Part shown: one piece after another, positions 1 through 64,000 of the stretch
Numbering within the stretch: position 1 is the first letter of the stretch
How the letters are laid out: each line of letters starts with the position of its first letter
Source: Levilactobacillus zymae DSM 19395
Lineage (GTDB): Bacteria > Bacillota > Bacilli > Lactobacillales > Lactobacillaceae
NCBI RefSeq assembly: GCF_001434115.1
Contig: NZ_AZDW01000051.1
Coordinates: forward strand, 1 to 64,000
DNA: 64,000 nt
Direction: 5' to 3'
The notes under the pieces: model-generated
What the model was told of the DNA's origin: nothing
Databases searched by the model: none
The model's input: only the letters and a program-made list of their open reading frames with translations
Translations under genes and position numbers: made by a program

Positions 1-49
1 TTCTTATCATGAATCGTTGATTTAACAACATTTCCATTGACAAGACGTA

Positions 50-94
50 GAAAAAGCGCCAGTTCCCAAGCTTGTGGGAACTGACGCTTTTAAG
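50..94. terminator. Bidirectional hairpin terminator
   Basis: A long near-perfect hairpin (arms around AGCGCCAGTTCCCA and its complement) has an A run on the left and a T run on the right, so it can end transcription in both directions. It lies directly downstream of the minus-strand mnmM-like gene. Bases 1-49 hold nothing else that I recognise. Confidence 0.85.
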
Positions 95-107
95 GTTCTA
101 AGAGAAG

Positions 108-674
108 TCACCGGCGTTCGATGGCTAACAGATACGGTGGCTGGTGAATCTGGTTGATGAAGCCGTATTGGAGCACCTGGTAGTCGTGCTGGGGCAACGT
201 CGTACAGAATTGGTGAACGGCCGTCGCTTCCGCGGCCCCGCCGGGATGACCCGAGTAGACCATCAGGAGTAGGCGGCCGCCCCGGGTGAGGTGCGGGAGA
301 AGCGCCCGGACGGCCGTTAACGTGGTGGTCGCCCGTGTGATCCGCGTTTTATCGCCGCCGGGGAGGTAACCCAGGTTAAAGATGGCCCCCGCAATCTGGG
401 TCGTGGGGGTGAGGTAGTCGGCAACGTGTTCGTGCCCGGTCAGGTGCAGGTCAACGCGGTCGGCGGCCCCGGTTAAGACCAGTTGCGTTTGGGTCCGTTG
501 CAGGGCGGCCGCTTGAACGTCGAAACCGATGACGTGCCCGGTCGGCCCCACCAGTTGGGCCAAAAAGACCGTATCGTGACCGTTACCGACCGTGGCGTCC
601 ACCACGGTCGCGCCCGCGTACACGCAGTCGGCCAGCAGGGTGTGGCTATAGGTCAAGGCATTCGGGAGATTCAT
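108..674 (-). CDS. mnmM: Class I SAM methyltransferase, YtqB/MnmM family
   Basis: This 188-residue protein is a single Rossmann-fold methyltransferase of the YtqB family. In Bacillus and Staphylococcus, YtqB is MnmM, which adds the last methyl group of mnm5s2U at tRNA position 34. The SAM-binding motif I is visible as DATVGNGHDT near residues 26-35, followed by an acidic motif II (GFDVQ) and the family signature NLGYLPGGDK near residue 100. The start ATG overlaps the stop of the upstream phosphatase gene (TAATG) and is preceded by AAGGAAG, so the two are co-transcribed. The family is clear; the exact tRNA role is inferred from homologues. Confidence 0.88.
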   Translation of the reverse strand: MNLPNALTYSHTLLADCVYAGATVVDATVGNGHDTVFLAQLVGPTGHVIGFDVQAAALQRTQTQLVLTGAADRVDLHLTGHEHVADYLTPTTQIAGAIFNLGYLPGGDKTRITRATTTLTAVRALLPHLTRGGRLLLMVYSGHPGGAAEATAVHQFCTTLPQHDYQVLQYGFINQIHQPPYLLAIERR

Positions 675-1312
675 TATAAGTCGCTTCCTTTACGGGTCAA
701 CGCCCACTGGGTCAGCGTCAGGCAGAAAAAGCCCAGCAGCCAGCCGCCCAAGACATCGGTGGGGTAGTGGACCCCCACGAAGACCCGGGAGACCCCGATG
801 GCTAGGATCCAGAAACTGGCCAGGCCGATGATCACCGTTTTCCAAACGGGGTGGTTGGCCAGGTAGTAGGCGGTCAGCACGATCACGGCGCCCCACAGGA
901 GCATGGCGGTGATGGAATGGCCGCTGGGAAAGCTGTAGGAACTAGCGGCGACCAAGCGGTGAACGGTCGGCCGTGGTCGCTGGACCAGGTTCTTGATCAC
1001 GGTGTTGCCCAAACCGGCCCAACCGGCCACGTTGATCAGGATCATCAACGCGGCGCGAAACCGACGGGCGATGACTAAGACCGCTAGGAGAAGGAGGGTG
1101 ATCCAGACTACGCAACGGGGATTGCCCGCCGTGGTGATGGCGATCATCCCCTGGGTGACGCTCGCGGAGACGGGGCGGCGAATCAGGTGAATCAGGCTAG
1201 TATCGATAGTCGAAATCCAGGCCTGGTGGGTCGTGATCCCCCAGAGATCAAGGAGAAAAAGTAAGCCGGCACCCCAGGTCAGGGTCCAGCGCCAACGGGA
1301 AATTTTGGGCAC
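674..1312 (-). CDS. PAP2 family membrane phosphatase
   Basis: This 212-residue polytopic membrane protein belongs to the type 2 phosphatidic acid phosphatase family (lipid phosphate or undecaprenyl-diphosphate phosphatases). All three catalytic motifs are present: K-x6-RP at residues 107-115, PSGH at 129-132 (acid/base His), and SR-x5-H-x3-D at 175-186 (nucleophile His). About six hydrophobic segments are seen. The chosen start is GTG with an AAAGGA site about ten bases upstream. The next gene overlaps its stop by one base. The substrate cannot be told from sequence; recycling of undecaprenyl diphosphate is a reasonable guess. Confidence 0.85.
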   Translation of the reverse strand: MPKISRWRWTLTWGAGLLFLLDLWGITTHQAWISTIDTSLIHLIRRPVSASVTQGMIAITTAGNPRCVVWITLLLLAVLVIARRFRAALMILINVAGWAGLGNTVIKNLVQRPRPTVHRLVAASSYSFPSGHSITAMLLWGAVIVLTAYYLANHPVWKTVIIGLASFWILAIGVSRVFVGVHYPTDVLGGWLLGFFCLTLTQWALTRKGSDL

Positions 1313-1400
1313 AAGTCATCGGTCCTTTAGCATAAATTTGATGAGTCAAGTATAGCATAATCGGTTAGGGGAATTTGCCGGGAAAACTCCCGGTGGCGCC

Positions 1401-1429
1401 TTGCTTTTCCCTAGGGGGTTTGCTAAGAT
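1401..1429 (+). promoter_or_regulatory. Promoter of the T-box-leuS unit
   Basis: TTGCTT at 1401-1406 and TAAGAT at 1424-1429 are separated by 17 bases, and a TGC extended -10 element directly precedes the -10 box. The start of transcription would fall just before the T-box leader. Confidence 0.65.
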
Positions 1430-1439
1430 TAGGACAATT

Positions 1440-1678
1440 ACCACGTAACACTCAACGTTGACGAGAAGTAGTAGCATTTTTCAGGCCTTTAGAGAGCGGA
1501 TGGCGCTGCAAATCCGTGACCTGAATCCGCGAACTTATCTCCGAGTGATTCTGCCGCAAGGTGGGCGTCTGGCGCCGTTATCCGCCACTGAGTCCCAGAC
1601 ATTGGGAAAACGTAGGTGGTACCGCGCTCAAACGCCCTACAGAAATTGGCCAATTGGCGATTTCTGGGGGCTTTTTTT
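1440..1678 (+). promoter_or_regulatory. T-box riboswitch, leucine-specific, upstream of leuS
   Basis: The universal T-box sequence AGGTGGTACCGCG is at 1614-1626. It is followed by a strong terminator hairpin (1633-1671) ending in seven T. In stem I the specifier loop reads GAA-CTT-A with the codon CTT at 1534-1536, a leucine codon, which fits the downstream leuS gene. Uncharged tRNA-Leu would stabilise the antiterminator and allow leuS transcription. The specifier assignment comes from the GAAnnnA pattern; I did not compute a fold. Confidence 0.92.
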
Positions 1679-1714
1679 GACACAACGTGGACTTAGAGGA
1701 AAGGAAGATTCATT

Positions 1715-4150
1715 TTGGCATACAAACACCAAATTATTGAACGCAAGTGGCAACATTACTGGCGGGTCAACGAAACCTTCAAGGCTTCGGACAGCACGAC
1801 TAAGCCCAAGTATTACGTCTTAGACATGTTCCCTTACCCATCCGGGCAGGGACTGCACGTGGGGCATCCCGAAGGGTACACGGCGACCGACATCATGGCC
1901 CGTTACAAGCGGATGCAAGGCTTTAACGTCTTACACCCCATGGGTTGGGACGCGTTCGGTTTACCGGCCGAACAATACGCGTTAAAGACGGGGCACAACC
2001 CCAAGGACTTTACCGCGCACAACATCAAGAACTTCAAACGCCAGATTCGCTCGTTAGGCTTCTCCTACGACTGGAGTCGCGAAGTCAACACCACCGACGA
2101 ATCCTACTACAAATGGACGCAATGGATTTTTGAACAACTCTATAAGAAGGGCTTAGCCTACGAAGACAAGATCATGGTCAACTGGGCGCCCGACTTCATG
2201 GGTGGGACCGTCGTGGCCAACGAAGAAGTCGTCGACGGCAAGACCGAACGGGGCGGTTACCCCGTTTACCGCGTGCCAATGCGCCAATGGGTCTTACGGA
2301 TCACGGCCTACGCCGATCGCTTGTTGACCGACCTAGACGACCTGGATTGGCCTGAAAGCATCAAGGAACAACAACGTCACTGGATCGGCCGTTCCGAAGG
2401 GGCCAGCATCTTCTTTAAGATCGCCGACCACGCCGATAAGCAGATCGAAGTTTACTCGACGCGGCCCGACACGTTGTTTGGGGCGACCTACATGGTCTTA
2501 GCACCGGAACACAAGCTGGTCGATGAGATCACCACGCCGGAGCAACACGACGCCGTACAAGCCTACAAGGAAGCCATCGAAAGCAAGTCTGACTTGGAAC
2601 GGACCGACCTGAACAAGGATAAGTCCGGGGTCTTCACCGGGGCCTACGGAATCAACCCAATCAACGGCAAGAAGTTACCGATCTGGATCGGTGATTACGT
2701 CTTAGCGTCCTACGGGACCGGGGCCATCATGGCCGTTCCCGCCCACGACGAACGGGACAACGACTTCGCCAAGAAGTTCAAGTTGCCAATCATCCAAGTC
2801 ATTGCGCCTGCAGACGGTAGTGACGTGGACGTGCAAACGGCGGCCTACACGGGCGACGGGAAGCACATCAACTCCGACTTCTTAGACGGGATGGACAAGG
2901 CCGAAGCCATGACCGCGGCCACCGACTGGTTGGAAGCCCACGATGCGGGTCACAAGCAGGTCAACTTCCGGCTACGGGACTGGATCTTCTCGCGGCAACG
3001 TTACTGGGGCGAACCGATTCCCGTTATCCACTGGGAAGACGGCGAAACCACGTTGGTTCCGGAAGACGAATTGCCATTACGTTTGCCGGCTGCTAAGCAA
3101 CTCGAACCTTCGGGAACGGGTGAAAGCCCACTGGCGAACCTGGATGACTGGGTCAACGTCGTGGATAAGAACGGTCGTAAGGGGAAACGTGAAACCAACA
3201 CCATGCCACAATGGGCTGGGAGTTCGTGGTACTTCTTACGTTACGTTGATCCACACAACGACAAGATGATTGCCGATCCGGACAAACTGAAGTACTGGAT
3301 GCCCGTCGACCTCTACATTGGGGGCGCCGAACACGCCGTCTTGCATTTACTGTACGCGCGGTTCTGGCACAAGTTCTTGTACGACCTGGGTGTTGTGCCG
3401 ACCAAGGAACCGTTCCAGAAGTTAGTCAACCAGGGGATGATCCTGGGGACCAACCACGAAAAGATGTCCAAGTCCAAGGGGAACGTGATCAACCCCGACG
3501 AGATTGTGGAACAACACGGGGCCGATACCTTACGGCTGTACGAAATGTTCATGGGACCGTTGGAGGCTTCCAAGCCGTGGAGCACGGAAGGTATCAACGG
3601 GTCCCGGCGGTGGTTGGACCGCGTTTGGCGCTTGTTGATCGATGACAATAACCACTTGCGGGATCGCGTCACCATGATCAACGACAACCAGCTGGACAAG
3701 ATCTACAACCAAACGGTGAAGACCGTGACCGAAGACATCGAAGCCATGCGCTTCAACGTGGCCATCTCACAATTGATGGTCTTCGTCAACGAAGCCTACA
3801 AGGTGGACAGTCTGCCATTGATCTACATGGAAGGCTTCGTCAAGTTGATCTCGCCGATCGTCCCGCATATCGCCGAAGAGTTGTGGTCACTGATGGGCCA
3901 CGACGACACGATTGCCTACGCCAAGTGGCCAACCTATGACCCGAAGCAATTGGTCGAAGACGTCGTCGAGATGGTGGTTCAGGTCAACGGTAAGGTCCGC
4001 GCGCACTTGAAGGTCGCTAAGGACGCCGACAAGGACAGCATCGAACAAGCCGCCTTAGCGGACGACACGGTCAAGACCCACGTGGATGGCAAGACCATCC
4101 GCAAGGTCATCGTGGTGCCCGGTAAGTTGGTCAACATCGTCGCTAACTAA
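1715..4150 (+). CDS. leuS: Leucyl-tRNA synthetase
   Basis: This cytoplasmic class I synthetase of 811 residues charges tRNA-Leu. The HIGH-type motif is HVGH at residues 48-51 and the KMSKS loop is near residues 583-587. The CP1 editing domain lies between them, and a C-terminal anticodon-binding domain ends with [10 protein letters not shown]. Length is normal for the family. The start is a TTG preceded by AAAGGAAG, about eight bases upstream. It is controlled by the T-box leader in front of it. The stop codon lies inside the left end of a structured repeat that begins right at the 3' end of the gene. Confidence 0.97.
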
Positions 4151-4394
4151 AAACTAATTTAGAGGATTCAGCGCTTCCGGACCAATCAGCAATGGGCTGG
4201 AACGGGGTGGGCACGACTTCAAGCCCGTAAATCAGGTCTTGAAGGCCGACCTTTGTCTAAGCCGACTGAAAAACGTCGACTAAGACAAACGACACCCCTG
4301 AGCCCATTGCTGATTGGTCCTCCAGCTCACATTGGGTTTATTAAACGACAGTGAATGATTATGTTGTCTAATGATTGCGTTTTAAGCCTGATGC
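4142..4394 (+). repeat. Structured intergenic repeat, copy 1
   Basis: This is one of three long copies of the same element. Its core closing stem pairs 4179-4198 with 4301-4320 with no mismatch over 20 bp. Inside are GGGGTG/CACCCC, a hairpin with CTTCAAG/CTTGAAG arms, and a second long hairpin (TTTGTCT... pairing with ...AGACAAA, about 4253-4287). The outer ends match the other copies only weakly: the left end overlaps the leuS stop codon and the right end (TTTTAAGCCTG) is a decayed form of the terminal repeat. See the findings for covariation. Confidence 0.8.
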
Positions 4395-4400
4395 CAAATA

Positions 4401-4446
4401 AAATCCCACGATTACCGAAGGACGCTCCGGTAATCGTGGGATTTTT
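4401..4446. terminator. Strong hairpin terminator, usable in both directions
   Basis: A perfect 16-bp stem (AATCCCACGATTACCG and its complement) with a ten-base loop is followed by T5 on the plus strand and by a looser T-rich tract on the minus strand. It sits four bases past the stop of the 41-codon minus-strand gene and downstream of leuS plus repeat copy 1, so it probably ends both units. Confidence 0.85.
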
Positions 4447-4450
4447 GACG

Positions 4451-4576
4451 TTATTTGGTAGCTGGCTTGGGTGTTGGTCGGTTGGGGCCAAAGAAAGTGG
4501 TTAGTTGTTTGGCCTGGGCCCGTTGTGTCGAATTAAACGGCAAGTCGCGGGTCGGAATCGTGGTGGGTTTACTCAT
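4451..4576 (-). CDS. Small protein of unknown function (41 residues)
   Basis: The reading frame starts at an ATG with an excellent AAGGGAGG site five bases upstream and ends right before a strong terminator, which is the layout of a real small gene. The product begins MSKPTTIPTRDLPF and is rich in Thr, Pro, Gln and Lys with a short hydrophobic patch (LTTFFG). It has no signal peptide, membrane segment or cysteine. I do not recognise a family. It is flanked on both sides by copies of the structured repeat. Support is structural (ribosome site, terminator, coding-like composition) and not homology. Confidence 0.6.
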   Translation of the reverse strand: MSKPTTIPTRDLPFNSTQRAQAKQLTTFFGPNRPTPKPATK

Positions 4577-4619
4577 CGTCAGGACCTCCCTTAATCAAAA
4601 CTTCAATAATTGCTGATTA

Positions 4620-4894
4620 GAGCCTGTCTTAAAAGACTAATTTAGAGGATTCAGCGCCTCCGGGCCAGTCAGAAACGGGCTGGAACGGAGTGGGCACGGC
4701 TTCAAGCCCATAAATCAGGTCTTGAAGACCGGCCTTTGTCTAGGCTGGCAGGAGACGCCAGCCAACACAAATTTCACTCCTGAGCCCATTTCTGACTGGC
4801 CCTCCAGCTTACACGAGTTACAACAACAATTAAACTTCAACAAAGGGTACATAGATGACCATTTAAATCGTTGATTGATTTCTAAGACAGACCC
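4620..4894 (+). repeat. Structured intergenic repeat, copy 2
   Basis: Second long copy. The left end GAGCCTGTCTTAAAA and the right end (complement GGGTCTGTCTTAGAA) form terminal inverted repeats. The closing stem pairs 4662-4681 with 4783-4802. The arm sequence differs from copy 1 at several positions, but both arms change together. The secondary pair is GGAGTG/CACTCC instead of GGGGTG/CACCCC, again compensated. The second hairpin uses GGCTGGC/GCCAGCC. It lies between the 41-codon gene and the flavodoxin-fold gene. Confidence 0.85.
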
Positions 4895-4961
4895 CAGTAT
4901 AGCCTATCGGGGAGAAGACGGCCAGTGATTGGCCCGCCCACTGAATCAGGACATCCCAAGC

Positions 4962-5732
4962 CTAACGCCGCCGGTGCCGCACGAAGGTAAAGAAGTGCAA
5001 CAAACCCGCCAGTAAGACGTAGAAGATCACGACGAAGCTGGCATAGGTCAGCCAGAATTTGCCGGGCGTAAAGACGCCGAACCACCAGGCCTGTAAGCCC
5101 ATGGTGACCAGAGCCATGGCGGCAATCATGACGAAAAGCAGTAGGTAACGTTTCAAGGTATTATCATCCTTTCGCGGTCGGTGAGCGATCTTGTGGCCCC
5201 AGCGGGTACATTCGGCGAGTTTTGCCGGTCGGGGAGTCTCCGTGCCCCAGGTGCCGGTGCCGACGAACTCGCCCACCTTGATCAGTCCGGCGCCGGTCAG
5301 GACCCGGTCGATGGTGACGAAGGTCTGGTCGGTGATGCCGGTGAAGAAGTTGTCCAGGGAACCGATAAAACAAGTGGTCATGCTGAGATAGTGTTTGTTT
5401 TTGTAGTTGCCCGGTAAGGTGTCACCCACCGAGTTCATCTTCACTAACCGAAACCGCATACAATCGAAAAATTGTTTCATCACGCCCGGCAACCCACCCC
5501 AGTAAGTCGGGGCACAGATAATCCAAAAATCGCTGGCCGCTAGTTTGGCTTCCAGCGTATCTAGGGCCGGACACGTTTTTTCGGGTGTGTCCGGGTAAAT
5601 CTCGTAGTCGCGTAAAAAGACCGTTTCCACCTGCGCGTCGGCGGGTAAAGCGGTCAGGACGGCTTGCAGGTAGCCGGCCGTGATGCCCGTTTGCTCGTGA
5701 CTGCCTAGTAAGGCTAGATAACGCAAGGTCAT
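4962..5732 (-). CDS. Flavodoxin-fold NAD(P)H oxidoreductase with two C-terminal membrane segments
   Basis: The protein is about 256 residues. Residues 1-175 look like an NADPH-dependent FMN reductase/flavodoxin-like domain, with a first strand YLALLGS followed by a flavin-phosphate loop, then the WIICAPTYWGGLPGVMKQFFD segment typical of this fold. After a charged linker (RPRKDDNTLKR) come two hydrophobic helices, so the domain would be tethered to the inner face of the membrane. The start is uncertain: the ATG at 5732 has only a G6 run immediately before it. A possible promoter is TTGCTT and TAGACT (5787-5758, minus strand). The substrate is unknown. Confidence 0.75.
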   Translation of the reverse strand: MTLRYLALLGSHEQTGITAGYLQAVLTALPADAQVETVFLRDYEIYPDTPEKTCPALDTLEAKLAASDFWIICAPTYWGGLPGVMKQFFDCMRFRLVKMNSVGDTLPGNYKNKHYLSMTTCFIGSLDNFFTGITDQTFVTIDRVLTGAGLIKVGEFVGTGTWGTETPRPAKLAECTRWGHKIAHRPRKDDNTLKRYLLLFVMIAAMALVTMGLQAWWFGVFTPGKFWLTYASFVVIFYVLLAGLLHFFTFVRHRRR

Positions 5733-5843
5733 CCCCCCATTCGTTAAGACTGCGACTAGTCTACTACAAAAACCAGTTGAGAAGCAATTAGGGAACCCCC
5801 GCAAAGCCAATGTTATCAGGCGATTAGCGAATCTGACGGGACT

Positions 5844-5873
5844 AAAAAAGGACCAGGTCGCCCCGGTCCAAAC
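5844..5873 (-). terminator. Hairpin terminator of the 107-residue gene
   Basis: GGACC...GGTCC arms around a GC-rich loop, followed by T6 on the minus strand, directly after the stop at 5883. Confidence 0.8.
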
Positions 5874-5882
5874 TCAACTTCT

Positions 5883-6206
5883 TTATTGAAACAGTTCCGT
5901 GATGATGGCAAAGAATCGGTGCCGAACCACGTCATCTTCACCAGCCTTGGAGAACTGGTAATTCAGCAAGTGACGGTCAAATTCACGGAAGAACACGTTG
6001 GCCATCTTGTGGTAATCACTATCACTGGTCTGGTCGATCCGCTTAAAGCTCCGCCAAGTTGCGTAGAGCAACTGTTCGTCAGGGATGTCCTTTAGTTCCG
6101 GGAATCCATGGCGAATTCGCTTGGTCATCTGAATGACTTCTTGTGCACGCTCCGGGGACATTTGCATCTTCGGGGTAGCAGTTGCTCCAGATACTGTTTG
6201 TGCCAT
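5883..6206 (-). CDS. Conserved-looking small protein of unknown function
   Basis: This 107-residue soluble protein has an excellent AAGGAGG site seven bases before its ATG and its own terminator. The first 20 residues are Ala/Thr/Gln/Met-rich and likely disordered. The rest is mixed helical (residues 22-107, with QEVIQMTKRIRHGFPELKDIP and a C-terminal RHRFFAIITELFQ). There are no cysteines, signal peptide or membrane segment. I do not recognise a named family. Codon use is like its neighbours, so it is a resident gene. Confidence 0.75.
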   Translation of the reverse strand: MAQTVSGATATPKMQMSPERAQEVIQMTKRIRHGFPELKDIPDEQLLYATWRSFKRIDQTSDSDYHKMANVFFREFDRHLLNYQFSKAGEDDVVRHRFFAIITELFQ

Positions 6207-6371
6207 ACTGGTCTGCCTCCTTAAAAAACGCTCAGTGTGTCTAATAACTGACTTCCTATACTCTAGAATACCACTGTTGACGCGATTCGGTAAATTGGAG
6301 GTCGCCGGGCAACCAACTTTTCTCGCCGGATTTACTTAAGGGTTACAGAAAACTTAACCGGAAGCTGAGGC

Positions 6372-6397
6372 TTGCAAGTCACCGACTATGGTATAAT
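6372..6397 (+). promoter_or_regulatory. Promoter of the flippase-RsuA-like operon
   Basis: TATAAT at 6392-6397 is preceded by a TGG extended -10 element. TTGCAA at 6372-6377 is only 14 bases upstream, so the -35 contact may be weak and the extended -10 may carry the promoter. Confidence 0.6.
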
Positions 6398-6409
6398 ATT
6401 GGTTTGATT

Positions 6410-6437
6410 ACCTCGCCTTTCATGGGGAAGGTGGGGT
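6410..6437 (+). promoter_or_regulatory. Leader hairpin before the flippase gene
   Basis: ACCTCGCCTT at 6410-6419 can pair with AAGGTGGGGT at 6428-6437 over ten base pairs (with G-U pairs) around an eight-base loop. There is no T run after it, so it is not a classical terminator. It lies in the 5' leader between the promoter and the start codon. Confidence 0.4.
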
Positions 6438-6479
6438 CATTAAACTTCGAATTTTAACCAAGTGAAAGTAGGGTGTCAA

Positions 6480-8123
6480 ATGGCGGCAAAGTCTGATAAT
6501 CCGGGCAACCAGAGTGTCGATGCACAGGAGCAAATGGTGGCGGGATCGGCGTGGATGACGGCAGGAAGTATTTTTTCGCGAATTTTAGGTGCGGTCTACA
6601 TTATTCCCTGGAGTATTTGGTTTGGCACCTTTTTCTTACAAGGTAACGCCCTCTACGGCAAAGGGTATAACATTTACAGTTTCTTCTTAATTGCGGCGAT
6701 TGCGGGGGTGCCCTCGGCGATTGCCAAGCAGGTCGCGCACTATAACGCCTTAAACGAGTACGGCATCAGTGTGCGCTTGTACCAACGGGGCCTGGTGATC
6801 GCCATCGGGACCGGGGTGGCGATTGCGGCGTTGATGTTCTTTGGGGCCTCCCTGTTTACCGGGGGCGATCAAAATCTGGTGCCGGTCCTACACTCGTTGG
6901 CCTGGGCGATTCTGATCATCCCCACGATGAGCCTGACGCGGGGGTATTTCCAAGGGTTCCAGCAAATGGCGCCCTCGGCCATCTCCCAGTTCGTCGAGCA
7001 ACTGGCCCGGGTGATCTACATGCTGGTGACGGCCTTCCTAATCATGCGCGTCCTCAAGGGCAACTGGGTCACGGCCGTGTCCCAATCGACCTTAGCCGCG
7101 GCGGTCGGGGCCTTATGTGGGTTATTGATTTTGGGCGTGTACTACTGGCGGCGGCGCGGGCATTTCCGGTCGTTGGTCCAACACAGTAATAACCAATTAG
7201 TCGTGCCGGCTAACCAGTTATACCGGGAAATCGTGACCCAGGCCGTGCCGTTCATCGTGCTGGGAGCCGGGATCACCATCTTCCAATTGATCGACCAATA
7301 CACCTTTGCGCCCATCATGCACGCGGCGGGGCACTACACGGACGCCTATCTGAACGACTTATTTGCGCTGTTCGGGGTGAACGCCAACAAGATCATCATG
7401 ATCACGATTTCGTTGTCCTCGGCGCTGGCCATCACGGTGGTGCCGTTGCTCTCCGAAGCCTATACGCGGGGGAACAAGCGGGAGATCTCGAGTCAACTGA
7501 CCAACGCGTTTTTGATGTTTGAATTCGTGATGATTCCCAGTGCCTTGGGGATGTCGGCGGTCGCGCGGCCGTTAAACATCGTCTTTTACGGCCACGCCCA
7601 GGAAGCCTTGGGAGCGTCGATCTTGGCGTTCTCATCGTACCTGTCCATCATTTTGGGCCTGTACACGGTGGTGTCGGCTCTGATGCAGGGAATTTCGCAA
7701 AACAAACGGGCGGTGAAGTATTTCTTGGTCGGAACCGTCGTGAAGTTCGTGGTGCAATGGCCGCTGGTCTACTTCCTCGGCACGTTTGGCCCGCTAGTGG
7801 CGACCGGCATCGGCTTTTTGGTGACCTGTTATCTGATCATCCATTCCCTCAATTATCAATTTGGGATTAACTACGCCACGATCGCTAAGCGCACCAACGG
7901 CATCTTACTGTCCTCGATCATCACCTTTGGTCTGGCCAGAGCCGTAGTCTGGGCCGGCACCTGGTTACTGGGGGACAACCGGATTATGAGTTTTGTGGTG
8001 GTCGCTCTCGCCGCTCTTGTGGGCGGGTATTTCTACGTGTACACCATGCTGCACAGCCGGTTGGCCGACGACATCATGGGACCACGGGTGGCGGGCTTAC
8101 GCCGTCGTTTGCACATTCGTTAG
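6480..8123 (+). CDS. MurJ/YtgP-type polysaccharide or lipid II flippase (MVF/MOP family)
   Basis: This 547-residue protein has about 14 hydrophobic segments and belongs to the MOP exporter superfamily. It resembles YtgP (MurJ/Amj-type lipid II flippase) of Gram-positives. The N-terminal signature VAGSAWMTAGSIFSRILGAVYIIPW and the conserved Arg in GYFQGFQQM of the central cavity region are seen. The start chosen is ATG 6480 with AAGTAGGG nine bases upstream; a GTG at 6462 is an alternative. It is followed 12 bases later by a degenerate rsuA homologue, the same order as ytgP-ytzG in Bacillus. Likely role: flipping of lipid-linked cell wall precursors. Confidence 0.88.
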   Translation: MAAKSDNPGNQSVDAQEQMVAGSAWMTAGSIFSRILGAVYIIPWSIWFGTFFLQGNALYGKGYNIYSFFLIAAIAGVPSAIAKQVAHYNALNEYGISVRLYQRGLVIAIGTGVAIAALMFFGASLFTGGDQNLVPVLHSLAWAILIIPTMSLTRGYFQGFQQMAPSAISQFVEQLARVIYMLVTAFLIMRVLKGNWVTAVSQSTLAAAVGALCGLLILGVYYWRRRGHFRSLVQHSNNQLVVPANQLYREIVTQAVPFIVLGAGITIFQLIDQYTFAPIMHAAGHYTDAYLNDLFALFGVNANKIIMITISLSSALAITVVPLLSEAYTRGNKREISSQLTNAFLMFEFVMIPSALGMSAVARPLNIVFYGHAQEALGASILAFSSYLSIILGLYTVVSALMQGISQNKRAVKYFLVGTVVKFVVQWPLVYFLGTFGPLVATGIGFLVTCYLIIHSLNYQFGINYATIAKRTNGILLSSIITFGLARAVVWAGTWLLGDNRIMSFVVVALAALVGGYFYVYTMLHSRLADDIMGPRVAGLRRRLHIR

Positions 8124-8135
8124 GAGGAAATCGGG

Positions 8136-8837
8136 ATGAATCTGGAACACTACTTAACCGAACACCATCAGGGGACCCGCCGTCAAATCGTACGCCTGTT
8201 GCGTCAGGAACGGGTGACCGTCAACGACGCCGTGGTGGTCACGGGCCACACCGCCGTCACCGCTACGGATCGCATCTGTGTCGACGGGTTGGCCGTGACC
8301 GGTCGGCAACCGCAATACTTGGTGTTTAACCGGCCGTTAGGGTTTCAAGACGACCTGACGCCAACGACGCCGCGAAGCCTCGGGGGTCTACTCAACGAGT
8401 TTGACCGCCAGTGGCAGTTGACCGCCTTAGCGGACCTGCCTAAGGAGGCCACGGGGCTGGTCTTGGCCAGTGACGATACCCACTTCTTGACCGATTTGCA
8501 GCGCATCGGGTGGGCCAGTCAGCTGACCGCCCAATTAACGGGACCGGTGGCGCCCGATTTATCGGCGCTCAAGGCGGCCGTGACCTGGCAAGCTTTGACC
8601 GTGACACCGGATGCGGTCCATCAGACCACCACTATCGTGGGCACCACCAAGGGCGTGGCCGCCGCGGTGATCGCGCTCAGTCAATTACCGGGCCTGATCG
8701 GGCCGGTGACCCGGACGGGCGTGGGGCCGCTGACGTTACCCGGGGACTTACCCGTGGGGACCTATCGCGGCCTCTTCGCCCCGGAGATCGATGCGTTAGT
8801 CGCACCGCTAGATGCCACCACCCCGGCACCAAAATAA
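8136..8837 (+). CDS. RsuA-family pseudouridine synthase homologue lacking the catalytic Asp
   Basis: The 233-residue protein has the layout of small-subunit rRNA pseudouridine synthases: an S4-like N-terminus (residues 1-50, RRQIVRLLRQERVTVND), then YLVFNRPLGF in place of the LNKPxG motif. The catalytic GRLDxxTxGL motif reads ADLPKEATGL near residues 98-107, so the essential Asp is Pro when aligned on TGL. The usual C-terminal EGKxRQVRRM helix is replaced by TTKGVAAAVIAL. A good TAGGAGGAA site supports the ATG. Position after a YtgP-type flippase gene matches the active ytzG of Bacillus. It is probably not an active synthase; it may still bind rRNA. Confidence 0.75.
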   Translation: MNLEHYLTEHHQGTRRQIVRLLRQERVTVNDAVVVTGHTAVTATDRICVDGLAVTGRQPQYLVFNRPLGFQDDLTPTTPRSLGGLLNEFDRQWQLTALADLPKEATGLVLASDDTHFLTDLQRIGWASQLTAQLTGPVAPDLSALKAAVTWQALTVTPDAVHQTTTIVGTTKGVAAAVIALSQLPGLIGPVTRTGVGPLTLPGDLPVGTYRGLFAPEIDALVAPLDATTPAPK

Positions 8838-8851
8838 AACTATAGAGCTAA

Positions 8852-8895
8852 TTAAAGGGTTCCTTAGCGGCCGTGGCCGGTAGGGAACCCTTTTT
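8852..8895 (+). terminator. Terminator of the flippase operon
   Basis: AAAGGGTTCC (8854-8863) pairs with GGGAACCCTTT, with an inner GGCC/GGCC pair, followed by T5. It lies between two converging genes. Confidence 0.85.
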
Positions 8896-8907
8896 GCGTG
8901 GTTGACA

Positions 8908-9735
8908 TTAGTGGGCCTCATGGGCCTTCATGAACGCGGGCAACTGTTCCGTGATCTGGTGGGGTAAGACCACGTATTGCGTTTGGGCCAGCTCCTCGGC
9001 AATCGCGCTGTGGCTGTACACGGCCGCGAGCACGGCGTGGGTGGGGTCACTGAACTGGGCGAGAAAGCCGCCCACCATGCCGGCTAAGGTGTCGCCCATG
9101 CCCCCGGTGGCCTGCGCCGGCGTCCCCAGTGGGTTCTCGTAGGTGCCGGTCGCCGTGTAGATCTCGGTGCGGTGGGACTTGAGGACCACCGTGGCGTGCA
9201 GGCGGTCGACGGCCTGGCGGTTAGCCGCCTCGGTCTGGTCCGCGATGCGAATCCCGCTGATGCGCTGCCACTCCATCTGGTGGGGCGTTAAGACCAGTGG
9301 GACGGCGGGAAGCGTTAACCGGTGCTCGGCGACCAAGGTAATGGCCGACCCGTCCACCACCAGAGTCTGCTGCGGCGTCACCAGGGCCAAGACCCGTTTC
9401 AGGGTGGCCAGCGCCGGGGCGTCCGTGCCCAGTCCGGGGCCGATCACAATCACGTCGGCGCCGGTGACCAGCGAGGTCAGGAGGGCGTCGTCGTGGTAAT
9501 CGGCGAACATGGCCTCGGGGAGGCGGGCGTGCAGGCTTCCCTGGTTACTGGGGTCGGTGAGGGTGGTCACCAATCCGGCACCGGCGTAGACGGCGGCGGC
9601 ACTGGCCATGATGATGGCGCCCCCGAAGTTTTGGTTGCCCCCAATCAAGACGATGCGTCCGTAAGTCCCCTTATAGCTATCGGCCGGGCGCTGCCGAATG
9701 GTTTGCGGTAAAATTTCTGCGGTCAGGGTTTGCAT
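8908..9735 (-). CDS. nnrD: ADP-dependent NAD(P)H-hydrate dehydratase
   Basis: This 275-residue ribokinase-fold enzyme repairs hydrated NADH and NADPH. The family features are SYKGTYGRIVLIGGN near residues 17-31 and GGMGDTLAGMVGG near 215-227, the latter holding the catalytic Asp. Only the C-terminal (CARKD) domain is present; the epimerase domain fused to it in many bacteria (YjeF N) is absent. The ATG at 9735 has AAAGGAGTCC ahead of it. It is divergent from pepV, with a shared control region of about 140 bases. Confidence 0.9.
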   Translation of the reverse strand: MQTLTAEILPQTIRQRPADSYKGTYGRIVLIGGNQNFGGAIIMASAAAVYAGAGLVTTLTDPSNQGSLHARLPEAMFADYHDDALLTSLVTGADVIVIGPGLGTDAPALATLKRVLALVTPQQTLVVDGSAITLVAEHRLTLPAVPLVLTPHQMEWQRISGIRIADQTEAANRQAVDRLHATVVLKSHRTEIYTATGTYENPLGTPAQATGGMGDTLAGMVGGFLAQFSDPTHAVLAAVYSHSAIAEELAQTQYVVLPHQITEQLPAFMKAHEAH

Positions 9736-9793
9736 CCTGAGGACTCCTTTCGGTTTCAAGTAGTTTCAGTATAGCATGATTGAAAAGTTACGG

Positions 9794-9821
9794 TGAAAAC
9801 GTTCTCTTGGTATGCTAAAAT
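9794..9821 (+). promoter_or_regulatory. pepV promoter with a candidate CcpA (cre) site
   Basis: The -10 element TAAAAT (9816-9821) has an extended TGC. Just upstream, TGAAAACGTTCTCT (9794-9807) matches the cre consensus TGNAANCGNTNNCA at every fixed position except the last. It covers the -35 and spacer region, where a bound repressor would block polymerase. The site is inferred from the consensus only. Confidence 0.5.
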
Positions 9822-9876
9822 GGAGCATAAGCAAACTGCGGCTTGGTCCGCAAGATATCAGTGAGGAGGCTCAATC

Positions 9877-11277
9877 ATGGCAATTGATTGGCAAAAATTA
9901 GCACAGCGCTACCGCGACGCTTACCTGGCGGATCTGAAAACGTTGGTCGGCATCGACAGTTCCCGTGACGACGCTCTGGCCACGGCCGATTACCCGTTAG
10001 GCCCCGGGCCCGCGAAGGCGTTGATCGCCTTTTTAGACCTGGCTAAACGCGACGGCTTCATGGTCAAAAACCTGGATAACTTAGTGGGTTACGTTGAATA
10101 CGGAACCGGCGACCAGACGTTAGCGATTCTGGGCCACGCCGACGTGATGCCGGCGGGCAAGGGCTGGGCGACCGACCCGTTTGAATTGACGGCTAAGGAC
10201 GGCAACTTATACGGGCGGGGCACGTCCGACGATAAGGGCCCGGCGTTAGCGGCCTACTACGGCTTAAAGATGTTAAAGGACCAAGGCATCGACCCCAAGA
10301 TGAAGATCCGCTTTATCGTGGGGACCGATGAGGAAAGCGACTGGACGGGGATGAACCACTACCTCGACTTAGAACCGGCGCCCACGTTAGGTTTCTCGCC
10401 GGACGCCGAATTTCCGTTGATCAACGGTGAAAAGGGGAACGTGACCTTCGAGACCCACTTCAAGGGCGGTAACGTTGGGCCGTTTACCTTACAAACCTTC
10501 GATTCCGGTCTCCGGATGAACATGGTGCCCCGCGACGCCGAAGCCACGGTCACGGTACCGGACCCGGCTAAGCTGAAGACCAGTTTTGAGATGTTCTTGG
10601 CCCACGCGCCGGTCACCGGCGACCTTACAGTTGAGGGGACCACGGTGCACCTGCAACTGGTCGGCAAGGCCGCTCACGGGATGGAACCCAAGAACGGCAT
10701 CAACGCCGGGACGTATCTGGCGACCTTTTTAGGGCAGTTCGAATTCGGGGGCGACGCCGCGGATTTCCTGCACCTGATCGCCAACGACCTGCATGACGAT
10801 TCGCGCGCCCACCGGTTAGGCTTGAACTATACCGATGACGTGATGGGCGATTTAACCATGAACGTCGGTATCATGACGTTTAAGGCCGACCAATCTGGTG
10901 TGGTCAACACCAACTTCCGGTACCCGACCGGCACCGGGGCGGCTCAGATCTTAGCGGGGCTGCAACAAGCCACCGCCCAGATGAACGTGACGGTGGAACA
11001 GGGTCGCGAAATGGTACCCCATTACGTGGACCCTAGTGACCCGATCGTTGCGACGTTGATGGACGTTTACCGGCAACAAACCGGGGATACCACGGCCCAA
11101 CCCGAAGTGGTGGGCGGTGGAACTTACGGCCGCCTGATGAAGCGCGGGGTCGCCTTTGGGGCGTTGTTCCCCGGCACGGCAGACACCATGCACCAGGCCA
11201 ACGAGTTCCAACCGGAAGCCGACCTCTTGAAGGCGATGGCCATCTACGGCCAAGCGACCTACGAATTAACCAAGTAG
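9877..11277 (+). CDS. pepV: Dipeptidase PepV, M20 family
   Basis: This cytoplasmic zinc dipeptidase of 466 residues cleaves dipeptides taken up or released from casein and other peptides. Metal-binding and catalytic segments of the M20 fold are visible: GHADVMPAG (His and catalytic Asp), YGRGTSDDKGP (bridging Asp), GTDEESDWTG (Glu pair), PDAEFP, and a C-terminal HQANEF His. A lid domain lies between them. The start has GTGAGGAGG about eight bases upstream. The universal stress gene follows 19 bases later and is probably read from the same promoter. Confidence 0.95.
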   Translation: MAIDWQKLAQRYRDAYLADLKTLVGIDSSRDDALATADYPLGPGPAKALIAFLDLAKRDGFMVKNLDNLVGYVEYGTGDQTLAILGHADVMPAGKGWATDPFELTAKDGNLYGRGTSDDKGPALAAYYGLKMLKDQGIDPKMKIRFIVGTDEESDWTGMNHYLDLEPAPTLGFSPDAEFPLINGEKGNVTFETHFKGGNVGPFTLQTFDSGLRMNMVPRDAEATVTVPDPAKLKTSFEMFLAHAPVTGDLTVEGTTVHLQLVGKAAHGMEPKNGINAGTYLATFLGQFEFGGDAADFLHLIANDLHDDSRAHRLGLNYTDDVMGDLTMNVGIMTFKADQSGVVNTNFRYPTGTGAAQILAGLQQATAQMNVTVEQGREMVPHYVDPSDPIVATLMDVYRQQTGDTTAQPEVVGGGTYGRLMKRGVAFGALFPGTADTMHQANEFQPEADLLKAMAIYGQATYELTK

Positions 11278-11296
11278 GGCTGAAGGAGGAAACGAT

Positions 11297-11800
11297 ATGG
11301 CACAAAAATATCAGCGAATTTTAGTTGGTGTCGACGGGTCGCGTCCTTCCAAACGAGCGGCGGAAAAGGCCATCGCGGTCGCACAACGTAATCACGCCGA
11401 ACTGGTGATTGCGGCGGTCATGAGTGGCGGTCGCTACGTGGGGTTAGGCACCACCGAGGTCGGGTTTGGCTATGTCGACCAACAGGTGATGGACGAAGCG
11501 CGCCAGGAGTTTAGCGACATCGTCGAGAACTACCGGCAAAAAGCGGAAGCGGCGGGCGTCAAGAACGTTACCACGTCCGTGTATTACGGGCACGCCAAAG
11601 TCGATTTGGCGCGGACGTTACCGCAGGAATTTGATATTGATCTGATCATGCTGGGGGCGACGGGGTCAAACGTCGTCGAACGGATGATGATGGGGTCCAC
11701 GGCCAGTTACGTGGTGACCAACGCGGTTTGTGACGTGTTGGTCGTGCGGACCGACAACCACAATCGCGCCAACAAAATCAAAGTTAGTCAGTTGAGCTAG
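11297..11800 (+). CDS. Universal stress protein, UspA family
   Basis: This 167-residue protein has one Usp domain. It starts with QRILVGVDGSRPSKRA (residues 5-20) and carries the nucleotide-binding loop GATGSNVVERMMMGSTASYVVTNAVCDVLVVR, matching the G-x2-G-x9-G(S/T) pattern of ATP-binding members. It has an AAGGAGG site and lies in the pepV transcript. The role is general stress or starvation survival, by family. Confidence 0.92.
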   Translation: MAQKYQRILVGVDGSRPSKRAAEKAIAVAQRNHAELVIAAVMSGGRYVGLGTTEVGFGYVDQQVMDEARQEFSDIVENYRQKAEAAGVKNVTTSVYYGHAKVDLARTLPQEFDIDLIMLGATGSNVVERMMMGSTASYVVTNAVCDVLVVRTDNHNRANKIKVSQLS

Positions 11801-11817
11801 GGCCCGATGACGATGAG

Positions 11818-11845
11818 TCTGGGACAAAAATCCCAGGCTTTTTTG
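11818..11845 (+). terminator. Terminator of pepV-usp
   Basis: CTGGGA (11819-11824) pairs with TCCCAG (11831-11836) around an A-rich loop, followed by a T6 tract. Confidence 0.85.
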
Positions 11846-11920
11846 TCGTCTCCGAATATTTGGTGCCGAAACGGGCGCCAAAAGGTAGCTGGTTCCGCAT
11901 AACCGTCGTTTGTGCGCATA

Positions 11921-11957
11921 CAAAAACAGCGTCACCCGGGTAAGTGGGTCACGCTGT
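11921..11957 (-). terminator. Terminator of the PepSY-like gene
   Basis: On the minus strand AACAGCGTGACCC pairs with GGGTGACGCTGTT around a short loop, followed by TTTTGT. Confidence 0.85.
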
Positions 11958-11983
11958 TGCTGAAGGTTTAGTTTGAATTCGGT

Positions 11984-12310
11984 TTAGAGACGGTGAATAT
12001 CCAACACACTACCGGTCTTAGCGTCGGCAATGAATTGATATTGGACCAATTGGTCATCTTCGTAGCGGGTGATGCCCCCATAGTAGACGCGGGTCTTCAC
12101 CGCAAACTTCTGAAACGGCACGGTTTGCCGTTCGATCCACGCGCCTTCGATGGGCGATTCTTGCCGGAATTGGCGTTTTACCTGATCCAAAATCGTATCC
12201 GGATCCAAATGGGTGAGACCGCTGAACAAGCGGGTGATGAAAATGCCCATGATGCCGCCGAGTACCCCGCCGAGACTTAATTGATAAAGTTGACCATTTT
12301 TAGCAGCCAT
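11984..12310 (-). CDS. Small membrane-anchored PepSY-like protein
   Basis: This 108-residue protein has a glycine-rich N-terminal hydrophobic segment (residues 12-28, LSLGGVLGGIMGIFITR). A globular part follows that ends with QYQFIADAKTGSVLDIHRL, the typical C-terminal strand pattern (D-x-x-TG-x-V/I) of PepSY domains. An upstream TAAGGAGGCGG supports the ATG. It is monocistronic with its own terminator. PepSY domains often restrain extracytoplasmic proteases, but no partner is near, so the function is unknown. Confidence 0.65.
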   Translation of the reverse strand: MAAKNGQLYQLSLGGVLGGIMGIFITRLFSGLTHLDPDTILDQVKRQFRQESPIEGAWIERQTVPFQKFAVKTRVYYGGITRYEDDQLVQYQFIADAKTGSVLDIHRL

Positions 12311-12574
12311 ACGACCGCCTCCTTAAGCAAATAGGTTATTGGGCAATGTTACCACCACTTCTGTCTTTAGTATAGCAATGATTGCGGGGAAGTTCCCGTA
12401 AAAAGCTAGAAAAAACCGAAAAAGTTCGCGCCCCGTTCTGGGGGTGCTCCCGGTGCGCCGCTGGACCCGCAAAAGAACGGTAAAAAGATGCGGTGACCAC
12501 GGGCCAAACGTCCCGTGAGGTGCGAATTTGCGGGCAGGTGGGTGCGGACTTAGTGTACGGTTGTAAACTTAAAG
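12311..12574. other. Intergenic region between divergent genes, no gene seen
   Basis: The stretch between the PepSY-like gene and ytpP is about 336 bases. It holds the minus-strand ribosome site and promoter of the former and the plus-strand promoter of the latter. The middle part (12400-12560) is GC-rich with short imperfect inverted repeats, but I see no credible reading frame, T run or known RNA motif. Confidence 0.5.
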
Positions 12575-12603
12575 TTCGACAAGTGGCCTAAAAATGCTAT
12601 AAT
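12575..12603 (+). promoter_or_regulatory. Promoter of ytpP-ytpR
   Basis: TATAAT at 12598-12603 has an extended TGC element and a TTCGAC -35-like box 17 bases upstream. Confidence 0.7.
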
Positions 12604-12646
12604 GGTGGGCGTATATTTTTAAACTTAAATAAAGGAGTGTTGTTTT

Positions 12647-12979
12647 ATGGAACAATTACCCAAGATGTCAGCGACGGAGTTAAAAGATGTTGTGAAGTCC
12701 GGCAAGACCATGCTGTTCTTCTCGGCCACTTGGTGCCCTGATTGCACGTTCATTAAGCCCGCTATGCCGGCGATCGAAGCCGAATATCCCGATTTTAAGT
12801 TTATGGCGGTCGATCGTGACGAGAACATCGACTTAGCTGCTGAATTAAATGTTTTTGGTATTCCGAGTTTTATTGCCTACGCCGACGGACAAGAAATCGG
12901 CCGGTTAGTAAACAAGGATCGTAAGACCAAGGCGGAAGTGGAAACGTTTATTAATTCCTTATCCACACCAGCCGACTAA
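12647..12979 (+). CDS. ytpP: Thioredoxin-like protein YtpP
   Basis: This 110-residue thioredoxin-fold protein has the active site WCPDC near residues 29-33 and the cis-Pro loop GIPSF near 75-79. It is cytoplasmic, with no signal peptide, and is preceded by a clear AAAGGAGTG site. The order ytpP-ytpR-sftA is as in Bacillus, except that ytpQ is missing here. It is likely a reductase of low-molecular-weight thiol disulfides or proteins, by family. Confidence 0.9.
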   Translation: MEQLPKMSATELKDVVKSGKTMLFFSATWCPDCTFIKPAMPAIEAEYPDFKFMAVDRDENIDLAAELNVFGIPSFIAYADGQEIGRLVNKDRKTKAEVETFINSLSTPAD

Positions 12980-13001
12980 AACCGTTTGAAAGGATCCCGA
13001 C

Positions 13002-13643
13002 ATGTTAATTGCTAGTTACAATCCCCGTGAGTTAGGGGATACTTTGATTGTCATCGTTGCGCAAGACACCCCAGAACAGGCCCACACGGTTCGTGATGGC
13101 ATCGCGCGGATTTATGATCCCGCGACCGAAAAGACCCTGGGGTACAACTTCTTAGCGGCCACCGAAATCCTCCCCGAACTGCAGGGACAGGGCCAAGTCG
13201 CCTTGTCCGCTGCGGACGTGGCGGCGTTGAACCAGGCGCTAGAAGCCGCCGGGTTTGCCGGTGAATTGGTCGCCGAGACCAGCTCCCGCTTTGTGGTGGG
13301 CTACGTGAAAACGGCCACGCCTCACCCCGATTCAGATCACTTATTGGTGACCGAAACGGTGGTGGATAACGACCAGACGCTCCAAATCGTGAGTGGGTCA
13401 CCGAACATGCAGGCCGATATCAAGGTGGTCGTTGCTAAGGTGGGCGCCATGATGCCCAACGGGTTGATCATTTGGCCCGGTGAGTTGCGGGGCGTGCCAA
13501 GTAACGGGATGATCTGTTCAGGACGCGAGTTGGGCTTAGCCAATGCGCCCCAACGTCCTGGTGCGTTAATCTTGCCGGATGATTACCAGGTCGGCGACGA
13601 GTTTGACTTCGATCGGGGTCAGACCATCTTCGCTGCTAACTAA
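13002..13643 (+). CDS. ytpR: tRNA-binding OB-fold protein YtpR
   Basis: This 213-residue protein joins an N-terminal YtpR-specific domain (residues 1-85) to an EMAP/Arc1p-like tRNA-binding OB fold (residues 90-200). The OB fold is the same type as the N-terminal domain of PheT; compare TPHPDSDHLLVTETVV and GVPSNGMICSGRELGL. It follows ytpP by 22 bases and is expected to share its transcript. Its cellular role is not settled; tRNA binding is inferred from the fold. Confidence 0.92.
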   Translation: MLIASYNPRELGDTLIVIVAQDTPEQAHTVRDGIARIYDPATEKTLGYNFLAATEILPELQGQGQVALSAADVAALNQALEAAGFAGELVAETSSRFVVGYVKTATPHPDSDHLLVTETVVDNDQTLQIVSGSPNMQADIKVVVAKVGAMMPNGLIIWPGELRGVPSNGMICSGRELGLANAPQRPGALILPDDYQVGDEFDFDRGQTIFAAN

Positions 13644-13691
13644 TGCGGTTATTTCAGCGAAACGACAAACTTCTAAGAAATGTTAGGGAAA

Positions 13692-13733
13692 GCGGGTCAG
13701 GCCTTGTCGCCAACCCGTTTTTTTGTGTACAAT
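13692..13733 (+). terminator. ytpR terminator overlapping the sftA promoter
   Basis: GCGGGT pairs with ACCCGT and is followed by T7 (to 13724), ending ytpP-ytpR. The -10 box TACAAT at 13728-13733 follows at once, and a TTGTCG -35-like box (13704-13709) lies inside the hairpin loop, so terminator and promoter share the same bases. Confidence 0.7.
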
Positions 13734-13781
13734 AGGGAAGATTAGCAACGATAGTGAGTTGCCAATGGAATCGGGGAAATG

Positions 13782-13843
13782 CGTCTTGATGACGCCCGCT
13801 CCTCTGGAAAGACAAAACTGACGCGCATCTGGCGTCAAGGAGG
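13782..13843 (+). promoter_or_regulatory. sftA leader with alternative hairpins next to the ribosome site
   Basis: Hairpin one pairs GCGTC (13782-13786) with GACGC (13792-13796). Hairpin two pairs TGACGC (13819-13824) with GCGTCA (13832-13837) and abuts the AAGGAGG site (13837-13843). The first GACGC can instead pair with the last GCGTC, forming one larger loop, so the two states exclude each other. A regulatory use is inference. Confidence 0.45.
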
Positions 13844-13850
13844 ATGCCAC

Positions 13851-16577
13851 ATGGAACACTATGATGGGCCGGCGTTTTACCGTAAATTTCCGGTAAAACC
13901 AACCCCCGTACAACACGAAGAACCCTTGACCCAACGGGCAGCCTCACAGGTCAAGCATCGACAAGAACGTAATGCCCGCACGCAACGCGAAGCGGAAGCC
14001 GCGCACGCTGCGGTTAAAAACTTACAACCAACCACCACAACCAAGTCACAACCGAGTCACCCGGCCAGCGGGAGTTATCGCCCGTTTCAGGTCACCGAGA
14101 TTCCCCGCCAGTTGCACTGGTCGTCGCAGCAGACGACCCCGCAACGGCAACGTTACCAACGGCTGATCGACCGGTTACATAAGCCGTTGGCGTCATTTTT
14201 CACCTTTGCTAAGCCGGGAGAACGGGTGCCGGAGCAGGGGACGGTACCGACCCCGGCCACGGTGGTCTTTACGCCCAGTGCTTCGGCCACCGCGGTGATT
14301 TCGGAATCGACTAGCCGTGCGTCGCGTTTGCCGAGTCGCTCCCAGACCGCAATAGCGACCACCAGTCAGTCGGCAGCCGAAACCTCGCGTTCCGCGTTGG
14401 CGGCTAGCCAAACCAGCGCGGCGCAGTCCGTAAACGCAAGTGAGACTAGCCGGTCGGCCACGTTGAGCGCCGCGAGTGTCACGACCAGTACGGTGACGAC
14501 CGCGCAGTTCGTGGAACCGGCCCCGACCGAGATCATCTATCCGAGTGACTCGGTCACCCGTTCAGAAGCGACGAGTACGACCGCTGAATCCACGACGGCT
14601 AGTGTCTCAATTAGCGCCGAGACGTCCAGTGTGTCGGACGTTACCGCGCCGACACCGTCCACCGGCCGGCCCGTCAATTACCTGCCGGTCGGGACGCCCG
14701 CCACACCGGCCCGTTCGGTGACCAGCGCGGCTCCGACGCCCACGTCACTGACCACCAGCACCGAAGACCGGGACGTGCAGCGGTTACTGGACCGCACCAC
14801 GACGTCAGCGGCCAGTCAGTCGCTGACCACCAGTTACCCGACCAGCAGTGCCAGCGTGAGTGCTGAAGCGGCCGCATCGGCGGAATCCGCGGCTAGCACT
14901 GTGGCCACCACCACGAGTGCGCCTTCTACGGCGACCAGTGCCGCTCCCGTGACCCCAGCGCCGCAGGCCAAACCAGCCAAGCCCGCCACACCGGCCACCC
15001 CCCGGCGCGGCTTAGGGATGGCGTTAGGCGACATCATGCAAGAAGAGGGGAACGACCAGCGGGACCTGGCCCTCTTTGCCGACGCCCCGACTACCGCTCC
15101 GGCGGCACCCGCCGACGCGACGCCGGCCCGGGGCTATCACTTCCCGGACCTCAGCTTGTTGCCTAAGCCGGTGATTCCGGACGAAGCGGCCCTCGATGAA
15201 TGGATCGAACATCAAGGAGAAGTCTTAGACGCAACGCTCCAGGCGTTTCACGTGGACGCGCACGTCACCGACTGGACCGTGGGGCCCACGGTCACCCAAT
15301 TTCAAATCAGCTTAGCGCTAGGCGTCAAGGTCAATAAGATCACGAACTTAAACGACGACCTGAAACTGGCGCTGGCGGCTAAGGATATCCGAATCGAAGC
15401 CCCAATTCCGGGCAAAACTACGGTCGGGATCGAAATTCCGAACCTGAAATCACGGCCGGTCATGCTGTCCGAAATCCTGAACTCGGCCGCCTTTAAGAAC
15501 AGTGATTCCCCGTTGACCGTGGCCCTTGGGGTCGACCTCTTTGGTAAACCCCAGGTCACCGACCTGCGCAAGATGCCGCACGGCTTGATCGCCGGGGCCA
15601 CGGGTTCCGGGAAGAGTGTCTTCATCAATTCGCTCTTGCTCTCGATTCTCTACAAGGCCAACCCGCACCAGGTCAAACTCCTGTTGATTGACCCGAAGGC
15701 CGTGGAAATGGCGCCGTACGACGGGTTACCACACCTGCTATCACCGGTGATCTCTGATCCAAAGGCCGCGGCCGCCGCACTGAAGTGGGTGGTCACCGAA
15801 ATGGATCAACGTTACGAAAAGTTAGCCGCCGCGGGAGTCCGCAACATCGAGCAATTTAACGACCGGGCGGATGCCAACGACGAACCGGGCTTGAAGATGC
15901 CGTACATCGTGATCATCATCGACGAATTGGCCGACTTGATGATGATGGCGGCCAGTGAGGTCCAAGACTACATCGTGCGGATCACCCAAAAGGCCCGGGC
16001 GGCCGGCATTCATTTGCTGGTGGCCACCCAACGGCCGAGTGTCGACATCGTGACCGGGACCATCAAGAACAACATCCCGACGCGAATCGCGTTCATGGTC
16101 TCCAGCCAGATCGATTCGCGGACCATCTTGGACACTACCGGGGCCGAAAGCCTGCTGGGACGGGGCGACATGCTCTACCTGGGTAACGGGGCCAGCCAAC
16201 CGATGCGGTTGCAAGGGGCCTACGTCGAAGCAGAGGTGGATCGCGTCACCGACTTCGTGCGGACCCAGGGCAAGCCGCAATACGCCTTCGAGCCGAAAGG
16301 TTTGTTACAAAAAGAAACCAACGAGGAGAACCAAGACGAGCTCTTACCGGAAGTTTTGCAGTATATTTCCCAGGAAAAAACCGTCTCAACTTCCAAGCTT
16401 CAACGGGTCTTTTCCATTGGCTATAATCGGGCCGCGAACCTCATCGATGACCTAGAACAAAGGCATTACGTGTCCCCGCAGCACGGGTCTAAACCCCGCG
16501 AAGTTTACCTGACACCGGACGATTTGGGGAAGGATCTCCCCGAACCCCATGATCAGGGTGCACCTTTTTCATCTTAA
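13851..16577 (+). CDS. sftA: DNA translocase of the FtsK/SpoIIIE family, SftA-like
   Basis: This 908-residue septum-associated motor moves trapped chromosomal DNA out of the closing septum. There is no membrane segment, which fits SftA and not SpoIIIE. The basic, Gln-rich first 130 residues are followed by a very long Ser/Thr/Ala-rich low-complexity linker (about 135-385). Next come the alpha and beta motor domains, with Walker A GATGSGKS near residue 580 and Walker B VIIIDELADL near 685. A C-terminal winged-helix gamma domain (830-895) reads the DNA polarity signal. ATG 13851 has a perfect AAGGAGG; an upstream in-frame ATG at 13779 has none. Confidence 0.9.
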   Translation: MEHYDGPAFYRKFPVKPTPVQHEEPLTQRAASQVKHRQERNARTQREAEAAHAAVKNLQPTTTTKSQPSHPASGSYRPFQVTEIPRQLHWSSQQTTPQRQRYQRLIDRLHKPLASFFTFAKPGERVPEQGTVPTPATVVFTPSASATAVISESTSRASRLPSRSQTAIATTSQSAAETSRSALAASQTSAAQSVNASETSRSATLSAASVTTSTVTTAQFVEPAPTEIIYPSDSVTRSEATSTTAESTTASVSISAETSSVSDVTAPTPSTGRPVNYLPVGTPATPARSVTSAAPTPTSLTTSTEDRDVQRLLDRTTTSAASQSLTTSYPTSSASVSAEAAASAESAASTVATTTSAPSTATSAAPVTPAPQAKPAKPATPATPRRGLGMALGDIMQEEGNDQRDLALFADAPTTAPAAPADATPARGYHFPDLSLLPKPVIPDEAALDEWIEHQGEVLDATLQAFHVDAHVTDWTVGPTVTQFQISLALGVKVNKITNLNDDLKLALAAKDIRIEAPIPGKTTVGIEIPNLKSRPVMLSEILNSAAFKNSDSPLTVALGVDLFGKPQVTDLRKMPHGLIAGATGSGKSVFINSLLLSILYKANPHQVKLLLIDPKAVEMAPYDGLPHLLSPVISDPKAAAAALKWVVTEMDQRYEKLAAAGVRNIEQFNDRADANDEPGLKMPYIVIIIDELADLMMMAASEVQDYIVRITQKARAAGIHLLVATQRPSVDIVTGTIKNNIPTRIAFMVSSQIDSRTILDTTGAESLLGRGDMLYLGNGASQPMRLQGAYVEAEVDRVTDFVRTQGKPQYAFEPKGLLQKETNEENQDELLPEVLQYISQEKTVSTSKLQRVFSIGYNRAANLIDDLEQRHYVSPQHGSKPREVYLTPDDLGKDLPEPHDQGAPFSS

Positions 16578-16633
16578 AATGAATAGTCCTCACCTCCTTT
16601 AAGGGACGAGTTCTTTTATGGGGGTGGGGGATA

Positions 16634-16642
16634 TGCTAAAAT
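16634..16642 (+). promoter_or_regulatory. Extended -10 promoter of murC
   Basis: TGC-TAAAAT at 16634-16642 with a T-rich -35 region (TTTTAT, 16614-16619) 17 bases upstream. Confidence 0.6.
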
Positions 16643-16715
16643 AAATGAAGAGCGACTCGTCAGGAACTTTAGGTATTGGAGTTGAACCGAGTTGAGTAGA
16701 AAAGAGGATCATTTA

Positions 16716-18047
16716 ATGGATAACGCAACGGTGTACCATTTTGTCGGAATTAAAGGATCAGGGATGAGTGCCCTCGCCCTGATTTTACATGATAAGGGTT
16801 TTAAGGTTCAGGGGTCAGATATCACGCAGTATACGTTTACCCAACGGGGATTGGAACAGGCGAAGATCAAGGTCATGCCTTTTGACGAAGCCAATATCCA
16901 TGAGGGGTTGACGGTGATCGCGGGGAACTCCTTTACGGATGACCATCCCGAAATCAAGAAGGCCCGCGAAATGGGCCTGCCCGTCTACCGTTACCACGAA
17001 TTCTTAGGTCACCTGATCGAAGGCTACACCAGTATCGGGGTCGCCGGGGCCCACGGGAAGACCAGTACCACGGGTCTGTTATCCCACGTCTTAAGCGGTG
17101 TGGCACCGACGTCTTACTTGATCGGTGACGGGACCGGGAAGGGAACGCCGAACGCACGGTTCTTCGTTTACGAAGCCGACGAATACCGGCGCCACTTCCT
17201 GGCCACGAAGCCAGACTACGCCATCATGACCAACATCGACTTCGATCACCCCGATTATTACAAGGGCATCGATGACGTTTACAGTGCCTTTGAAACTTGG
17301 TCTAACCAGGTCAAAAAGGGCATCTTTGCCTGGGGCGACGATCCCGAATTACGGAAGCTCAAGACCGACGTGCCGGTTTACTACTACGGGACTAAGGATC
17401 GCGACGACTTTCAGGCCAAGAACATCAAGCGCTCGACCACGGGCTCGAACTTTGACGTTTACCATGACGGCGAACTCTTAGGCAACTTCGAGATCCACCT
17501 GTACGGCGAACACAACGTGCTGAACAGCTTGGCTGTGATCGCCGTGGCCTACTTCGAAAAGGTCAACATGGACGAAATCAAGCACGAATTGGCCGATTTC
17601 AAGGGGGTCAAGCGCCGGTTCACCGAACGGAAGATGGCCGACATGACCATCATCGACGACTACGCGCACCATCCATCCGAAATCAAGGCCACGTTGGACG
17701 CCGCACGGCAAAAGTACCCGGATAAGGAAATCATTGCCGTCTTCCAGCCCCACACCTTTAGCCGGACGATTGCTTTGATGGACGACTTTGCCAAGAGCTT
17801 GAACTTAGCGGATAAGGTCTACCTGACCAACATCTTCAGTTCGGCCCGGGAAAGTCACGGCGCCGTGTCCAGTAAGGACCTCGCCGCTAAGATCTCCAAG
17901 GGTGGCGAAATTCTGACGGTCGACAACATGTCGCCGTTACTGGATTACCACGATGCCGTGGTGGTCTTCATGGGTGCCGGTGACGTGCAAAAGTACGAAC
18001 GGTCCTACGAAGAATTGTTGAGTCATTTATCACTGAAAAACAACTAA
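16716..18047 (+). CDS. murC: UDP-N-acetylmuramate--L-alanine ligase
   Basis: This 443-residue cytoplasmic ligase adds the first amino acid, L-Ala, to UDP-MurNAc in peptidoglycan synthesis. Residues 5-20 form the UDP-binding loop [15 protein letters not shown]. The ATP-binding P loop is GAHGKTSTT near residue 110. The central [10 protein letters not shown] and the C-terminal [10 protein letters not shown] segment hold the metal and substrate contacts of the Mur family. ATG 16716 follows AAGAGGATC. The gene lies after sftA as in other lactobacilli and has its own promoter. Confidence 0.97.
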
Positions 18048-18060
18048 AGTTAACTGACGA

Positions 18061-18089
18061 AGGGGGATGGCTGCGGCCGTCCCTTTTTT
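18061..18089 (+). terminator. Terminator of murC
   Basis: GGGATGGC and GCCGTCCC pair around a TGCG tetraloop, followed by T6. The roughly 250 bases after it hold the promoter region of the next gene and an inverted repeat TTATTGG/CCAATAA (18151-18206) of unknown meaning. Confidence 0.85.
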
Positions 18090-18338
18090 GGTCGGCGAGC
18101 CCCGCGCCGGGCGTTACGCTGAGAAACCGGGGACGTCGGTTGCTCTGTGATTATTGGGTCAACGACCGAACCGGCCGGCCATTTTGTGACTAATCCTGAC
18201 CAATAACCGCACAATCCAGATAGATTATTGGCCCTTTGCGATTGAATTTGGTAGAATGTATCTTAGTAAATTTAAAGAGTGGTTACTGGTTTACTCAGTA
18301 GCTAAGTCGGGAATTGATTTGAAAGAAGGAGCGCTTTT

Positions 18339-19034
18339 ATGAACAATTTTCAACAACAGCCCCGTGAAACGATTAATACCCAAGTCGGCCTGAACGCCTT
18401 TTTGACCCGGATGTTCGGTTGGATGGGGGCTTCAGTCTTAGTTTCCGCCTTGACGGCCTACCTGATGGTGGCTAGCAACGTGCGGATGAGCAGTGGCGGC
18501 ATGTTGATCGCCCTGATTGCTTGGTTTATCTTACCGTTTGTGATCTCGGGTCAGTCCATGAAGCGGCCAACCACCGCCATCGTCGGGTTGATGATTTACG
18601 CGGTCTTGACCGGGGCGGTCGTGTCGATGTACGCCTACGTGTACACCGGCGCCGCGATGGCTGGGGCGTTCGTCTCCAGTGCCGCCGTGTTCTTAACCAT
18701 GGCGACCATCGGGTTGACGACGAAGCGCGACTTATCCCGGATCGGGACGCAAGCCACGGCCGCGTTGATTGGGTTGATCGTGGCCATGATCATCAACATG
18801 TTCTTACAAAACAGCATGGTTGCGTTGATCTTCTCGTTTATCGCCGTGATTATCTTTGCGGCCTTGACCGCTTGGGACACGCAAAAGATGCAAAAGATGT
18901 ACCTGCAATATGGGGATCAGGTATCCATGACGGGGCTCGCCATTAACGGGGCCTTACAACTGTACCTGGACTTCGTCAACCTGTTCTTACAACTGTTACA
19001 AATCTTCGGAATCTTTGGTGGCAGTCGCGACTAA
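18339..19034 (+). CDS. Bax inhibitor-1 (BI-1/YccA/YbhL) family membrane protein
   Basis: This 231-residue protein has seven hydrophobic segments and a short acidic-basic tail (GGSRD). It matches the TMBIM/BI-1 family of pH-gated calcium leak channels; the bacterial homologue is YetJ. The N-terminal LNAFLTRMFGWMGASVLVSALTAY and the penultimate segment with LTAWDTQKMQKMY, which contains the conserved Asp, are typical. AAAGAAGGAG precedes the ATG. It stands alone between two terminators. Its role in lactobacilli is not known. Confidence 0.9.
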   Translation: MNNFQQQPRETINTQVGLNAFLTRMFGWMGASVLVSALTAYLMVASNVRMSSGGMLIALIAWFILPFVISGQSMKRPTTAIVGLMIYAVLTGAVVSMYAYVYTGAAMAGAFVSSAAVFLTMATIGLTTKRDLSRIGTQATAALIGLIVAMIINMFLQNSMVALIFSFIAVIIFAALTAWDTQKMQKMYLQYGDQVSMTGLAINGALQLYLDFVNLFLQLLQIFGIFGGSRD

Positions 19035-19057
19035 GGCCCGTTGAAGTGAAGGATTAA

Positions 19058-19087
19058 GAGTCTCGGCCGCGTGCCGGGGCTTTTTTT
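19058..19087 (+). terminator. Terminator of the BI-1 gene
   Basis: AGTCTCGGC pairs with GCCGGGGCT (two G-U pairs) and is followed by T7. Confidence 0.8.
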
Positions 19088-19194
19088 ATCGCGCGGGGCT
19101 TAGGTTTTATTTCGGGTTTGCCCGTTTTTTTGGTAAAATAGACCCAGAATATGCGAACGCGACGGGCGGTTAAGTCGCGTGAAAGGAGCCCATT

Positions 19195-21852
19195 ATGGCG
19201 GAGAAACGATTATTATTGATCGACGGGAACAGTGTGGCCTTTAAGGCGTTTTTTGCCTTGTATAATTCCCTGGGCCGGTTTACCAACGGCGAGGGATTAC
19301 ACACCAATGCCATTTACGGCTTCAACACGATGCTAGAAACCATGTTAGACAACGTCAAACCCACGCACGTGCTGGTGGCTTTCGATGCCGGTAAGGTGAC
19401 GTTTCGGACGAAAATGTATGATAACTATAAGGGTGGTCGGGCCAAGACGGCCCCGGAACTGTCCGAACAATTCCCGTACTTAAAGGAGCTGTTAACGGCG
19501 CGGGGTATCAAGACCTACGAACTGCCGAATTACGAGGCCGACGACATCATCGGGACCACGGCCAAACGCGCCGCGGCGGCCGGTTTTACCACCACGATCG
19601 TGACCGGGGACCGGGACTTGACCCAACTGGCCGACGAGCGGACCACGGTGGCGATTTCGAAAAAAGGGGTCAGCGAGATCGAACACTACACGCCGGCCTA
19701 CGTTAAGGAAAAGCTGGGCGTCACGCCCGAACAAATCATTGACATCAAGGGCCTGCGGGGCGACACGTCCGACAACTATCCCGGCGTGACCGGGGTGGGG
19801 CCAAAGCGCGCCGTCGACTTGATCGACAAGTACGGTAGCGTCGAGGGTGTCTACGACCACATCGACGAGATCACCGCCAAGAAGCTCAAGGAACACCTCG
19901 TCGAAGATCACGATAACGCCGTGCTGTCGAAAAAACTAGCGACCATCAACCGGGACGCGCCGGTCGAGCTGACGTTAGACGACCTGGTCTACGATGGCCC
20001 CGACAGAGACGCCTTGGTGGCCTTTTACCAGCAGATGGGCTTTCGTAAGTTCTTACAGGGGATGGCCGTGGATGGCGAAACGCCCAGTGCCTTACCTGGG
20101 TTACGGGACATCGCCTACACCGAGGTAACGGCCGCCAACCTCAACAGTGTTCAGCTGGACGGGGAGTGTGCCTTTTACCTGGAAATGGACGGGGACAACT
20201 ACCACCTGGCCGAGTTCGCCGGGTTCGTGATTGGCGCTCAGGACCACTGGTGGGTTAGCCGCAACGTGCAGTTGTTACAACAAGAACCGTTAAAGGGCTA
20301 TCTGGAAGACGCCCAACGGCCTAAACAGGTCTTTGATGCCAAGCGGACCTACGTGGGCTTGAACCGGCTGAACATTACCTTAGCCGGAGTCGACGGGGAC
20401 CTTTTATTGGCCTCGTATCTGCTGAACACCTACGATAACAGTAACGACCTGGGTCGGGTGGCCGCCGAACACGACTACGACCAAGTGGAGACCGACGAAG
20501 ACGTCTACGGACGGGGCGCCAAGCGCGCGATTCCGACCGACGACACCGTCTTCTTCACCCATTTAGCCCGAAAGGCCCGGGCCATCGAACACCTTAAGGC
20601 CCAACTTTTCCAGGACCTGGAGACTAACGACCAGGTCAAGTTGTACCGCGAGATCGAATTACCGATGGCCTTCGTCTTGGCCCGGATGGAAATCGCCGGG
20701 ATCACGGTGGACGCCGACGAACTGAAAGCCATGGGCAGCAAGTTCAGCGAACAACTCGCCGAGATCGAACAAACGATTTACAACGAGGCCGGCGAAGAAT
20801 TCAACATCGGCTCGCCCAAGCAGCTGGGTCACATCTTATTTGAAAAGATGGGCTTACCGGTGATCAAAAAGACTAAGACCGGGTATTCCACGGCCGTGGG
20901 CGTCTTGGAGAAGCTGGCGGCCGACGCGCCAATCGCCGAGAACATTTTGAAGTACCGTAAAATCGCGAAGATCCAGTCGACCTACGTGGAAGGCCTGCTC
21001 AAGGTGATCCACCCCGACGACCACAAGGTCCACACCCGCTACCTGCAGACGCTGACCCAGACCGGGCGGCTGTCGTCCGTGGACCCGAACCTACAAAACA
21101 TCCCGGTCCGTAGCGAGGAAGGGAAGGCGATTCGTAAGGCCTTCATCCCACGGCATCCGGGCTGGCAGATCTTCTCGTCCGACTATTCACAGATCGAACT
21201 GCGGGTGTTGGCCCACATGAGTCACGACGCCAACATGCAGGAAGCCTTCCGCGAGGGTCAAGACATTCACGCGGCCACCGCCCGGCGAATCTTTAAGCTG
21301 GGCCCCGATGAGGAGGTCACGCCGAACATTCGGCGGCAAGCTAAGGCGGTCAACTTTGGGATCGTCTACGGCATCAGTGATTTTGGGTTGTCCCAAAACA
21401 TTGGCATTCCCCGCAAACAAGCTAAGCAATTTATCGACACCTACTTCGAGGAATATCCGGGCGTCAAGGCCTACACGGAACGGATGGTCCAACTGGCCCA
21501 CGAACAGGGCTATGTCGAGACCATCGCGCATCGCCGGCGGTATTTGCCGGATATCAACTCCCGGAACTTTAACCAACGGTCCTTTGCTGAACGGACGGCC
21601 ATGAACACCCCCATCCAGGGGAGTGCCGCGGACATCATCAAAATCGCGATGATCCGGATGGAAGACGCCATCAAGGACCTGCAGGCCACGATGCTCTTGC
21701 AGGTCCACGATGAACTGATCTTCGAGGCGCCCGCCGAAGAAATGGCGACGCTGGAAAAATTGGTCCCCAAGATCATGGATTCGGCCGTGCAATTGGAGAT
21801 TCCGTTGAAGGTCGACAGCCATTACGGGCCGACCTGGTACGACGTGAAGTAG
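19195..21852 (+). CDS. polA: DNA polymerase I
   Basis: This 885-residue enzyme fills gaps and removes RNA primers during replication and repair. Residues 1-290 form the 5' nuclease domain, with the acidic cluster NYEADDIIGT and TGDRDLTQLAD and the helix-hairpin-helix region GVTGVGPKRA. The middle domain (about 310-470) lacks the DxE exonuclease residues, as is usual in Firmicutes, so proofreading is absent. The polymerase domain has SDYSQIELRVLAH (motif A), KAVNFGIVYGISDFGL (motif B) and LQVHDELIFE (motif C). It heads a replication-repair operon running through dnaI. Confidence 0.97.
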   Translation: MAEKRLLLIDGNSVAFKAFFALYNSLGRFTNGEGLHTNAIYGFNTMLETMLDNVKPTHVLVAFDAGKVTFRTKMYDNYKGGRAKTAPELSEQFPYLKELLTARGIKTYELPNYEADDIIGTTAKRAAAAGFTTTIVTGDRDLTQLADERTTVAISKKGVSEIEHYTPAYVKEKLGVTPEQIIDIKGLRGDTSDNYPGVTGVGPKRAVDLIDKYGSVEGVYDHIDEITAKKLKEHLVEDHDNAVLSKKLATINRDAPVELTLDDLVYDGPDRDALVAFYQQMGFRKFLQGMAVDGETPSALPGLRDIAYTEVTAANLNSVQLDGECAFYLEMDGDNYHLAEFAGFVIGAQDHWWVSRNVQLLQQEPLKGYLEDAQRPKQVFDAKRTYVGLNRLNITLAGVDGDLLLASYLLNTYDNSNDLGRVAAEHDYDQVETDEDVYGRGAKRAIPTDDTVFFTHLARKARAIEHLKAQLFQDLETNDQVKLYREIELPMAFVLARMEIAGITVDADELKAMGSKFSEQLAEIEQTIYNEAGEEFNIGSPKQLGHILFEKMGLPVIKKTKTGYSTAVGVLEKLAADAPIAENILKYRKIAKIQSTYVEGLLKVIHPDDHKVHTRYLQTLTQTGRLSSVDPNLQNIPVRSEEGKAIRKAFIPRHPGWQIFSSDYSQIELRVLAHMSHDANMQEAFREGQDIHAATARRIFKLGPDEEVTPNIRRQAKAVNFGIVYGISDFGLSQNIGIPRKQAKQFIDTYFEEYPGVKAYTERMVQLAHEQGYVETIAHRRRYLPDINSRNFNQRSFAERTAMNTPIQGSAADIIKIAMIRMEDAIKDLQATMLLQVHDELIFEAPAEEMATLEKLVPKIMDSAVQLEIPLKVDSHYGPTWYDVK

Positions 21853-21871
21853 GCGGAAAGAAGGAAACAGT

Positions 21872-22732
21872 ATGCCAGAATTACCAGAAGTTGAAACGGT
21901 TCGGCGCGGGCTGACCCAGTTGGTCGCTGGTGCCACCATCGACCACGTCGAGGTTTTTTACCCCAAGATGGTCACGCCCGAGCCGGAAGTGTTTACGGCC
22001 GAACTGATTGGCCGCAAAATTGAAAAGATCGACCGGCGGGGCAAGTACCTGCTGTTTCGGTTCAGCGGTGAGTTGACCATGGTGTCGCACCTGCGGATGG
22101 AAGGCAAGTACGACGTCCAACCCGAGGGCAGTCCGGTGACCAAGCACACCCACGTGATCTTTCACCTGACCGACCAGCGGGAACTGCGCTACACGGATAC
22201 CCGGAAATTCGGGCGGATGCGCCTGGTCAAGACCGGCACGGAGACCGAGGCGTTGCCGTCTCTGGCCAAGATGGGGCCCGAGCCCATGGCCGACACCTTG
22301 ACGTTAGCCTACATGCAAAAGATTTTCGGCAAGTCGCATAAGATCATCAAACCGTTCTTGTTGGACCAGTCGCGCATCGCGGGCTTGGGGAACATTTACG
22401 CCGATGAAGTGCTCTGGTTAGCCCAGATCAATCCGCTCACGCCGGTGGACACGGTCACCGATGATCAATTGGAAACGTTGCGGCAGGCCATCATCGCCGA
22501 GATCAAGAAGGCCATTGCCGGACACGGCACCACCGTGCATTCCTTCTCGACGGCCTTCGGGGAAGCCGGGCAGTTCCAAAACGACCTGCACGTCTATGGC
22601 CGGGAGGGCGAACCCTGCGACCGGTGCGGGACCGAAATCGTGAAGATCAAGGTCGCACAACGAGGCACGCACTATTGCCCGCACTGCCAACCCTTACCGC
22701 CATCGGCCGAGGGGATGTTCGATGATGACTAG
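21872..22732 (+). CDS. mutM: Formamidopyrimidine-DNA glycosylase (Fpg/MutM)
   Basis: This 286-residue bifunctional glycosylase/AP lyase removes 8-oxoguanine. The catalytic N-terminus MPELPEVETVRRGL (Pro2 and Glu3) is intact, the helix-two-turn-helix includes GLGNIYADE, and the C-terminal zinc finger has four Cys (CDRCG...CPHC, residues about 249-272). The start has an AAAGAAGG site. The gene is 20 bases after polA and its last 11 bases overlap coaE, as in many lactobacilli. Confidence 0.97.
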   Translation: MPELPEVETVRRGLTQLVAGATIDHVEVFYPKMVTPEPEVFTAELIGRKIEKIDRRGKYLLFRFSGELTMVSHLRMEGKYDVQPEGSPVTKHTHVIFHLTDQRELRYTDTRKFGRMRLVKTGTETEALPSLAKMGPEPMADTLTLAYMQKIFGKSHKIIKPFLLDQSRIAGLGNIYADEVLWLAQINPLTPVDTVTDDQLETLRQAIIAEIKKAIAGHGTTVHSFSTAFGEAGQFQNDLHVYGREGEPCDRCGTEIVKIKVAQRGTHYCPHCQPLPPSAEGMFDDD

Positions 22733-23324
22733 AGTCTGGGGATTGACCGGCGGGATTGCCACCGGTAAGTCGACCGTGAGTGCCTGGCTGAAACAAGCCG
22801 GTATTCCCATCATTGATGCGGACCTGATCGCGCGGGACGTGGAAGCGCCCGGCACCCTGGGCCTCGAGGAAATCGCGGCGGCCTTTGGCGACGACTACCT
22901 CCAAGCCGACGGGACGTTGGACCGGCGGCAACTGGGGCGGTTGGTCTTTAGCGACCCGGCGCAATTGGCCCGCTTGACCGCGATTACCATGCCGCTGATT
23001 CAAGCCGAGATTCGCCGCCAGCTCGCCGAGTACCGCCAGCGCGAGGCCCCGTTAGTGGTGGTCGACGCGCCCACCTTATTTGAGGTGGGGTATCTGCAAG
23101 ACTGGGTCGACCAGATCATGGTGGTCGCCGCCACGCCGGCGCAACAAAAGCAACGGCTGATGGCCCGCAACGGGCTGTCGGCGGCCGAAGCGCAGGCACG
23201 AATCGACCGGCAGTGGCCGATCGCCCGCAAGGTAGCCGCCGCGGATGCGGTGATCGATAATCGCGGGGACATTACCCAAACGCGTCAACAAGTGGTAAAA
23301 TGGCTTGACGCGAACAAATTTTAA
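22722..23324 (+). CDS. coaE: Dephospho-CoA kinase
   Basis: This 200-residue P-loop kinase carries out the last step of coenzyme A synthesis. The Walker A loop is GGIATGKST (residues 8-16), and IDADLIARDV and VVDAPTLFEVG are family motifs. The ATG lies within the end of mutM, with a second ATG as the next codon; translation is probably coupled. Confidence 0.95.
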   Translation: MMTRVWGLTGGIATGKSTVSAWLKQAGIPIIDADLIARDVEAPGTLGLEEIAAAFGDDYLQADGTLDRRQLGRLVFSDPAQLARLTAITMPLIQAEIRRQLAEYRQREAPLVVVDAPTLFEVGYLQDWVDQIMVVAATPAQQKQRLMARNGLSAAEAQARIDRQWPIARKVAAADAVIDNRGDITQTRQQVVKWLDANKF

Positions 23325-23359
23325 GAAATAGACTTTAACATCAAATGAGGTGACCAATT

Positions 23360-23866
23360 ATGCAGTGTCCGCACTGTCATCACAATGGCTCCCGGGTCGT
23401 GGATAGTCGTCCCACCGACGACGGCCGGGTCATTCGTCGCCGTCGGGAGTGCGAGAGCTGCGGCTTTCGGTTCACGACGTTCGAGCGCGTGGAAGTTACC
23501 CCGTTACTTGTGATCAAGAAGAACGGAACGCGCGAAGAATTTAACCGCGAAAAGATCCTACGGGGCATTATTCGCTCCGCCGAGAAACGACCGGTGGGGA
23601 TGGACGCCATGACCTCGATCGTCGACGAGGTCGAAAACAAGATCAGGGCGTTAGGCGTCAACGAAATCTCGAGTCAGGTGATTGGCGAATACGTCATGAA
23701 CCGCCTGGTCGACGTGGACGAAATCGCCTATATCCGGTTTGCTAGTGTCTACCGGCAGTTTAAGGATACCGGGGTATTCTTCAACGAACTGAAGGATATT
23801 TTGGATAAGGACAAACTGAAAGCAGATCAAAATCATCACCAAAAGGGGCAAAGTGAGGCGAAGTAG
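23360..23866 (+). CDS. nrdR: Transcriptional repressor NrdR
   Basis: This 168-residue repressor senses ATP/dATP and controls ribonucleotide reductase genes by binding NrdR boxes. The N-terminal zinc ribbon has Cys pairs CPHC and CESC (residues 3-34) and is followed by an ATP-cone (residues 49-139, [20 protein letters not shown]). A TGAGGTG site precedes the ATG. It is followed three bases later by dnaB. Confidence 0.97.
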
Positions 23867-23869
23867 GCA

Positions 23870-25258
23870 ATGGAGGATTCTTGGCACCAATTAAGTCCCA
23901 AAACGGGCTTTGTGGTTCGCTTAGCCGATCGCCTGACGGAGCAAAGCTGGCAGACGTTAAGCCAGTTGTATCAACCCGTGATTGGACCGCTGGCCGCTGG
24001 AGCGTTTAGCGGTCTCTTTTGGTTACCCCAACGCGATCACTTACACCGTCATGCGGTTTTGCTGGCCACGTTAGGCGTCGATCTGGCCCACTTTTACGAG
24101 GCACGGATTCGCTTGGAGGCCACGGGCCTACTGACCACCACGGTCACCCAAGCTAGCGACCTGACCACGTTTACCTATACGCTCCACGCCCCGCTGTTAC
24201 CGGCGGCCTTCTTTAACGACGATCTGTTAAGTGTGCAACTCTTAGACGCCGTGGGGGAGGACTTTTACCGCGAACTGGTGGCCCAAAACACCCCGGCGAC
24301 CGCGACGGATGCGGGCCAAGACATCACCAAAACCTTCCTGGACGTTTTTCAGGTGGTGGGCGGTGAGCTCAAACAGCTCCCGGCGGCGGTGACGGCTAGC
24401 CGGCAACACTTACCGGTCTCGTCGGCCGCCCCGCAACTGGGGACCCCGGCGACGGATTTCGACTGGCAACTGCTGGGGCAGATCTTGGAACATTCCTACG
24501 TCGACGCGAACGCCTTACAGGCCCACCGTCAGCTTTTCTTGACGGAACACGCGACCTACGGCATCGACGAACCGACCATGGCCCGGTTTATCGGCGAGGC
24601 CACCAATCTGGCCACGAATCAGTTCGACGCGGAGCAATTTAAACGCCTGATCGCCCAACAGTTTGGTCAACAACACCGCGGGCAGACCGTCAAAACCGCG
24701 GCGCCAGCTTCAGCGGCCGCCCCGGCAGCGGGGGCGGCCAACCAGGCGGAACAGGCCCTGATCCAGGTGGCCACGGCGACGCCACCGGTCAACTTTTTAC
24801 AGGCCATCAAGAAACAAACAGGGGGGTTCATCACCGATGGGGAACAACGCATCGTCCGGGACTTAGTCGGACGGCAGTTGTTTCCGACCAGCGTGTTGAA
24901 TCTGATGATCTACCACGTGTTGGTCGACGAGGACCGGCCCACGTTGAATAAGAATCTACTCGACACCATCGCGAACGATTGGAGCAAGGCGGGCATCCAG
25001 ACGCCGGCCCAAGCCATCGCGAAAATTCGGGACCGGCAAAAGGCCGCCCAGCAGCCGAAAACTCGCAGAGCGGGTGGTCGACGCAACGGGGGGACCCCGA
25101 CCGTCAGGGAGACCCTGCCGGATTGGGCGAAGAAACCGACGACGGCCAACCCAACCCCGACGGGCAAGCCGGCCCAGTATACGGCGCAACAGAAACAAGA
25201 ATTGGCGGAGCGCATCGCCCGGTTCAAACAGCGCCGTGAAGGAAAGGAGGAGTCCTGA
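23870..25258 (+). CDS. dnaB: Replication initiation and membrane attachment protein DnaB
   Basis: This 462-residue primosome protein helps load the replicative helicase at oriC and at restart sites, working with DnaD and DnaI. It has an N-terminal winged-helix region (1-120), an Ala/Gln-rich linker (270-300) and a C-terminal DnaB/DnaD-type helical domain (300-380, KQTGGFITDGEQRIVRDLVGR). The tail is very basic and Pro/Thr-rich. The ATG sits in GCAATGG, with GGCGAAGTAGG before it. Its stop overlaps the dnaI start. Confidence 0.93.
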   Translation: MEDSWHQLSPKTGFVVRLADRLTEQSWQTLSQLYQPVIGPLAAGAFSGLFWLPQRDHLHRHAVLLATLGVDLAHFYEARIRLEATGLLTTTVTQASDLTTFTYTLHAPLLPAAFFNDDLLSVQLLDAVGEDFYRELVAQNTPATATDAGQDITKTFLDVFQVVGGELKQLPAAVTASRQHLPVSSAAPQLGTPATDFDWQLLGQILEHSYVDANALQAHRQLFLTEHATYGIDEPTMARFIGEATNLATNQFDAEQFKRLIAQQFGQQHRGQTVKTAAPASAAAPAAGAANQAEQALIQVATATPPVNFLQAIKKQTGGFITDGEQRIVRDLVGRQLFPTSVLNLMIYHVLVDEDRPTLNKNLLDTIANDWSKAGIQTPAQAIAKIRDRQKAAQQPKTRRAGGRRNGGTPTVRETLPDWAKKPTTANPTPTGKPAQYTAQQKQELAERIARFKQRREGKEES

Positions 25259-26184
25259 TGGAAGATATCAGTAAGACCATGCAGGAAATGATGAGTAAGC
25301 GTCACTTGAATCGCAACTACCGCCAGCTCATGGACCAGGCGTTTGCCGATCCGGAGGTCACGGCCTTTATTCAGGCCAACCAAGCCGACCTCGCGGAGGA
25401 CGTTTTGGCGCGTTCGGCCTCGAAAATCTACGAGTTCGTCACGGAGCGCGATAAGGTGCGGCAGGGTGGCCAGACGTTTGCCACGGGGTACGAACCCCGG
25501 CTGATCGTTGCCAACCACCTACTCGACGTCGCCTACGTGCCGACTGCGGCCACCATGGAAAAACAGGCCCAGCAGCAGCTGCAGCGCCGCGTGCGCGCCA
25601 TTGCGATGCCCAAGGATATCCGCAATGCGGAACTGGATAATTTCGATAACGATAACGACCGCATGGAAGCCTTGATGGCGGCCACGGAGTTTATCGATAA
25701 TTACGAGAACAGTCCCCACCATCGCCACCAGGCCCTGTACCTGTCGGGCAGCTTTGGCGTCGGGAAAACTTACTTACTAGCGGCGGTCGCCAATCAATTG
25801 GCCGCCGATGGGTTTTCCAGTACGCTAGTTCACTTTCCGAGCTTTGCGGTCGAAATGAAAAATGCCATCGCTAAAAACGGGGTCGGTGATAAACTGGACG
25901 CGATTAAAAAAGCGCCCATCCTGATGATCGACGATATCGGGGCCGACGCCATGTCCGCGTGGGTCCGCGATGACGTGCTGGGCGTGATCTTAGAGTACCG
26001 GATGCAGGAAGAACTACCGACGTTTTTCAGTTCGAATTTCTCCATGGCCCAGTTGGAAAACGAACACTTACGAATCTCCACGCGTGGGGATGACGAACCC
26101 TTGAAGGCCCAACGGTTGATGCAACGGATTCGCTTCTTAGCGCGAGAAATCGTCATGGTGGGGGTTAATCGCCGGCCGCAATAA
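25258..26184 (+). CDS. dnaI: Primosomal protein DnaI (helicase loader)
   Basis: This 308-residue AAA+ ATPase loads the replicative helicase DnaC. The N-terminal helicase-binding domain (1-100) lacks the four-cysteine zinc cluster seen in Bacillus. The AAA+ part has Walker A GSFGVGKT near residue 163, Walker B MIDDIGAD near 223, and SSNFS as sensor 1. The ATG overlaps the dnaB stop (TGATG) and has AAGGAGGAG before it. The operon probably ends here; a new promoter follows for thrS. Confidence 0.95.
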   Translation: MEDISKTMQEMMSKRHLNRNYRQLMDQAFADPEVTAFIQANQADLAEDVLARSASKIYEFVTERDKVRQGGQTFATGYEPRLIVANHLLDVAYVPTAATMEKQAQQQLQRRVRAIAMPKDIRNAELDNFDNDNDRMEALMAATEFIDNYENSPHHRHQALYLSGSFGVGKTYLLAAVANQLAADGFSSTLVHFPSFAVEMKNAIAKNGVGDKLDAIKKAPILMIDDIGADAMSAWVRDDVLGVILEYRMQEELPTFFSSNFSMAQLENEHLRISTRGDDEPLKAQRLMQRIRFLAREIVMVGVNRRPQ

Positions 26185-26200
26185 AAATGACGACTTATCC

Positions 26201-26229
26201 TTGACAAGGGGTAGCCGCGAGTGTTTAAT
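26201..26229 (+). promoter_or_regulatory. Promoter of the T-box-thrS unit
   Basis: A consensus TTGACA at 26201-26206 and TTTAAT at 26224-26229 are spaced by 17 bases, 17 bases past the dnaI stop. Confidence 0.8.
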
Positions 26230-26235
26230 AGACGT

Positions 26236-26490
26236 TGAAGCAACAAATGCTTAGACAAGAGATACGATTTTAGCGGTGACGTTTCCAGGAAGAGGGAACC
26301 TTGATTGGAAGTTCCCTTAAACGCCCGCTAGGATTACCGCTCTTGTAGCAGTCGAAAGGAAATTTTCGGCCGGTCCGTTCCGTTATCGACGACTAGAGTT
26401 CACGGGGGCGCAGTCTCCGTGAAGAAGATCGGGTGGAACCACGTTATTGACGTCCCCAGTGTCCTTAATTGGATGCTGGGGACTTTTTGC
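26236..26490 (+). promoter_or_regulatory. T-box riboswitch, threonine-specific, upstream of thrS
   Basis: The T-box sequence GGGTGGAACCACG is at 26431-26443. A terminator follows, with GTCCCCAG pairing with CTGGGGAC and then T5. A likely specifier is ACC at 26336-26338 (in GATT-ACC-G), a threonine codon that fits thrS. The specifier call is by eye. Confidence 0.92.
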
Positions 26491-26527
26491 GTCGACACTC
26501 AAATACAGAAAAGGGAGATCAGATATT

Positions 26528-28516
26528 ATGGCAGATATTTCAATCAAGTTCCCTGACGGCAAGGTTCAAGCCTTCGCCGAAGGGACGACGCCGGAAGACG
26601 TTGCCAAGTCCATTTCAATCAGTTTAGCAAAAAAGGCCGTTGCCGCTAAGTATAACGGTGACTTGGTCGACTACCTGACCCCACTGAAGGGTGACGGCGA
26701 CATCGAAATCGTGACGAAGAGCGACGCTGCGGGCTTAGGCGTGTTACGCAACACCGCCGCTGCCTTACTCCGGATCGCGTTAAAGAAGGACTTCCCAGGA
26801 ATCCGTTTAGGGGCCGCTAGTGCCGAAGACGACGGCTTCTACGTGGATACCGACAAGGATGACCAACAAGTCAGTGCCGACGAACTGGACGCATTAGCCG
26901 TGGTCATTGAAAAGTTAGCCAAGGATAAGTTAGACATCAAGCGGATCTCCTTAAACAAGGACGATGCTTTGGCCCAAGCCAAGGACGATCCGTTCAGCAC
27001 CGAGTTGATCAAGGCCGTTGCCGGCGACCAAGTTCCCTTCTTACAGATTGGGGATTACCAAGTCTTAAGTGATGGCGCCCAACTCGCCAACACCGGTGAT
27101 GTTAAGCACTTCAAGTTATTGTCCGTTGCCGGCGCCTACTGGCAAGGCAAGTCCTCGAACCCGATGCTCCAACGGATTTACGGGACCGTCTTCTTCAAGG
27201 ATGGCGACTTAAAGGACGACTTAGCTAAGCGGCAAGAAGCTCGCGAACGGGATCACCGGGTCATCGGGAACCAATTGGACCTGTTCTTCGTTGATCCTAA
27301 GGTCGGGGCCGGCTTACCTTACTGGATGCCAAACGGGGCCACGATTCGGCGGACCATCGAACGTTACATCATCGACAAGGAAGTCGCTAACGGCTACCAA
27401 CACGTTTACACCCCAGTGCTGGCTAACCTGGACCTCTACAAGCAATCTGGTCACTGGGCTCACTACCGTGAAGACATGTTCCCACCAATGGACATGGGTG
27501 ATGGCGAAATGTTGGAATTGCGGCCAATGAACTGCCCAAGCCACATTCAGATTTACAACCACCACATCCGTTCTTACCGGGAATTGCCATTACGGATCGC
27601 TGAACTTGGGATGATGCACCGTTACGAAAAGTCCGGTGCCCTGAGTGGGTTACAACGGGTTCGGGAAATGACGTTGAACGATGGGCACACCTTCGTGGCG
27701 CCAGACCAAATCCAAGACGAATTCAAGCGCATCTTGAAGTTGATGGTTCAAGTCTACGCGGACTTCGACATCAACGATTACACCTTCCGCTTGAGTTACC
27801 GTGACCCGAAGAACACCGAAAAGTACTTCGACGATGACGAAATGTGGAACAAGGCACAACACATGTTGAAGGGTGCCATGGATGACCTGGGCTTGGATTA
27901 CGTCGAAGCCGAAGGGGAAGCGGCCTTCTACGGTCCGAAGTTGGACGTGCAAACCAAGACGGCCATGGGGAACGAAGAAACGTTATCCACCATTCAATTG
28001 GACTTCATGTTGCCAGAACGCTTTGACTTACACTACGTTGGGGCCGATGGTGAAGAACACCGGCCAGTCATGATTCACCGTGGGCTGGTTTCTACGATGG
28101 AACGGTTCACCGCTTACCTGACCGAAATTTACAAGGGAGCCTTCCCAACCTGGTTGGCCCCTAAGCAAGTGACGATCATCCCCGTTTCCGAAGAAAAGCA
28201 CGGCGCTTACGCCGACAAGTTAGCCGCCGAAATGAAGGCCGCCGACATTCGGGTCAACGTCGACAAGCGGGGCGAAAAGATGGGCTACCTGATCCGGGAT
28301 GCCCAGACGCACAAGATTCCGTACACCTTGGTCGTTGGGGAACAAGAAATGGCCAACAACAGTGTCTCCGTGCGGAAGTACGGTGAAGACGATGCCGTTT
28401 CGATGAGCAGCGACGCCTTCATGAAGGAAATCTTGGCCGACATCGCTTCTTACAGCCGCGAAGGCGACACTAAGGGTGAAGAAAGCCAGGTTGAAAAGAA
28501 GTTAGACCAACACTAG
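26528..28516 (+). CDS. thrS: Threonyl-tRNA synthetase
   Basis: This 662-residue class II synthetase has an N-terminal TGS domain (1-65), an editing domain (66-240), the catalytic core and an anticodon-binding domain (540-640, [17 protein letters not shown]). In the core the zinc ligands are visible: Cys in RPMNCPSH, His in the DGHTFV region, and the late His in [11 protein letters not shown] 26528 has AAAGGGAGATC upstream; the long in-frame extension before it lies in the T-box terminator and is not coding. The adjacent T-box controls it. Confidence 0.97.
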
Positions 28517-28683
28517 GACGACGTCTAGCGTTGAATCTGAGTTCTTCATTGAAACCCTAAAGCTGGATTAAAACAAAAAAGTGTGAATTTGATTGTTGGG
28601 GTGCTGACCGTTTCTCTGCCAGGCTAAACGGTGGGTGACCGGAACAATTAAAGCCTTAGTCGCTGTAAACCCCTAAAAGGTGG

Positions 28684-28712
28684 TTGACAAGCTCAATCGA
28701 TCCTGATATGAT
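28684..28712 (+). promoter_or_regulatory. Promoter of infC-rpmI-rplT
   Basis: TTGACA at 28684-28689 and TATGAT at 28707-28712 are spaced by 17 bases, with an extended TGA before the -10. This is one of the strongest promoters in the window, as expected for ribosomal genes. The stretch 28517-28683 holds no gene that I can see. Confidence 0.85.
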
Positions 28713-28724
28713 GGTTAAGTTGAG

Positions 28725-28860
28725 AAATTAAGCAGAGGCTACCGCTTCTCGCCTTGTGACCCGATGTCGCTGGGCTGGATATGCACGTTAATTCCGTCTT
28801 TTAGATTGGAATTTCTTGCGGGAGCCGTTTGATTTTCATCAAAGGTTCCCGCATTTTTTG
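28725..28860 (+). promoter_or_regulatory. L20-type autoregulatory leader of infC-rpmI-rplT
   Basis: The leader between promoter and infC holds several pairing segments and ends in a terminator hairpin (GCGGGA near 28818 with TCCCGC near 28847) and T6. In Firmicutes the L20 protein binds such a leader and causes premature termination when in excess. The match is by position and layout, not by a covariance model. Confidence 0.75.
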
Positions 28861-28900
28861 TCTCATGTGATTCTCAAGATTATTTTGGAGGTGGATTACC

Positions 28901-29419
28901 ATAGCAAACGACACGATTGTCAACGAGGGAATTCGCGCACGCGAAGTTCGGTTGATTGCCGACAACGGTGACCAATTAGGAATCAAGTCCAAGCGAGATG
29001 CATTGCAGATCGCCGAAGACGCCAACCTCGATTTAGTTTTGGTTGCACCGAAAGCAAAGCCACCAGTAGCCAAAGTCATGGACTACGGGAAATACCGGTT
29101 CGAGTTGCAAAAGAAGCAACGCGAAGCGCGTAAGAAACAAAAAGTGGTCAGTGTGAAGGAAGTTCGGCTGAGCCCAACCATCGATACCAACGACTTTAAC
29201 TTTAAGTTGAAGAACGCCAAGAAGTTCTTGACCAAGGGTGAAAAGGTCCGGGTTTCGATTCGGTTCAAGGGTCGGGCGATTACTCATAAAGACATTGGTC
29301 GCGAAGTCTTAAACCGGATGGCTCAGGAAACTTCTGACGTCGCTACGGTTGAACAACGGCCCAAGATGGACGGCCGGAGCATGTTCCTCATGCTATCGCC
29401 CATCGCTGAGAAAAAGTAA
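28901..29419 (+). CDS. infC: Translation initiation factor IF-3
   Basis: The 172-residue factor binds the 30S subunit and proofreads start-codon choice. The N-domain ([21 protein letters not shown]) and C-domain ([10 protein letters not shown]...[13 protein letters not shown]) are complete. No ATG, GTG or TTG lies at the expected N-terminus. The GGAGG at 28887-28891 is nine bases before an ATA (28901) that would start [10 protein letters not shown]; an ATT at 28895 is also in frame but only three bases from the ribosome site. Rare start codons are known for infC and allow autoregulation by IF-3. rpmI and rplT follow in the same unit. Confidence 0.9.
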
Positions 29420-29473
29420 GGATTGATGCGGTAATCACTTGCGATTGCCGACACAAGGAGGATATTTCGTACT

Positions 29474-29668
29474 ATGCCAAAGATGAAGACTAACCGTGCT
29501 GCAGCCAAGCGTTTTAAAGTAACTGCTAAGGGCGGGATCAAGAGTGCCAATGCTTACACGTCTCACCGTTTCCACGGTAAGACCAAGAAGCAACGCCGGA
29601 ACCTTCGTGGGACCCGGATGATGGACCAAACGACCATCAAGACTTACCGGAGTTTATTACAAAAGTAA
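29474..29668 (+). CDS. rpmI: 50S ribosomal protein L35
   Basis: The 64-residue basic protein [15 protein letters not shown]... is typical L35. It lies between infC and rplT with an AAGGAGG site. Confidence 0.98.
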
Positions 29669-29742
29669 TTCGGTCGTTAAAATTTCGGGTTGACGAGTTA
29701 ATCGTCGCCATAATGTTTGAATTGATTTAGGAGGAAAAGATT

Positions 29743-30102
29743 ATGCCACGAGTTAAAGGCGGTACTGTTACACGCGCACGTCGTAAGAAAGTTTTAAAGT
29801 TAGCTAAGGGTTACCGGGGTTCCAAGCACCGTTTATTTAAGGTTGCTAAGGACCAAGTTCGCAAGGGTTACCAATACTCCTTCCGCGACCGGAAAGCCAC
29901 GAAGCGTAACTTCCGTAAGCTTTGGATTGCCCGGATCAACGCCGCAGCTCGGATGAACGGTCTGAGCTACAGCAAGTTGATGCACGGTTTGAAGTTAGCC
30001 AACATTGACGTTAACCGGAAGATGTTAGCCGACTTAGCAGTGAACGATGCTGCTGCTTTCAAGGCCTTAGCTGACCAAGCTAAGGACGCATTGGCTGCTT
30101 AA
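29743..30102 (+). CDS. rplT: 50S ribosomal protein L20
   Basis: The 119-residue protein has the long basic N-terminal extension ([16 protein letters not shown]) and the globular 23S-binding domain of L20. It assembles early into the 50S subunit and is the likely repressor of its own operon through the leader before infC. TTAGGAGGAAAAG precedes the ATG. Confidence 0.98.
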
Positions 30103-30115
30103 TTCAGTTAATGAG

Positions 30116-30151
30116 AAAAAGACTTCGCTGGCGATCAGCGAAGTCTTTTTT
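30116..30151 (+). terminator. Terminator of infC-rpmI-rplT
   Basis: AAAAAGACTTCGCTG pairs perfectly with CAGCGAAGTCTTTTT around a five-base loop. Confidence 0.9.
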
Positions 30152-30245
30152 ATTAAGAGAGACTCGCGCCTAAAGCACGGGGTGGAGGGCCAATCACGCC
30201 GGGTCCGCTGAAGGGGTCGGAGTGGTAAAATACGCCGAGATTGCG

Positions 30246-30251
30246 TATAAT
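30246..30251 (+). promoter_or_regulatory. -10 element of the yqeG cluster
   Basis: A perfect TATAAT lies 43 bases before the yqeG start. The -35 region (TGGTAA, 30223-30228) is weak. Confidence 0.55.
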
Positions 30252-30293
30252 ATAGTGCTAGATATTATTGGGACGAAGGGAGGAGTCACCCGC

Positions 30294-30836
30294 ATGGTTG
30301 CTGGATTAAAACCCACGTGGATGGTTACCAACGTTTATGATTTGACCCCTAAAGACTTACGGGCCCAGGGGGTGCGGGCGGTTTTGACGGATTTGGATAA
30401 CACGCTGATTGCGTGGAACAATCCGGACGGAACTCCCGAGCTTCGTCATTGGTTGAACTTATTGGAATTGGCGGGGATTCAGGTGATTGTGGTTTCCAAC
30501 AACAGTCGCCAACGGGTCGACCGCGCGGTGGCCCCGTTTCAATTACCCTACATTCACCGGGCCCTCAAGCCCTTTGCGTGGGGCTTGAAACGGGCGTTAC
30601 GCCGGTGGCATTTTCGCCGCGACGAAGTGATCATGGTCGGTGACCAGATCATGACGGACGTTTGGGCGGCCAATCGGAGTGGCATCCGCAGCGTATTGGT
30701 CAAACCCATTTTAAAGTCGGATGCTTGGATCACCAAGGGCAACCGGCTACTCGAAAAAATCGTGATGTGGCGCTTGCGCCGCGTCTACCCAGACTTAACT
30801 TGGCAGGAGGATTTGAATGAACGAAAAGCACATTGA
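30294..30836 (+). CDS. yqeG: YqeG family HAD phosphatase (subfamily IIIA)
   Basis: This 180-residue HAD hydrolase has the nucleophile motif DLDNTLIAW near residues 31-39, the second motif VVSNNS and the late MVGDQIMTD. YqeG members are related to mitochondrial phosphatidylglycerolphosphate phosphatase, but the bacterial substrate is not settled. ATG 30294 has AGGGAGGAG before it. It heads the cluster and overlaps yqeH by 20 bases. Confidence 0.92.
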   Translation: MVAGLKPTWMVTNVYDLTPKDLRAQGVRAVLTDLDNTLIAWNNPDGTPELRHWLNLLELAGIQVIVVSNNSRQRVDRAVAPFQLPYIHRALKPFAWGLKRALRRWHFRRDEVIMVGDQIMTDVWAANRSGIRSVLVKPILKSDAWITKGNRLLEKIVMWRLRRVYPDLTWQEDLNERKAH

Positions 30837-31962
30837 CCCCGTACTGGTTGACGGGGAACCCTTACGGTGTATCGGCTGTGGTGCCGTGCTGCAGACTACG
30901 GATAAAACGGCCCCGGGTTACACGCCCCAATCGGCGTTAGACAAGAGTCTCGCCACGGAGACGCAAGACGTGTATTGCCAACGCTGTTTTCGGTTGCGGC
31001 ACTACAACGAAATCGTTCCCGTGGGGCTGACCGACGACGATTTCTTACAATTACTGACCCAGATTCAGGACGCGAACGCCCTGATCGTTTATGTCGTGGA
31101 TATTTTTGACTTCAATGGGAGTCTGATTCCGGGACTACACCGGTTCGTCGGGGAAAACCCAGTCTTGTTAGTCGGCAACAAGGAAGACTTGATGCCTAGC
31201 TCGCTCAAGCGTAGCAAGCTACAAGACTGGTTACGTCAACGGGCGAACGAGGCGGGCTTACGGCCCATCGATGTGACGCTGCTGAGTGCCAAGACTAACC
31301 AATCCGTCGACGATTTACTCCAAAAGATCGACAAGTACCGCGGCGACCGGGACGTTTACGTGGTCGGGGTCACCAACGTCGGCAAGTCCACGTTAATTAA
31401 TCAAATTATCCGGCAAAACACCGGGGTCAAGGATTTGATCACTACGTCGCGTTTCCCGGGGACGACCTTAGATAAGATTGAACTGCCCCTGGACGACGAC
31501 CACGTGTTAGTGGACACGCCGGGGATCATTCAAAACCAACAGATGGCACATTTCTTGACGGGCAAGGATCTGAAAATCGTGACCCCGCAGAAGCCCATCA
31601 AGCCGAAGGTTTATCAGCTGAACGACCAGCAAACGCTCTTCTTGGGTGGGGTCGGCCGGTTTGACTATAACCAAGGCCCGAAGACGGGCTTTACGGCCTA
31701 CTTTGAAAACAACCTGTACCTGCACCGGACCAAGCTGGCAAACGCCGATGACTTTTACGCGCGGCAACGGGGCGACCTGTTGACGCCGCCGGCAGCGGAT
31801 AACACGGATTTCCCACCGTTAGTCGCCCATCAGTTCAAGACCACGGCCAAGAGCGACCTGGTCTTTGAAGGGTTAGGGTGGATTACCGTGCCGGCCGGGG
31901 TCAACGTGACCGGTTGGGCCCCCGAAGGCGTTGGGGTGTTATTACGCCGAGCAATGATCTAA
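30817..31962 (+). CDS. yqeH: Ribosome biogenesis GTPase YqeH
   Basis: This 381-residue circularly permuted GTPase is needed for 30S assembly. It has an N-terminal zinc finger (CIGCG...CQRC, residues 14-53). The GTPase motifs come in the order G4 (NKEDL), G5 (SAK), G1 (GVTNVGKST, near residue 185), G2 and G3 (DTPG). A C-terminal domain interacts with RNA. The ATG has a GGAGG inside the end of yqeG, so translation is coupled. Confidence 0.96.
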   Translation: MNEKHIDPVLVDGEPLRCIGCGAVLQTTDKTAPGYTPQSALDKSLATETQDVYCQRCFRLRHYNEIVPVGLTDDDFLQLLTQIQDANALIVYVVDIFDFNGSLIPGLHRFVGENPVLLVGNKEDLMPSSLKRSKLQDWLRQRANEAGLRPIDVTLLSAKTNQSVDDLLQKIDKYRGDRDVYVVGVTNVGKSTLINQIIRQNTGVKDLITTSRFPGTTLDKIELPLDDDHVLVDTPGIIQNQQMAHFLTGKDLKIVTPQKPIKPKVYQLNDQQTLFLGGVGRFDYNQGPKTGFTAYFENNLYLHRTKLANADDFYARQRGDLLTPPAADNTDFPPLVAHQFKTTAKSDLVFEGLGWITVPAGVNVTGWAPEGVGVLLRRAMI

Positions 31963-31981
31963 TATAATGGAGGAAACTAAT

Positions 31982-32290
31982 TTGTTACGAGGGAAACAGA
32001 AACGCTACTTACGGGCCCAAGCCCATAGTTTACGGCCCATCTTTTCCGTGGGTAAGAACGGTCTGACCGAGACTTGGTTGGACCAATTGACCGGCGCGCT
32101 GGAGAAGCGGGAACTGATCAAAATCAACCTGCAGCAGAGTGCCGAGGTCACGGTGGCCGACACCAAGGCCTACATTGAAGACAATACCGATATTCAGGTC
32201 GTCCAAACGATTGGGCGGGTGCTGGTCCTGTACCGGCCCGCAACGGACGCCGACAACCAGCGCTTTTCACCAGTGGTTGAAGATATGTAG
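31982..32290 (+). CDS. yhbY: Ribosome assembly RNA-binding protein YhbY
   Basis: This 102-residue CRM-domain protein binds pre-50S particles. The GKNGLTETWLDQL segment carries the conserved GxxG-like loop of CRM domains. The start is TTG 31982, with GGAGGAAA eight bases upstream. An ATG at 31967 lies before the ribosome site and only looks like a start. The resulting length fits the family. Confidence 0.93.
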   Translation: MLRGKQKRYLRAQAHSLRPIFSVGKNGLTETWLDQLTGALEKRELIKINLQQSAEVTVADTKAYIEDNTDIQVVQTIGRVLVLYRPATDADNQRFSPVVEDM

Positions 32291-32304
32291 GGAGGTTTGA
32301 CAAC

Positions 32305-32937
32305 GTGGTCAAGATTTCAGAACGGACGAGTACGCAGACGGTGACCCAGATGACGGCTACCGCGAAGAAACGCCGCATTGGAATTTTAGGGGGGACCTTC
32401 AATCCGCCGCACCTGGGACACCTGGTGATTGCGGATCAAGTGGCCACCCAATTGGGGTTAGACAAGGTGCTGTTTATGCCCGATGCCGAGCCACCCCACG
32501 TTGATCGGAAACTGACGATTCCCGCGGCCGACAGAGTGGCGATGGTCAAGGCGGCTATCGCGGACAACCCGAAGTTCGACCTGGAACTGACCGAAGTGCA
32601 ACGGGGCGGGCTGAGCTACAGCTACGACACCATGTTGCAGCTGACCCAGCAGCATCCCGAAAACCAGTACTACTTCATCATCGGCGGGGACATGGTGGCT
32701 TATCTGCCGAAATGGCACCGTATCGATGAGTTGGTCAAACTGGTCCAGTTCGTGGGCGTCTGCCGCCAGGGATACGCCCACGAGTCGCCGTATCCGGTGC
32801 TGTGGGTCGACGTGCCCAACATCGGCATCAGTTCGACCATGGTCCGGCAACGGGTGCGTAACGGGCAATCCGTGCGTTACCTGGTGCCGACCCTAGTGGA
32901 TTTATATATAAAGGAGCATCTGTTATATCGTGACTGA
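32305..32937 (+). CDS. nadD: Nicotinate-nucleotide adenylyltransferase
   Basis: This 210-residue enzyme makes deamido-NAD in NAD synthesis. The nucleotide-binding motif GGTFNPPHLGH is near residues 29-39 and the ISSTMVR motif is near 177. The first 20 residues are a short polar extension. The start is GTG, with GGGAGGTTTG upstream. The end overlaps yqeK by eight bases. Confidence 0.95.
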   Translation: MVKISERTSTQTVTQMTATAKKRRIGILGGTFNPPHLGHLVIADQVATQLGLDKVLFMPDAEPPHVDRKLTIPAADRVAMVKAAIADNPKFDLELTEVQRGGLSYSYDTMLQLTQQHPENQYYFIIGGDMVAYLPKWHRIDELVKLVQFVGVCRQGYAHESPYPVLWVDVPNIGISSTMVRQRVRNGQSVRYLVPTLVDLYIKEHLLYRD

Positions 32938-33535
32938 GATGACCTATACGCACCAGCTTTTTCCCGGGACTCGCGCGGAGTTACTAGCGCGCTTACGCGA
33001 ACAACTTAACGAGAGTCGCTACCAACACGTTTTGCGGGTGGAAGCCACGGCGATTCAGCTGGCCCAAGCCAACGGGGTTGACCCGGAGCGCGCCAGTATC
33101 GCGGGATTGACCCACGACTACGCGAAGCAACGCCCGGATCAGGACTTTATCGACGCGATTCACCGCTACGCTTTAGATCCGGCCCTGTTGGCCTATGGCA
33201 ATCCCATCTGGCACGGGGTGGTGGGCGCCGAGCTGATCAAGCGCGAGCTGCACATCACCGACGAGGATATCCTCAACGCGACGCGCCACCATACCACCGG
33301 TGCCGTGTATATGACGCCGTTGGAACAGATCGTGTACATGGCCGACTTTATCGAGCCGGCACGTGATTTTCCGGGCGTTACGCAGGCGCGGCAATTGACC
33401 GCGCAGGAACTCGGTCGCGGGGTGGCCTACCAGGCTAAACACACGCTGGAGTATTTGATCGGTAACGGCAAGGTCGTTTACCCCCAATCTCTATTGACGT
33501 ATAACGCCTGGATTCAACGCTACCCGAACGTTTGA
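32930..33535 (+). CDS. yqeK: YqeK, HD-domain diadenosine tetraphosphate hydrolase
   Basis: This 201-residue HD protein hydrolyses Ap4A to two ADP, by homology to characterised Bacillus and Staphylococcus YqeK. The metal-binding residues are in LTHDYAKQ, HGVVGAEL and ATRHHTTG. The GTG start overlaps the end of nadD; an in-frame ATG nine bases on is the alternative. It lies between nadD and rsfS as in other Firmicutes. Confidence 0.94.
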   Translation: MTEMTYTHQLFPGTRAELLARLREQLNESRYQHVLRVEATAIQLAQANGVDPERASIAGLTHDYAKQRPDQDFIDAIHRYALDPALLAYGNPIWHGVVGAELIKRELHITDEDILNATRHHTTGAVYMTPLEQIVYMADFIEPARDFPGVTQARQLTAQELGRGVAYQAKHTLEYLIGNGKVVYPQSLLTYNAWIQRYPNV

Positions 33536-33553
33536 GAGGAGAACAACACTTAT

Positions 33554-33913
33554 ATGGAAAGTAAAGCATTACTAGAAATTGCGGTCAAAGCCGCCGAAAG
33601 CAAGCGGGCCGAAAACATCGTGGCCTTAGACATGCAAAAGGTCAGTCTGATGGCCGACTACTTCCTGATCATGGAAGCCAACTCGAGCCGACAGGTCAAG
33701 GCGATCGCCGATGAAATCAACGATAAGTTGGCCGAAAACGACGTCACGGTTCGTGACATCGAAGGGAAAAACGATGCCAGCTGGATCCTCCTGGACTTAG
33801 GCGACGTGGTCATTCACGTCTTCCAGAAGGAACAACGGGCGCACTACAACCTCGAAAAGCTCTGGTCCGACGCGCCGCTCGTCGACCTGAGCGCCTGGGT
33901 AGAAGAAGCTTGA
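33554..33913 (+). CDS. rsfS: Ribosomal silencing factor RsfS
   Basis: This 119-residue factor binds L14 and blocks subunit joining under starvation. The core segments are LMADYFLIMEANSSRQVKAIADEI and WILLDLGDVVIHVF. A GAGAGGAGAAC site precedes the ATG. Its stop overlaps the next start by four bases. Confidence 0.97.
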   Translation: MESKALLEIAVKAAESKRAENIVALDMQKVSLMADYFLIMEANSSRQVKAIADEINDKLAENDVTVRDIEGKNDASWILLDLGDVVIHVFQKEQRAHYNLEKLWSDAPLVDLSAWVEEA

Positions 33914-34653
33914 TCTACCAATCTTTCGCGCAACTTTACGACGACTTATTCGATCCAGCCATGTACACGCAATGGCTGGATTTTGTCGCCTCACGCGTCG
34001 ATCCAGCTAGCGGCGAGTTGCTGGATCTGGCCTGTGGGAGTGGCCGGTTGGGCGTTCAATTGGCCCAAAAGGGGTATCAGGTCAGCGGCTTAGACCTGTC
34101 CGAAGAGATGCTGGCGTTAGCCGCTAAGCACGCTCAGGAGGCCGACGTGATGTTCCCGTTAATGGCCGGGGACATGCTGGACTTAAGCGCCATCGGGCAG
34201 TACCAAACGGTGACCTGTTTTGCCGATTCGTTCTGCTATTTGCCGGACCTCGACGCCGTGACGCAGGCCTTCACGCAGGTACACGACCACCTCAACGTGG
34301 GGGGGACGTTCCTGTTTGACGTGATCACGCCGCACCAGACCGACGACGTGTACCCGGGGTACATGTACAACTACGTCGACGACCACCGGGCCTTTATCTG
34401 GACCAGCTACGGGATCGAAGACGAGGCACACGCGGTCGACCACGACCTGACCTTTTTTATTCAGGATACGGCCGACGACGCCTACCGTAAGGTGACGGAA
34501 CTCCATCACGAACGGACTTACCTGTTACCGGACTACCGTAAGGCGTTGCGGTTAGCGGGACTGACGTTGAACCGGGTCAGCGCGGACTTCGGGCACGCCG
34601 AGGTCGACGACCAGACCACGCGCTGGTTCTTCGAGGTTACACGGGAGGCGTAA
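33910..34653 (+). CDS. yqeM: Class I SAM-dependent methyltransferase, YqeM family
   Basis: This 247-residue methyltransferase has motif I LLDLACGSGRLG near residues 37-48 and a full Rossmann fold with CFADSFCYL in the position of motif IV. The start is TTG in TTGA, overlapping the rsfS stop, so translation is coupled and the ribosome site is weak. YqeM is nearly always found between rsfS and ylbM in lactobacilli; its substrate is unknown. Confidence 0.9.
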   Translation: MIYQSFAQLYDDLFDPAMYTQWLDFVASRVDPASGELLDLACGSGRLGVQLAQKGYQVSGLDLSEEMLALAAKHAQEADVMFPLMAGDMLDLSAIGQYQTVTCFADSFCYLPDLDAVTQAFTQVHDHLNVGGTFLFDVITPHQTDDVYPGYMYNYVDDHRAFIWTSYGIEDEAHAVDHDLTFFIQDTADDAYRKVTELHHERTYLLPDYRKALRLAGLTLNRVSADFGHAEVDDQTTRWFFEVTREA

Positions 34654-34655
34654 AC

Positions 34656-35804
34656 ATGACGTTACAGGCGGCCGGCATCATTGCCGAATACAATCCGTTT
34701 CATCACGGGCACGCCGACCAACTCCGCCGGGTCCGGGAAACGACCGGGGCCGACGTTCTGGTCGTGGCGTTGAGTGGCAACTGGGTTCAACGGGGCGAAC
34801 CGGCCCTACTGGACAAGTGGCAACGCGCCCAGCTGGCCTTAGCGGGCGGCGCCGACTTGGTCGTGGAACTCCCCACGGCCAGTGCCTTACAGCCGGCCCA
34901 TCTGTTTGCGGCGGGCGGCGTTGAACTGTTAAGCGCGCTGGGATGCCGTTGGCTGGCTTTCGGGACCGAACACCCGGACCTGGATTACGACCGCTTGATG
35001 GCGCATTTACCCACGAATCCGGCGACGTTTAAACGCTTTGACCAGACCTACGCGACGTTGTTTCAGGGCTATCTGCGTGACCACACGGGGATTACCTTAA
35101 GCGCCGCTAACGACATTCTGGGGTTCTTCTACGCGCTGGCGAATCGCCGGCAGGGCGACCCGTTAACGTTGTTGCCGTTGAGTCGGCGGGGCAGTCAGCA
35201 TAACGACGCCACCATCAAAGCAGGAACGGCGTTTGCCAGCGCCACGGCGATCCGCACGGCGGCCTTAGCGGGCGACTGGGCGACCGTGGCCCCGGTGGTA
35301 CCGCCAACGACCCTCACGGCCCTGCAAACGGCGCAGCTGACCAGCTGGGACGATTTCTGGCCGTTGCTGCGGTACCAACTGGTCAGTAGCGACGTGGCGG
35401 ATCTCGGGCAGTTGTATCAACTCACGGAGGGCGTCGAATACCGCCTGAAGAAAGCGGCACTCACGGCGACCAGTTTTGCGGCGTTTATGCACGCCGTGAA
35501 GACCAAACGCTACACCTACACGCGCCTGCAACGGCAGGCGGCGTCGGTTCTCTTGCAAACGAAACCGACCGAGATGTTGACCGGCCCGCAGTATCTGCGG
35601 GTGCTGGGTTATCGTCCGGCGGGCCAAAACTATTTACATCAAATTAAAAAACACGTGACCTTACCGTTAGTCAGTCGAGCGGACCGGGATTGGCAGCGGG
35701 GCGTGGGGGCCCTGGATACCCGGGCCGGCGCGCTGCGGACGCTAATCACCGGGATCGGCCAAGACGATGGGCGAATTCCGGTGAAGTTTCCGCTTTCTAA
35801 ATGA
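34656..35804 (+). CDS. tmcAL: tRNA(Met) cytidine acetate ligase TmcAL (YlbM)
   Basis: This 382-residue enzyme uses acetate and ATP to make N4-acetylcytidine at the wobble position of elongator tRNA-Met. It has a nucleotidyltransferase-like N-terminus, GIIAEYNPFHHGH (residues 7-19), and a conserved SGNWVQRGEPA. The start has GGGAGGCG eight bases upstream. It forms one unit with yqeM, which ends three bases before. Confidence 0.94.
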   Translation: MTLQAAGIIAEYNPFHHGHADQLRRVRETTGADVLVVALSGNWVQRGEPALLDKWQRAQLALAGGADLVVELPTASALQPAHLFAAGGVELLSALGCRWLAFGTEHPDLDYDRLMAHLPTNPATFKRFDQTYATLFQGYLRDHTGITLSAANDILGFFYALANRRQGDPLTLLPLSRRGSQHNDATIKAGTAFASATAIRTAALAGDWATVAPVVPPTTLTALQTAQLTSWDDFWPLLRYQLVSSDVADLGQLYQLTEGVEYRLKKAALTATSFAAFMHAVKTKRYTYTRLQRQAASVLLQTKPTEMLTGPQYLRVLGYRPAGQNYLHQIKKHVTLPLVSRADRDWQRGVGALDTRAGALRTLITGIGQDDGRIPVKFPLSK

Positions 35805-35877
35805 CTATCAAGGAAATTCCCTTGACATCATTTCGCTTGACAGGTATAATTTATCACGTTGCATTGGAGGGATAACG

Positions 35878-36432
35878 ATGAAATGGTCGTTGACCGAATT
35901 ACGTAAGACTCACCGGAGCGAACCGTTAGCCTTCGAGGAGACCTTAGATTTAAAGGCGGACTTGATGGCGCGGTACGGCGACGAGGTCCTAGACCTCACG
36001 CCCGTCAAAGCCAAGGGCCTGGTGTCCGTGGTGAGTGAAGGGGACGTTGTGGTGGTGGCTCAGATTAAGGCCACGCTCACCGTTCCGTCGAGCCGGTCGT
36101 TAGCACCGGTGACCTTACCAGTCGATTTTCAGATGACTGAGTACTACGTATCGGACGCTGCTGCCACGCAACGGTTTGAAAAGACCGACGTGGTGATGGT
36201 GGTTCCCGACGACGTTATCGATTTCGATAAGGCCGTGGGCGATAACCTCATCTTGCAGATTCCGATGCACATTCTGTCCGATGCCGAAAAGCAGGGGGCC
36301 GCGATGCCGGAAGGTAATGACTGGCAGGTTGTCAGTGAAGCGGACCTCGCCAAGGTTGAGGCGGAAAATCAAACTGTTGATCCACGTCTTGCAAAGCTCA
36401 AAGACTTCTTCCCTGATCAGGATGATAAGTAG
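35878..36432 (+). CDS. yceD: YceD family protein (DUF177)
   Basis: This 184-residue acidic protein lies directly before rpmF, the conserved position of the YceD family in most bacteria. In plants and Escherichia coli the family is linked to 23S rRNA maturation. The fold core FEETLDLKADLMARYGDEVLDLTPVKAKGLV is near the N-terminus. A GGAGGG site precedes the ATG. A promoter may lie at 35822-35850 (TTGACA-like and TATAAT-like boxes near the previous stop). Confidence 0.92.
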   Translation: MKWSLTELRKTHRSEPLAFEETLDLKADLMARYGDEVLDLTPVKAKGLVSVVSEGDVVVVAQIKATLTVPSSRSLAPVTLPVDFQMTEYYVSDAAATQRFEKTDVVMVVPDDVIDFDKAVGDNLILQIPMHILSDAEKQGAAMPEGNDWQVVSEADLAKVEAENQTVDPRLAKLKDFFPDQDDK

Positions 36433-36496
36433 TCACTTTGTAAGCCTTAAAAATTTTTTCACTAGTGGATAATTTTAATTAAAGGAGGTGTTTTCT

Positions 36497-36685
36497 TTGG
36501 CTGTACCAGCACGGAAAACGTCTAAGACGAAAAAGCGTATGCGTCGGGGTCACATTAAGTTGAATGTCCCTGGTTTGACACCATGCCCAAACTGTGGTGA
36601 ACTTCGTAAGTCACACATGGTTTGCCCTAGCTGTGGCTTCTACGATGGCCGTCAGGTCGTTGCAAAGGCAACTGCAAACAACTAA
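36497..36685 (+). CDS. rpmF: 50S ribosomal protein L32
   Basis: This 62-residue protein starts at TTG ([19 protein letters not shown]), with a perfect AAAGGAGGTG seven bases upstream. Four cysteines (CPNC and CPSC, residues 30-46) show the zinc-binding form. Confidence 0.97.
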
Positions 36686-36694
36686 ACCTAAATG

Positions 36695-36736
36695 AAAAAA
36701 CTCCTATGAAGTCCGCGGCTTCTAGGAGTTTTTTTG
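36695..36736 (+). terminator. Terminator of yceD-rpmF
   Basis: AAAAAACTCCTA pairs with TAGGAGTTTTTT around an 18-base loop that itself pairs in part. Confidence 0.85.
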
Positions 36737-36850
36737 TATGGTCATGCTGACAACCGGTTGTCGGTGGCGCTGAGGACAGCACCACCAGACCGTTAAATAA
36801 AAGCATCACCGGACTTACACGCTCAACTATACGATTCACTAATGATTTTG

Positions 36851-36893
36851 AAGCCCGCTAACGTCCCCTTACCGGGCTAACGTTAGCGGGCTT
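36851..36893 (-). terminator. Long hairpin after the flavin reductase gene
   Basis: A perfect 13-bp inverted repeat (AAGCCCGCTAACG, 36851-36863, with its complement at 36881-36893) lies 32 bases past the reductase stop. T tracts are weak on both sides, so termination is likely but not certain. Confidence 0.55.
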
Positions 36894-36924
36894 TAGTTAG
36901 TGACAATCAGAAAGGTAGTTATGG

Positions 36925-37485
36925 TTAACGAGATTGGTGCGTTAATCGTAGTGCTAGTTCCTGCCCCATTGTCGCGACCAAGGGTTGGAACGGTTGAAAG
37001 TCGTCAGCGACCGTTTCAGCGGTTGTGGTTGAACGAAGCCGAAGACCAACATTAGTCGCAAGTTGATGCATTCCTAGTCCTGCTAAGACCAAACGGATTG
37101 CAATATCCGCCTGAATTGAGTGGTTGCCATAGATAATGGTACCTACTGGTTTATCTTGCCATTCAGCAAAAAGTGTGTCGAGCGCGTTTTTAAGCACTGC
37201 AGGATAGCCCCAGTTATATTGTGGGAATACAAGAATAAAACCGTCACAAGCGGCAATAGAGTTTGCAAAAGCAATAGTGCTTGCGTTTTGATAATTACCA
37301 TGTGCCGGGATATCCGGCTCATCAAGAAAGGGTAAATTGATTTCGGCCAGGTCAATCAGTTTAAGATTATACTCATCACGGCGAAGGGCGTGCATCGTCC
37401 AATCCGCAACCGCACCTCCGATTCGAGCCGTGCGATTAGTACCTAGAATCACGCCAATTACAGGTTTGCGTATTTCATTAGTCAT
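36925..37485 (-). CDS. NADPH-dependent FMN reductase (flavodoxin fold)
   Basis: This 186-residue oxidoreductase has the FMN-binding loop GTNRTARIGGAVADW (residues 14-28), the FPQYNWGYPAVLKNALD segment and GNHS, as in azoreductase/chromate-reductase-like enzymes. CTGGAGG precedes the ATG. The gene is visibly AT-richer than everything around it, as is the divergent regulator, which suggests joint transfer. The shared promoter region holds two identical palindromes. The likely role is flavin- or quinone-linked detoxification, under control of the MarR protein. Confidence 0.9.
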   Translation of the reverse strand: MTNEIRKPVIGVILGTNRTARIGGAVADWTMHALRRDEYNLKLIDLAEINLPFLDEPDIPAHGNYQNASTIAFANSIAACDGFILVFPQYNWGYPAVLKNALDTLFAEWQDKPVGTIIYGNHSIQADIAIRLVLAGLGMHQLATNVGLRLRSTTTAETVADDFQPFQPLVATMGQELALRLTHQSR

Positions 37486-37518
37486 GTTAGTTCCTCCAGG
37501 AAAGTCATTGAATTATTG

Positions 37519-37586
37519 ATTCACGTGAATACATTTGGTATTATATGAGTATGCAAATTAGATGTCAAATTTTAATTCACGTGAAT
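37519..37586. promoter_or_regulatory. Twin palindromic operators in the reductase-marR intergenic region
   Basis: The 12-base palindrome ATTCACGTGAAT occurs twice, at 37519-37530 and 37575-37586. The centres are 56 bases apart. One copy lies next to the reductase start and the other just before the marR ribosome site, with a TATTAT-type -10 for marR between them. Such spacing is typical for operators of an autoregulated MarR protein. Confidence 0.75.
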
Positions 37587-37598
37587 GGAAGTGAAAAA

Positions 37599-38069
37599 AT
37601 GCTCGACAAAATTTTCCAATCGCTCAATCAATTGCTAGCAATGGATAGTCCCGAAGATGACGAGAAACAAAGGTTAATTTCTGAAAACCCAGACGCTACC
37701 ATTCGAGCGTTGGCTGGCAAACTATCAACAAGAGATGTTTTGATTGTAGCAACAGTTCATAAAAATTCTCCGTATCCGCAAAAAGAGTTGCCTGCAGCTG
37801 TCAATACTTCGCAGCCAACGGCAAGTAGGGCAGTTGAAAGGTTAATAGACCTTGGCTTGCTGGTGCGCACTCGGTTGCCAAACAACAAGAAGCAGTGGCA
37901 GTTGGTATTGACGGTTTTGGGACAGCAGATTGCTAAAGCCAAGGTTAAGTATGATCAGGACTTGAGAGCACAGGCCAGGATCATTGCCAGCCATTACTCC
38001 GCAGAGGAATTGTCCCGATTTAATGATTTTCTCACAGAGATTCTTGAAATAAAAACTAAGACGCAATAG
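37599..38069 (+). CDS. MarR-family transcriptional regulator
   Basis: This 156-residue protein has a winged helix-turn-helix: helices STRDVLIVATVHK and PYPQKELPAAVNTSQPTASRAVERLIDLGLLVRTRLPNNKKQWQLVLT, the latter holding the recognition helix and wing. Long dimer helices lie at both ends. ATG 37599 has GGAAGTG ahead; an upstream in-frame ATG at 37545 lies within the operator region and is unlikely. It is divergent from the flavin reductase and shares its AT-rich composition, so it probably represses that gene and itself. Confidence 0.85.
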   Translation: MLDKIFQSLNQLLAMDSPEDDEKQRLISENPDATIRALAGKLSTRDVLIVATVHKNSPYPQKELPAAVNTSQPTASRAVERLIDLGLLVRTRLPNNKKQWQLVLTVLGQQIAKAKVKYDQDLRAQARIIASHYSAEELSRFNDFLTEILEIKTKTQ

Positions 38070-38173
38070 CTACTTTTTTGGGGGGGAAAACTAAAAAACA
38101 GTAGGGGGTTAACTGAACTAAAAGACTTACCGATTGGTAACTATTAGTTATTTATAATTAATTCGCCCATAAA

Positions 38174-38206
38174 AAAGCCCGCCGAGCAATAAACTCGGTG
38201 GGCTTT
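38174..38206. terminator. Bidirectional terminator between marR and adhP
   Basis: AAAGCCCGCCGAG pairs with CTCGGTGGGCTTT, with an A run on the left side that serves the minus-strand gene. Confidence 0.85.
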
Positions 38207-38232
38207 GTGAAACTTATGCTTTTAATTAGGGA

Positions 38233-39249
38233 TTACTTCGTGAAATCAACAACCATCCGGCCAACGATGGAGTTAGCCTTCATTTCGTCGATGATGTCGT
38301 TAACTTCGTCCAAACGACGAGTCTTAACGATTGGGTGAACTAAGCCTTCAGCCCCGAATTGGAAGGTTTCGGCTAAGTCTTGACGAGTCCCAACTAAGGA
38401 ACCTTGAACGGAGATACCGTCCAAGACCGTCTTGGCGATGTTTAATTGCATGTCACCTTGTGGTAAGGCCACGGCAACTAACTTCCCGTCTGGACGTAAG
38501 GCGTTAACGGATTGAGTGAAGGCGTCTGGCGTAACGGCCGTGATTTGGGCGTTGTTTACACCGCCGACCTTCTTTTGGATTTGTTCAGCCACGTCACCGT
38601 CATGCCGGTTGATCAGCACTTCGGCGCCGTCCTTCTTAGCAGCGGCTAACTTGTCTGGGTTCCCGTCAACGGCAACGACGTGAGCGCCAAAGACGTTGTG
38701 GGCGTATTGAACGGCTAAGTTCCCTAAGCCCCCACAGCCAACAACTTCAACCCATTGGCCAGGCTTAGTTTCGCCGACCTTTAAGGCCTTGTACATGGTA
38801 ACCCCGGCACAGGTCAAGGAAGTGGCTTCGATTGGGTCCAAACCTTCTGGGACCTTAACGGCGTAGTTGGCATCAACGATACATTCTTCAGCCATGGCAC
38901 CATCAACGGTGAACCCGGAGTTTTGAACGTTGCGGCAAAGCGTTTCGCGGCCGGTCAAGCAGTATTCACAGTGGCCACAGCCCTTGAAGAACCAAGCGAT
39001 GGAAACCCGATCGCCAATCTTCAAGTTGTCAACGTCGTCAGCAACTTGGATAACTTTCCCCACACCTTCGTGACCAATGATCCGGCCTGGTTGCTTACCG
39101 AAGTCACCGGCAGCCACGTGTAAGTCGGTGTGACATAACCCACAGTATTCCATCTTAACTAAGGCTTCACCGTGCTTAATTGGGCGGAGCGTAACATCCT
39201 TAATATCAACGTAACCATCAACAGAATCGCGAATAACAGCAGCTTTCAT
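38233..39249 (-). CDS. adhP: Zinc-dependent alcohol dehydrogenase AdhP
   Basis: This 338-residue medium-chain dehydrogenase interconverts alcohols and aldehydes with NAD. Catalytic zinc ligands lie in CGLCHTDLH and GHEGVG; the structural zinc lobe has four Cys in the segment [16 protein letters not shown]. The NAD-binding motif is GCGGLGNLA near residue 171. Codon choice is biased to T/A-ending codons (tta, gtt), a sign of high expression. A -10 TATACT with a TTGTAT-type -35 lies upstream (39310-39290, minus strand). Confidence 0.95.
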
Positions 39250-39650
39250 GAAAAGAACCCCTTTTCTTTTTTGTCTACAATCCCAGTATACTTAAAAAGT
39301 GAGCAAATACAAGTGAAAAAATGAACAAAAACTAAAAATATTTAGTCAACGTGACTAATCAGGGGCCACACTATCCCGGAGCAAAGGGAGTTGAACGTCC
39401 TTTCTTGTGAAAGAAACCGGTTTCTAATTTTTCATAAACTTTTTTAAAAACGGATACAACCGGTTGCATTTCATGGGGATTGTTCAATAATTACCGGGGA
39501 GGAGTTTCTCTCAGGAAGGTCGGGCAAAAGCCGCACAATTAGGAAGAAATATGATAAAATTAAATATTGGAATGAATCACGGTTGTTCGCGAGCTGGCAA
39601 GTCTGAGCCCGGCGAACACAGCTAAATCGCCCTAGAGGAGTTAAAGAGTA
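39250..39650. promoter_or_regulatory. adhP / response regulator divergent control region with two CcpA-like palindromes
   Basis: This 400-base region is AT-rich near adhP. AGAAACCGGTTTCT (39412-39425) and TACAACCGGTTGCA (39455-39468) share the core AACCGGTT; their centres are 43 bases apart, about four helical turns. Both match the cre consensus at all but one or two fixed positions. A TATGAT/TAAAAT box near 39551-39560 is the likely -10 of the two-component operon. No gene is seen here. Confidence 0.6.
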
Positions 39651-40337
39651 ATGAGTCGAATTTTAATTATTGAAGATGAAAAGAATCTGGCCCGCTTCGT
39701 CGAGTTGGAACTTAAGCATGAAGGTTACGAAACCAACGTTCAGTTTAACGGTCGGACGGGCTTAGAGGCCGCCTTATCGCAAGACTTTGACGTGATTTTG
39801 TTAGATTTGATGTTGCCCGAATTAAACGGGATCGAGGTGGCCCGGCGCGTGCGTGAAGTCAAGAGTACGCCGATTATTATGATGACGGCCCGCGACTCCG
39901 TGATCGACCGCGTGTCCGGTTTGGACCACGGGGCGGACGACTACATCGTGAAGCCGTTTGCCATTGAAGAGCTGTTAGCCCGGGTGCGGGCCCTGTTACG
40001 CCGGATTCACCTGGAAGGCGAACAGAAGAACACCAAGCAAACCACGGTGAAATTCAAGGACCTGACGATTGAAAAGGAAAACCGGATTGTCCGGCGCGGC
40101 GACGACGTGATCAACCTGACCAAGCGGGAATACGAACTCCTGTTGGCCCTGATGGAAAACGTCAATGTCGTGTTAGCCCGTGACGTCCTGTTGACCAAGG
40201 TTTGGGGTTACGAATCTGAGGTCGAGACCAACGTGGTGGACGTGTACGTCCGGTATCTCCGGAACAAAATTGATGTCCCTGGCCAGAAGAGTTACATTCA
40301 GACCGTGCGGGGGACAGGGTACGTGATGCGGTCGTGA
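39651..40337 (+). CDS. OmpR-family response regulator, ArlR-like
   Basis: This 228-residue regulator has a receiver domain with the phospho-acceptor Asp in VILLDLMLPELNG (residue about 51), the Thr/Lys switch residues (MMTARD, VKPFA), and an OmpR-type winged helix in the C-terminal half (VETNVVDVYVRYLRNKI). It is co-transcribed with and overlaps the sensor kinase. The best match in memory is ArlR/CsrR-type regulators, which act on surface and metal homeostasis genes; the target set here is unknown. Confidence 0.92.
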   Translation: MSRILIIEDEKNLARFVELELKHEGYETNVQFNGRTGLEAALSQDFDVILLDLMLPELNGIEVARRVREVKSTPIIMMTARDSVIDRVSGLDHGADDYIVKPFAIEELLARVRALLRRIHLEGEQKNTKQTTVKFKDLTIEKENRIVRRGDDVINLTKREYELLLALMENVNVVLARDVLLTKVWGYESEVETNVVDVYVRYLRNKIDVPGQKSYIQTVRGTGYVMRS

Positions 40338-41944
40338 GAGAACCAGAATCCGAGGTTGAGGAAGCGGAACCCCAAACCTTTCGCTTCTCATTAAAGTGGA
40401 AATGGTCGCTGTCGACGGCCGCGGCGGTGCTGGTCATCTTCGGGGTGATCGCCCTACTGATCTTCAATAGTTTTCTCACGGTGCTGATGCGCCAAGAGCG
40501 CAACCACGTGAGTGACACCTTGGGGGTCGTCGTCGAGAAACTAAACACGCAAAAACAAGAGTTGACCGGGTCAACGGTGAACGACCGGTTACGACCGCAG
40601 AGCTTTACGGTGACCAATAAGAAGGCTAAACGGACCGGGAGCCCCTACGGCAACGTGGTGATCACCAGTCTGGCCCGCGACAGTCAAACTGTGACGGTCT
40701 ATGACCGGTCGGGGAACCTGCTGTTTTCGAGCCGGAATGCGCCAACGACGGCCTTCAAACGGTCGGCTCAGCAGAGTATTCGCACGCAAGAAGTTAACGG
40801 CCATTCGGGGTTGATTGGCCGGTCGCCGATCCGCGCGAAGCAGGGGAATCAAATCCTGGGCTACGTGCAGGTCGTCGATAACCTACAAGACTACCACGAG
40901 ACCCAGGCCAAGTTGGTCCAGGTGGTCGTAGTCTTGGGGCTGATTGCCGCGTTAGCCGCCGCGATTTTGAGTTACATCCTGGCGTCGTTTTTATTGCGGC
41001 CCATGGATGCGATTCGCGATACGATTCACGCGGTGCGCGACGACCCCCAGACGGATCAACGGGTGCCCGAATCGAAGCGTAACGACGAATTGGGCGACCT
41101 GACTCAATTGTTAAACGACATGATCGATACCACCCAGCGGTACATCGACCAGCAACAGCAATTCGTGGAAGACGTGTCCCACGAACTGCGGACGCCGGTG
41201 GCCATCATTCAGGGCCACATGGAGATGCTGGACCGGTGGGGCAAGGACGATCCCGAGGTCTTAAACGAGTCCATCAAGGCCTCGTTACAGGAGACCAAAC
41301 GGATGAAGAGCCTGGTCCAAGAGATGTTGGACCTGCAACGCGCGGAACAGATCGAGATTACCTTTACCAATGAGGTGACCGACGTGACCGAAGTGGTGAC
41401 GCAGGTCTACGACAATTTCAAGATGATTCATCCGGAATTTGTCTTCATCTTAGACGACGACGTCCACCAGTCGGTCCAAGCTCAGATCTACCGCAACCAC
41501 CTCGAGCAGATCTTGATCATTCTGCTGGATAACGCGGTCAAGTATTCCACCACCCGTAAGGAAGTCCACCTGTCCTATGAACGGGATTCGCGGAACGTGG
41601 AAATCGCCGTGCAGGACTTCGGGGAAGGCATCTCGCAGGCCAACCGGGATCGGGTCTTCAACCGGTTCTACCGGGTCGACAAGGCGCGGTCGCGAACCAA
41701 GGGTGGTAACGGCCTGGGGCTCGCCATCGCCAAACGGTTGATTGAGGGCTATCACGGGTCGATCACCATCGAAAGTGCCGTGGGGCACGGGTCGGTCTTT
41801 CGGATCTCGCTGCCGATCCTGTCGGCGGACGAGGCGCGCTTGTTGACCCATAAGAAGGAACAGGCCCAGGCCGAAAGCAATGAGATTCCGGGCATCAAGT
41901 CGGCGCTGTTGGAGGACTCTCCCCACGATGATGATGCACACTAG
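40334..41944 (+). CDS. Sensor histidine kinase, ArlS-like
   Basis: This 536-residue kinase has two membrane helices (about 30-55 and 195-220) enclosing an extracytoplasmic sensor domain. A HAMP domain follows, then the H box VSHELRTPVAIIQGH (His about 281), and an HATPase domain with N box ILLDNAVKYS and G boxes DFGEGIS and GGNGLGLAIAKRL. The GTG start overlaps the regulator's stop. The acidic tail after residue 500 is unusual in length and has no known function. Confidence 0.93.
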   Translation: MREPESEVEEAEPQTFRFSLKWKWSLSTAAAVLVIFGVIALLIFNSFLTVLMRQERNHVSDTLGVVVEKLNTQKQELTGSTVNDRLRPQSFTVTNKKAKRTGSPYGNVVITSLARDSQTVTVYDRSGNLLFSSRNAPTTAFKRSAQQSIRTQEVNGHSGLIGRSPIRAKQGNQILGYVQVVDNLQDYHETQAKLVQVVVVLGLIAALAAAILSYILASFLLRPMDAIRDTIHAVRDDPQTDQRVPESKRNDELGDLTQLLNDMIDTTQRYIDQQQQFVEDVSHELRTPVAIIQGHMEMLDRWGKDDPEVLNESIKASLQETKRMKSLVQEMLDLQRAEQIEITFTNEVTDVTEVVTQVYDNFKMIHPEFVFILDDDVHQSVQAQIYRNHLEQILIILLDNAVKYSTTRKEVHLSYERDSRNVEIAVQDFGEGISQANRDRVFNRFYRVDKARSRTKGGNGLGLAIAKRLIEGYHGSITIESAVGHGSVFRISLPILSADEARLLTHKKEQAQAESNEIPGIKSALLEDSPHDDDAH

Positions 41945-41967
41945 CCACAAGCTTAAACATCAATTGA

Positions 41968-42007
41968 GGGCGTCGCCGAAGACCAGTTTCTTCGGCGGCG
42001 CTTTTTT
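41968..42007 (+). terminator. Terminator of the two-component operon
   Basis: GCGTCGCCGAAGA pairs with TCTTCGGCGGCGC (one G-U type mismatch) around a short loop and is followed by T6. Confidence 0.85.
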
Positions 42008-42059
42008 GACAAAATCCGGGCTTTCCGGTAGAGTAGGTCTTCAGAAATGAGGTGACACC

Positions 42060-42125
42060 ATGAATTACAACCATATTCTGGTGTGCGTGGCCGTAGACGG
42101 CCCAGGACGTTTTTCCGCAAATTAA
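42060..42125 (+). CDS. 21-codon frame resembling a universal stress protein start (leader peptide or remnant)
   Basis: The frame encodes MNYNHILVCVAVDGPGRFSAN and has a TGAGGTG site six bases upstream. Its first residues match the start of UspA proteins (MxYxxILVaVDGS). It stops after 21 codons, 20 bases before the MFS exporter start, and contains a GGCCGT/ACGGCC hairpin followed by T5. It may be the remains of a usp gene or a translated leader that affects the exporter gene. Neither can be settled here. Confidence 0.4.
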   Translation: MNYNHILVCVAVDGPGRFSAN

Positions 42126-42145
42126 CTTTTAAAGGAGAACTTGTT

Positions 42146-43348
42146 GTGAGAAACGTCCAGAAGAAAGCCCCGACCCTGTTATTGATCATCGTGTTGGTGG
42201 GCTTTCCGCAAATTAGTGAATCGATTTTTACGCCGGTCTTGCCGGCCTTAAGCCGCGCCATGGCGGTCAGTGCCAACCAGATCCAGTGGACCATGAGTAG
42301 CTACTTCGTGGCCTTTGCCGTGGGGGTCCTGTGGTGGGGCCAGTTGGCCGACCGAATTGGCCGCCGTCCCGCCATGCTCGGGGGCGTCGGGCTGTACCTG
42401 TTGGGGAACCTGGGGTTGTTGTTGAGTCCCAGGTTCGGCTGGTTACTCGGCTTTCGCCTGTTACAGGCCTTCGGTGCCAGTGCGGGGTCCGTGGTGACCC
42501 AAACCATCATGCGCGAAAGTTTTACGGGCATCGTGGGCGCCAGAATTTTCGCCCAGACCAGTGCGGCCATGGCGCTTTCACCGGCGTTAGGCCCGCTGAT
42601 TGGTGGCCTGATGCAAACGCTGGGCGGCTATCCGGCCGTCTTCGGCACGCTGGTCGTGATGGCCAGTGCCGTTTTCAGCTATAGTGCCTTGCGCTTGCCG
42701 GAGACACGGCCGCGTCAAGGGACCCCGGCGACTCGGCAATGGCCCATCGTCAAACGCCTCGTGAGCGATCCGGTGGTCTGGGGCTACGGCATCCTGATTG
42801 GGGGCATCAACGGCATTCTGTTTAGCTACTACGCCGAAGCCCCGTTTATCTTCGAGACCCACTTTAACTTCAGCGCGCTGGCTTACGGGGCGTTGGGGCT
42901 GAGCCTCGCGGCGGCGAGTCTTGGTGGCGCGCTACTAGTGAGTCGCCTGCTGAACCGGTGGACGCCGGAACAGATCATCGTCGGGGGCCTCCTGCTCAGC
43001 TGCGGGGCGGCCCTGCTCCTCTGGCTAGCCGCGGTCTTAGACCTGGCCTGGGGGATGGTCGGTGGCTTCTTCCTGGTCTTCTTGGGCCTGAACATCGCGT
43101 TACCCAACGCCTTGAACCGGGCCTTGATCGGCTACGAGGCCGTCATGGGCAGTGCCAGCGGCTGGTTTAGCCTGGGTTACTATCTGCTAGTCAGCGCGTT
43201 GACCTACGGGATGAGCCTGCTGCACAGCCCATCGATTCAGCGCTTGCCGCTGTATTGCCTGGTCCTGTGCCTGGGTATGGTCACGGCCTACGGTGGACTG
43301 GTGCGCCGAACGCAGGCCCGGCGCTTGTTGGCGGCAGCTTCGGATTAA
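42146..43348 (+). CDS. MFS multidrug transporter, Bcr/CflA type
   Basis: This 400-residue protein has 12 hydrophobic segments. The MFS motif between helices 2 and 3 is WWGQLADRIGRRPAMLGG (residues about 62-79), and the DHA1 motif C region in helix 5 is GPLIGG-like (ALSPALGPLIGGLMQ). It would export drugs or metabolites with proton antiport. GTG 42146 has AAAGGAGAA ahead. A 21-codon frame precedes it, and repeat copy 3 follows 18 bases after the stop. Confidence 0.88.
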   Translation: MRNVQKKAPTLLLIIVLVGFPQISESIFTPVLPALSRAMAVSANQIQWTMSSYFVAFAVGVLWWGQLADRIGRRPAMLGGVGLYLLGNLGLLLSPRFGWLLGFRLLQAFGASAGSVVTQTIMRESFTGIVGARIFAQTSAAMALSPALGPLIGGLMQTLGGYPAVFGTLVVMASAVFSYSALRLPETRPRQGTPATRQWPIVKRLVSDPVVWGYGILIGGINGILFSYYAEAPFIFETHFNFSALAYGALGLSLAAASLGGALLVSRLLNRWTPEQIIVGGLLLSCGAALLLWLAAVLDLAWGMVGGFFLVFLGLNIALPNALNRALIGYEAVMGSASGWFSLGYYLLVSALTYGMSLLHSPSIQRLPLYCLVLCLGMVTAYGGLVRRTQARRLLAAASD

Positions 43349-43366
43349 TTAGGGGATTTCAATCTA

Positions 43367-43649
43367 GGGCCTGTCTTAAAAGACTAATTTTGAGTATTCA
43401 GCGCCTCCGGGCCAGTCAGAAACGGGCTGGAACGGGGTGGGCACGGCTTCAAGCCCATAGCCCAGGTCTTGAAGACCGACCTTTGTCTAGGCCGGCAAAG
43501 GACACCGGCCAACACAAATTTCACCCCTGAGCCCATTTCTGACTGGCCCTCCAGCTTATACGAGTTATAACAATAAATAAACTGGATTCTTTTCAGTAAA
43601 GGGTAATGGATGATCATTTAAATCGGTAATTGAGTTTTAAGACAGACCC
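43367..43649 (+). mobile_element. Structured repeat, copy 3, with terminal inverted repeats (MITE-like)
   Basis: This is the most complete copy. The ends GGGCCTGTCTTAAAA and (complement) GGGTCTGTCTTAAAA form terminal inverted repeats, and both ends sit in a CTAG, consistent with TA target duplication. The closing stem pairs 43409-43428 with 43530-43549. Inner pairs are GGGGTG/CACCCC, CTTCAAG/CTTGAAG and GGCCGG/CCGGCC. There is no open reading frame for a transposase, so any mobility would need an enzyme in trans. Confidence 0.8.
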
Positions 43650-43652
43650 TAG

Positions 43653-43766
43653 TAAGTCCAGCGCTTCCGGGCCAGTCGTTATGACAGTAACGGGAGTGTG
43701 TTCTTTCGAATTGGCTAACAAGTAAGTCGTTATTTTGATCAATCACTAATTTTTAAAGTGAGTCCT
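43653..43766 (+). repeat. Vestigial fourth copy of the structured repeat
   Basis: Right after copy 3, CAGCGCTTCCGGGCCAGTC (43659-43677) repeats the start of the core stem. After a deletion, TTTTTAAAGTGAGTCC (ending 43765) resembles the right terminal repeat and is followed by another CTAG-like TAG. The rest of the core is lost. Confidence 0.55.
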
Positions 43767-43816
43767 AGGTCATGAAAAAGGGATGGGACCATCAGCGTCA
43801 CATCCTTGACCCAAAC

Positions 43817-43857
43817 AAAAACACCGGCAGCCGCTAAAATACGGTTGTCGGTGTTTT
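43817..43857 (-). terminator. Terminator of yidC
   Basis: AAAACACCGGCAGCCG pairs with CGGTTGTCGGTGTTTT around an eight-base loop. It serves the minus-strand gene and may also act on the plus strand. Confidence 0.85.
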
Positions 43858-43875
43858 GAGGTTAACGATTAAAAT

Positions 43876-44787
43876 TTAGTGGTTATGATGTTGCTGCTTA
43901 CCAGCGTTACGGTTGCGGTTACGGTTCTTGTCGTGCACCTCGGCCGCCTTGACCTGTTTAACTTCGGGTTTGACGGGCTCGGGAATGACGGGCGCCGGTT
44001 GGTCCTTCATCTTTTCCTTGATTTCGCGGCGAATCCGGGGCCGGTAGAAGTTGATGATCAAGGTCTGCAGGCAGGCGAACAACCCACCCACGAAGAAGTA
44101 CAGGCCTAATCCGGCGGGGGAACTCATGGTGAAGAACAGGATCATCACGGGCGACATCAGCAGGGTGTAGCGCATCTGCTTCTTCTGGTCCGCGGGCATC
44201 CCCAACATGGACAGGTACCCCTGTAACAGGTAGGACAAGAAGGACAGTAACGCTAGGATCCAGCTGGCCTTCCCCAAGGGGATGTTCATAAAGACGGCCT
44301 TGGAGAGTTCGGGTGAGTACCGAATCGCGGCGTACAACGCGGCGAAGATCGGCATCTGAATCAGTAAGGGCAGACAGCCGATCCCCCCGGTCATACTAAT
44401 ACCGTTGTTGCGGTAGAGGGCCATCATGGCCTGACTGGCCGCAGCCTGTTCCTCGGGCGTCTTAGCGGCCTTTTGTTGCTTCTGCAGGGCGGTCATTTGG
44501 GGCCGCACCATGGAGATCTTTTCTTGTTGAACGGTCGCGCTACGCATCTGCTTGACCATGAGTGGTAAGAGGACCATCCGGACGATCACGGTCAGGATGA
44601 TGATGGCCCAGCCGTAGCTGTTGCCGAAGATGTTGGCTAACCAATCCATGACGTGTTGCCCGGGAACGGCTAAGTAGTCGTAAACGAAGCCGTAGGGTTT
44701 CCCGTTCTTCGTCTGCACACAGCCACTGAGGACCAGGGCGAGGCTCGCCAAAGCGGCGGTCACCGAAACTTTCTTTGAGATTTTCAT
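43876..44787 (-). CDS. yidC: Membrane protein insertase YidC/OxaA, lipoprotein form
   Basis: This 303-residue insertase places proteins in the cytoplasmic membrane, alone or with SecYEG. A lipoprotein signal ends in LVLSGC (Cys about 23). Five membrane segments follow, with the first cytoplasmic loop rich in Gln and Lys (MVRPQMTALQKQQKAAK) and the groove Arg in the first segment (ILTVIVRMVLLPL). The basic, Asn/His-rich tail binds ribosomes in the family. It is adjacent to the acylphosphatase gene and transcribed the same way. Confidence 0.95.
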   Translation of the reverse strand: MKISKKVSVTAALASLALVLSGCVQTKNGKPYGFVYDYLAVPGQHVMDWLANIFGNSYGWAIIILTVIVRMVLLPLMVKQMRSATVQQEKISMVRPQMTALQKQQKAAKTPEEQAAASQAMMALYRNNGISMTGGIGCLPLLIQMPIFAALYAAIRYSPELSKAVFMNIPLGKASWILALLSFLSYLLQGYLSMLGMPADQKKQMRYTLLMSPVMILFFTMSSPAGLGLYFFVGGLFACLQTLIINFYRPRIRREIKEKMKDQPAPVIPEPVKPEVKQVKAAEVHDKNRNRNRNAGKQQHHNH

Positions 44788-44896
44788 CTGTTTTTCTGAA
44801 CCCCTTTATCAATTTAACGATGGAACGCGGTTGCCCGGTTCCATGCGGCGTCAACGCCGTGAACAACCAACATCATACTTGATTTGGCGGCCTTTT

Positions 44897-45172
44897 TCAA
44901 ATAATTATTGAGAAGTCGGCGAATCGGTGGAAGGGCAGGTCGGTCACGTCAAAGGCCACGACCTTGATCCAGGGGGATAATTGCGGGTGCTGCAAGTGCC
45001 GACGAAAATTGGCTAACGCGGCCGTGGCACCACTGGCGGTGATGGCCACTTGGCCGGTCCCTAGGTTTTGGACGGTACCGGTCACGCCCAGCCGGTCGGC
45101 AATCTGTTTTGCCGTCCAGCGAAAGCCCACACCCTGGACGCGGCCCGAGATTAAATAACGTTGTGTGTGCAC
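44897..45172 (-). CDS. acyP: Acylphosphatase
   Basis: This 91-residue enzyme hydrolyses acyl phosphates. The catalytic Arg is in SGRVQGVGFRW and the catalytic Asn in GTVQNLGTGQV. The start chosen is GTG 45172 with AGAGGTG upstream, which gives the normal family length; an in-frame ATG further upstream lies before the ribosome site. It is divergent from the TrmH methyltransferase, a common arrangement in Firmicutes. Confidence 0.93.
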   Translation of the reverse strand: MHTQRYLISGRVQGVGFRWTAKQIADRLGVTGTVQNLGTGQVAITASGATAALANFRRHLQHPQLSPWIKVVAFDVTDLPFHRFADFSIII

Positions 45173-45282
45173 GAAGAAGCACCTCTTTTCGGAAAACTTT
45201 AGTCCCATCATACTGCGACCGCCCCGGTGTGCCTAGGGATATGGTAGAATTAAGCTAAATTTGAAAACGGGAGTAACTAGCG

Positions 45283-46059
45283 GTGAAAGAAAAAATTACA
45301 TCAAGTCAAAACAAACGCGTCAAGCAGTGGCGGGCCCTAACCAGCAAAAAGGGCCGGAAACAGACCCAAAGTTACCTATTAGAAGGGTGGCATTTGGTGC
45401 AAGAAGCGCTGAAGGCCGACCAACCCATCACGGCGATTCTGGGCACGGCCGACCAGTTAGCGGCCCACGCCGCCGTGCTGCCCAGCGACGTCGACTGCTT
45501 CGAACTAACGGATAGCATTGCTAAGACCATCGGGGATGCCAACACGCCCCAGGGAATCTTTGCCACGATGCCGTTGCCGCACGCGGCCCCGGTCGACCCG
45601 CAAACGGCCCAGGGGGGCTGGCTGTTCTTGGATCAGGTCCAAGACCCCGGGAATATCGGCACCATGGTGCGGACGGCTGACGCAGCGGGTCTGACCGGCG
45701 TGGTCTTTGGCCGGGGGAGTGCGAGTCGTTACCTGCCGAAGGTGTTGCGTTCGATGCAGGGGAGTCAATTTCACGTGCAACTGGTCGAAGCCGACCTGCA
45801 CGACTGGATTCAGGCGTTCACGGCCCGGCACTTGCCGGTCTACGGCACGAACTTGGACCCGCAAGCCCAAGACTACCGCAACGTGGACCCGGTTCCGTTG
45901 GCAGCGGGGGCCGTGGTGATGGGCAACGAAGGTAACGGGATGGCCCCGGATCTGCAGCGCTTGACCACCCGAAATCTGTACATCCCCATCAAGGGTCAAG
46001 CGGAGTCGCTGAACGTGGCGGTCGCGGCCGGTATCGTGATGTTTCGGCTGTTCGGCTGA
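45283..46059 (+). CDS. TrmH/SpoU family RNA 2'-O-methyltransferase
   Basis: This 258-residue SPOUT methyltransferase has an N-terminal L30e-like RNA-binding domain (1-100) and a knotted catalytic domain. Its motifs are FLDQVQDPGNIGTMVRTADAAG (motif 1), VVMGNEGNGMAPDL (motif 2) and IPIKGQAESLNVAVAAGIVMF (motif 3). It resembles YsgA. The target is probably rRNA, but which nucleotide is not known. The GTG start has a GGGAGTAA site. The promoter has TAGAAT with an extended TGG at about 45248. Confidence 0.92.
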   Translation: MKEKITSSQNKRVKQWRALTSKKGRKQTQSYLLEGWHLVQEALKADQPITAILGTADQLAAHAAVLPSDVDCFELTDSIAKTIGDANTPQGIFATMPLPHAAPVDPQTAQGGWLFLDQVQDPGNIGTMVRTADAAGLTGVVFGRGSASRYLPKVLRSMQGSQFHVQLVEADLHDWIQAFTARHLPVYGTNLDPQAQDYRNVDPVPLAAGAVVMGNEGNGMAPDLQRLTTRNLYIPIKGQAESLNVAVAAGIVMFRLFG

Positions 46060-46102
46060 ACGTTAAGAAAGGGTTAATCCCGGGGAAAATAGAACATTTT
46101 CA

Positions 46103-46130
46103 TTGCAATTTGGTGAAAAGCCAGTATGAT
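46103..46130 (+). promoter_or_regulatory. Promoter of the HD-domain gene
   Basis: TTGCAA (46103-46108) and TATGAT (46125-46130) with a 16-base spacer. Confidence 0.65.
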
Positions 46131-46190
46131 ATAGGGTAATTAAAGCATAGTGAGAGAATCGCAAAATTTTAAATGAAAAGGAAGCATTCT

Positions 46191-46688
46191 ATGACCAAAC
46201 TGACTTGGCGTGATGACCCTGAATATCTTGCACTTGTTTCTGATCTGTTGGCGCAGGAACCCGTTCAACGACTGGCGAACTACACCCAACATCACCATTC
46301 AAACCGCTTGGATCACTCCATTTCGGTTTCCTACAACAGTTATTTGATTGCTAAGAAACTGCATTTAAATACTCGAGCCACGGCCCGGGGTGGGTTATTG
46401 CACGATTTGTTCTACTATGATTGGCGGACCACGAAGTTTAATCTGGGGTCCCACGCCTTTATTCACCCGCGGGTGGCGTTGCGTAACGCCGAGAAACTCA
46501 CGGACCTGAGTCCCATGGAAAAAGATATTATTTTAAAGCACATGTGGGGTGCCACGTTGGCGATGCCGAAGTACCGTGAAAGCATGATTGTTTCGTTAGT
46601 CGACGACTACGAAGCTGTTCACGAATTTTCGGGGCCGGCCCGGCAACATGTCCACACTTGGTGGGCTAAGGTGACCCCTAACGCTTAA
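46191..46688 (+). CDS. HD-domain phosphohydrolase of unknown substrate
   Basis: This 165-residue protein has a metal-binding HD core: HHHSNRLDHSISVSYNS with the first His cluster and GGLLHDLFYYD with the HD pair. HPRVALRNAE and a late HMWG region complete it. ATG 46191 has AAAAGGAAG before it; the in-frame ATG at 46173 precedes that site. The overall pattern matches small HD hydrolases common in lactobacilli, but no substrate is known. Confidence 0.85.
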   Translation: MTKLTWRDDPEYLALVSDLLAQEPVQRLANYTQHHHSNRLDHSISVSYNSYLIAKKLHLNTRATARGGLLHDLFYYDWRTTKFNLGSHAFIHPRVALRNAEKLTDLSPMEKDIILKHMWGATLAMPKYRESMIVSLVDDYEAVHEFSGPARQHVHTWWAKVTPNA

Positions 46689-46723
46689 GGTTAACTGATT
46701 CAATTGGTAAAGGAGGCGAAGTG

Positions 46724-47092
46724 ATGATGCAAATGATGTCCACTCAGAAGACCGATGCAACCGTCGACTTCACACTATGTCCCCGGTTTGAACGGACCTT
46801 TTCTTTCTTAGGCAAGAAGTGGAACGGTCTAATCATCGACGTCCTCTTACAGGAAGGGCCCCAACGGTTCCGGGATCTGGCCCACAAGGTGCCGCGGTGT
46901 AGCGACCGGGTGCTGGTGGAACGGCTCAAGGAACTTGAAGAAAACGGCGTCATCGTCCGCCAAACGTTCCCGGATAACGCGCTGATCGAATACGAATTGA
47001 CGCCGAAGGGCCAGGAATTACAGAGCGTCATGACGGCGGTCCACGCGTGGTCCGACAAATGGTCGTGTTCACCGACTCCGACCGAGAAGTAG
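46724..47092 (+). CDS. HxlR-family transcriptional regulator
   Basis: This 122-residue winged-helix protein has the family pattern CPRFERTFSFLGKKWNGLIIDVLLQEGPQRFRDLAHKVPRCSDRVLVERLKELEENGVIVRQ, including the N-terminal Cys that is redox- or aldehyde-sensitive in HypR/YodB-type members. AAGGAGG precedes ATG 46724. No divergent target gene is adjacent, so its regulon is unknown. Confidence 0.9.
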   Translation: MMQMMSTQKTDATVDFTLCPRFERTFSFLGKKWNGLIIDVLLQEGPQRFRDLAHKVPRCSDRVLVERLKELEENGVIVRQTFPDNALIEYELTPKGQELQSVMTAVHAWSDKWSCSPTPTEK

Positions 47093-47121
47093 TTGACAGG
47101 CCGGCGAAAAACCGGTAGTCT
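47093..47121 (+). promoter_or_regulatory. Promoter of the T-box-pheST unit
   Basis: TTGACA at 47093-47098 and TAGTCT at 47116-47121, spacer 17 bases. The -35 box starts at the stop codon of the HxlR gene. Confidence 0.75.
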
Positions 47122-47129
47122 TAAACCGA

Positions 47130-47392
47130 GTTCAATAGCTAAAAACGATGATAGAAAAGTAGTAACCGGGCCGTTTTGCCAGGAAGGGTTTTCCACGACT
47201 GGAAGAAAACCTCAAAACGGACTCAGTGAATTCAGTTCTGGAGTTGTGGTCGGGACTTACGTGCCGTAAGGAATGACCCACCGGTGAATGACCGTTATCA
47301 TGTCTGAGTGTGGCGACGCAATGAGTCGCTGAATCAGGGTGGTACCGCGAAGCGTTTCGTCCCTCTTAATTGAGGGATGGGGCGTTTTTTTT
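47130..47392 (+). promoter_or_regulatory. T-box riboswitch, phenylalanine-specific, upstream of pheST
   Basis: The T-box sequence GGGTGGTACCGCG is at 47337-47349. A terminator with CCCTC/GAGGG and T8 follows. The specifier loop reads GAA-TTC-A with TTC at 47231-47233, a phenylalanine codon, in agreement with pheS downstream. Confidence 0.93.
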
Positions 47393-47438
47393 ATGGCGTC
47401 TGCCCATCGTTGGTATGAGAAGAAATGGAGGATGAAAC

Positions 47439-48485
47439 ATGTCGTTAAAGGATAAACTCACCGAGCTGCGACAAAAGGGCTTGACGGATATTCAACAGTC
47501 TGGCGACCTGAAGGATGTTAATCAGATCCGGGTCAGCTTGTTAGGAAAAAAGGGGCCCATCACCGAAGTCTTACGGGGGATGCGCGACCTCGACGCCAGT
47601 GAACGGCCTAAGGTTGGGGCGTTCGCTAACGAAGTCCGTGACGACTTGACCAACGCGTTGGCCAAGCGGCGCGAAGAATTGGAAAACGCGGTCTTAAACG
47701 CGCGTTTAGCCAAGGAGACCCTGGACGTTACGTTACCAGGCACCCCGGTAGCGAAGGGCGAACCCCACGTGATCCAACAAATTATCGATCAAATTGAGGA
47801 CTTGTTCTTAGGCATGGGTTACCAGGTCTTGAGCGGTCCGGAAGTTGAAGAAGACAAGTACAACTTCGAAATGATGAACTTACCCAAGAACCACCCCGCC
47901 CGGGACATGCAGGATACGTTCTATATCACCAAGGAAATCTTGATGCGGACGCAGACCTCCCCGATGCAGGCCCGGACGCTGGAAAAGCACGACTTTAGCC
48001 AGGGCCCGTTGAAGATGATCTCGCCCGGCGTGGTTTACCGGCGCGATACCGATGACCCGACGCACTCCCACCAATTCCATCAGGTGGAAGGCCTGGTCAT
48101 CGACAAGCACGTCACCATGGCCGACTTGAAGGGGACCTTACAAGTTTTGGCCCACGAACTCTTCGGCGACAAGTTCGACGTGCGGTTACGGCCGAGTTAC
48201 TTCCCGTTCACGGAACCATCCGTGGAAGCCGACATCACCTGCTTCAACTGTGGGGGCAAGGGGTGTAACGTCTGCAAGAACACCGGCTGGATCGAAGTCT
48301 TAGGGGCCGGCATGGTCCACCCGAACGTCTTGAAGATGGCCGGCGTGGATCCCGACGTTTACGGCGGTTTCGCCTTTGGGGTCGGACCCGACCGGTTTGC
48401 GATGCTGAAGTACGGGGTAGACGACATTCGGAATTTCTACTTAAACGATGTGCGCTTCCTCACCCAATTCACGAAGAAAGGATAA
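47439..48485 (+). CDS. pheS: Phenylalanyl-tRNA synthetase alpha subunit
   Basis: This 348-residue catalytic subunit has an N-terminal coiled coil (1-90, rich in Leu, Lys, Arg), then class II motif 2 ([24 protein letters not shown]) and motif 3 ([22 protein letters not shown]). A Cys-rich zinc-like insert ([12 protein letters not shown]) is present, as in Firmicute PheS. The A294-type position is in FAFGVGPDR. It is followed nine bases later by pheT. Confidence 0.98.
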
Positions 48486-48494
48486 TCGCCAACC

Positions 48495-50906
48495 ATGAAG
48501 ATTTCATACAACTGGATTAAAGAATATCTCAATTTAGACGTTTCTGCCGTTGATCTGGCGGAAAAGATCGAACGGACTTCCGTGGAAGTCGACAGCGTGG
48601 TCACGCCCAGCGACGGCTTAAAGAAGATCGTGGTCGGCCACGTCCTTAGTGTCAAGGCCCATCCCGATTCCGACCACTTACACATCTGTGAGATCGACGT
48701 TGGGGACGACGCCCCGTCCCAAATCGTCTGTGGCGCACCGAACATCGCCGAAGGGCAAAACGTGATCGTGGCGTTACCGGGGTCACGGATCGCCGACAAC
48801 GTCAAGATCAAGCGCTCCAAGATGCGCGGGGTCGAATCCGACGGCATGGTCTGTGCCTTACAAGAAATCGGCTTCCCCGAAGAAGTCGTGCCTAAGGACT
48901 ACGTTGACGGCATCTACGTGTTGCCCGCCGACGCCCAACCGGGGGCACCCGTATTCGACCTGTTAGGGATGAACGATAGTCTGATTGACCTTGACGTGAC
49001 GCCTAACCGGGGGGACATGTTGAGCTTGAACGGGACCCTACGCGATTTGGCCGCCATTTACGACCAACCGGTGACGTTAGACACGCCGCACGTGACCGAA
49101 GCCGGCGACGCCATCGACACGCAACTGAGTTTGCACGTCGACGACAGCCTGTCACCACAATACCGGATGCGCTTGGTCCGCGACATCAAGATCGCCCCAA
49201 GTCCGATGTGGTTACAGATTCACCTTTGGAACGCCGGGTTACGGCCAATCAACAACGTGGTGGACATCACCAACTACATCATGTTGAAGTACGGCCAACC
49301 CTTGCACGCCTTTGACTACGGGAAGTTCAGCGGCCAGGACGTTTACGTGCGGACCGCTCAGGCCGGTGAAACGCTGACCACTTTAGACGAAAACGACCAC
49401 GAGTTGGATCCCAGCGACATCGTGATTGCCGACAGCCAGGCACCCATCGCCTTAGCCGGGGTCATGGGGGGCTTATCCACGGCCATCAGTGACCAGACCG
49501 TCACGGTCGCCATCGAAGCCGCCGTGTTCGAACACGACCACATCCGGAAGGCCGCCCAACGTCACCACCTGCACACCGACGCGTCCCAACGCTTCGAACG
49601 GGGCGTCAACCAAGCCGGGGTCCAAGACGCCTTGGACGCCGCCGCTCAGATGCTGACCGAATTAGCGGCCGGCACGGTGCAGACCGGAACGGCCGTGGGC
49701 AGTAACCACCAGCCCGAACCAGCCGTGATCCCGTTGACCTTGACGCACGTGAACGCCGTGCTCGGGACCGAATTAACCATGGACCAAGTCAGTCACATCT
49801 TGGAAACGTTAGGCTTCACCGTCAAAGTTACCGGCGACGACCTGACCGTCACGGTGCCGATTCGGCGCAACGACATCCACATTCCGGCCGACTTATTGGA
49901 AGAAATCGCCCGGATCTACGGCTACGACAACCTGCCCGTGACCTTACCGACGGGCCGGATGACCCAGGGCCGGTTGACGCCGGCGCAACGCTTGATGCGC
50001 GCCACGCGCAAGTCGCTGGAAGGCTTAGGCTTGAACCAAGCCATTTCCTACGCGTTGACCACCGAAGATAAGGCTAAGATGTTCTTGACCCATCCGGACA
50101 GTCAGGTCACCAAGCTGGCTTGGCCGATGAGTGTGGACCACGCGGTCTTACGGATGAACATGGTCACCGGGTTGTTAGACGATATCGCTTACAACACCGC
50201 CCGGAAGGTCAAGGACGTGGCCTTGTACGAACAAGGACGGGTCTTCTACCGCCAGGACGGTCAGGATCGTCCGGCCGAAGAGGAACACATCGCCGGCGCC
50301 ATCACGGGCCAACTGGTGCCCGCTGCTTGGAACCAACCGGCCCAAGACGTGGACTTCTACCAGCTGAAGGGTATCGTGGCGGCTTATCTGCAAGACATGG
50401 CGGTCAAGGGCGACGTGACCTACGAACCCAACACCGAGATGCCGGAAATGCACCCAGGGCGGACCGCGGACATTTTGATCCACGGGCACAAGATCGGGTT
50501 CATGGGCCAGGTTCACCCGACGATTGCCAAGCGTTTCAAGATCGGGGCGACCTACGTCTTCGACCTGAACCTGCAGGCCATCATCGACATGCCGAAGCAA
50601 GAAAACCAATACGACGTGATCTCACGCTACCCAGCGATCACCCGGGACATTGCGATGTTGGTCGACGATGCCGTGACTAACGACCAAGTCGTCGCGTTGA
50701 TCGAACGGCGCGGTGGGGCGTACCTGCAGTCCGTGAAGTTGTTCGACGTGTACGACGGCGTGAAGGTGCCGAAGGGCAAGAAGTCGCTGGCCTACACGCT
50801 GACCTACCAAGACAAGCACGCCACGTTGGTCGACGACGCGGTCACGCAAGCCTTCGAAAAGGTCACGAAACGCTTACAGGACGAATTGGGCGCTGAAATT
50901 CGCTAG
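48495..50906 (+). CDS. pheT: Phenylalanyl-tRNA synthetase beta subunit
   Basis: This 803-residue subunit completes the alpha2-beta2 enzyme. It has an N-terminal OB fold (40-150, GHVLSVKAHPDSDHLHICEIDVG) like that of YtpR, the B3/B4 editing domain (about 210-390), B5, a class II-like core, and a C-terminal anticodon-binding FDX-ACB domain (710-800). Normal length; no defects seen. Confidence 0.98.
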   Translation: MKISYNWIKEYLNLDVSAVDLAEKIERTSVEVDSVVTPSDGLKKIVVGHVLSVKAHPDSDHLHICEIDVGDDAPSQIVCGAPNIAEGQNVIVALPGSRIADNVKIKRSKMRGVESDGMVCALQEIGFPEEVVPKDYVDGIYVLPADAQPGAPVFDLLGMNDSLIDLDVTPNRGDMLSLNGTLRDLAAIYDQPVTLDTPHVTEAGDAIDTQLSLHVDDSLSPQYRMRLVRDIKIAPSPMWLQIHLWNAGLRPINNVVDITNYIMLKYGQPLHAFDYGKFSGQDVYVRTAQAGETLTTLDENDHELDPSDIVIADSQAPIALAGVMGGLSTAISDQTVTVAIEAAVFEHDHIRKAAQRHHLHTDASQRFERGVNQAGVQDALDAAAQMLTELAAGTVQTGTAVGSNHQPEPAVIPLTLTHVNAVLGTELTMDQVSHILETLGFTVKVTGDDLTVTVPIRRNDIHIPADLLEEIARIYGYDNLPVTLPTGRMTQGRLTPAQRLMRATRKSLEGLGLNQAISYALTTEDKAKMFLTHPDSQVTKLAWPMSVDHAVLRMNMVTGLLDDIAYNTARKVKDVALYEQGRVFYRQDGQDRPAEEEHIAGAITGQLVPAAWNQPAQDVDFYQLKGIVAAYLQDMAVKGDVTYEPNTEMPEMHPGRTADILIHGHKIGFMGQVHPTIAKRFKIGATYVFDLNLQAIIDMPKQENQYDVISRYPAITRDIAMLVDDAVTNDQVVALIERRGGAYLQSVKLFDVYDGVKVPKGKKSLAYTLTYQDKHATLVDDAVTQAFEKVTKRLQDELGAEIR

Positions 50907-50925
50907 AATTCGTTAAAAACCGGTG

Positions 50926-50962
50926 AAAACGCGGACAGTCCTCCGGGATTGTGCGCGTTTTT
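50926..50962 (+). terminator. Terminator of pheST
   Basis: AAAACGCG pairs with CGCGTTTT, with inner GACAGTCC/GGATTGTG pairing, and is followed by a short T tract. Confidence 0.8.
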
Positions 50963-51029
50963 AGCGATTGAAAAGATTACATTTTTGTCAAAGTGGGTCT
51001 TGCCGGTTTTCGTCAGCCCCGAAGTTCTG

Positions 51030-51035
51030 TATAAT
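51030..51035 (+). promoter_or_regulatory. -10 element of mltG-udk-greA
   Basis: A perfect TATAAT lies 34 bases before the mltG TTG start. The ATG at 51046 would be only a few bases from the transcription start, which argues against it as the translation start. Confidence 0.6.
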
Positions 51036-51069
51036 GTAGAAGACTATGGCAGAGAACGGAGGAAAAAAG

Positions 51070-52206
51070 TTGGATAATGGCACGGATCCTACGCCTACTC
51101 GTCAGTCCAAAGGGCCCAAGCGCAGTTCGTTTGGCCGGCGGATCATGGTGGGTGTGGCCAGTTTATTAGTCATTTTAGCAGTGGCGATTGGTATTTTCGG
51201 GTATCAGTATTTCCAATCGGCGTTAAAACCCTTAGATACCAGTAACGATAACGTGGTACAGGTCCACGTACCGATGGGGGCCACGTCGAATAAGATCGGA
51301 CAGATCTTACAAGACAAGAAGGTGGTCAAGAGTGGGATGGTCTTTAACTACTACGTGAAATCCCACAAATTCACGAACTTTCGGGCGGGGTACTACCAGT
51401 TGAAACCCTCGATGACGCTCAACACGATCGCCAAACGGTTACAACTTGGTGGGTCGGCTGAACCGATTCAGAGTACGGCCGGTAAGGTCTTAGTCCGCGA
51501 GGGGGAGACGGTCGACCAGTTAGCCGCCGAGATCCCGATTCAAACGGACTTCACCAAGAAGGAATTCCTGAGTCTGATGAAGGACCAGACCTTCTTTAAC
51601 CAGTTGGCCGCCCGGTACCCGCAGTTACTGAGTTCGGCCAAGCAGGCCAAAAACGTCCGGTATCGCCTAGAAGGTTATCTGGCACCCGCCACGTATCAGG
51701 CCGGCAAGAAGATGACGTTAAAGCAACTCATCACGGCGATGGTGGCCAAGACGGACCAGAACTTACAGCCGAGTTACAAGACCATCAAGAAGCAAAAGCT
51801 GACCGTCCAGGAGACGCTGACGCTGGCTTCGTTGGTCGAACGCGAAGGGGTCAGTCAGACCGACCGCGATAAGATCGCCGGGGTCTTCCTCAACCGGATC
51901 GACGCCAATATGGCGCTCCAATCCGATATTGCCGTGCAGTACGCGTTGAAGACCACCAAGAAGAACCTGACTTACAAGGACTTAAAGGTCAAGTCGCCGT
52001 ATAACCTGTACATTCATACGGGTTACGGGCCCGGACCGTTCGATAGCCCGAGTGTCTCTTCCGTCAAGGCGGTGCTTCATCCCGCGGCACGGAGTAAAAA
52101 TTACTACTACTTCATTGCGAATACCAAGACCGGGAAGGTATACTTCTCGACCACGTATGACCAGCATCAATCATTAACCAGTTCACTAGCAAGCGATAAT
52201 AAGTAA
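51070..52206 (+). CDS. mltG: Endolytic murein transglycosylase MltG (YceG-like)
   Basis: This 378-residue membrane enzyme cuts nascent glycan strands and interacts with the elongation machinery. A short basic cytoplasmic part (1-25) is followed by one membrane helix, a LysM-like subdomain and the catalytic domain with LVEREGVSQTDRDKIAGVFLNR (Glu about 258). YNLYIHTGYGPGPFDSPS is conserved in the family. TTG 51070 has a perfect GGAGG at a seven-base spacing. Confidence 0.93.
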   Translation: MDNGTDPTPTRQSKGPKRSSFGRRIMVGVASLLVILAVAIGIFGYQYFQSALKPLDTSNDNVVQVHVPMGATSNKIGQILQDKKVVKSGMVFNYYVKSHKFTNFRAGYYQLKPSMTLNTIAKRLQLGGSAEPIQSTAGKVLVREGETVDQLAAEIPIQTDFTKKEFLSLMKDQTFFNQLAARYPQLLSSAKQAKNVRYRLEGYLAPATYQAGKKMTLKQLITAMVAKTDQNLQPSYKTIKKQKLTVQETLTLASLVEREGVSQTDRDKIAGVFLNRIDANMALQSDIAVQYALKTTKKNLTYKDLKVKSPYNLYIHTGYGPGPFDSPSVSSVKAVLHPAARSKNYYYFIANTKTGKVYFSTTYDQHQSLTSSLASDNK

Positions 52207-52218
52207 AGGACGGCGACA

Positions 52219-52893
52219 GTGTTGGCAGATAAGAAACGACCGATCATTATTGGGGTAACCGGGGGTTCCGGTAGCGGGAAGACGACCGTTAGTCGGGCCA
52301 TTTTCAATCAATTAGTGGGTCATTCCATCATGATCTTACAGCAGGATTCCTACTACAAGGATCAAGCGGACATGACCATGGAAGAACGTAAGGCGGTCAA
52401 CTATGACCATCCCTTGACGTTTGATACGGACTTACTGATTACGCAATTGAAACAACTCTTGCGGTACGAACCCATCGAAAAACCGGTTTACGACTACAAC
52501 TTGTTCACGCGTAGTGACAAGACGATTCACCAGGAACCCCGCGACGTCATCATCTTGGAAGGAATCTTGATCTTAGATGACGAACGGCTTCGCGACCTGA
52601 TGGACATCAAGGTCTTCGTCGATACGGATGACGACATTCGCATCATTCGGCGGATCCAACGGGACATGAACGAACGGGATCGGTCCCTGGAATCCATCAT
52701 CGGGCAGTACCTGAAGACGGTCAAACCCATGTACCATCAATTCGTGGAACCCACGAAGCGGTATGCCGACATTATCGTGCCCGAGGGGGGCGAAAACCAA
52801 GTCGCCATCGACCTACTGGTCACGAAGATTCGGGCGATCCTGGAAGCTCACGGGAATAAAGAAGTCTTTGACAATCAAGATACCACCATTTAA
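52219..52893 (+). CDS. udk: Uridine kinase
   Basis: This 224-residue P-loop kinase phosphorylates uridine and cytidine in pyrimidine salvage. Walker A is GGSGSGKTT (residues 15-23). QQDSYYKD and NYDHPLTFD (nucleoside-binding Asp) are family motifs. The GTG start follows AAAGGACGG. It lies 12 bases after mltG and before greA, as in many Firmicutes. Confidence 0.96.
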
Positions 52894-52987
52894 GATGGGG
52901 GAGTCAGCACTGGCGGGTAAACGCCAGCAACGTGACGGTCAAGTGACCGTTAACTAAAAAATTAAAGGTGTAAAAGGGGTGGCCATT

Positions 52988-53464
52988 GTGGCAGAAGACA
53001 AAATGTATCCAATGACTGAAGAAGGTAAGGAGAAACTGCAAACCGAACTGGAAGATTTAAAGACGGTTCAGCGGCCAAAGGTCATCGAACGAATCAAGAT
53101 TGCCCGGTCTTACGGGGACCTTTCGGAAAACTCCGAATACGAATCCGCTAAGGACGAACAAAGTATGCTGGAAACCCGGATCAGCACGGTGGAACGCATG
53201 CTGCAGTACGCCCAGATCATCGACAACGATGGGACGGACAAGGACGAAATCTCCGTGGGAAAGAAAGTGACCTTCAAGGAACTTCCCGACGAAGATCCCG
53301 AAGAATACACCATCGTGGGTGCGGCGGAAGCCGACCCGATGGCGGGGAAGATCTCGAACGATTCACCCATCGCCAAGGGCCTGTTAGGTCACCGGGTGGG
53401 TGAAAACGTCACCTTCCCGACGCCCGGCGGAGACATGACCGTCGAAGTCTTAAAGGTTGAATAG
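52988..53464 (+). CDS. greA: Transcription elongation factor GreA
   Basis: This 158-residue factor rescues backtracked RNA polymerase. Residues 5-75 form the coiled coil, with the acidic tip at [18 protein letters not shown]. The C-terminal FKBP-like domain holds GRISNDSP-type and [17 protein letters not shown] motifs. GTG 52988 gives the normal length, with AAAGGGG eight bases upstream. An in-frame GTG at 52979 overlaps the ribosome site. Two short inverted repeats lie between udk and greA (52910-52955). Confidence 0.96.
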
Positions 53465-53479
53465 GCCCGATTAACGGGT

Positions 53480-53510
53480 AAAGGGGTCGGCAGCGTGCCG
53501 GCCCCTTTTT
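53480..53510 (+). terminator. Terminator of mltG-udk-greA
   Basis: AAAGGGGTCGGC pairs with GCCGGCCCCTTT around a five-base loop and is followed by T5. Confidence 0.88.
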
Positions 53511-53648
53511 GTGGCTCGTGATTTTAACGTGTCAGCAATTAAATTGTTAGCAATTAAATGGAGTGTTCCACTTGTCAAAGCGCCCCCAAACATGGTATAA
53601 AGGGAACTGAAAACGGATTCACAGTCTGGTTAAGAGGAGCATAACATT

Positions 53649-53951
53649 ATGAAGATTACGGTAACGGATGCAGCAAGCAAGTGGTTCCGCGAAGAAATGG
53701 GCATGACGGGACGGGGAATTCGCTTCTTTGGCAAGGTCTACGGGAAGACGCCCGTGCACCAAGGCTTCTCGTTGGGGATGACCCCCGACGATGCGCCCCG
53801 TGATCCCGTGGTCACCGCCAAAAAAGACGACGTGACCTACTACATTACCGAGGGGGACGAATGGTTCTTCGTGGGGTACGACCTCACGGTGGACTACGAC
53901 CCGAAGACTGACGGTCCAACTTATATTTATACCGAAAACGGCGAACTTTAG
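53649..53951 (+). CDS. HesB/IscA-like domain protein without cysteines
   Basis: This 100-residue protein has the fold pattern of the HesB/IscA-like family (MKITVTDAASKWFREEMG, then GFSLGMTPDD and YDLTVDYD). It contains no cysteine at all, so it cannot bind an iron-sulfur cluster in the usual way. This Cys-free subgroup (YneR-like) is common in Firmicutes and its function is unknown. AAGAGGAG precedes the ATG, and a terminator follows directly. Confidence 0.8.
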   Translation: MKITVTDAASKWFREEMGMTGRGIRFFGKVYGKTPVHQGFSLGMTPDDAPRDPVVTAKKDDVTYYITEGDEWFFVGYDLTVDYDPKTDGPTYIYTENGEL

Positions 53952-53959
53952 CCCAAACA

Positions 53960-53992
53960 AAAACGCGAGTACACTGACTGTGCTCGCGTTTT
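53960..53992. terminator. Bidirectional terminator between converging genes
   Basis: AAAACGCGAG pairs perfectly with CTCGCGTTTT, with an inner CACTGACTGTG loop, serving both the HesB-like gene and the minus-strand YfhO gene. Confidence 0.88.
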
Positions 53993-54023
53993 GACGTTCT
54001 ATGAGATTCTAAAGCGTTGCAGC

Positions 54024-56657
54024 TTAACGGCGTCGCCGGACGCTCACCAGCCACCAACCGCAGACGAGCAGCAGGGTAGCGCCACTGATGATCAGTCCGA
54101 GGTTCAGGAACGGCGGCCAGTAGGCCAGGGTGACGTGGTTGGTGCCCGGCCGTAATTTAACGGCGGTAAACATCCCCACGGTCTTGTAGGTCTTGGCCGC
54201 ATGACCGTTCACGGTCGCGTGCCAGCCCTGAGAATACGGGATGGACGTGTTGAGCACGGGGGACTTAGCGGTGGCCGTCACGGTCCCGCTAAACTTGCGG
54301 TTCGATTGTTGCGTCAGACGCCATGGGTGTTGCTTCAGTTGGGTGGTGGCCTGCTTTAAGCGGGTGGTATCCAGGCGGTACAACGTGAAGTTTTGTAACC
54401 ACAGGGAGCCCTTCTTGAGCTGAATGGTCAGCTTGATGGACTGGCCCTTGGCGTGGTCGGCGGCACTGACGATCACGGTGTTCCGGTAGGTGGGGTATTG
54501 GGCCAACGACTTTCCGTTCAGTGTGAAGGTCGCGTTTTGCGGATTGACCGTGGAACCCATGGTCAGGTAGTACGCGGCGTTGTCCTTGGGTTTAAAGGTC
54601 AACGTGATGCTGCCGGGCTTCAGCAGGTCCTTCTTCTGCAACATGGCCCCGGTGATCTTACTTTGCTGGTTGATGTTTTGGAAGGCGACTTGGTTGAAGT
54701 TTTCCGCCGTGAAGAGGTGCTGGTCCTGCGAGTTGCCGGTCAGGGCGGCCAACCAATTAGCTTGGTACTGGGCGGGATCGGCCGTGGTGTTCTTTAGCGT
54801 TAAAATCTGGTTGCTAGCCGCGTAGCCCATCGGCAGGGCGTACGGGTTTTGGTACCGCGTTGCCCAGTGGTCCTGTCCCACGATTCGGTAATCGGCCAGG
54901 TCGGCCTTGTTACTGGAGGCGGGGAGCATGCTGGAACCACTCAGGGCCCCGGACAACTGCTTATCCTTGAAGTAGTATTTCATATTCAATAGGGAATCGG
55001 TCAGTAGCGTCCCGTTGCTGTACTCGACGAAGCCGTCGCCGTCGGGGACCCCGATGTGGCCCATAAACGTCGGCGTGGCTTTCGGGAGCGCCGAGGAGAA
55101 GACGGAGCCACCGTTAAAGCCGGTCTGAAAGGCGTCGCCCTTGGTCCGCAGGAAGGTCTTGCCGATGCGGTAAAAGCCCTTGTCGGCCTGCTGGGTCTTA
55201 TTGACCAGCCGCTGGAGTTCGGCGGTATAGTTGCCGTATTCGGACTGGGAGACGTAACTGATATTATTTAAGTCTAAATACGCGTTGGTCGTGACCTCCG
55301 TGACCCCGATGACGAAAATCATCAACGGGTAGGTCCAGTGCTTCTTGAACGGGAAGGTGGCTAGCATCAGGGCGAAGACCACGAACAGGATGCCTAACCA
55401 GAACTGGTTGGGTTTCAGGTACTTAAAGGCCTTGAGATTGGTTTCCACGTAGTAGCAGCCCAGCGCCACCACCAGGGTCACCAGGCTAATGGCGATGGGT
55501 CCCGGCCGAAAGTCGAGCGTCAGCGTCTGCGCGGCGAGCCAAATCAGCCAGAAACAGATCACAAACGAGAACCGGTAGGGGTACCAGACGGGAAATTGGC
55601 CCGCGTGCCACAGGAGGTCTAAGGGCTGGACGCACGTCGAGAGGGCCAAGAAGACGGTCACTACGCCGGCGGCCAGGCGACTCCGGAGGGCCACGCGCCG
55701 GTCGACGAAGAAGAACAGCGCCCCCAGTAGGGCCAAGGCCCCGATGAAGATGTTGGCGGGACCGCTGGGCATCTGGTCGAAGTTAAAGGACCCCAAGAAG
55801 AACTTGGACAGGGTCTTTAACGGGAAGAATTCGAAACGCCACTTGAAGGTCTGCACGGTGTATTGGGCCTTGCTTTGGGTCAACGACCACCAGGTGGGCA
55901 GTAGGACCGCGGCCGCCAGGGCACCGCTGACTAGTGAGGCCAACGCGAACCGTCCCGTCTGAACGGCTAAACGGCGCCAGGTTGTGAATTTATCGGCGGC
56001 CAGCCAGATGAAGGCCAAGATCAGAAACAGGCAGATCATGTAGGCCATGTAGTAGTTGACCACCAGCATGATGGGCAGCCAGACGATGTAGGGTTTCCAG
56101 TGGCCGGTCGTCATGAGCTGGATGAGGCCGTAGAAGATCAACGGCAACAGGACCAACGCGTCGAGCCACATGATGTTGAGTTGGTTGGCGATGGCCCAGC
56201 CCATCAGAGCGTAGGCGGTGGCAAAGGTGATCGCCATTAAGCCGTCTTGCTTGGTGACCTTCAGGAGCAGCCACCCGAAGCTGAGGCCGGCAAGACCGTA
56301 TTTTAAAACGGTGATCAGGAAGATCCCGCTGGTCAGCGAGGCCCCCGGGAAAAATAATAAGAGCAGATTCAACGGACTTAATAGGTAGTAGGCCCAGTTA
56401 CCGACCATTTCGCCGCCCAGCCCGTTACTAAAGGAATAGAAAATCGCACTCGGGTCGTGCAAAATGGTGCGGCGTAAGTACGCAAAGAAATCCACGTATT
56501 GTTGCCCTAAATCGACGGTGAGCAGGCTGCTCGACCCAAAGGGGGCCATCTGCCGGTAGGCAAAATAAACCGTCATAATGATCAAAGGCGTGAGGAAGGC
56601 CCCCCATAACGTCCATTGTTTGGGTGTCAGGGCCCAACGTCGTTTCTTTTTTGGCAA
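54024..56657 (-). CDS. YfhO family large membrane protein
   Basis: This 877-residue protein has about 13 hydrophobic helices in its first 520 residues, a large extracytoplasmic domain, and one C-terminal helix followed by a basic tail (SVRRRR). YfhO proteins are GT-C-like; in Firmicutes they are implicated in glycosylating lipoteichoic acid or other surface polymers. The DLGQQYVDFFAYLRR segment near residue 55 is the family's loop with the conserved acidic residue. TTG 56657 has GAGGTGG six bases upstream. Monocistronic. Confidence 0.88.
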   Translation of the reverse strand: MPKKKRRWALTPKQWTLWGAFLTPLIIMTVYFAYRQMAPFGSSSLLTVDLGQQYVDFFAYLRRTILHDPSAIFYSFSNGLGGEMVGNWAYYLLSPLNLLLLFFPGASLTSGIFLITVLKYGLAGLSFGWLLLKVTKQDGLMAITFATAYALMGWAIANQLNIMWLDALVLLPLIFYGLIQLMTTGHWKPYIVWLPIMLVVNYYMAYMICLFLILAFIWLAADKFTTWRRLAVQTGRFALASLVSGALAAAVLLPTWWSLTQSKAQYTVQTFKWRFEFFPLKTLSKFFLGSFNFDQMPSGPANIFIGALALLGALFFFVDRRVALRSRLAAGVVTVFLALSTCVQPLDLLWHAGQFPVWYPYRFSFVICFWLIWLAAQTLTLDFRPGPIAISLVTLVVALGCYYVETNLKAFKYLKPNQFWLGILFVVFALMLATFPFKKHWTYPLMIFVIGVTEVTTNAYLDLNNISYVSQSEYGNYTAELQRLVNKTQQADKGFYRIGKTFLRTKGDAFQTGFNGGSVFSSALPKATPTFMGHIGVPDGDGFVEYSNGTLLTDSLLNMKYYFKDKQLSGALSGSSMLPASSNKADLADYRIVGQDHWATRYQNPYALPMGYAASNQILTLKNTTADPAQYQANWLAALTGNSQDQHLFTAENFNQVAFQNINQQSKITGAMLQKKDLLKPGSITLTFKPKDNAAYYLTMGSTVNPQNATFTLNGKSLAQYPTYRNTVIVSAADHAKGQSIKLTIQLKKGSLWLQNFTLYRLDTTRLKQATTQLKQHPWRLTQQSNRKFSGTVTATAKSPVLNTSIPYSQGWHATVNGHAAKTYKTVGMFTAVKLRPGTNHVTLAYWPPFLNLGLIISGATLLLVCGWWLVSVRRRR

Positions 56658-56672
56658 TGTTAGCCACCTCAA

Positions 56673-57123
56673 TCTTTAGAAATTATAAAAGGTTCCTAGC
56701 GAACCTGTACATTTGGCTTTCAATTACCTAGAATAGCATAGAATCCGTTAAGGACCTACCAACGGCAGTTTACAACTTGTTAAAATCGGTGACTGCGTCT
56801 GCGTTCGCGGTGAAGTTCACTGCAACGCGGCGACTAACGCCTAGCTCACCGGTCCGCTAAGCCCCCGACCGTCCGCCATCAGCGGCGGCGTTGGTAAGGT
56901 GGCCGGCGCATCTAGGTGTTGCCGAAGAAGCTAAAGATTCGGTTAAGCTTCATTTATGCTAGGCTGATGTGTCTTAATTTAAGCAAAATGGTCCCCTGAT
57001 CACCTTTTCTGCGCCCGGCTGAGGGGGACGATGTAAAGATTTTGATTAAATTCCGACGGCAGGATAGTGGACTTTGTCGAAGTTTGGTAAAATAGGAGCA
57101 GTACAATAAGGAGCAGAGCTGTT
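56673..57123. other. 451-base intergenic region, no gene seen
   Basis: It separates the divergent YfhO and PBP genes. Near 56688-56702 a GGTTC/CGAACC palindrome lies in the YfhO leader, with a TATGCT-type -10 upstream on the minus strand (about 56735). Near 57088-57093 TAAAAT is the likely -10 of the PBP gene. The middle is GC-rich with scattered inverted repeats; I see no reading frame or known RNA. Confidence 0.5.
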
Positions 57124-59235
57124 GTGAAGAATTTTTATAATCGCGTTAGTAACCGCAACCGACAATCGCGGGGCCCGCAAAAGTCCTCGATTCCGTTCCG
57201 GTTAAACTTTCTTTTCATTATTGTTGCCCTGTTATTTGCGGCGCTGATTGGTCAGTTGGCGTATCTGCAGGTGATTCATGGTGCGCAATTCAAGGCGGTC
57301 GTGAACCAAACGGATACCACCATTGAAACCACTAACGTCCAACGGGGGATGATTTACGACTCCAACGGAAAGGTCTTAGTCGGTAACCAGGCTCACCAGG
57401 CCATTGCGTACACCAAAGGCGTTAACGTCTTATCCACGGATATGTATACCATCGCGAACCGGCTTGGGAAGTATTTGACGGTGTCGACCAGCTCCCTGAC
57501 GCCCCGGCAGTCGATTGATTACTATTTGACCAATACCAAGAATTTGGCTGCCGTGGAAAAGAAGATTCCGAACATCAAGCAGTATTCGACGACGGAACGG
57601 TACAACAAGGCGTTGAGTTATTTGGAAAATGACTCGTCGTTTAAGTTGACCGCCACGCAGAAGAATGCGGCCGAAATCTTCGCAAAGATGAGTGGCGCCT
57701 ATGCGTTATCGACCACCTACATCAAGGATTCTAACGTTTCCAGTCAAGAAATCGCTCAGATTGGGGAACATTTATCCGAGATGCCGGGGATCAAGGTCAG
57801 CACCAGTTGGTCGCGGAACTACCCGAACGGAACGTCGATCAAGTCGATCATCGGGACGGTCTCTTCCGAAAAGACCGGGTTGCCTAGCGACGAAATCAAT
57901 CAGTTGTTAGCCCAAGGGTATTCCCGAAACGACAGTGTGGGACAATCCTACCTGGAGAAGGAATACGAATCCGTCTTGCGCGGAACTAAGGCCGAAAAAC
58001 AGGTTGAAGTGGCGGGGAACAATACCATCACCAAGGAAGTCAAGAAGTACGGTGGGCAAAAGGGGGACAACCTCCAATTGACCATTAATTCGACCTTCCA
58101 GAGTCAGCTGCAAAAGCTGGTCCGTTCGGCGGAATCTAACGCCGGTGGGTATTCCACGGGGACCTACGCGGTCGTGATGAACCCCAATACCGGGGCCGTC
58201 ATTGGGATCGCCGGAGTCGACCGGAATCCCTCGACCGGGAAACTGACCGATAATGCGCTGGGAACCATCAACAGCGACATCGTCATGGGGTCCGTGGTCA
58301 AAGGGGCCATGGTCTCCGGGGCCTTGATGTCCGGGGTCATTACACCGGAAAACAACACGTTGACCGATGAAGTGATCAACGTTGGGGGCGTCAAGAAGTC
58401 TTCCTGGTTCAACCACAGTGGGAGTGCTAACATTTCCGTGGATGCACCGACCGCGCTGGAAGTCTCGTCTAACTCCTACATGATGCAACTGGCCATGAAG
58501 GAAGCGGGCTTCAAGTATTCCGCCGGGGCGGCGCTGAACATGAGTACCAAGGCGTTCAGCATCGAACGGGGGTACTTCAACCAGTTCGGGCTCGGGGTCA
58601 AGACGGGCATCGACCTGCCGGGTGAAAGTACCGGGCTGGAAGGGTCCAGTTCGCGGACCAACATCGGGAGTGCCTTGGACTTGTCCTTCGGGAACTACGA
58701 TGCCTACACCACCATGCAGGTGGCCCAATACATGTCCACGGTGGCCAACGGGGGAACCCGGATTGCGCCGCACGTGGTTCAAGCGATTCGGGGCACCACG
58801 TCCGATGGGAAGTTGGGCACGGTGAAGTCCACGGTCACGCCGAAGGTCTTAAACACCATCGACATGACGGCGGCCGAGAAGAAACTGGTCAAGGAAGGGC
58901 TCTATGACGTGGTTCATGGGACCAACACCTACAAGACCGGGGCCGAATTGGCATCGATCTCGCCGGGCATCTCCGCCAAGACCGGGACGGCCGAAACCTA
59001 CTACAAGGGTCACTCGACGGTTACCCTGAGTTTGGCGTCCTACGCACCATCGAACGATCCACAGGTGGTCGTGGCCTTAGCCATGCCGAACTTGAGTACC
59101 AGCGACGAAGATAACAACATGAAGCTGGCCAAGCAGATCTATTCCGCCTACTGGAAGACGGTGCAGTCGACGTCAACGTTGACTAACCCAACCAAGGCCA
59201 CGACGGCGGGATCCGCCCAGAACACGGCGGGTTAA
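57124..59235 (+). CDS. Class B penicillin-binding protein, PBP2-like transpeptidase
   Basis: This 703-residue single-pass membrane protein cross-links peptidoglycan. A short basic N-terminus precedes one membrane helix (about 27-47), then the PBP dimer domain (60-300). The transpeptidase domain has the active-site SxxK as SVVK near residue 396, SxN as SSN near 453, and KTGTAE near 620. The tail is Thr/Ser-rich. The start is GTG with AAGGAGCAG. Location just before rpmG and fthC matches the elongation-type PBP2 (pbpA) of other lactobacilli. Confidence 0.93.
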   Translation: MKNFYNRVSNRNRQSRGPQKSSIPFRLNFLFIIVALLFAALIGQLAYLQVIHGAQFKAVVNQTDTTIETTNVQRGMIYDSNGKVLVGNQAHQAIAYTKGVNVLSTDMYTIANRLGKYLTVSTSSLTPRQSIDYYLTNTKNLAAVEKKIPNIKQYSTTERYNKALSYLENDSSFKLTATQKNAAEIFAKMSGAYALSTTYIKDSNVSSQEIAQIGEHLSEMPGIKVSTSWSRNYPNGTSIKSIIGTVSSEKTGLPSDEINQLLAQGYSRNDSVGQSYLEKEYESVLRGTKAEKQVEVAGNNTITKEVKKYGGQKGDNLQLTINSTFQSQLQKLVRSAESNAGGYSTGTYAVVMNPNTGAVIGIAGVDRNPSTGKLTDNALGTINSDIVMGSVVKGAMVSGALMSGVITPENNTLTDEVINVGGVKKSSWFNHSGSANISVDAPTALEVSSNSYMMQLAMKEAGFKYSAGAALNMSTKAFSIERGYFNQFGLGVKTGIDLPGESTGLEGSSSRTNIGSALDLSFGNYDAYTTMQVAQYMSTVANGGTRIAPHVVQAIRGTTSDGKLGTVKSTVTPKVLNTIDMTAAEKKLVKEGLYDVVHGTNTYKTGAELASISPGISAKTGTAETYYKGHSTVTLSLASYAPSNDPQVVVALAMPNLSTSDEDNNMKLAKQIYSAYWKTVQSTSTLTNPTKATTAGSAQNTAG

Positions 59236-59361
59236 ACGCCTGTAAAGTAATTTTCCTTAACATTATTTGGATAAGGGCTGGTAATTATGGCCGATTAATG
59301 GTAATATATTACGAGTTAAGGCTCAAGCCTGTAATTCTGAACAAGTTGGGAGGTTACCCAC

Positions 59362-59511
59362 ATGCGTGTCCACATCACTTTAGAATGTACGGAATGCCAC
59401 GAACGCAATTACTTATCCAGCAAGAACCGGCGTAATAACCCGGACCGGGTAGAATTCAAGAAATACTGCCCTCGCGAACGGAAAGTAACGTTGCATCGTG
59501 AAACTAAGTAA
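59362..59511 (+). CDS. rpmG: 50S ribosomal protein L33
   Basis: The 49-residue protein begins [17 protein letters not shown] and ends [16 protein letters not shown]. Three cysteines remain (residues 9, 12, 36); the RpmGA type of Bacillus also lacks the fourth. A GGGAGGTTACC site precedes the ATG, with a TAATAT -10 region upstream (about 59300). Confidence 0.96.
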
Positions 59512-59512
59512 G

Positions 59513-59542
59513 AGGTACGGGCGAAAGTCCGCACCTTTTTTT
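59513..59542 (+). terminator. Terminator of rpmG
   Basis: AGGTACGGGC pairs with GTCCGCACCT (one mismatch) around a GAAA loop, followed by T7. Confidence 0.88.
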
Positions 59543-59727
59543 GTGCGAATTTTTAACCGGTTGGGGGTGGCTCCCGCACGACCGGTCGGAAAAACTCACG
59601 GGGTAGCGCTGCCAAGTCAGTTGCTATTCTGACGGGAGCCGGGTAGTATCGAAGGTAAAAGTGACAAGCGGGGGGCTAAAAAGCTTGCAACGTTTGTCCC
59701 ATGATTTTTTTAAAGGAGGTGGCGGAC

Positions 59728-60267
59728 ATGGATAAAGCCACGTTACGCCAACAAACGATTCAGGCGTTAAGTCAGATGCCAGCCGACCAACGGCAGGCGG
59801 CCAGTGAGCGGCTCTATCAGGCTCTATGGACCTCGCCGCAGTGGCGGGCCGCCCAAACGGTCGCCACGACGCTCAGCAGTGCTATCGAGCTCAATACGCA
59901 GCCCATCATCGCCCGCGCCCAAGCGGAGGGTAAGACGGTGGCGGTGCCCCAGACGCGCCCGCACCGGCAAATGGCGTTTCGGCCGTTGACGGCCACGACC
60001 ACGCTCATGACCACCAAATTTGGCTTACAGGAGCCTCAGGACGGCCCCATCATCGCACCGGCGGACTTCGATTTGATCGTGGTCCCCGGACTAAAATTTG
60101 CGACCACGGGGGAACGCTTAGGCTTTGGTGGTGGGTACTATGACCGCTACCTCCCCCAAACGACGGGGTATAAGGTCGCCCTAGCGCTACCGGCCCAGCA
60201 GGCCAGTCAGCCCAGTTGGCCGGTCGAGGACTTTGACGTGGTCTTAGACGCGGTATTGAACGCATAA
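59728..60267 (+). CDS. fthC: 5-formyltetrahydrofolate cyclo-ligase
   Basis: This 179-residue enzyme converts 5-formyl-THF to 5,10-methenyl-THF with ATP. The C-terminal signature LIVVPGLKFATTGERLGFGGGYYDRYL (residues 113-139) is complete. ATG 59728 has a perfect AAAGGAGGTGG; an in-frame ATG at 59701 lies before that site. It is followed by the rhomboid gene, as yqgN-yqgP in Bacillus. Confidence 0.94.
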   Translation: MDKATLRQQTIQALSQMPADQRQAASERLYQALWTSPQWRAAQTVATTLSSAIELNTQPIIARAQAEGKTVAVPQTRPHRQMAFRPLTATTTLMTTKFGLQEPQDGPIIAPADFDLIVVPGLKFATTGERLGFGGGYYDRYLPQTTGYKVALALPAQQASQPSWPVEDFDVVLDAVLNA

Positions 60268-60283
60268 TGAGGGGAGTTTTTGG

Positions 60284-60964
60284 GTGACTAATCTGCAACG
60301 ACGCTTACGACAATTGAACCAGACCCCGTTTATCACGGTCGGCCTGATCATCGTGATGGTGGTGGTCTATCTGGCCATGACGCTGGCCGGCGGCAGTACC
60401 AACGTGAACGTGTTGATCGCGTTCGGGGCCAAAATCAACGTGTTGATCCAACAGGGACAGTGGTGGCGCTTGATCGCCCCCGTCTTCTTACATCTCGGGT
60501 TTACCCACATCTTAATGAACATGATCACGTTGTATTTCGTGGGAATCCAACTGGAGGCCGCCTTCGGCCATTTACGATACTTGGGGATTTTCTTGCTGGC
60601 CGGCGTGGGTGGCAACATTGCCAGCTTCTGTTTTTCGGACAGTCTGTCGGCCGGGGCTAGTACCGCGATTTTCGGCCTCTTTGGCGCCTTCTTGATGCTG
60701 GGGGAATCGTTCTGGCACAACGCCGTGATTCGCCAGCTAGCCAATACGTTTCTGGCGTTTATCGTGATGAACTTGGCGTTTGACCTCTTCACCCCGGGCA
60801 TCGACTTGGCGGGCCACGTGGGGGGCCTGGTCGCCGGCTTTTTGGCGGCTTACTTGATGGGCGTGCCGAGAATTGGTAAAGTTAACCTGGTGAAACGGCT
60901 CATCGCCACCGTGGTGTTATTTGGCGGCTTCATTTGGCTGTATCTTCACGGAATGGCGCAGTAA
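60284..60964 (+). CDS. Rhomboid-family intramembrane serine protease
   Basis: This 226-residue protein has six to seven membrane helices. The catalytic dyad is Ser in GASTAIFGLFGAF (about residue 125) and His in GHVGGLVAG (about 180), with a conserved RLIAPVFLHLGFTHILMNM loop. It is a short form without the cytoplasmic domains of Bacillus YqgP/GluP. The GTG start has GAGGGGAG upstream. Substrates are unknown. Confidence 0.93.
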   Translation: MTNLQRRLRQLNQTPFITVGLIIVMVVVYLAMTLAGGSTNVNVLIAFGAKINVLIQQGQWWRLIAPVFLHLGFTHILMNMITLYFVGIQLEAAFGHLRYLGIFLLAGVGGNIASFCFSDSLSAGASTAIFGLFGAFLMLGESFWHNAVIRQLANTFLAFIVMNLAFDLFTPGIDLAGHVGGLVAGFLAAYLMGVPRIGKVNLVKRLIATVVLFGGFIWLYLHGMAQ

Positions 60965-61007
60965 TTTTGCAAAATGTATCGTGCAATTTGACGGAGGTTG
61001 TGGCACA

Positions 61008-61238
61008 ATGAGAACGTTATATGATGTTCAGCAGCTACTTAAAAATTTTGGTATTTATGTGTACGTCGGCAAGCGTATGTGGGACATTGAGGTCATGGCG
61101 TTGGAGTTAGATCACCTGCGGCAAGCAAAGGTGGTCGATGAACCGACCTTCGTTCAGGCCAAATTGGTCCTCACGCATGAACACCGAATCGAGGAACAAC
61201 GGGCAAGAGATCAACACCAATCCATTGGAGGGATTTAG
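61008..61238 (+). CDS. yqgQ: YqgQ family protein (DUF910)
   Basis: This 76-residue protein, MRTLYDVQQLLKNFGIYVYVG..., matches the small three-helix YqgQ family between rhomboid and glucokinase in Bacilli. It may bind nucleic acid, but that is unproven. ATG 61008 has a GGAGGTTG site; the longer in-frame extension lies inside the rhomboid gene. The C-terminus (RDQHQSIGGI) is slightly longer than usual. Confidence 0.9.
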   Translation: MRTLYDVQQLLKNFGIYVYVGKRMWDIEVMALELDHLRQAKVVDEPTFVQAKLVLTHEHRIEEQRARDQHQSIGGI

Positions 61239-61242
61239 AATT

Positions 61243-62214
61243 ATGGCACGGAATTTAATTGGGATCGATTTAGGTGGGACCACCACCAAGATGGCCTTTA
61301 TTGCGGTCGACGGGGAAATCCTGGCGAAGTGGAGTATTCCGACGGATACCAACGACGACGGCAGCCACATTATTCCTAACATCATTAAATCAATCAACGA
61401 ACACATCACGAGTTCGGAATTTAGTAAGGCCGATTTTCTAGGCATCGGCATGGGCGTGCCCGGGCCGGTCGACATTGAAAATGGAACCGTTCTCTTTGCG
61501 GTCAACCTGAACTGGAAGACGCGCCAACGGGTCCGCGACCAAATCCAAGAAGGCTTGGGCTTACAATTCGTCTTGGACAACGATGCGAACGTCGCCTCAC
61601 TCGGTGAATACTGGAAGGGTGCCGGCGAAAAGGACGAAGACGTGGTCTTTGTCACGCTCGGCACCGGTGTCGGCGGTGGGGTCATCGCCGGCGGTCGCCT
61701 GTTACACGGGGTCAACGGTGGGGCCGGCGAACTCGGGCACGTGACCGTCCAACCGAACGGGTACCTGTGTAACTGTGGGAAGCGCGGTTGTCTCGAACAA
61801 TACGCGTCCGCTACGGGGATCGTGCATGTCGCGGCCGACATGGCCAAGGACTTCTTGGGCACGTCGCGCTTAAAGGAAATGGAAGATAATCAGGAAAGCA
61901 TCACGTCCAAGATGATCTTCTATTTGGCCGACAACGGCGACATCCTAGCCAACCAGGTGGTCGATCGGGTGACCTACTACCTCGGGTTAGCCCTGGCCAA
62001 CGTGGCCAACATCTTGAATCCAGCCAACATCATTATCGGTGGGGGCGTTTCCAACGCGGGGAACACGTTGTTACAACCAACGACGCGTTACTTCCAGGAA
62101 AACGCATTTCCTGCTGCCCGGGACACGACCAAGTTGCGGTTAGCGCAACTGGGGAACGATGCCGGGGTCATCGGGGCCGCCTCGTTAGCGTTACGGTTCC
62201 AAAAAACTAATTAA
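61243..62214 (+). CDS. glk: Glucokinase, ROK family
   Basis: This 323-residue kinase phosphorylates glucose for glycolysis. The phosphate loop is IGIDLGGTTTK (residues 6-16); the ROK signature with zinc ligands is GHVTVQPNGYLCNCGKRGCLEQYAS; and the catalytic Asp is in DNDANVAS. The ATG has GGAGGG ten bases upstream, within the end of yqgQ. It lacks a DNA-binding domain, so it is an enzyme and not a ROK repressor. Confidence 0.96.
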   Translation: MARNLIGIDLGGTTTKMAFIAVDGEILAKWSIPTDTNDDGSHIIPNIIKSINEHITSSEFSKADFLGIGMGVPGPVDIENGTVLFAVNLNWKTRQRVRDQIQEGLGLQFVLDNDANVASLGEYWKGAGEKDEDVVFVTLGTGVGGGVIAGGRLLHGVNGGAGELGHVTVQPNGYLCNCGKRGCLEQYASATGIVHVAADMAKDFLGTSRLKEMEDNQESITSKMIFYLADNGDILANQVVDRVTYYLGLALANVANILNPANIIIGGGVSNAGNTLLQPTTRYFQENAFPAARDTTKLRLAQLGNDAGVIGAASLALRFQKTN

Positions 62215-62245
62215 GCACTAGCTGTTAAGGAAGGACGATTTTGTT

Positions 62246-62656
62246 TTGGTAATTGCAGTTTCCGGGTGGACGATTTACACCATCATCTTGATTTTGATTT
62301 TAGTAGCTTGGGGCGGTTGGCAGCTCAGCACCATCATTCGCCGCAACCGCGTCGCTACGCTGATTGACGAAAAGACCTTCCAGGAGGGCATGCGGAAGGC
62401 CCAAGTCATTGACTTACGGGAAAAGAAGGATTTTGATGCTGGTCACATTTTGGGTGCCCGGAACATTCCTTTTTCCACGTTTGCCGCCTACCACACTCAG
62501 TTGCGGCCGGACTTGCCGGTTTACCTCTATGATCAGGGGAAATCGTTGAGTACCCGGGCCGCCATCACGCTGGGGAAGGACCACTTTAAGGAGATTTACA
62601 TCTTAAAGACCGGCTACGCGCGTTGGGAAGGTAAGACCAAAAAAACGAAGTATTAA
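62246..62656 (+). CDS. Membrane-anchored rhodanese-like protein without the active-site Cys
   Basis: This 136-residue protein has an N-terminal membrane helix (6-26) and one rhodanese domain (40-130, with VIDLREKKDFDAGHILGARNIPF). In the active loop the usual catalytic Cys is Asp (YLYDQGKSLSTRAA), so sulfur transfer is not expected. This type follows glk in lactobacilli. The start is TTG with AAGGAAGG about 11 bases upstream. The function is unknown. Confidence 0.88.
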   Translation: MVIAVSGWTIYTIILILILVAWGGWQLSTIIRRNRVATLIDEKTFQEGMRKAQVIDLREKKDFDAGHILGARNIPFSTFAAYHTQLRPDLPVYLYDQGKSLSTRAAITLGKDHFKEIYILKTGYARWEGKTKKTKY

Positions 62657-62661
62657 TCGTC

Positions 62662-62706
62662 AAAAAGGGATCATGACCGCGGAGATAGTGGTCATGATCC
62701 CTTTTT
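62662..62706. terminator. Strong terminator after the fthC-glk operon
   Basis: A 17-bp perfect inverted repeat (AAAAAGGGATCATGACC and its complement) around an 11-base loop, with T and A runs for both strands. It also serves the minus-strand DUF3042 gene. Confidence 0.92.
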
Positions 62707-62727
62707 AACTGGCCTAAAACTGAGCGC

Positions 62728-62907
62728 TTAGTAGCCGTGGTGTGCGGAATGGCTCTTCCGGTTAGCCTTTTTCCGGTTTTCTTCGAACCGGGCTTCTTGA
62801 TCTTCGATCGGTTGAACGACCTTTTTCTTAAAGGAGAACACGGCACCGGCAACGGCACTCGCGGTGGCAACGACGCCAAATAAGAATCCCTTGGTAAAAT
62901 GCTTCAT
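62728..62907 (-). CDS. DUF3042 family small protein
   Basis: This 59-residue protein, MKHFTKGFLFGVVATASAV..., has one N-terminal membrane helix (8-27) followed by a highly charged helical tail (QPIEDQEARFEENRKKANR). DUF3042 members lie beside miaA in lactobacilli and have this exact layout. AAAGGGGTC precedes the ATG. The function is unknown. Confidence 0.88.
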   Translation of the reverse strand: MKHFTKGFLFGVVATASAVAGAVFSFKKKVVQPIEDQEARFEENRKKANRKSHSAHHGY

Positions 62908-63088
62908 GGTCAGAAGACCCCTTTCGTGGAGAGAGTTAGTTATCCGCTTCCATTATGCAAGGTTCTCAGAAAAATAGCTAGTGATTTAGCTTTGCGCCCC
63001 GGAAAAGTTCGGGGCCTGAGAAATTTCCCGGCAGAAGGGGAAAACCTATGGTAACCTTAGCTTAGCAGTCAACGAGGAGCGACGAATT

Positions 63089-64000
63089 ATGGAAAAAGTG
63101 TTAGCCATCGTGGGTCCAACGGCGGTCGGCAAGACCGCGTTGGCCATCGAATTGGCCCAGAAATTTAACGGGGAGATCATTTCCGGGGACTCCATGCAGG
63201 TCTACCGGCACCTGGACATCGGCACGGCCAAGGCCACCCCAACCGAGCAGCAACAGGCGCCCCATCATCTGATCGACGTGTGTGACGTGACCCAACAGTT
63301 CACCGTGGCCCAGTTCGTGGCGGCGGCCCGGCCACTGATCACGGCCATTACGGCCAGGGGCCACCTGCCGATCATTGCCGGGGGGACCGGGTTCTATCTG
63401 CAGGCCCTGTTTGACGGCCTGGCGTTGGGGGCCGATGCGCCCGGTGATCCGGCCTTACGGGCCCAACTGCGCGCCGAGGCCGAAGCAACCGGTCCGCAAG
63501 CCTTGTGGGCCCGGCTACAGCAGCTGGATCCCGTGGCCGCCGCGAAGATCCCGCCGACCAATGTGCGCCGGACCGTGCGCGCGTTAGAAGTTATCCAGGT
63601 CACGGGGCAACTTTTCTCCCATCAGCAAAACGGGGGCCCGACCTACGACGAACGCTACTTAGCCTTGACCACCGACCGTCAATTGCTCTACCGGCGAATT
63701 AACACCCGGGTGGACGGAATGGTCCAAAGTGGTCTACTTGACGAAGTTCGGTGGTTGGCCCAACAGGGGGGCGCCGATTTACCGGCCGCCAGCGGCATCG
63801 GCTACCGGGAATTGCTCCCGGTCCTCGATCAACCCGAACGACTCCCCGCGGCCATCGCGCGGGTCAAGCAGGATTCGCGGCACTACGCGAAGCGGCAGCT
63901 GACCTGGTTCAAACACCAGACCACCGCGGTTTGGTACGATTTGGTGCAACATCCCGACCAACGGCAGGCAATCGATCAGTGGGTGGCCCAGTGGTTGACC
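63089..64000 (+). CDS. miaA: tRNA dimethylallyltransferase (partial at window end)
   Basis: The first 304 residues of MiaA are present; the stop codon lies beyond the window. The enzyme adds the isopentenyl group to A37 of tRNAs reading UNN codons. The P loop is GPTAVGKT (8-15), the substrate loop SGDSMQVYR, and IIAGGTGFYLQAL and GIGYREL are family motifs. ATG 63089 has ACGAGGAG before it. By usual family length the gene is nearly complete. Confidence 0.95.
   Translation, partial: MEKVLAIVGPTAVGKTALAIELAQKFNGEIISGDSMQVYRHLDIGTAKATPTEQQQAPHHLIDVCDVTQQFTVAQFVAAARPLITAITARGHLPIIAGGTGFYLQALFDGLALGADAPGDPALRAQLRAEAEATGPQALWARLQQLDPVAAAKIPPTNVRRTVRALEVIQVTGQLFSHQQNGGPTYDERYLALTTDRQLLYRRINTRVDGMVQSGLLDEVRWLAQQGGADLPAASGIGYRELLPVLDQPERLPAAIARVKQDSRHYAKRQLTWFKHQTTAVWYDLVQHPDQRQAIDQWVAQWLT

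What the first reader, a model, noticed from the sequence alone, without database searches (positions are those of the whole stretch)
4142..4894. A repeat family that folds into one branched hairpin with compensating base changes
Copies 1 (4142-4394), 2 (4620-4894) and 3 (43367-43649) share the same layout: a 20-bp closing stem, an inner GGGGTG/CACCCC pair, a CTTCAAG/CTTGAAG hairpin and a second hairpin. The closing stem differs between copy 1 and copies 2/3 at several positions, but both arms change together (CAATCAGCAA with TTGCTGATTG becomes CAGTCAGAAA with TTTCTGACTG). Copy 2 has GGAGTG with CACTCC where the others have GGGGTG with CACCCC. The second hairpin changes from GCCGAC/GTCGAC to GGCTGGC/GCCAGCC to GGCCGG/CCGGCC. 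Such covariation points to selection on the fold, in RNA or in single-stranded DNA, beyond mere duplication. I know of no named RNA family that fits.
Basis: partly seen in the sequence, partly recalled or inferred. Interest (0 to 1): 0.75.

Follow-up and report, generated by a model that had tools for sequence, protein, structure and literature searches.

The report
Folded-strand repeat pairs in lactobacilli
Scattered between genes in many lactobacilli, in one relative more than a hundred times on the chromosome, are short DNA repeats whose single strand folds into the same branched shape even where its letters have changed, which points to a family of structured, once-mobile elements whose fold is under selection.

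Summary
The repeat is one ~141-nt module: closing stem, conserved CA/GUUCC internal loop, inner stem, two hairpin arms. A covariance model finds at least 71 modules in this genome, 133 on a relative's chromosome, and matches in 122 of 397 family genomes; the 23 matching genomes of 395 in the order are all in this family. In 74 held-out modules from other genera 96.6% of cells stay paired (69.3% shuffled) and 46 of 52 pairs show two-sided changes. No Rfam family matches.

One strand folds better (G·U against A·C 252:21; 100:47 for folds predicted on the other strand). In two relatives and most named contigs examined, modules stand as inverted pairs with folding strands outward (118 of 122 close neighbours). 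Here copies are mostly single; 10 of 40 keep both terminal inverted repeats. In 23 copies with neither, outer parts are 52-53% identical but modules 85%, with 97% of pairs intact.

Best reading: a MITE-like repeat family carrying a structure that acts as a folded single strand, kept by selection or gene conversion. DNA or RNA is undecided; orientation to transcription is neutral (22 against 21), which speaks against an mRNA-borne element.

The parts
4179..4320 (-). module of copy 1 (three-way fold, better on the minus strand); 28 bases after the stop codon of leuS; no terminal inverted repeat found
   Evidence: (147.8 bits)
4620..4894 (-). copy 2, whole element; TIRs 4620-4634 and 4880-4894; reads TTA-G... 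and ...C-CAG across the ends
4662..4802 (-). module of copy 2 (minus strand folds better)
   Evidence: (155.5 bits)
43367..43649 (-). copy 3, whole element; TIRs 43367-43381 and 43635-43649; reads CTA-G... and ...C-TAG across the ends; not present at the matching places of G001 and G034
43409..43549 (-). module of copy 3 (minus strand folds better)
   Evidence: (152.7 bits)
43659..43768 (-). probable relic of a further copy with its module deleted: left lead-in CAGCGCTTCCGGGCCAGTC and a decayed right end ...TTTTTAAAGTGAGTCCTAG (right boundary judged by eye)

Best explanation
Copies 1-3 belong to a family of dispersed intergenic repeats of the Lactobacillaceae. The basic unit is a ~141-nt module whose one strand folds into a three-way structure. 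In several genera two diverged modules stand as an inverted pair with the folding strands pointing outward; in this genome most elements carry one. The units spread as MITE-like non-autonomous elements: the terminal inverted repeats differ between the two genera looked at, and in a third set the element seems to end just beyond the closing stems. SHOWN by sequence: the fold, its covariation, the better-folding strand, the pairing, the lack of copy 3 in two relatives, and the conservation of modules whose element ends have decayed. INFERRED: the folded single strand is what is read, most likely by a DNA-binding or recombining protein that meets it as single-stranded DNA (replication fork or extruded hairpin), because single modules show no preference for being transcribed in sense, have no conserved sequence beside them that could be a promoter, and spacers between paired modules can be as short as 44 nt. 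INFERRED: module integrity is kept after insertion by selection, by gene conversion between copies, or both.
For: Covariation in genus, within this genome (28 of 52 pairs two-sided, 96.4% paired against 92.1% shuffled) and in held-out genera. Strand: on the outward strand G-U against A-C is 92:9 (own), 34:2 and 64:4 (G281 A, B), 36:4 and 26:2 (G019 A, B), and the consensus fold is lower in energy there in all five sets. Pair orientation outward in 45 of 48, 48 of 49 and 25 of 25 neighbours under 1 kb. In 23 own copies with neither TIR, outer parts are 52-53% identical, modules 85%, 96.8% of pairs standard (22 of the 23 scored); in 10 copies with both TIRs 83-85%, 88%, 95.0%. In 20 G281 units modules are 92-93% identical, spacer 77%, outer parts 76-77%. 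Copy 3 lacking in G001 and G034. Single modules between co-directional genes: 22 antisense to both, 21 sense to both, of 78 single modules.
Against: No enzyme, protein or transcript was identified. The strand count has a built-in lean, since the folding program chooses pairs that count G-U as paired: folds predicted on the other strand also show more G-U than A-C in four of five sets (32:16, 22:7, 23:8, 21:3; 2:13 in the fifth). Copies were found through the module, so decayed modules are under-sampled; the independent TIR search (24 sites, at most 1 mismatch) found only one element with a truncated module, but that set is small. At one locus the module looks replaced by a paralogous sequence (L013 against L086), so gene conversion may explain part of the conservation. 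G-U tolerance and conserved loop letters fit RNA at least as well as DNA. No target-site duplication could be shown: the places without copy 3 do not align to the base, and what is missing there (491 bases in the window against 84 in G001) is more than the element.
Confidence: 0.5

Rival explanations
1. The modules work as RNA: the outward strand is transcribed, from flanking genes or weak promoters, and the three-way fold binds a protein or shapes processing, decay or termination, as has been proposed for structured repeats of Bacillus cereus.
For: G-U over A-C on the outward strand; conserved loop letters; intergenic repeats of B. cereus lay within mRNAs in 84 of 165 and 62 of 155 copies of two strains (PMC3446304, passages). 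Paired modules would offer one sense module to transcripts from either side.
Against: 22 of 43 single modules between co-directional genes are antisense to both neighbours (genes were mechanical ORFs). The sequence upstream of the folding strand is 53% identical among own TIR-less copies, so no promoter is conserved there; consensus scans at the window copies find 1 promoter-like site each (0.5 and 0.7 expected) and 1 and 0 terminator-like sites (1.4 and 1.2 expected).
Confidence: 0.33
2. Purely selfish non-autonomous element: the modules are the ends that an unknown transposase recognises as folded single strands, REPIN-like; old copies look intact because of gene conversion and recent spread.
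For: Inverted pairs of a strand-specific fold, spacers less conserved than modules, as in REPINs (PMC3116915, passages); G019 elements seem, by eye in a few loci, to end close to the closing stems; whole-element inversion at one site.
Against: Y1 transposase (PF01797) was not found in module-rich G000, G019, G281 and G082 (it is present in G034, G001, G024, G033, G005, G349 and G375). Among the 25 largest of 105 ORF clusters beside 188 loci I recognised no transposase (names by my reading, no library scan). TIR-less copies keep modules.
Confidence: 0.25
3. An ordinary MITE of a DDE-type insertion sequence that by chance carries a palindromic interior; the covariation reflects different source copies.
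For: TIR GGGYCTGTCTTAAAA with YTAG/CTAR across most intact ends; 10 of 40 own copies have both ends.
Against: TIRs differ between this genome and G281 while the module persists; modules outlast the TIRs; 46 of 52 pairs covary.
Confidence: 0.07

Closest known systems
REPIN / BIME with RAYT (Y1) transposase
   Same: Inverted pairs of a folding unit in intergenic DNA; spacer less conserved than the units; compensatory changes; many copies per chromosome (PMC3116915, passages).
   Different: Unit ~141 nt with a three-way junction instead of a REP of 20-40 bp (abstract of PMC3733652 in the listing); no Y1 transposase found in four module-rich genomes; terminal inverted repeats outside the modules in two genera.
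bcr1-bcr18 repeats of the Bacillus cereus group
   Same: Interspersed intergenic repeats in a Gram-positive group; bcr1-bcr3 are described as MITE-like, bcr10 and bcr18 as having conserved secondary structure (PMC3446304, passages).
   Different: Another group of bacteria; sequences not compared here; inverted pairs of modules are not mentioned in the passages I saw.
MITEs of prokaryotes (BOX, RUP, SPRITE and others; PMC10969869, passages)
   Same: Short, TIR-bounded, mostly intergenic, in tens of copies.
   Different: The interior here is a module found in 15 of 40 genera of the family, and it outlasts the TIRs.
AAV-type T-shaped inverted terminal repeats, and linear-replicon telomeres (recalled, not compared)
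   Same: Long stem with two arms, at both ends, in inverted orientation.
   Different: Interspersed chromosomal repeats; no replicative form seen.

Membership tests
Any Rfam 15 RNA family | score at or above gathering threshold | tested here: not met
   window, none; seven loci, E up to 5: a lysine and a guanidine-I riboswitch away from the modules, and 6 sub-threshold matches, none on a module
MITE | terminal inverted repeats | tested here: met
   own genome: both TIRs in 10 of 40 copies, one in 7, none in 23, at up to 3 substitutions; G281 units have TGATTAAAACGTGCC-type ends; none seen outside the modules in the few G019 loci looked at
MITE | target-site duplication | tested here: inconclusive
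   YTAG/CTAR across most intact ends; places without copy 3 not alignable to the base
MITE | mobility (presence/absence at orthologous sites) | tested here: met
   copy 3 lacking in G001 (flanks 81% and 89%; 84 bases against 491) and in G034 (84% and 85%; 175 against 611); the missing stretch also takes in the neighbouring relic
MITE | related autonomous insertion sequence | tested here: inconclusive
   none recognised among the 25 largest of 105 ORF clusters (752 ORFs, 188 loci); the 8 TIR pairs in G000 span 224-300 bp (at most 1 mismatch); other genomes not searched for the TIR
REPIN/BIME | inverted doublets of a repeat unit | tested here: met
   118 of 122 close neighbours outward in named contigs, G019 and G281; but most copies in G000, G001 and G034 are single
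REPIN/BIME | cognate RAYT (Y1) transposase in the genome | tested here: not met
   PF01797 in 10 of 16 genomes, but none in module-rich G000, G019, G281, G082
Structured non-coding RNA | covariation above controls | tested here: met
Structured non-coding RNA | transcription of the folding strand | not testable with these tools
   no RNA-seq available
Intrinsic terminator | GC-rich hairpin followed by T run | tested here: not met
   1 and 0 sites against 1.4 and 1.2 expected; the one site lies inside the module of copy 2 with tail TGATTTATGG

The most novel reading that the evidence does not exclude
A new kind of dispersed chromosomal site: paired, outward-pointing three-way single-strand folds, kept by selection in Lactobacillaceae and recognised as folded ssDNA by an unidentified host or element protein, with a role in chromosome handling (hinted at by the origin-side bias in some Levilactobacillus) or in a so far unknown way of moving DNA.
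Probability: 0.3. Interest if true: 0.88.

Novelty: new variant of a known kind. Interest (0 to 1): 0.72.

Why it matters
It is an abundant structured repeat family, in 15 of 40 genera of a family of food and probiotic bacteria, that matched nothing in Rfam 15 and that I found described in none of seven literature searches (open-licence papers only). It offers a clean system for asking how folded single strands are read in a chromosome and why their fold is kept once the mobile element around them has decayed. A covariance model of it makes copies easy to find and to mask.

Tried and rejected
Rfam at gathering scores and at E up to 5: nothing for the repeat. Plasmids and phages by blastn with copy 2: no match at E 1e-5 (only copy 2 was used, so diverged modules would be missed). 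Viral contigs by two patterns: 34 loci, none with a module at E up to 0.1. RAYT/Y1 transposase as the engine: not found in four module-rich genomes. Recurrent neighbouring ORF as a transposase: of 105 clusters the 25 largest were shown; they were ORFs inside the repeat or, by my reading, ordinary genes such as transporters. mRNA-borne element: orientation neutral. Divergent dedicated promoters between paired modules: gaps go down to 44 nt. Replication-strand bias: not tested by a script. Orthologous comparisons: L008/L071 shows compensated differences, but L013/L086 looks like gene conversion, so I did not use it as proof of compensation at a fixed site. My L161/L166 alignment failed, probably through a wrong orientation or offset, and is not used. 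Literature searches without a description of the family; of papers I saw passages of PMC12306157, PMC2267715, PMC3446304, PMC10969869 and PMC3116915, none whole. The family and order searches scored only 8 candidates per genome, so absence is a statement for those searches only.

Full report
WHAT IS THERE. Copies 1 and 2 lie between leuS (1715-4150, TIGR00396) and a convergent FMN-reductase-like gene (4962-5810 minus). Copy 3 lies between a Bcr/CflA-family transporter gene (42083-43348) and a convergent yidC-like gene (43876-44787 minus). Copies 2 and 3 are elements of 275 and 283 bp with terminal inverted repeats GGGYCTGTCTTAAAA (one letter off at each end of copy 2); across the ends one reads YTAG and CTAR or close to it, the outermost G and C being the repeat's own. 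No such repeat was found at copy 1. The covariance model finds these three modules in the window on the minus strand; two weak plus-strand hits are copies 2 and 3 read backwards.

THE FOLD. Each module is a closing stem of up to 20 bp, an internal loop CA/GUUCC, a 6-bp stem, and two arms: one with a conserved U·U mismatch (TTTGTCTTAG...CTTAGACAAA) and one with the CTTCAAG/CTTGAAG pairing. In 49 modules of the genus, 52 pairs are predicted, 40 with two-sided changes; 95.2% of cells pair against 77.9% after shuffling and at most 54.8% when the partner is slid. I then built a covariance model and searched contigs of other genera that had not been used for it. In 74 modules from Companilactobacillus, Lapidilactobacillus, Lactiplantibacillus, Schleiferilactobacillus, Lacticaseibacillus, Pediococcus and uncultured Lactobacillus (40 of the 80 contigs given, E up to 1e-10), 96.6% of cells pair against 69.3%, 46 of 52 pairs have two-sided changes, and the covariation score is 0.665 against 0.172. 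That alignment is fitted to the model and so leans towards it. Within this genome alone the figures are 96.4% against 92.1% and 28 of 52.

THE STRAND. On the outward strand G·U against A·C is 92:9 for 25 own modules, 34:2 and 64:4 for the two modules of 20 G281 units, 36:4 and 26:2 for 17 and 14 modules of G019, 252:21 in all; the consensus fold is also lower in energy there in all five sets. Control: folds predicted afresh on the other strand give 32:16, 22:7, 23:8, 21:3 and 2:13, 100:47 in all, so part of the excess comes from the program's choice of pairs, but much less. Over 157 modules the window's minus strand gave 380:52 and the plus strand, with its own fold, 49:118. A cruciform read on both strands alike would not give this, so a single strand, RNA or DNA, is probably read.

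PAIRS. In G019, G281 and many named contigs the modules stand in inverted pairs with the folding strands pointing outward: 45 of 48, 48 of 49 and 25 of 25 neighbours closer than 1 kb (exceptions two '--' and two '++'). Gaps run from 44 to 797 nt in the named contigs. The two modules of a pair share the architecture but differ in sequence. Most of the copies examined in this genome, G001 and G034 are single, though a diverged partner could be missed.

SPREAD. Own genome: 41 blastn matches, 71 model matches. G019 134, G031 131, G033 103, G005 88, G034 38 at E up to 0.001 (at most 150 candidates scored each); G019 133 at 1e-6, G281 53 and G033 75 at 1e-5. In the family 122 of 397 genomes and 15 of 40 genera match (8 candidates scored per genome, so a lower bound; 275 without a match). 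In the order 23 of 395 match, all in the same family. Plasmid, phage and viral collections gave none, although one G033 hit lies on its contig C5 and not on C1.

MOBILE, THEN KEPT. Copy 3 is lacking in G001 (flanks 81% and 89% identical; 84 bases where the window has 491) and in G034 (84% and 85%; 175 against 611); the junctions do not align to the base and the missing stretch also takes in the relic beside copy 3. In G281 the unit is roughly 0.7-0.9 kb with TGATTAAAACGTGCC-type ends; between 20 units modules are 92-93% identical, spacer 77%, outer parts 76-77%. In this genome 10 of 40 copies have both TIRs, 7 one, 23 neither (up to 3 substitutions). In the 23 the outer parts are down to 52-53% identity while the modules stand at 85% and 96.8% of their pairs are standard (22 scored); in the 10 it is 83-85%, 88% and 95.0% (the seven with one end were left out). 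The reverse case is rare: of 24 TIR sites found by pattern, 21 belong to listed copies, two to an element whose module holds a run of N, and one to an element with a truncated module. So the module seems to outlive its vehicle. Gene conversion can contribute: L013 seems to have a young left part and module on an old right part shared with L086, and L336 and L345, which share one flank (97%), have near-identical modules but not the spacer.

WHAT IT MIGHT DO. If the fold worked in mRNA, retained single modules should prefer the sense orientation. Between co-directional genes 22 are antisense to both and 21 sense to both (of 78 single modules, six genomes, mechanical ORFs). No promoter-sized sequence is conserved beside the folding strand in old own copies and consensus scans show nothing unusual. 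I therefore favour a folded DNA single strand, at modest confidence, over RNA. The REPIN model fits the layout but not the enzyme: Y1 transposase was not found in G000, G019, G281 and G082. Elements sit mostly in intergenic space, more often between convergent genes (35 of 125) and less often between divergent ones (21 of 125) than element-free intergenic stretches of the loci fetched by then (7 and 21 of 67); in the window as a whole, elements included, it is 7 and 9 of 34.

VERDICT. A real, widespread family of structured, once-mobile repeats that I found in no library or paper searched; its function and reader are open.

Noticed in passing
G019 chromosome (C1, 2,674,724 bp; dnaA at 22): All 133 listed modules lie within 0.96 Mb of dnaA; a 788-kb stretch around the terminus has none (largest gap in 10,000 random placements of 84 units: 393 kb; Rayleigh p about 6e-9; 150 of 1031 candidates scored). 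G034, from capped lists, has 1 of 26 units in the far third; G033, with an assumed length, 17-18 of 63 (5 of 27 above 80 bits); G281 6 of 28, no bias.
   Followed up: partly
L337 (1394-2086) and L343 (834-1748): At the same site in two species of one genus the whole element is inverted between its terminal inverted repeats; after reversal the two are nearly identical apart from a ~220-bp deletion.
   Followed up: partly
L336 and L345: Two species, one shared flank (97% over 786 bp): modules almost identical, spacer strongly diverged; replacement by gene conversion or unusually fast change.
   Followed up: no
window 43659-43768: Probable relic of another copy with its module deleted, directly beside copy 3.
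   Followed up: partly
window 4400-4445: A 21-bp hairpin (AAAATCCCACGATTACCG...) ending in T runs on either strand, perhaps a two-way terminator downstream of leuS and copy 1; the simple scan did not flag it.
   Followed up: no
L042:920-1100 and L139:2733-2829: A lysine riboswitch and a guanidine-I riboswitch in relatives' loci, unrelated to the modules.
   Followed up: no
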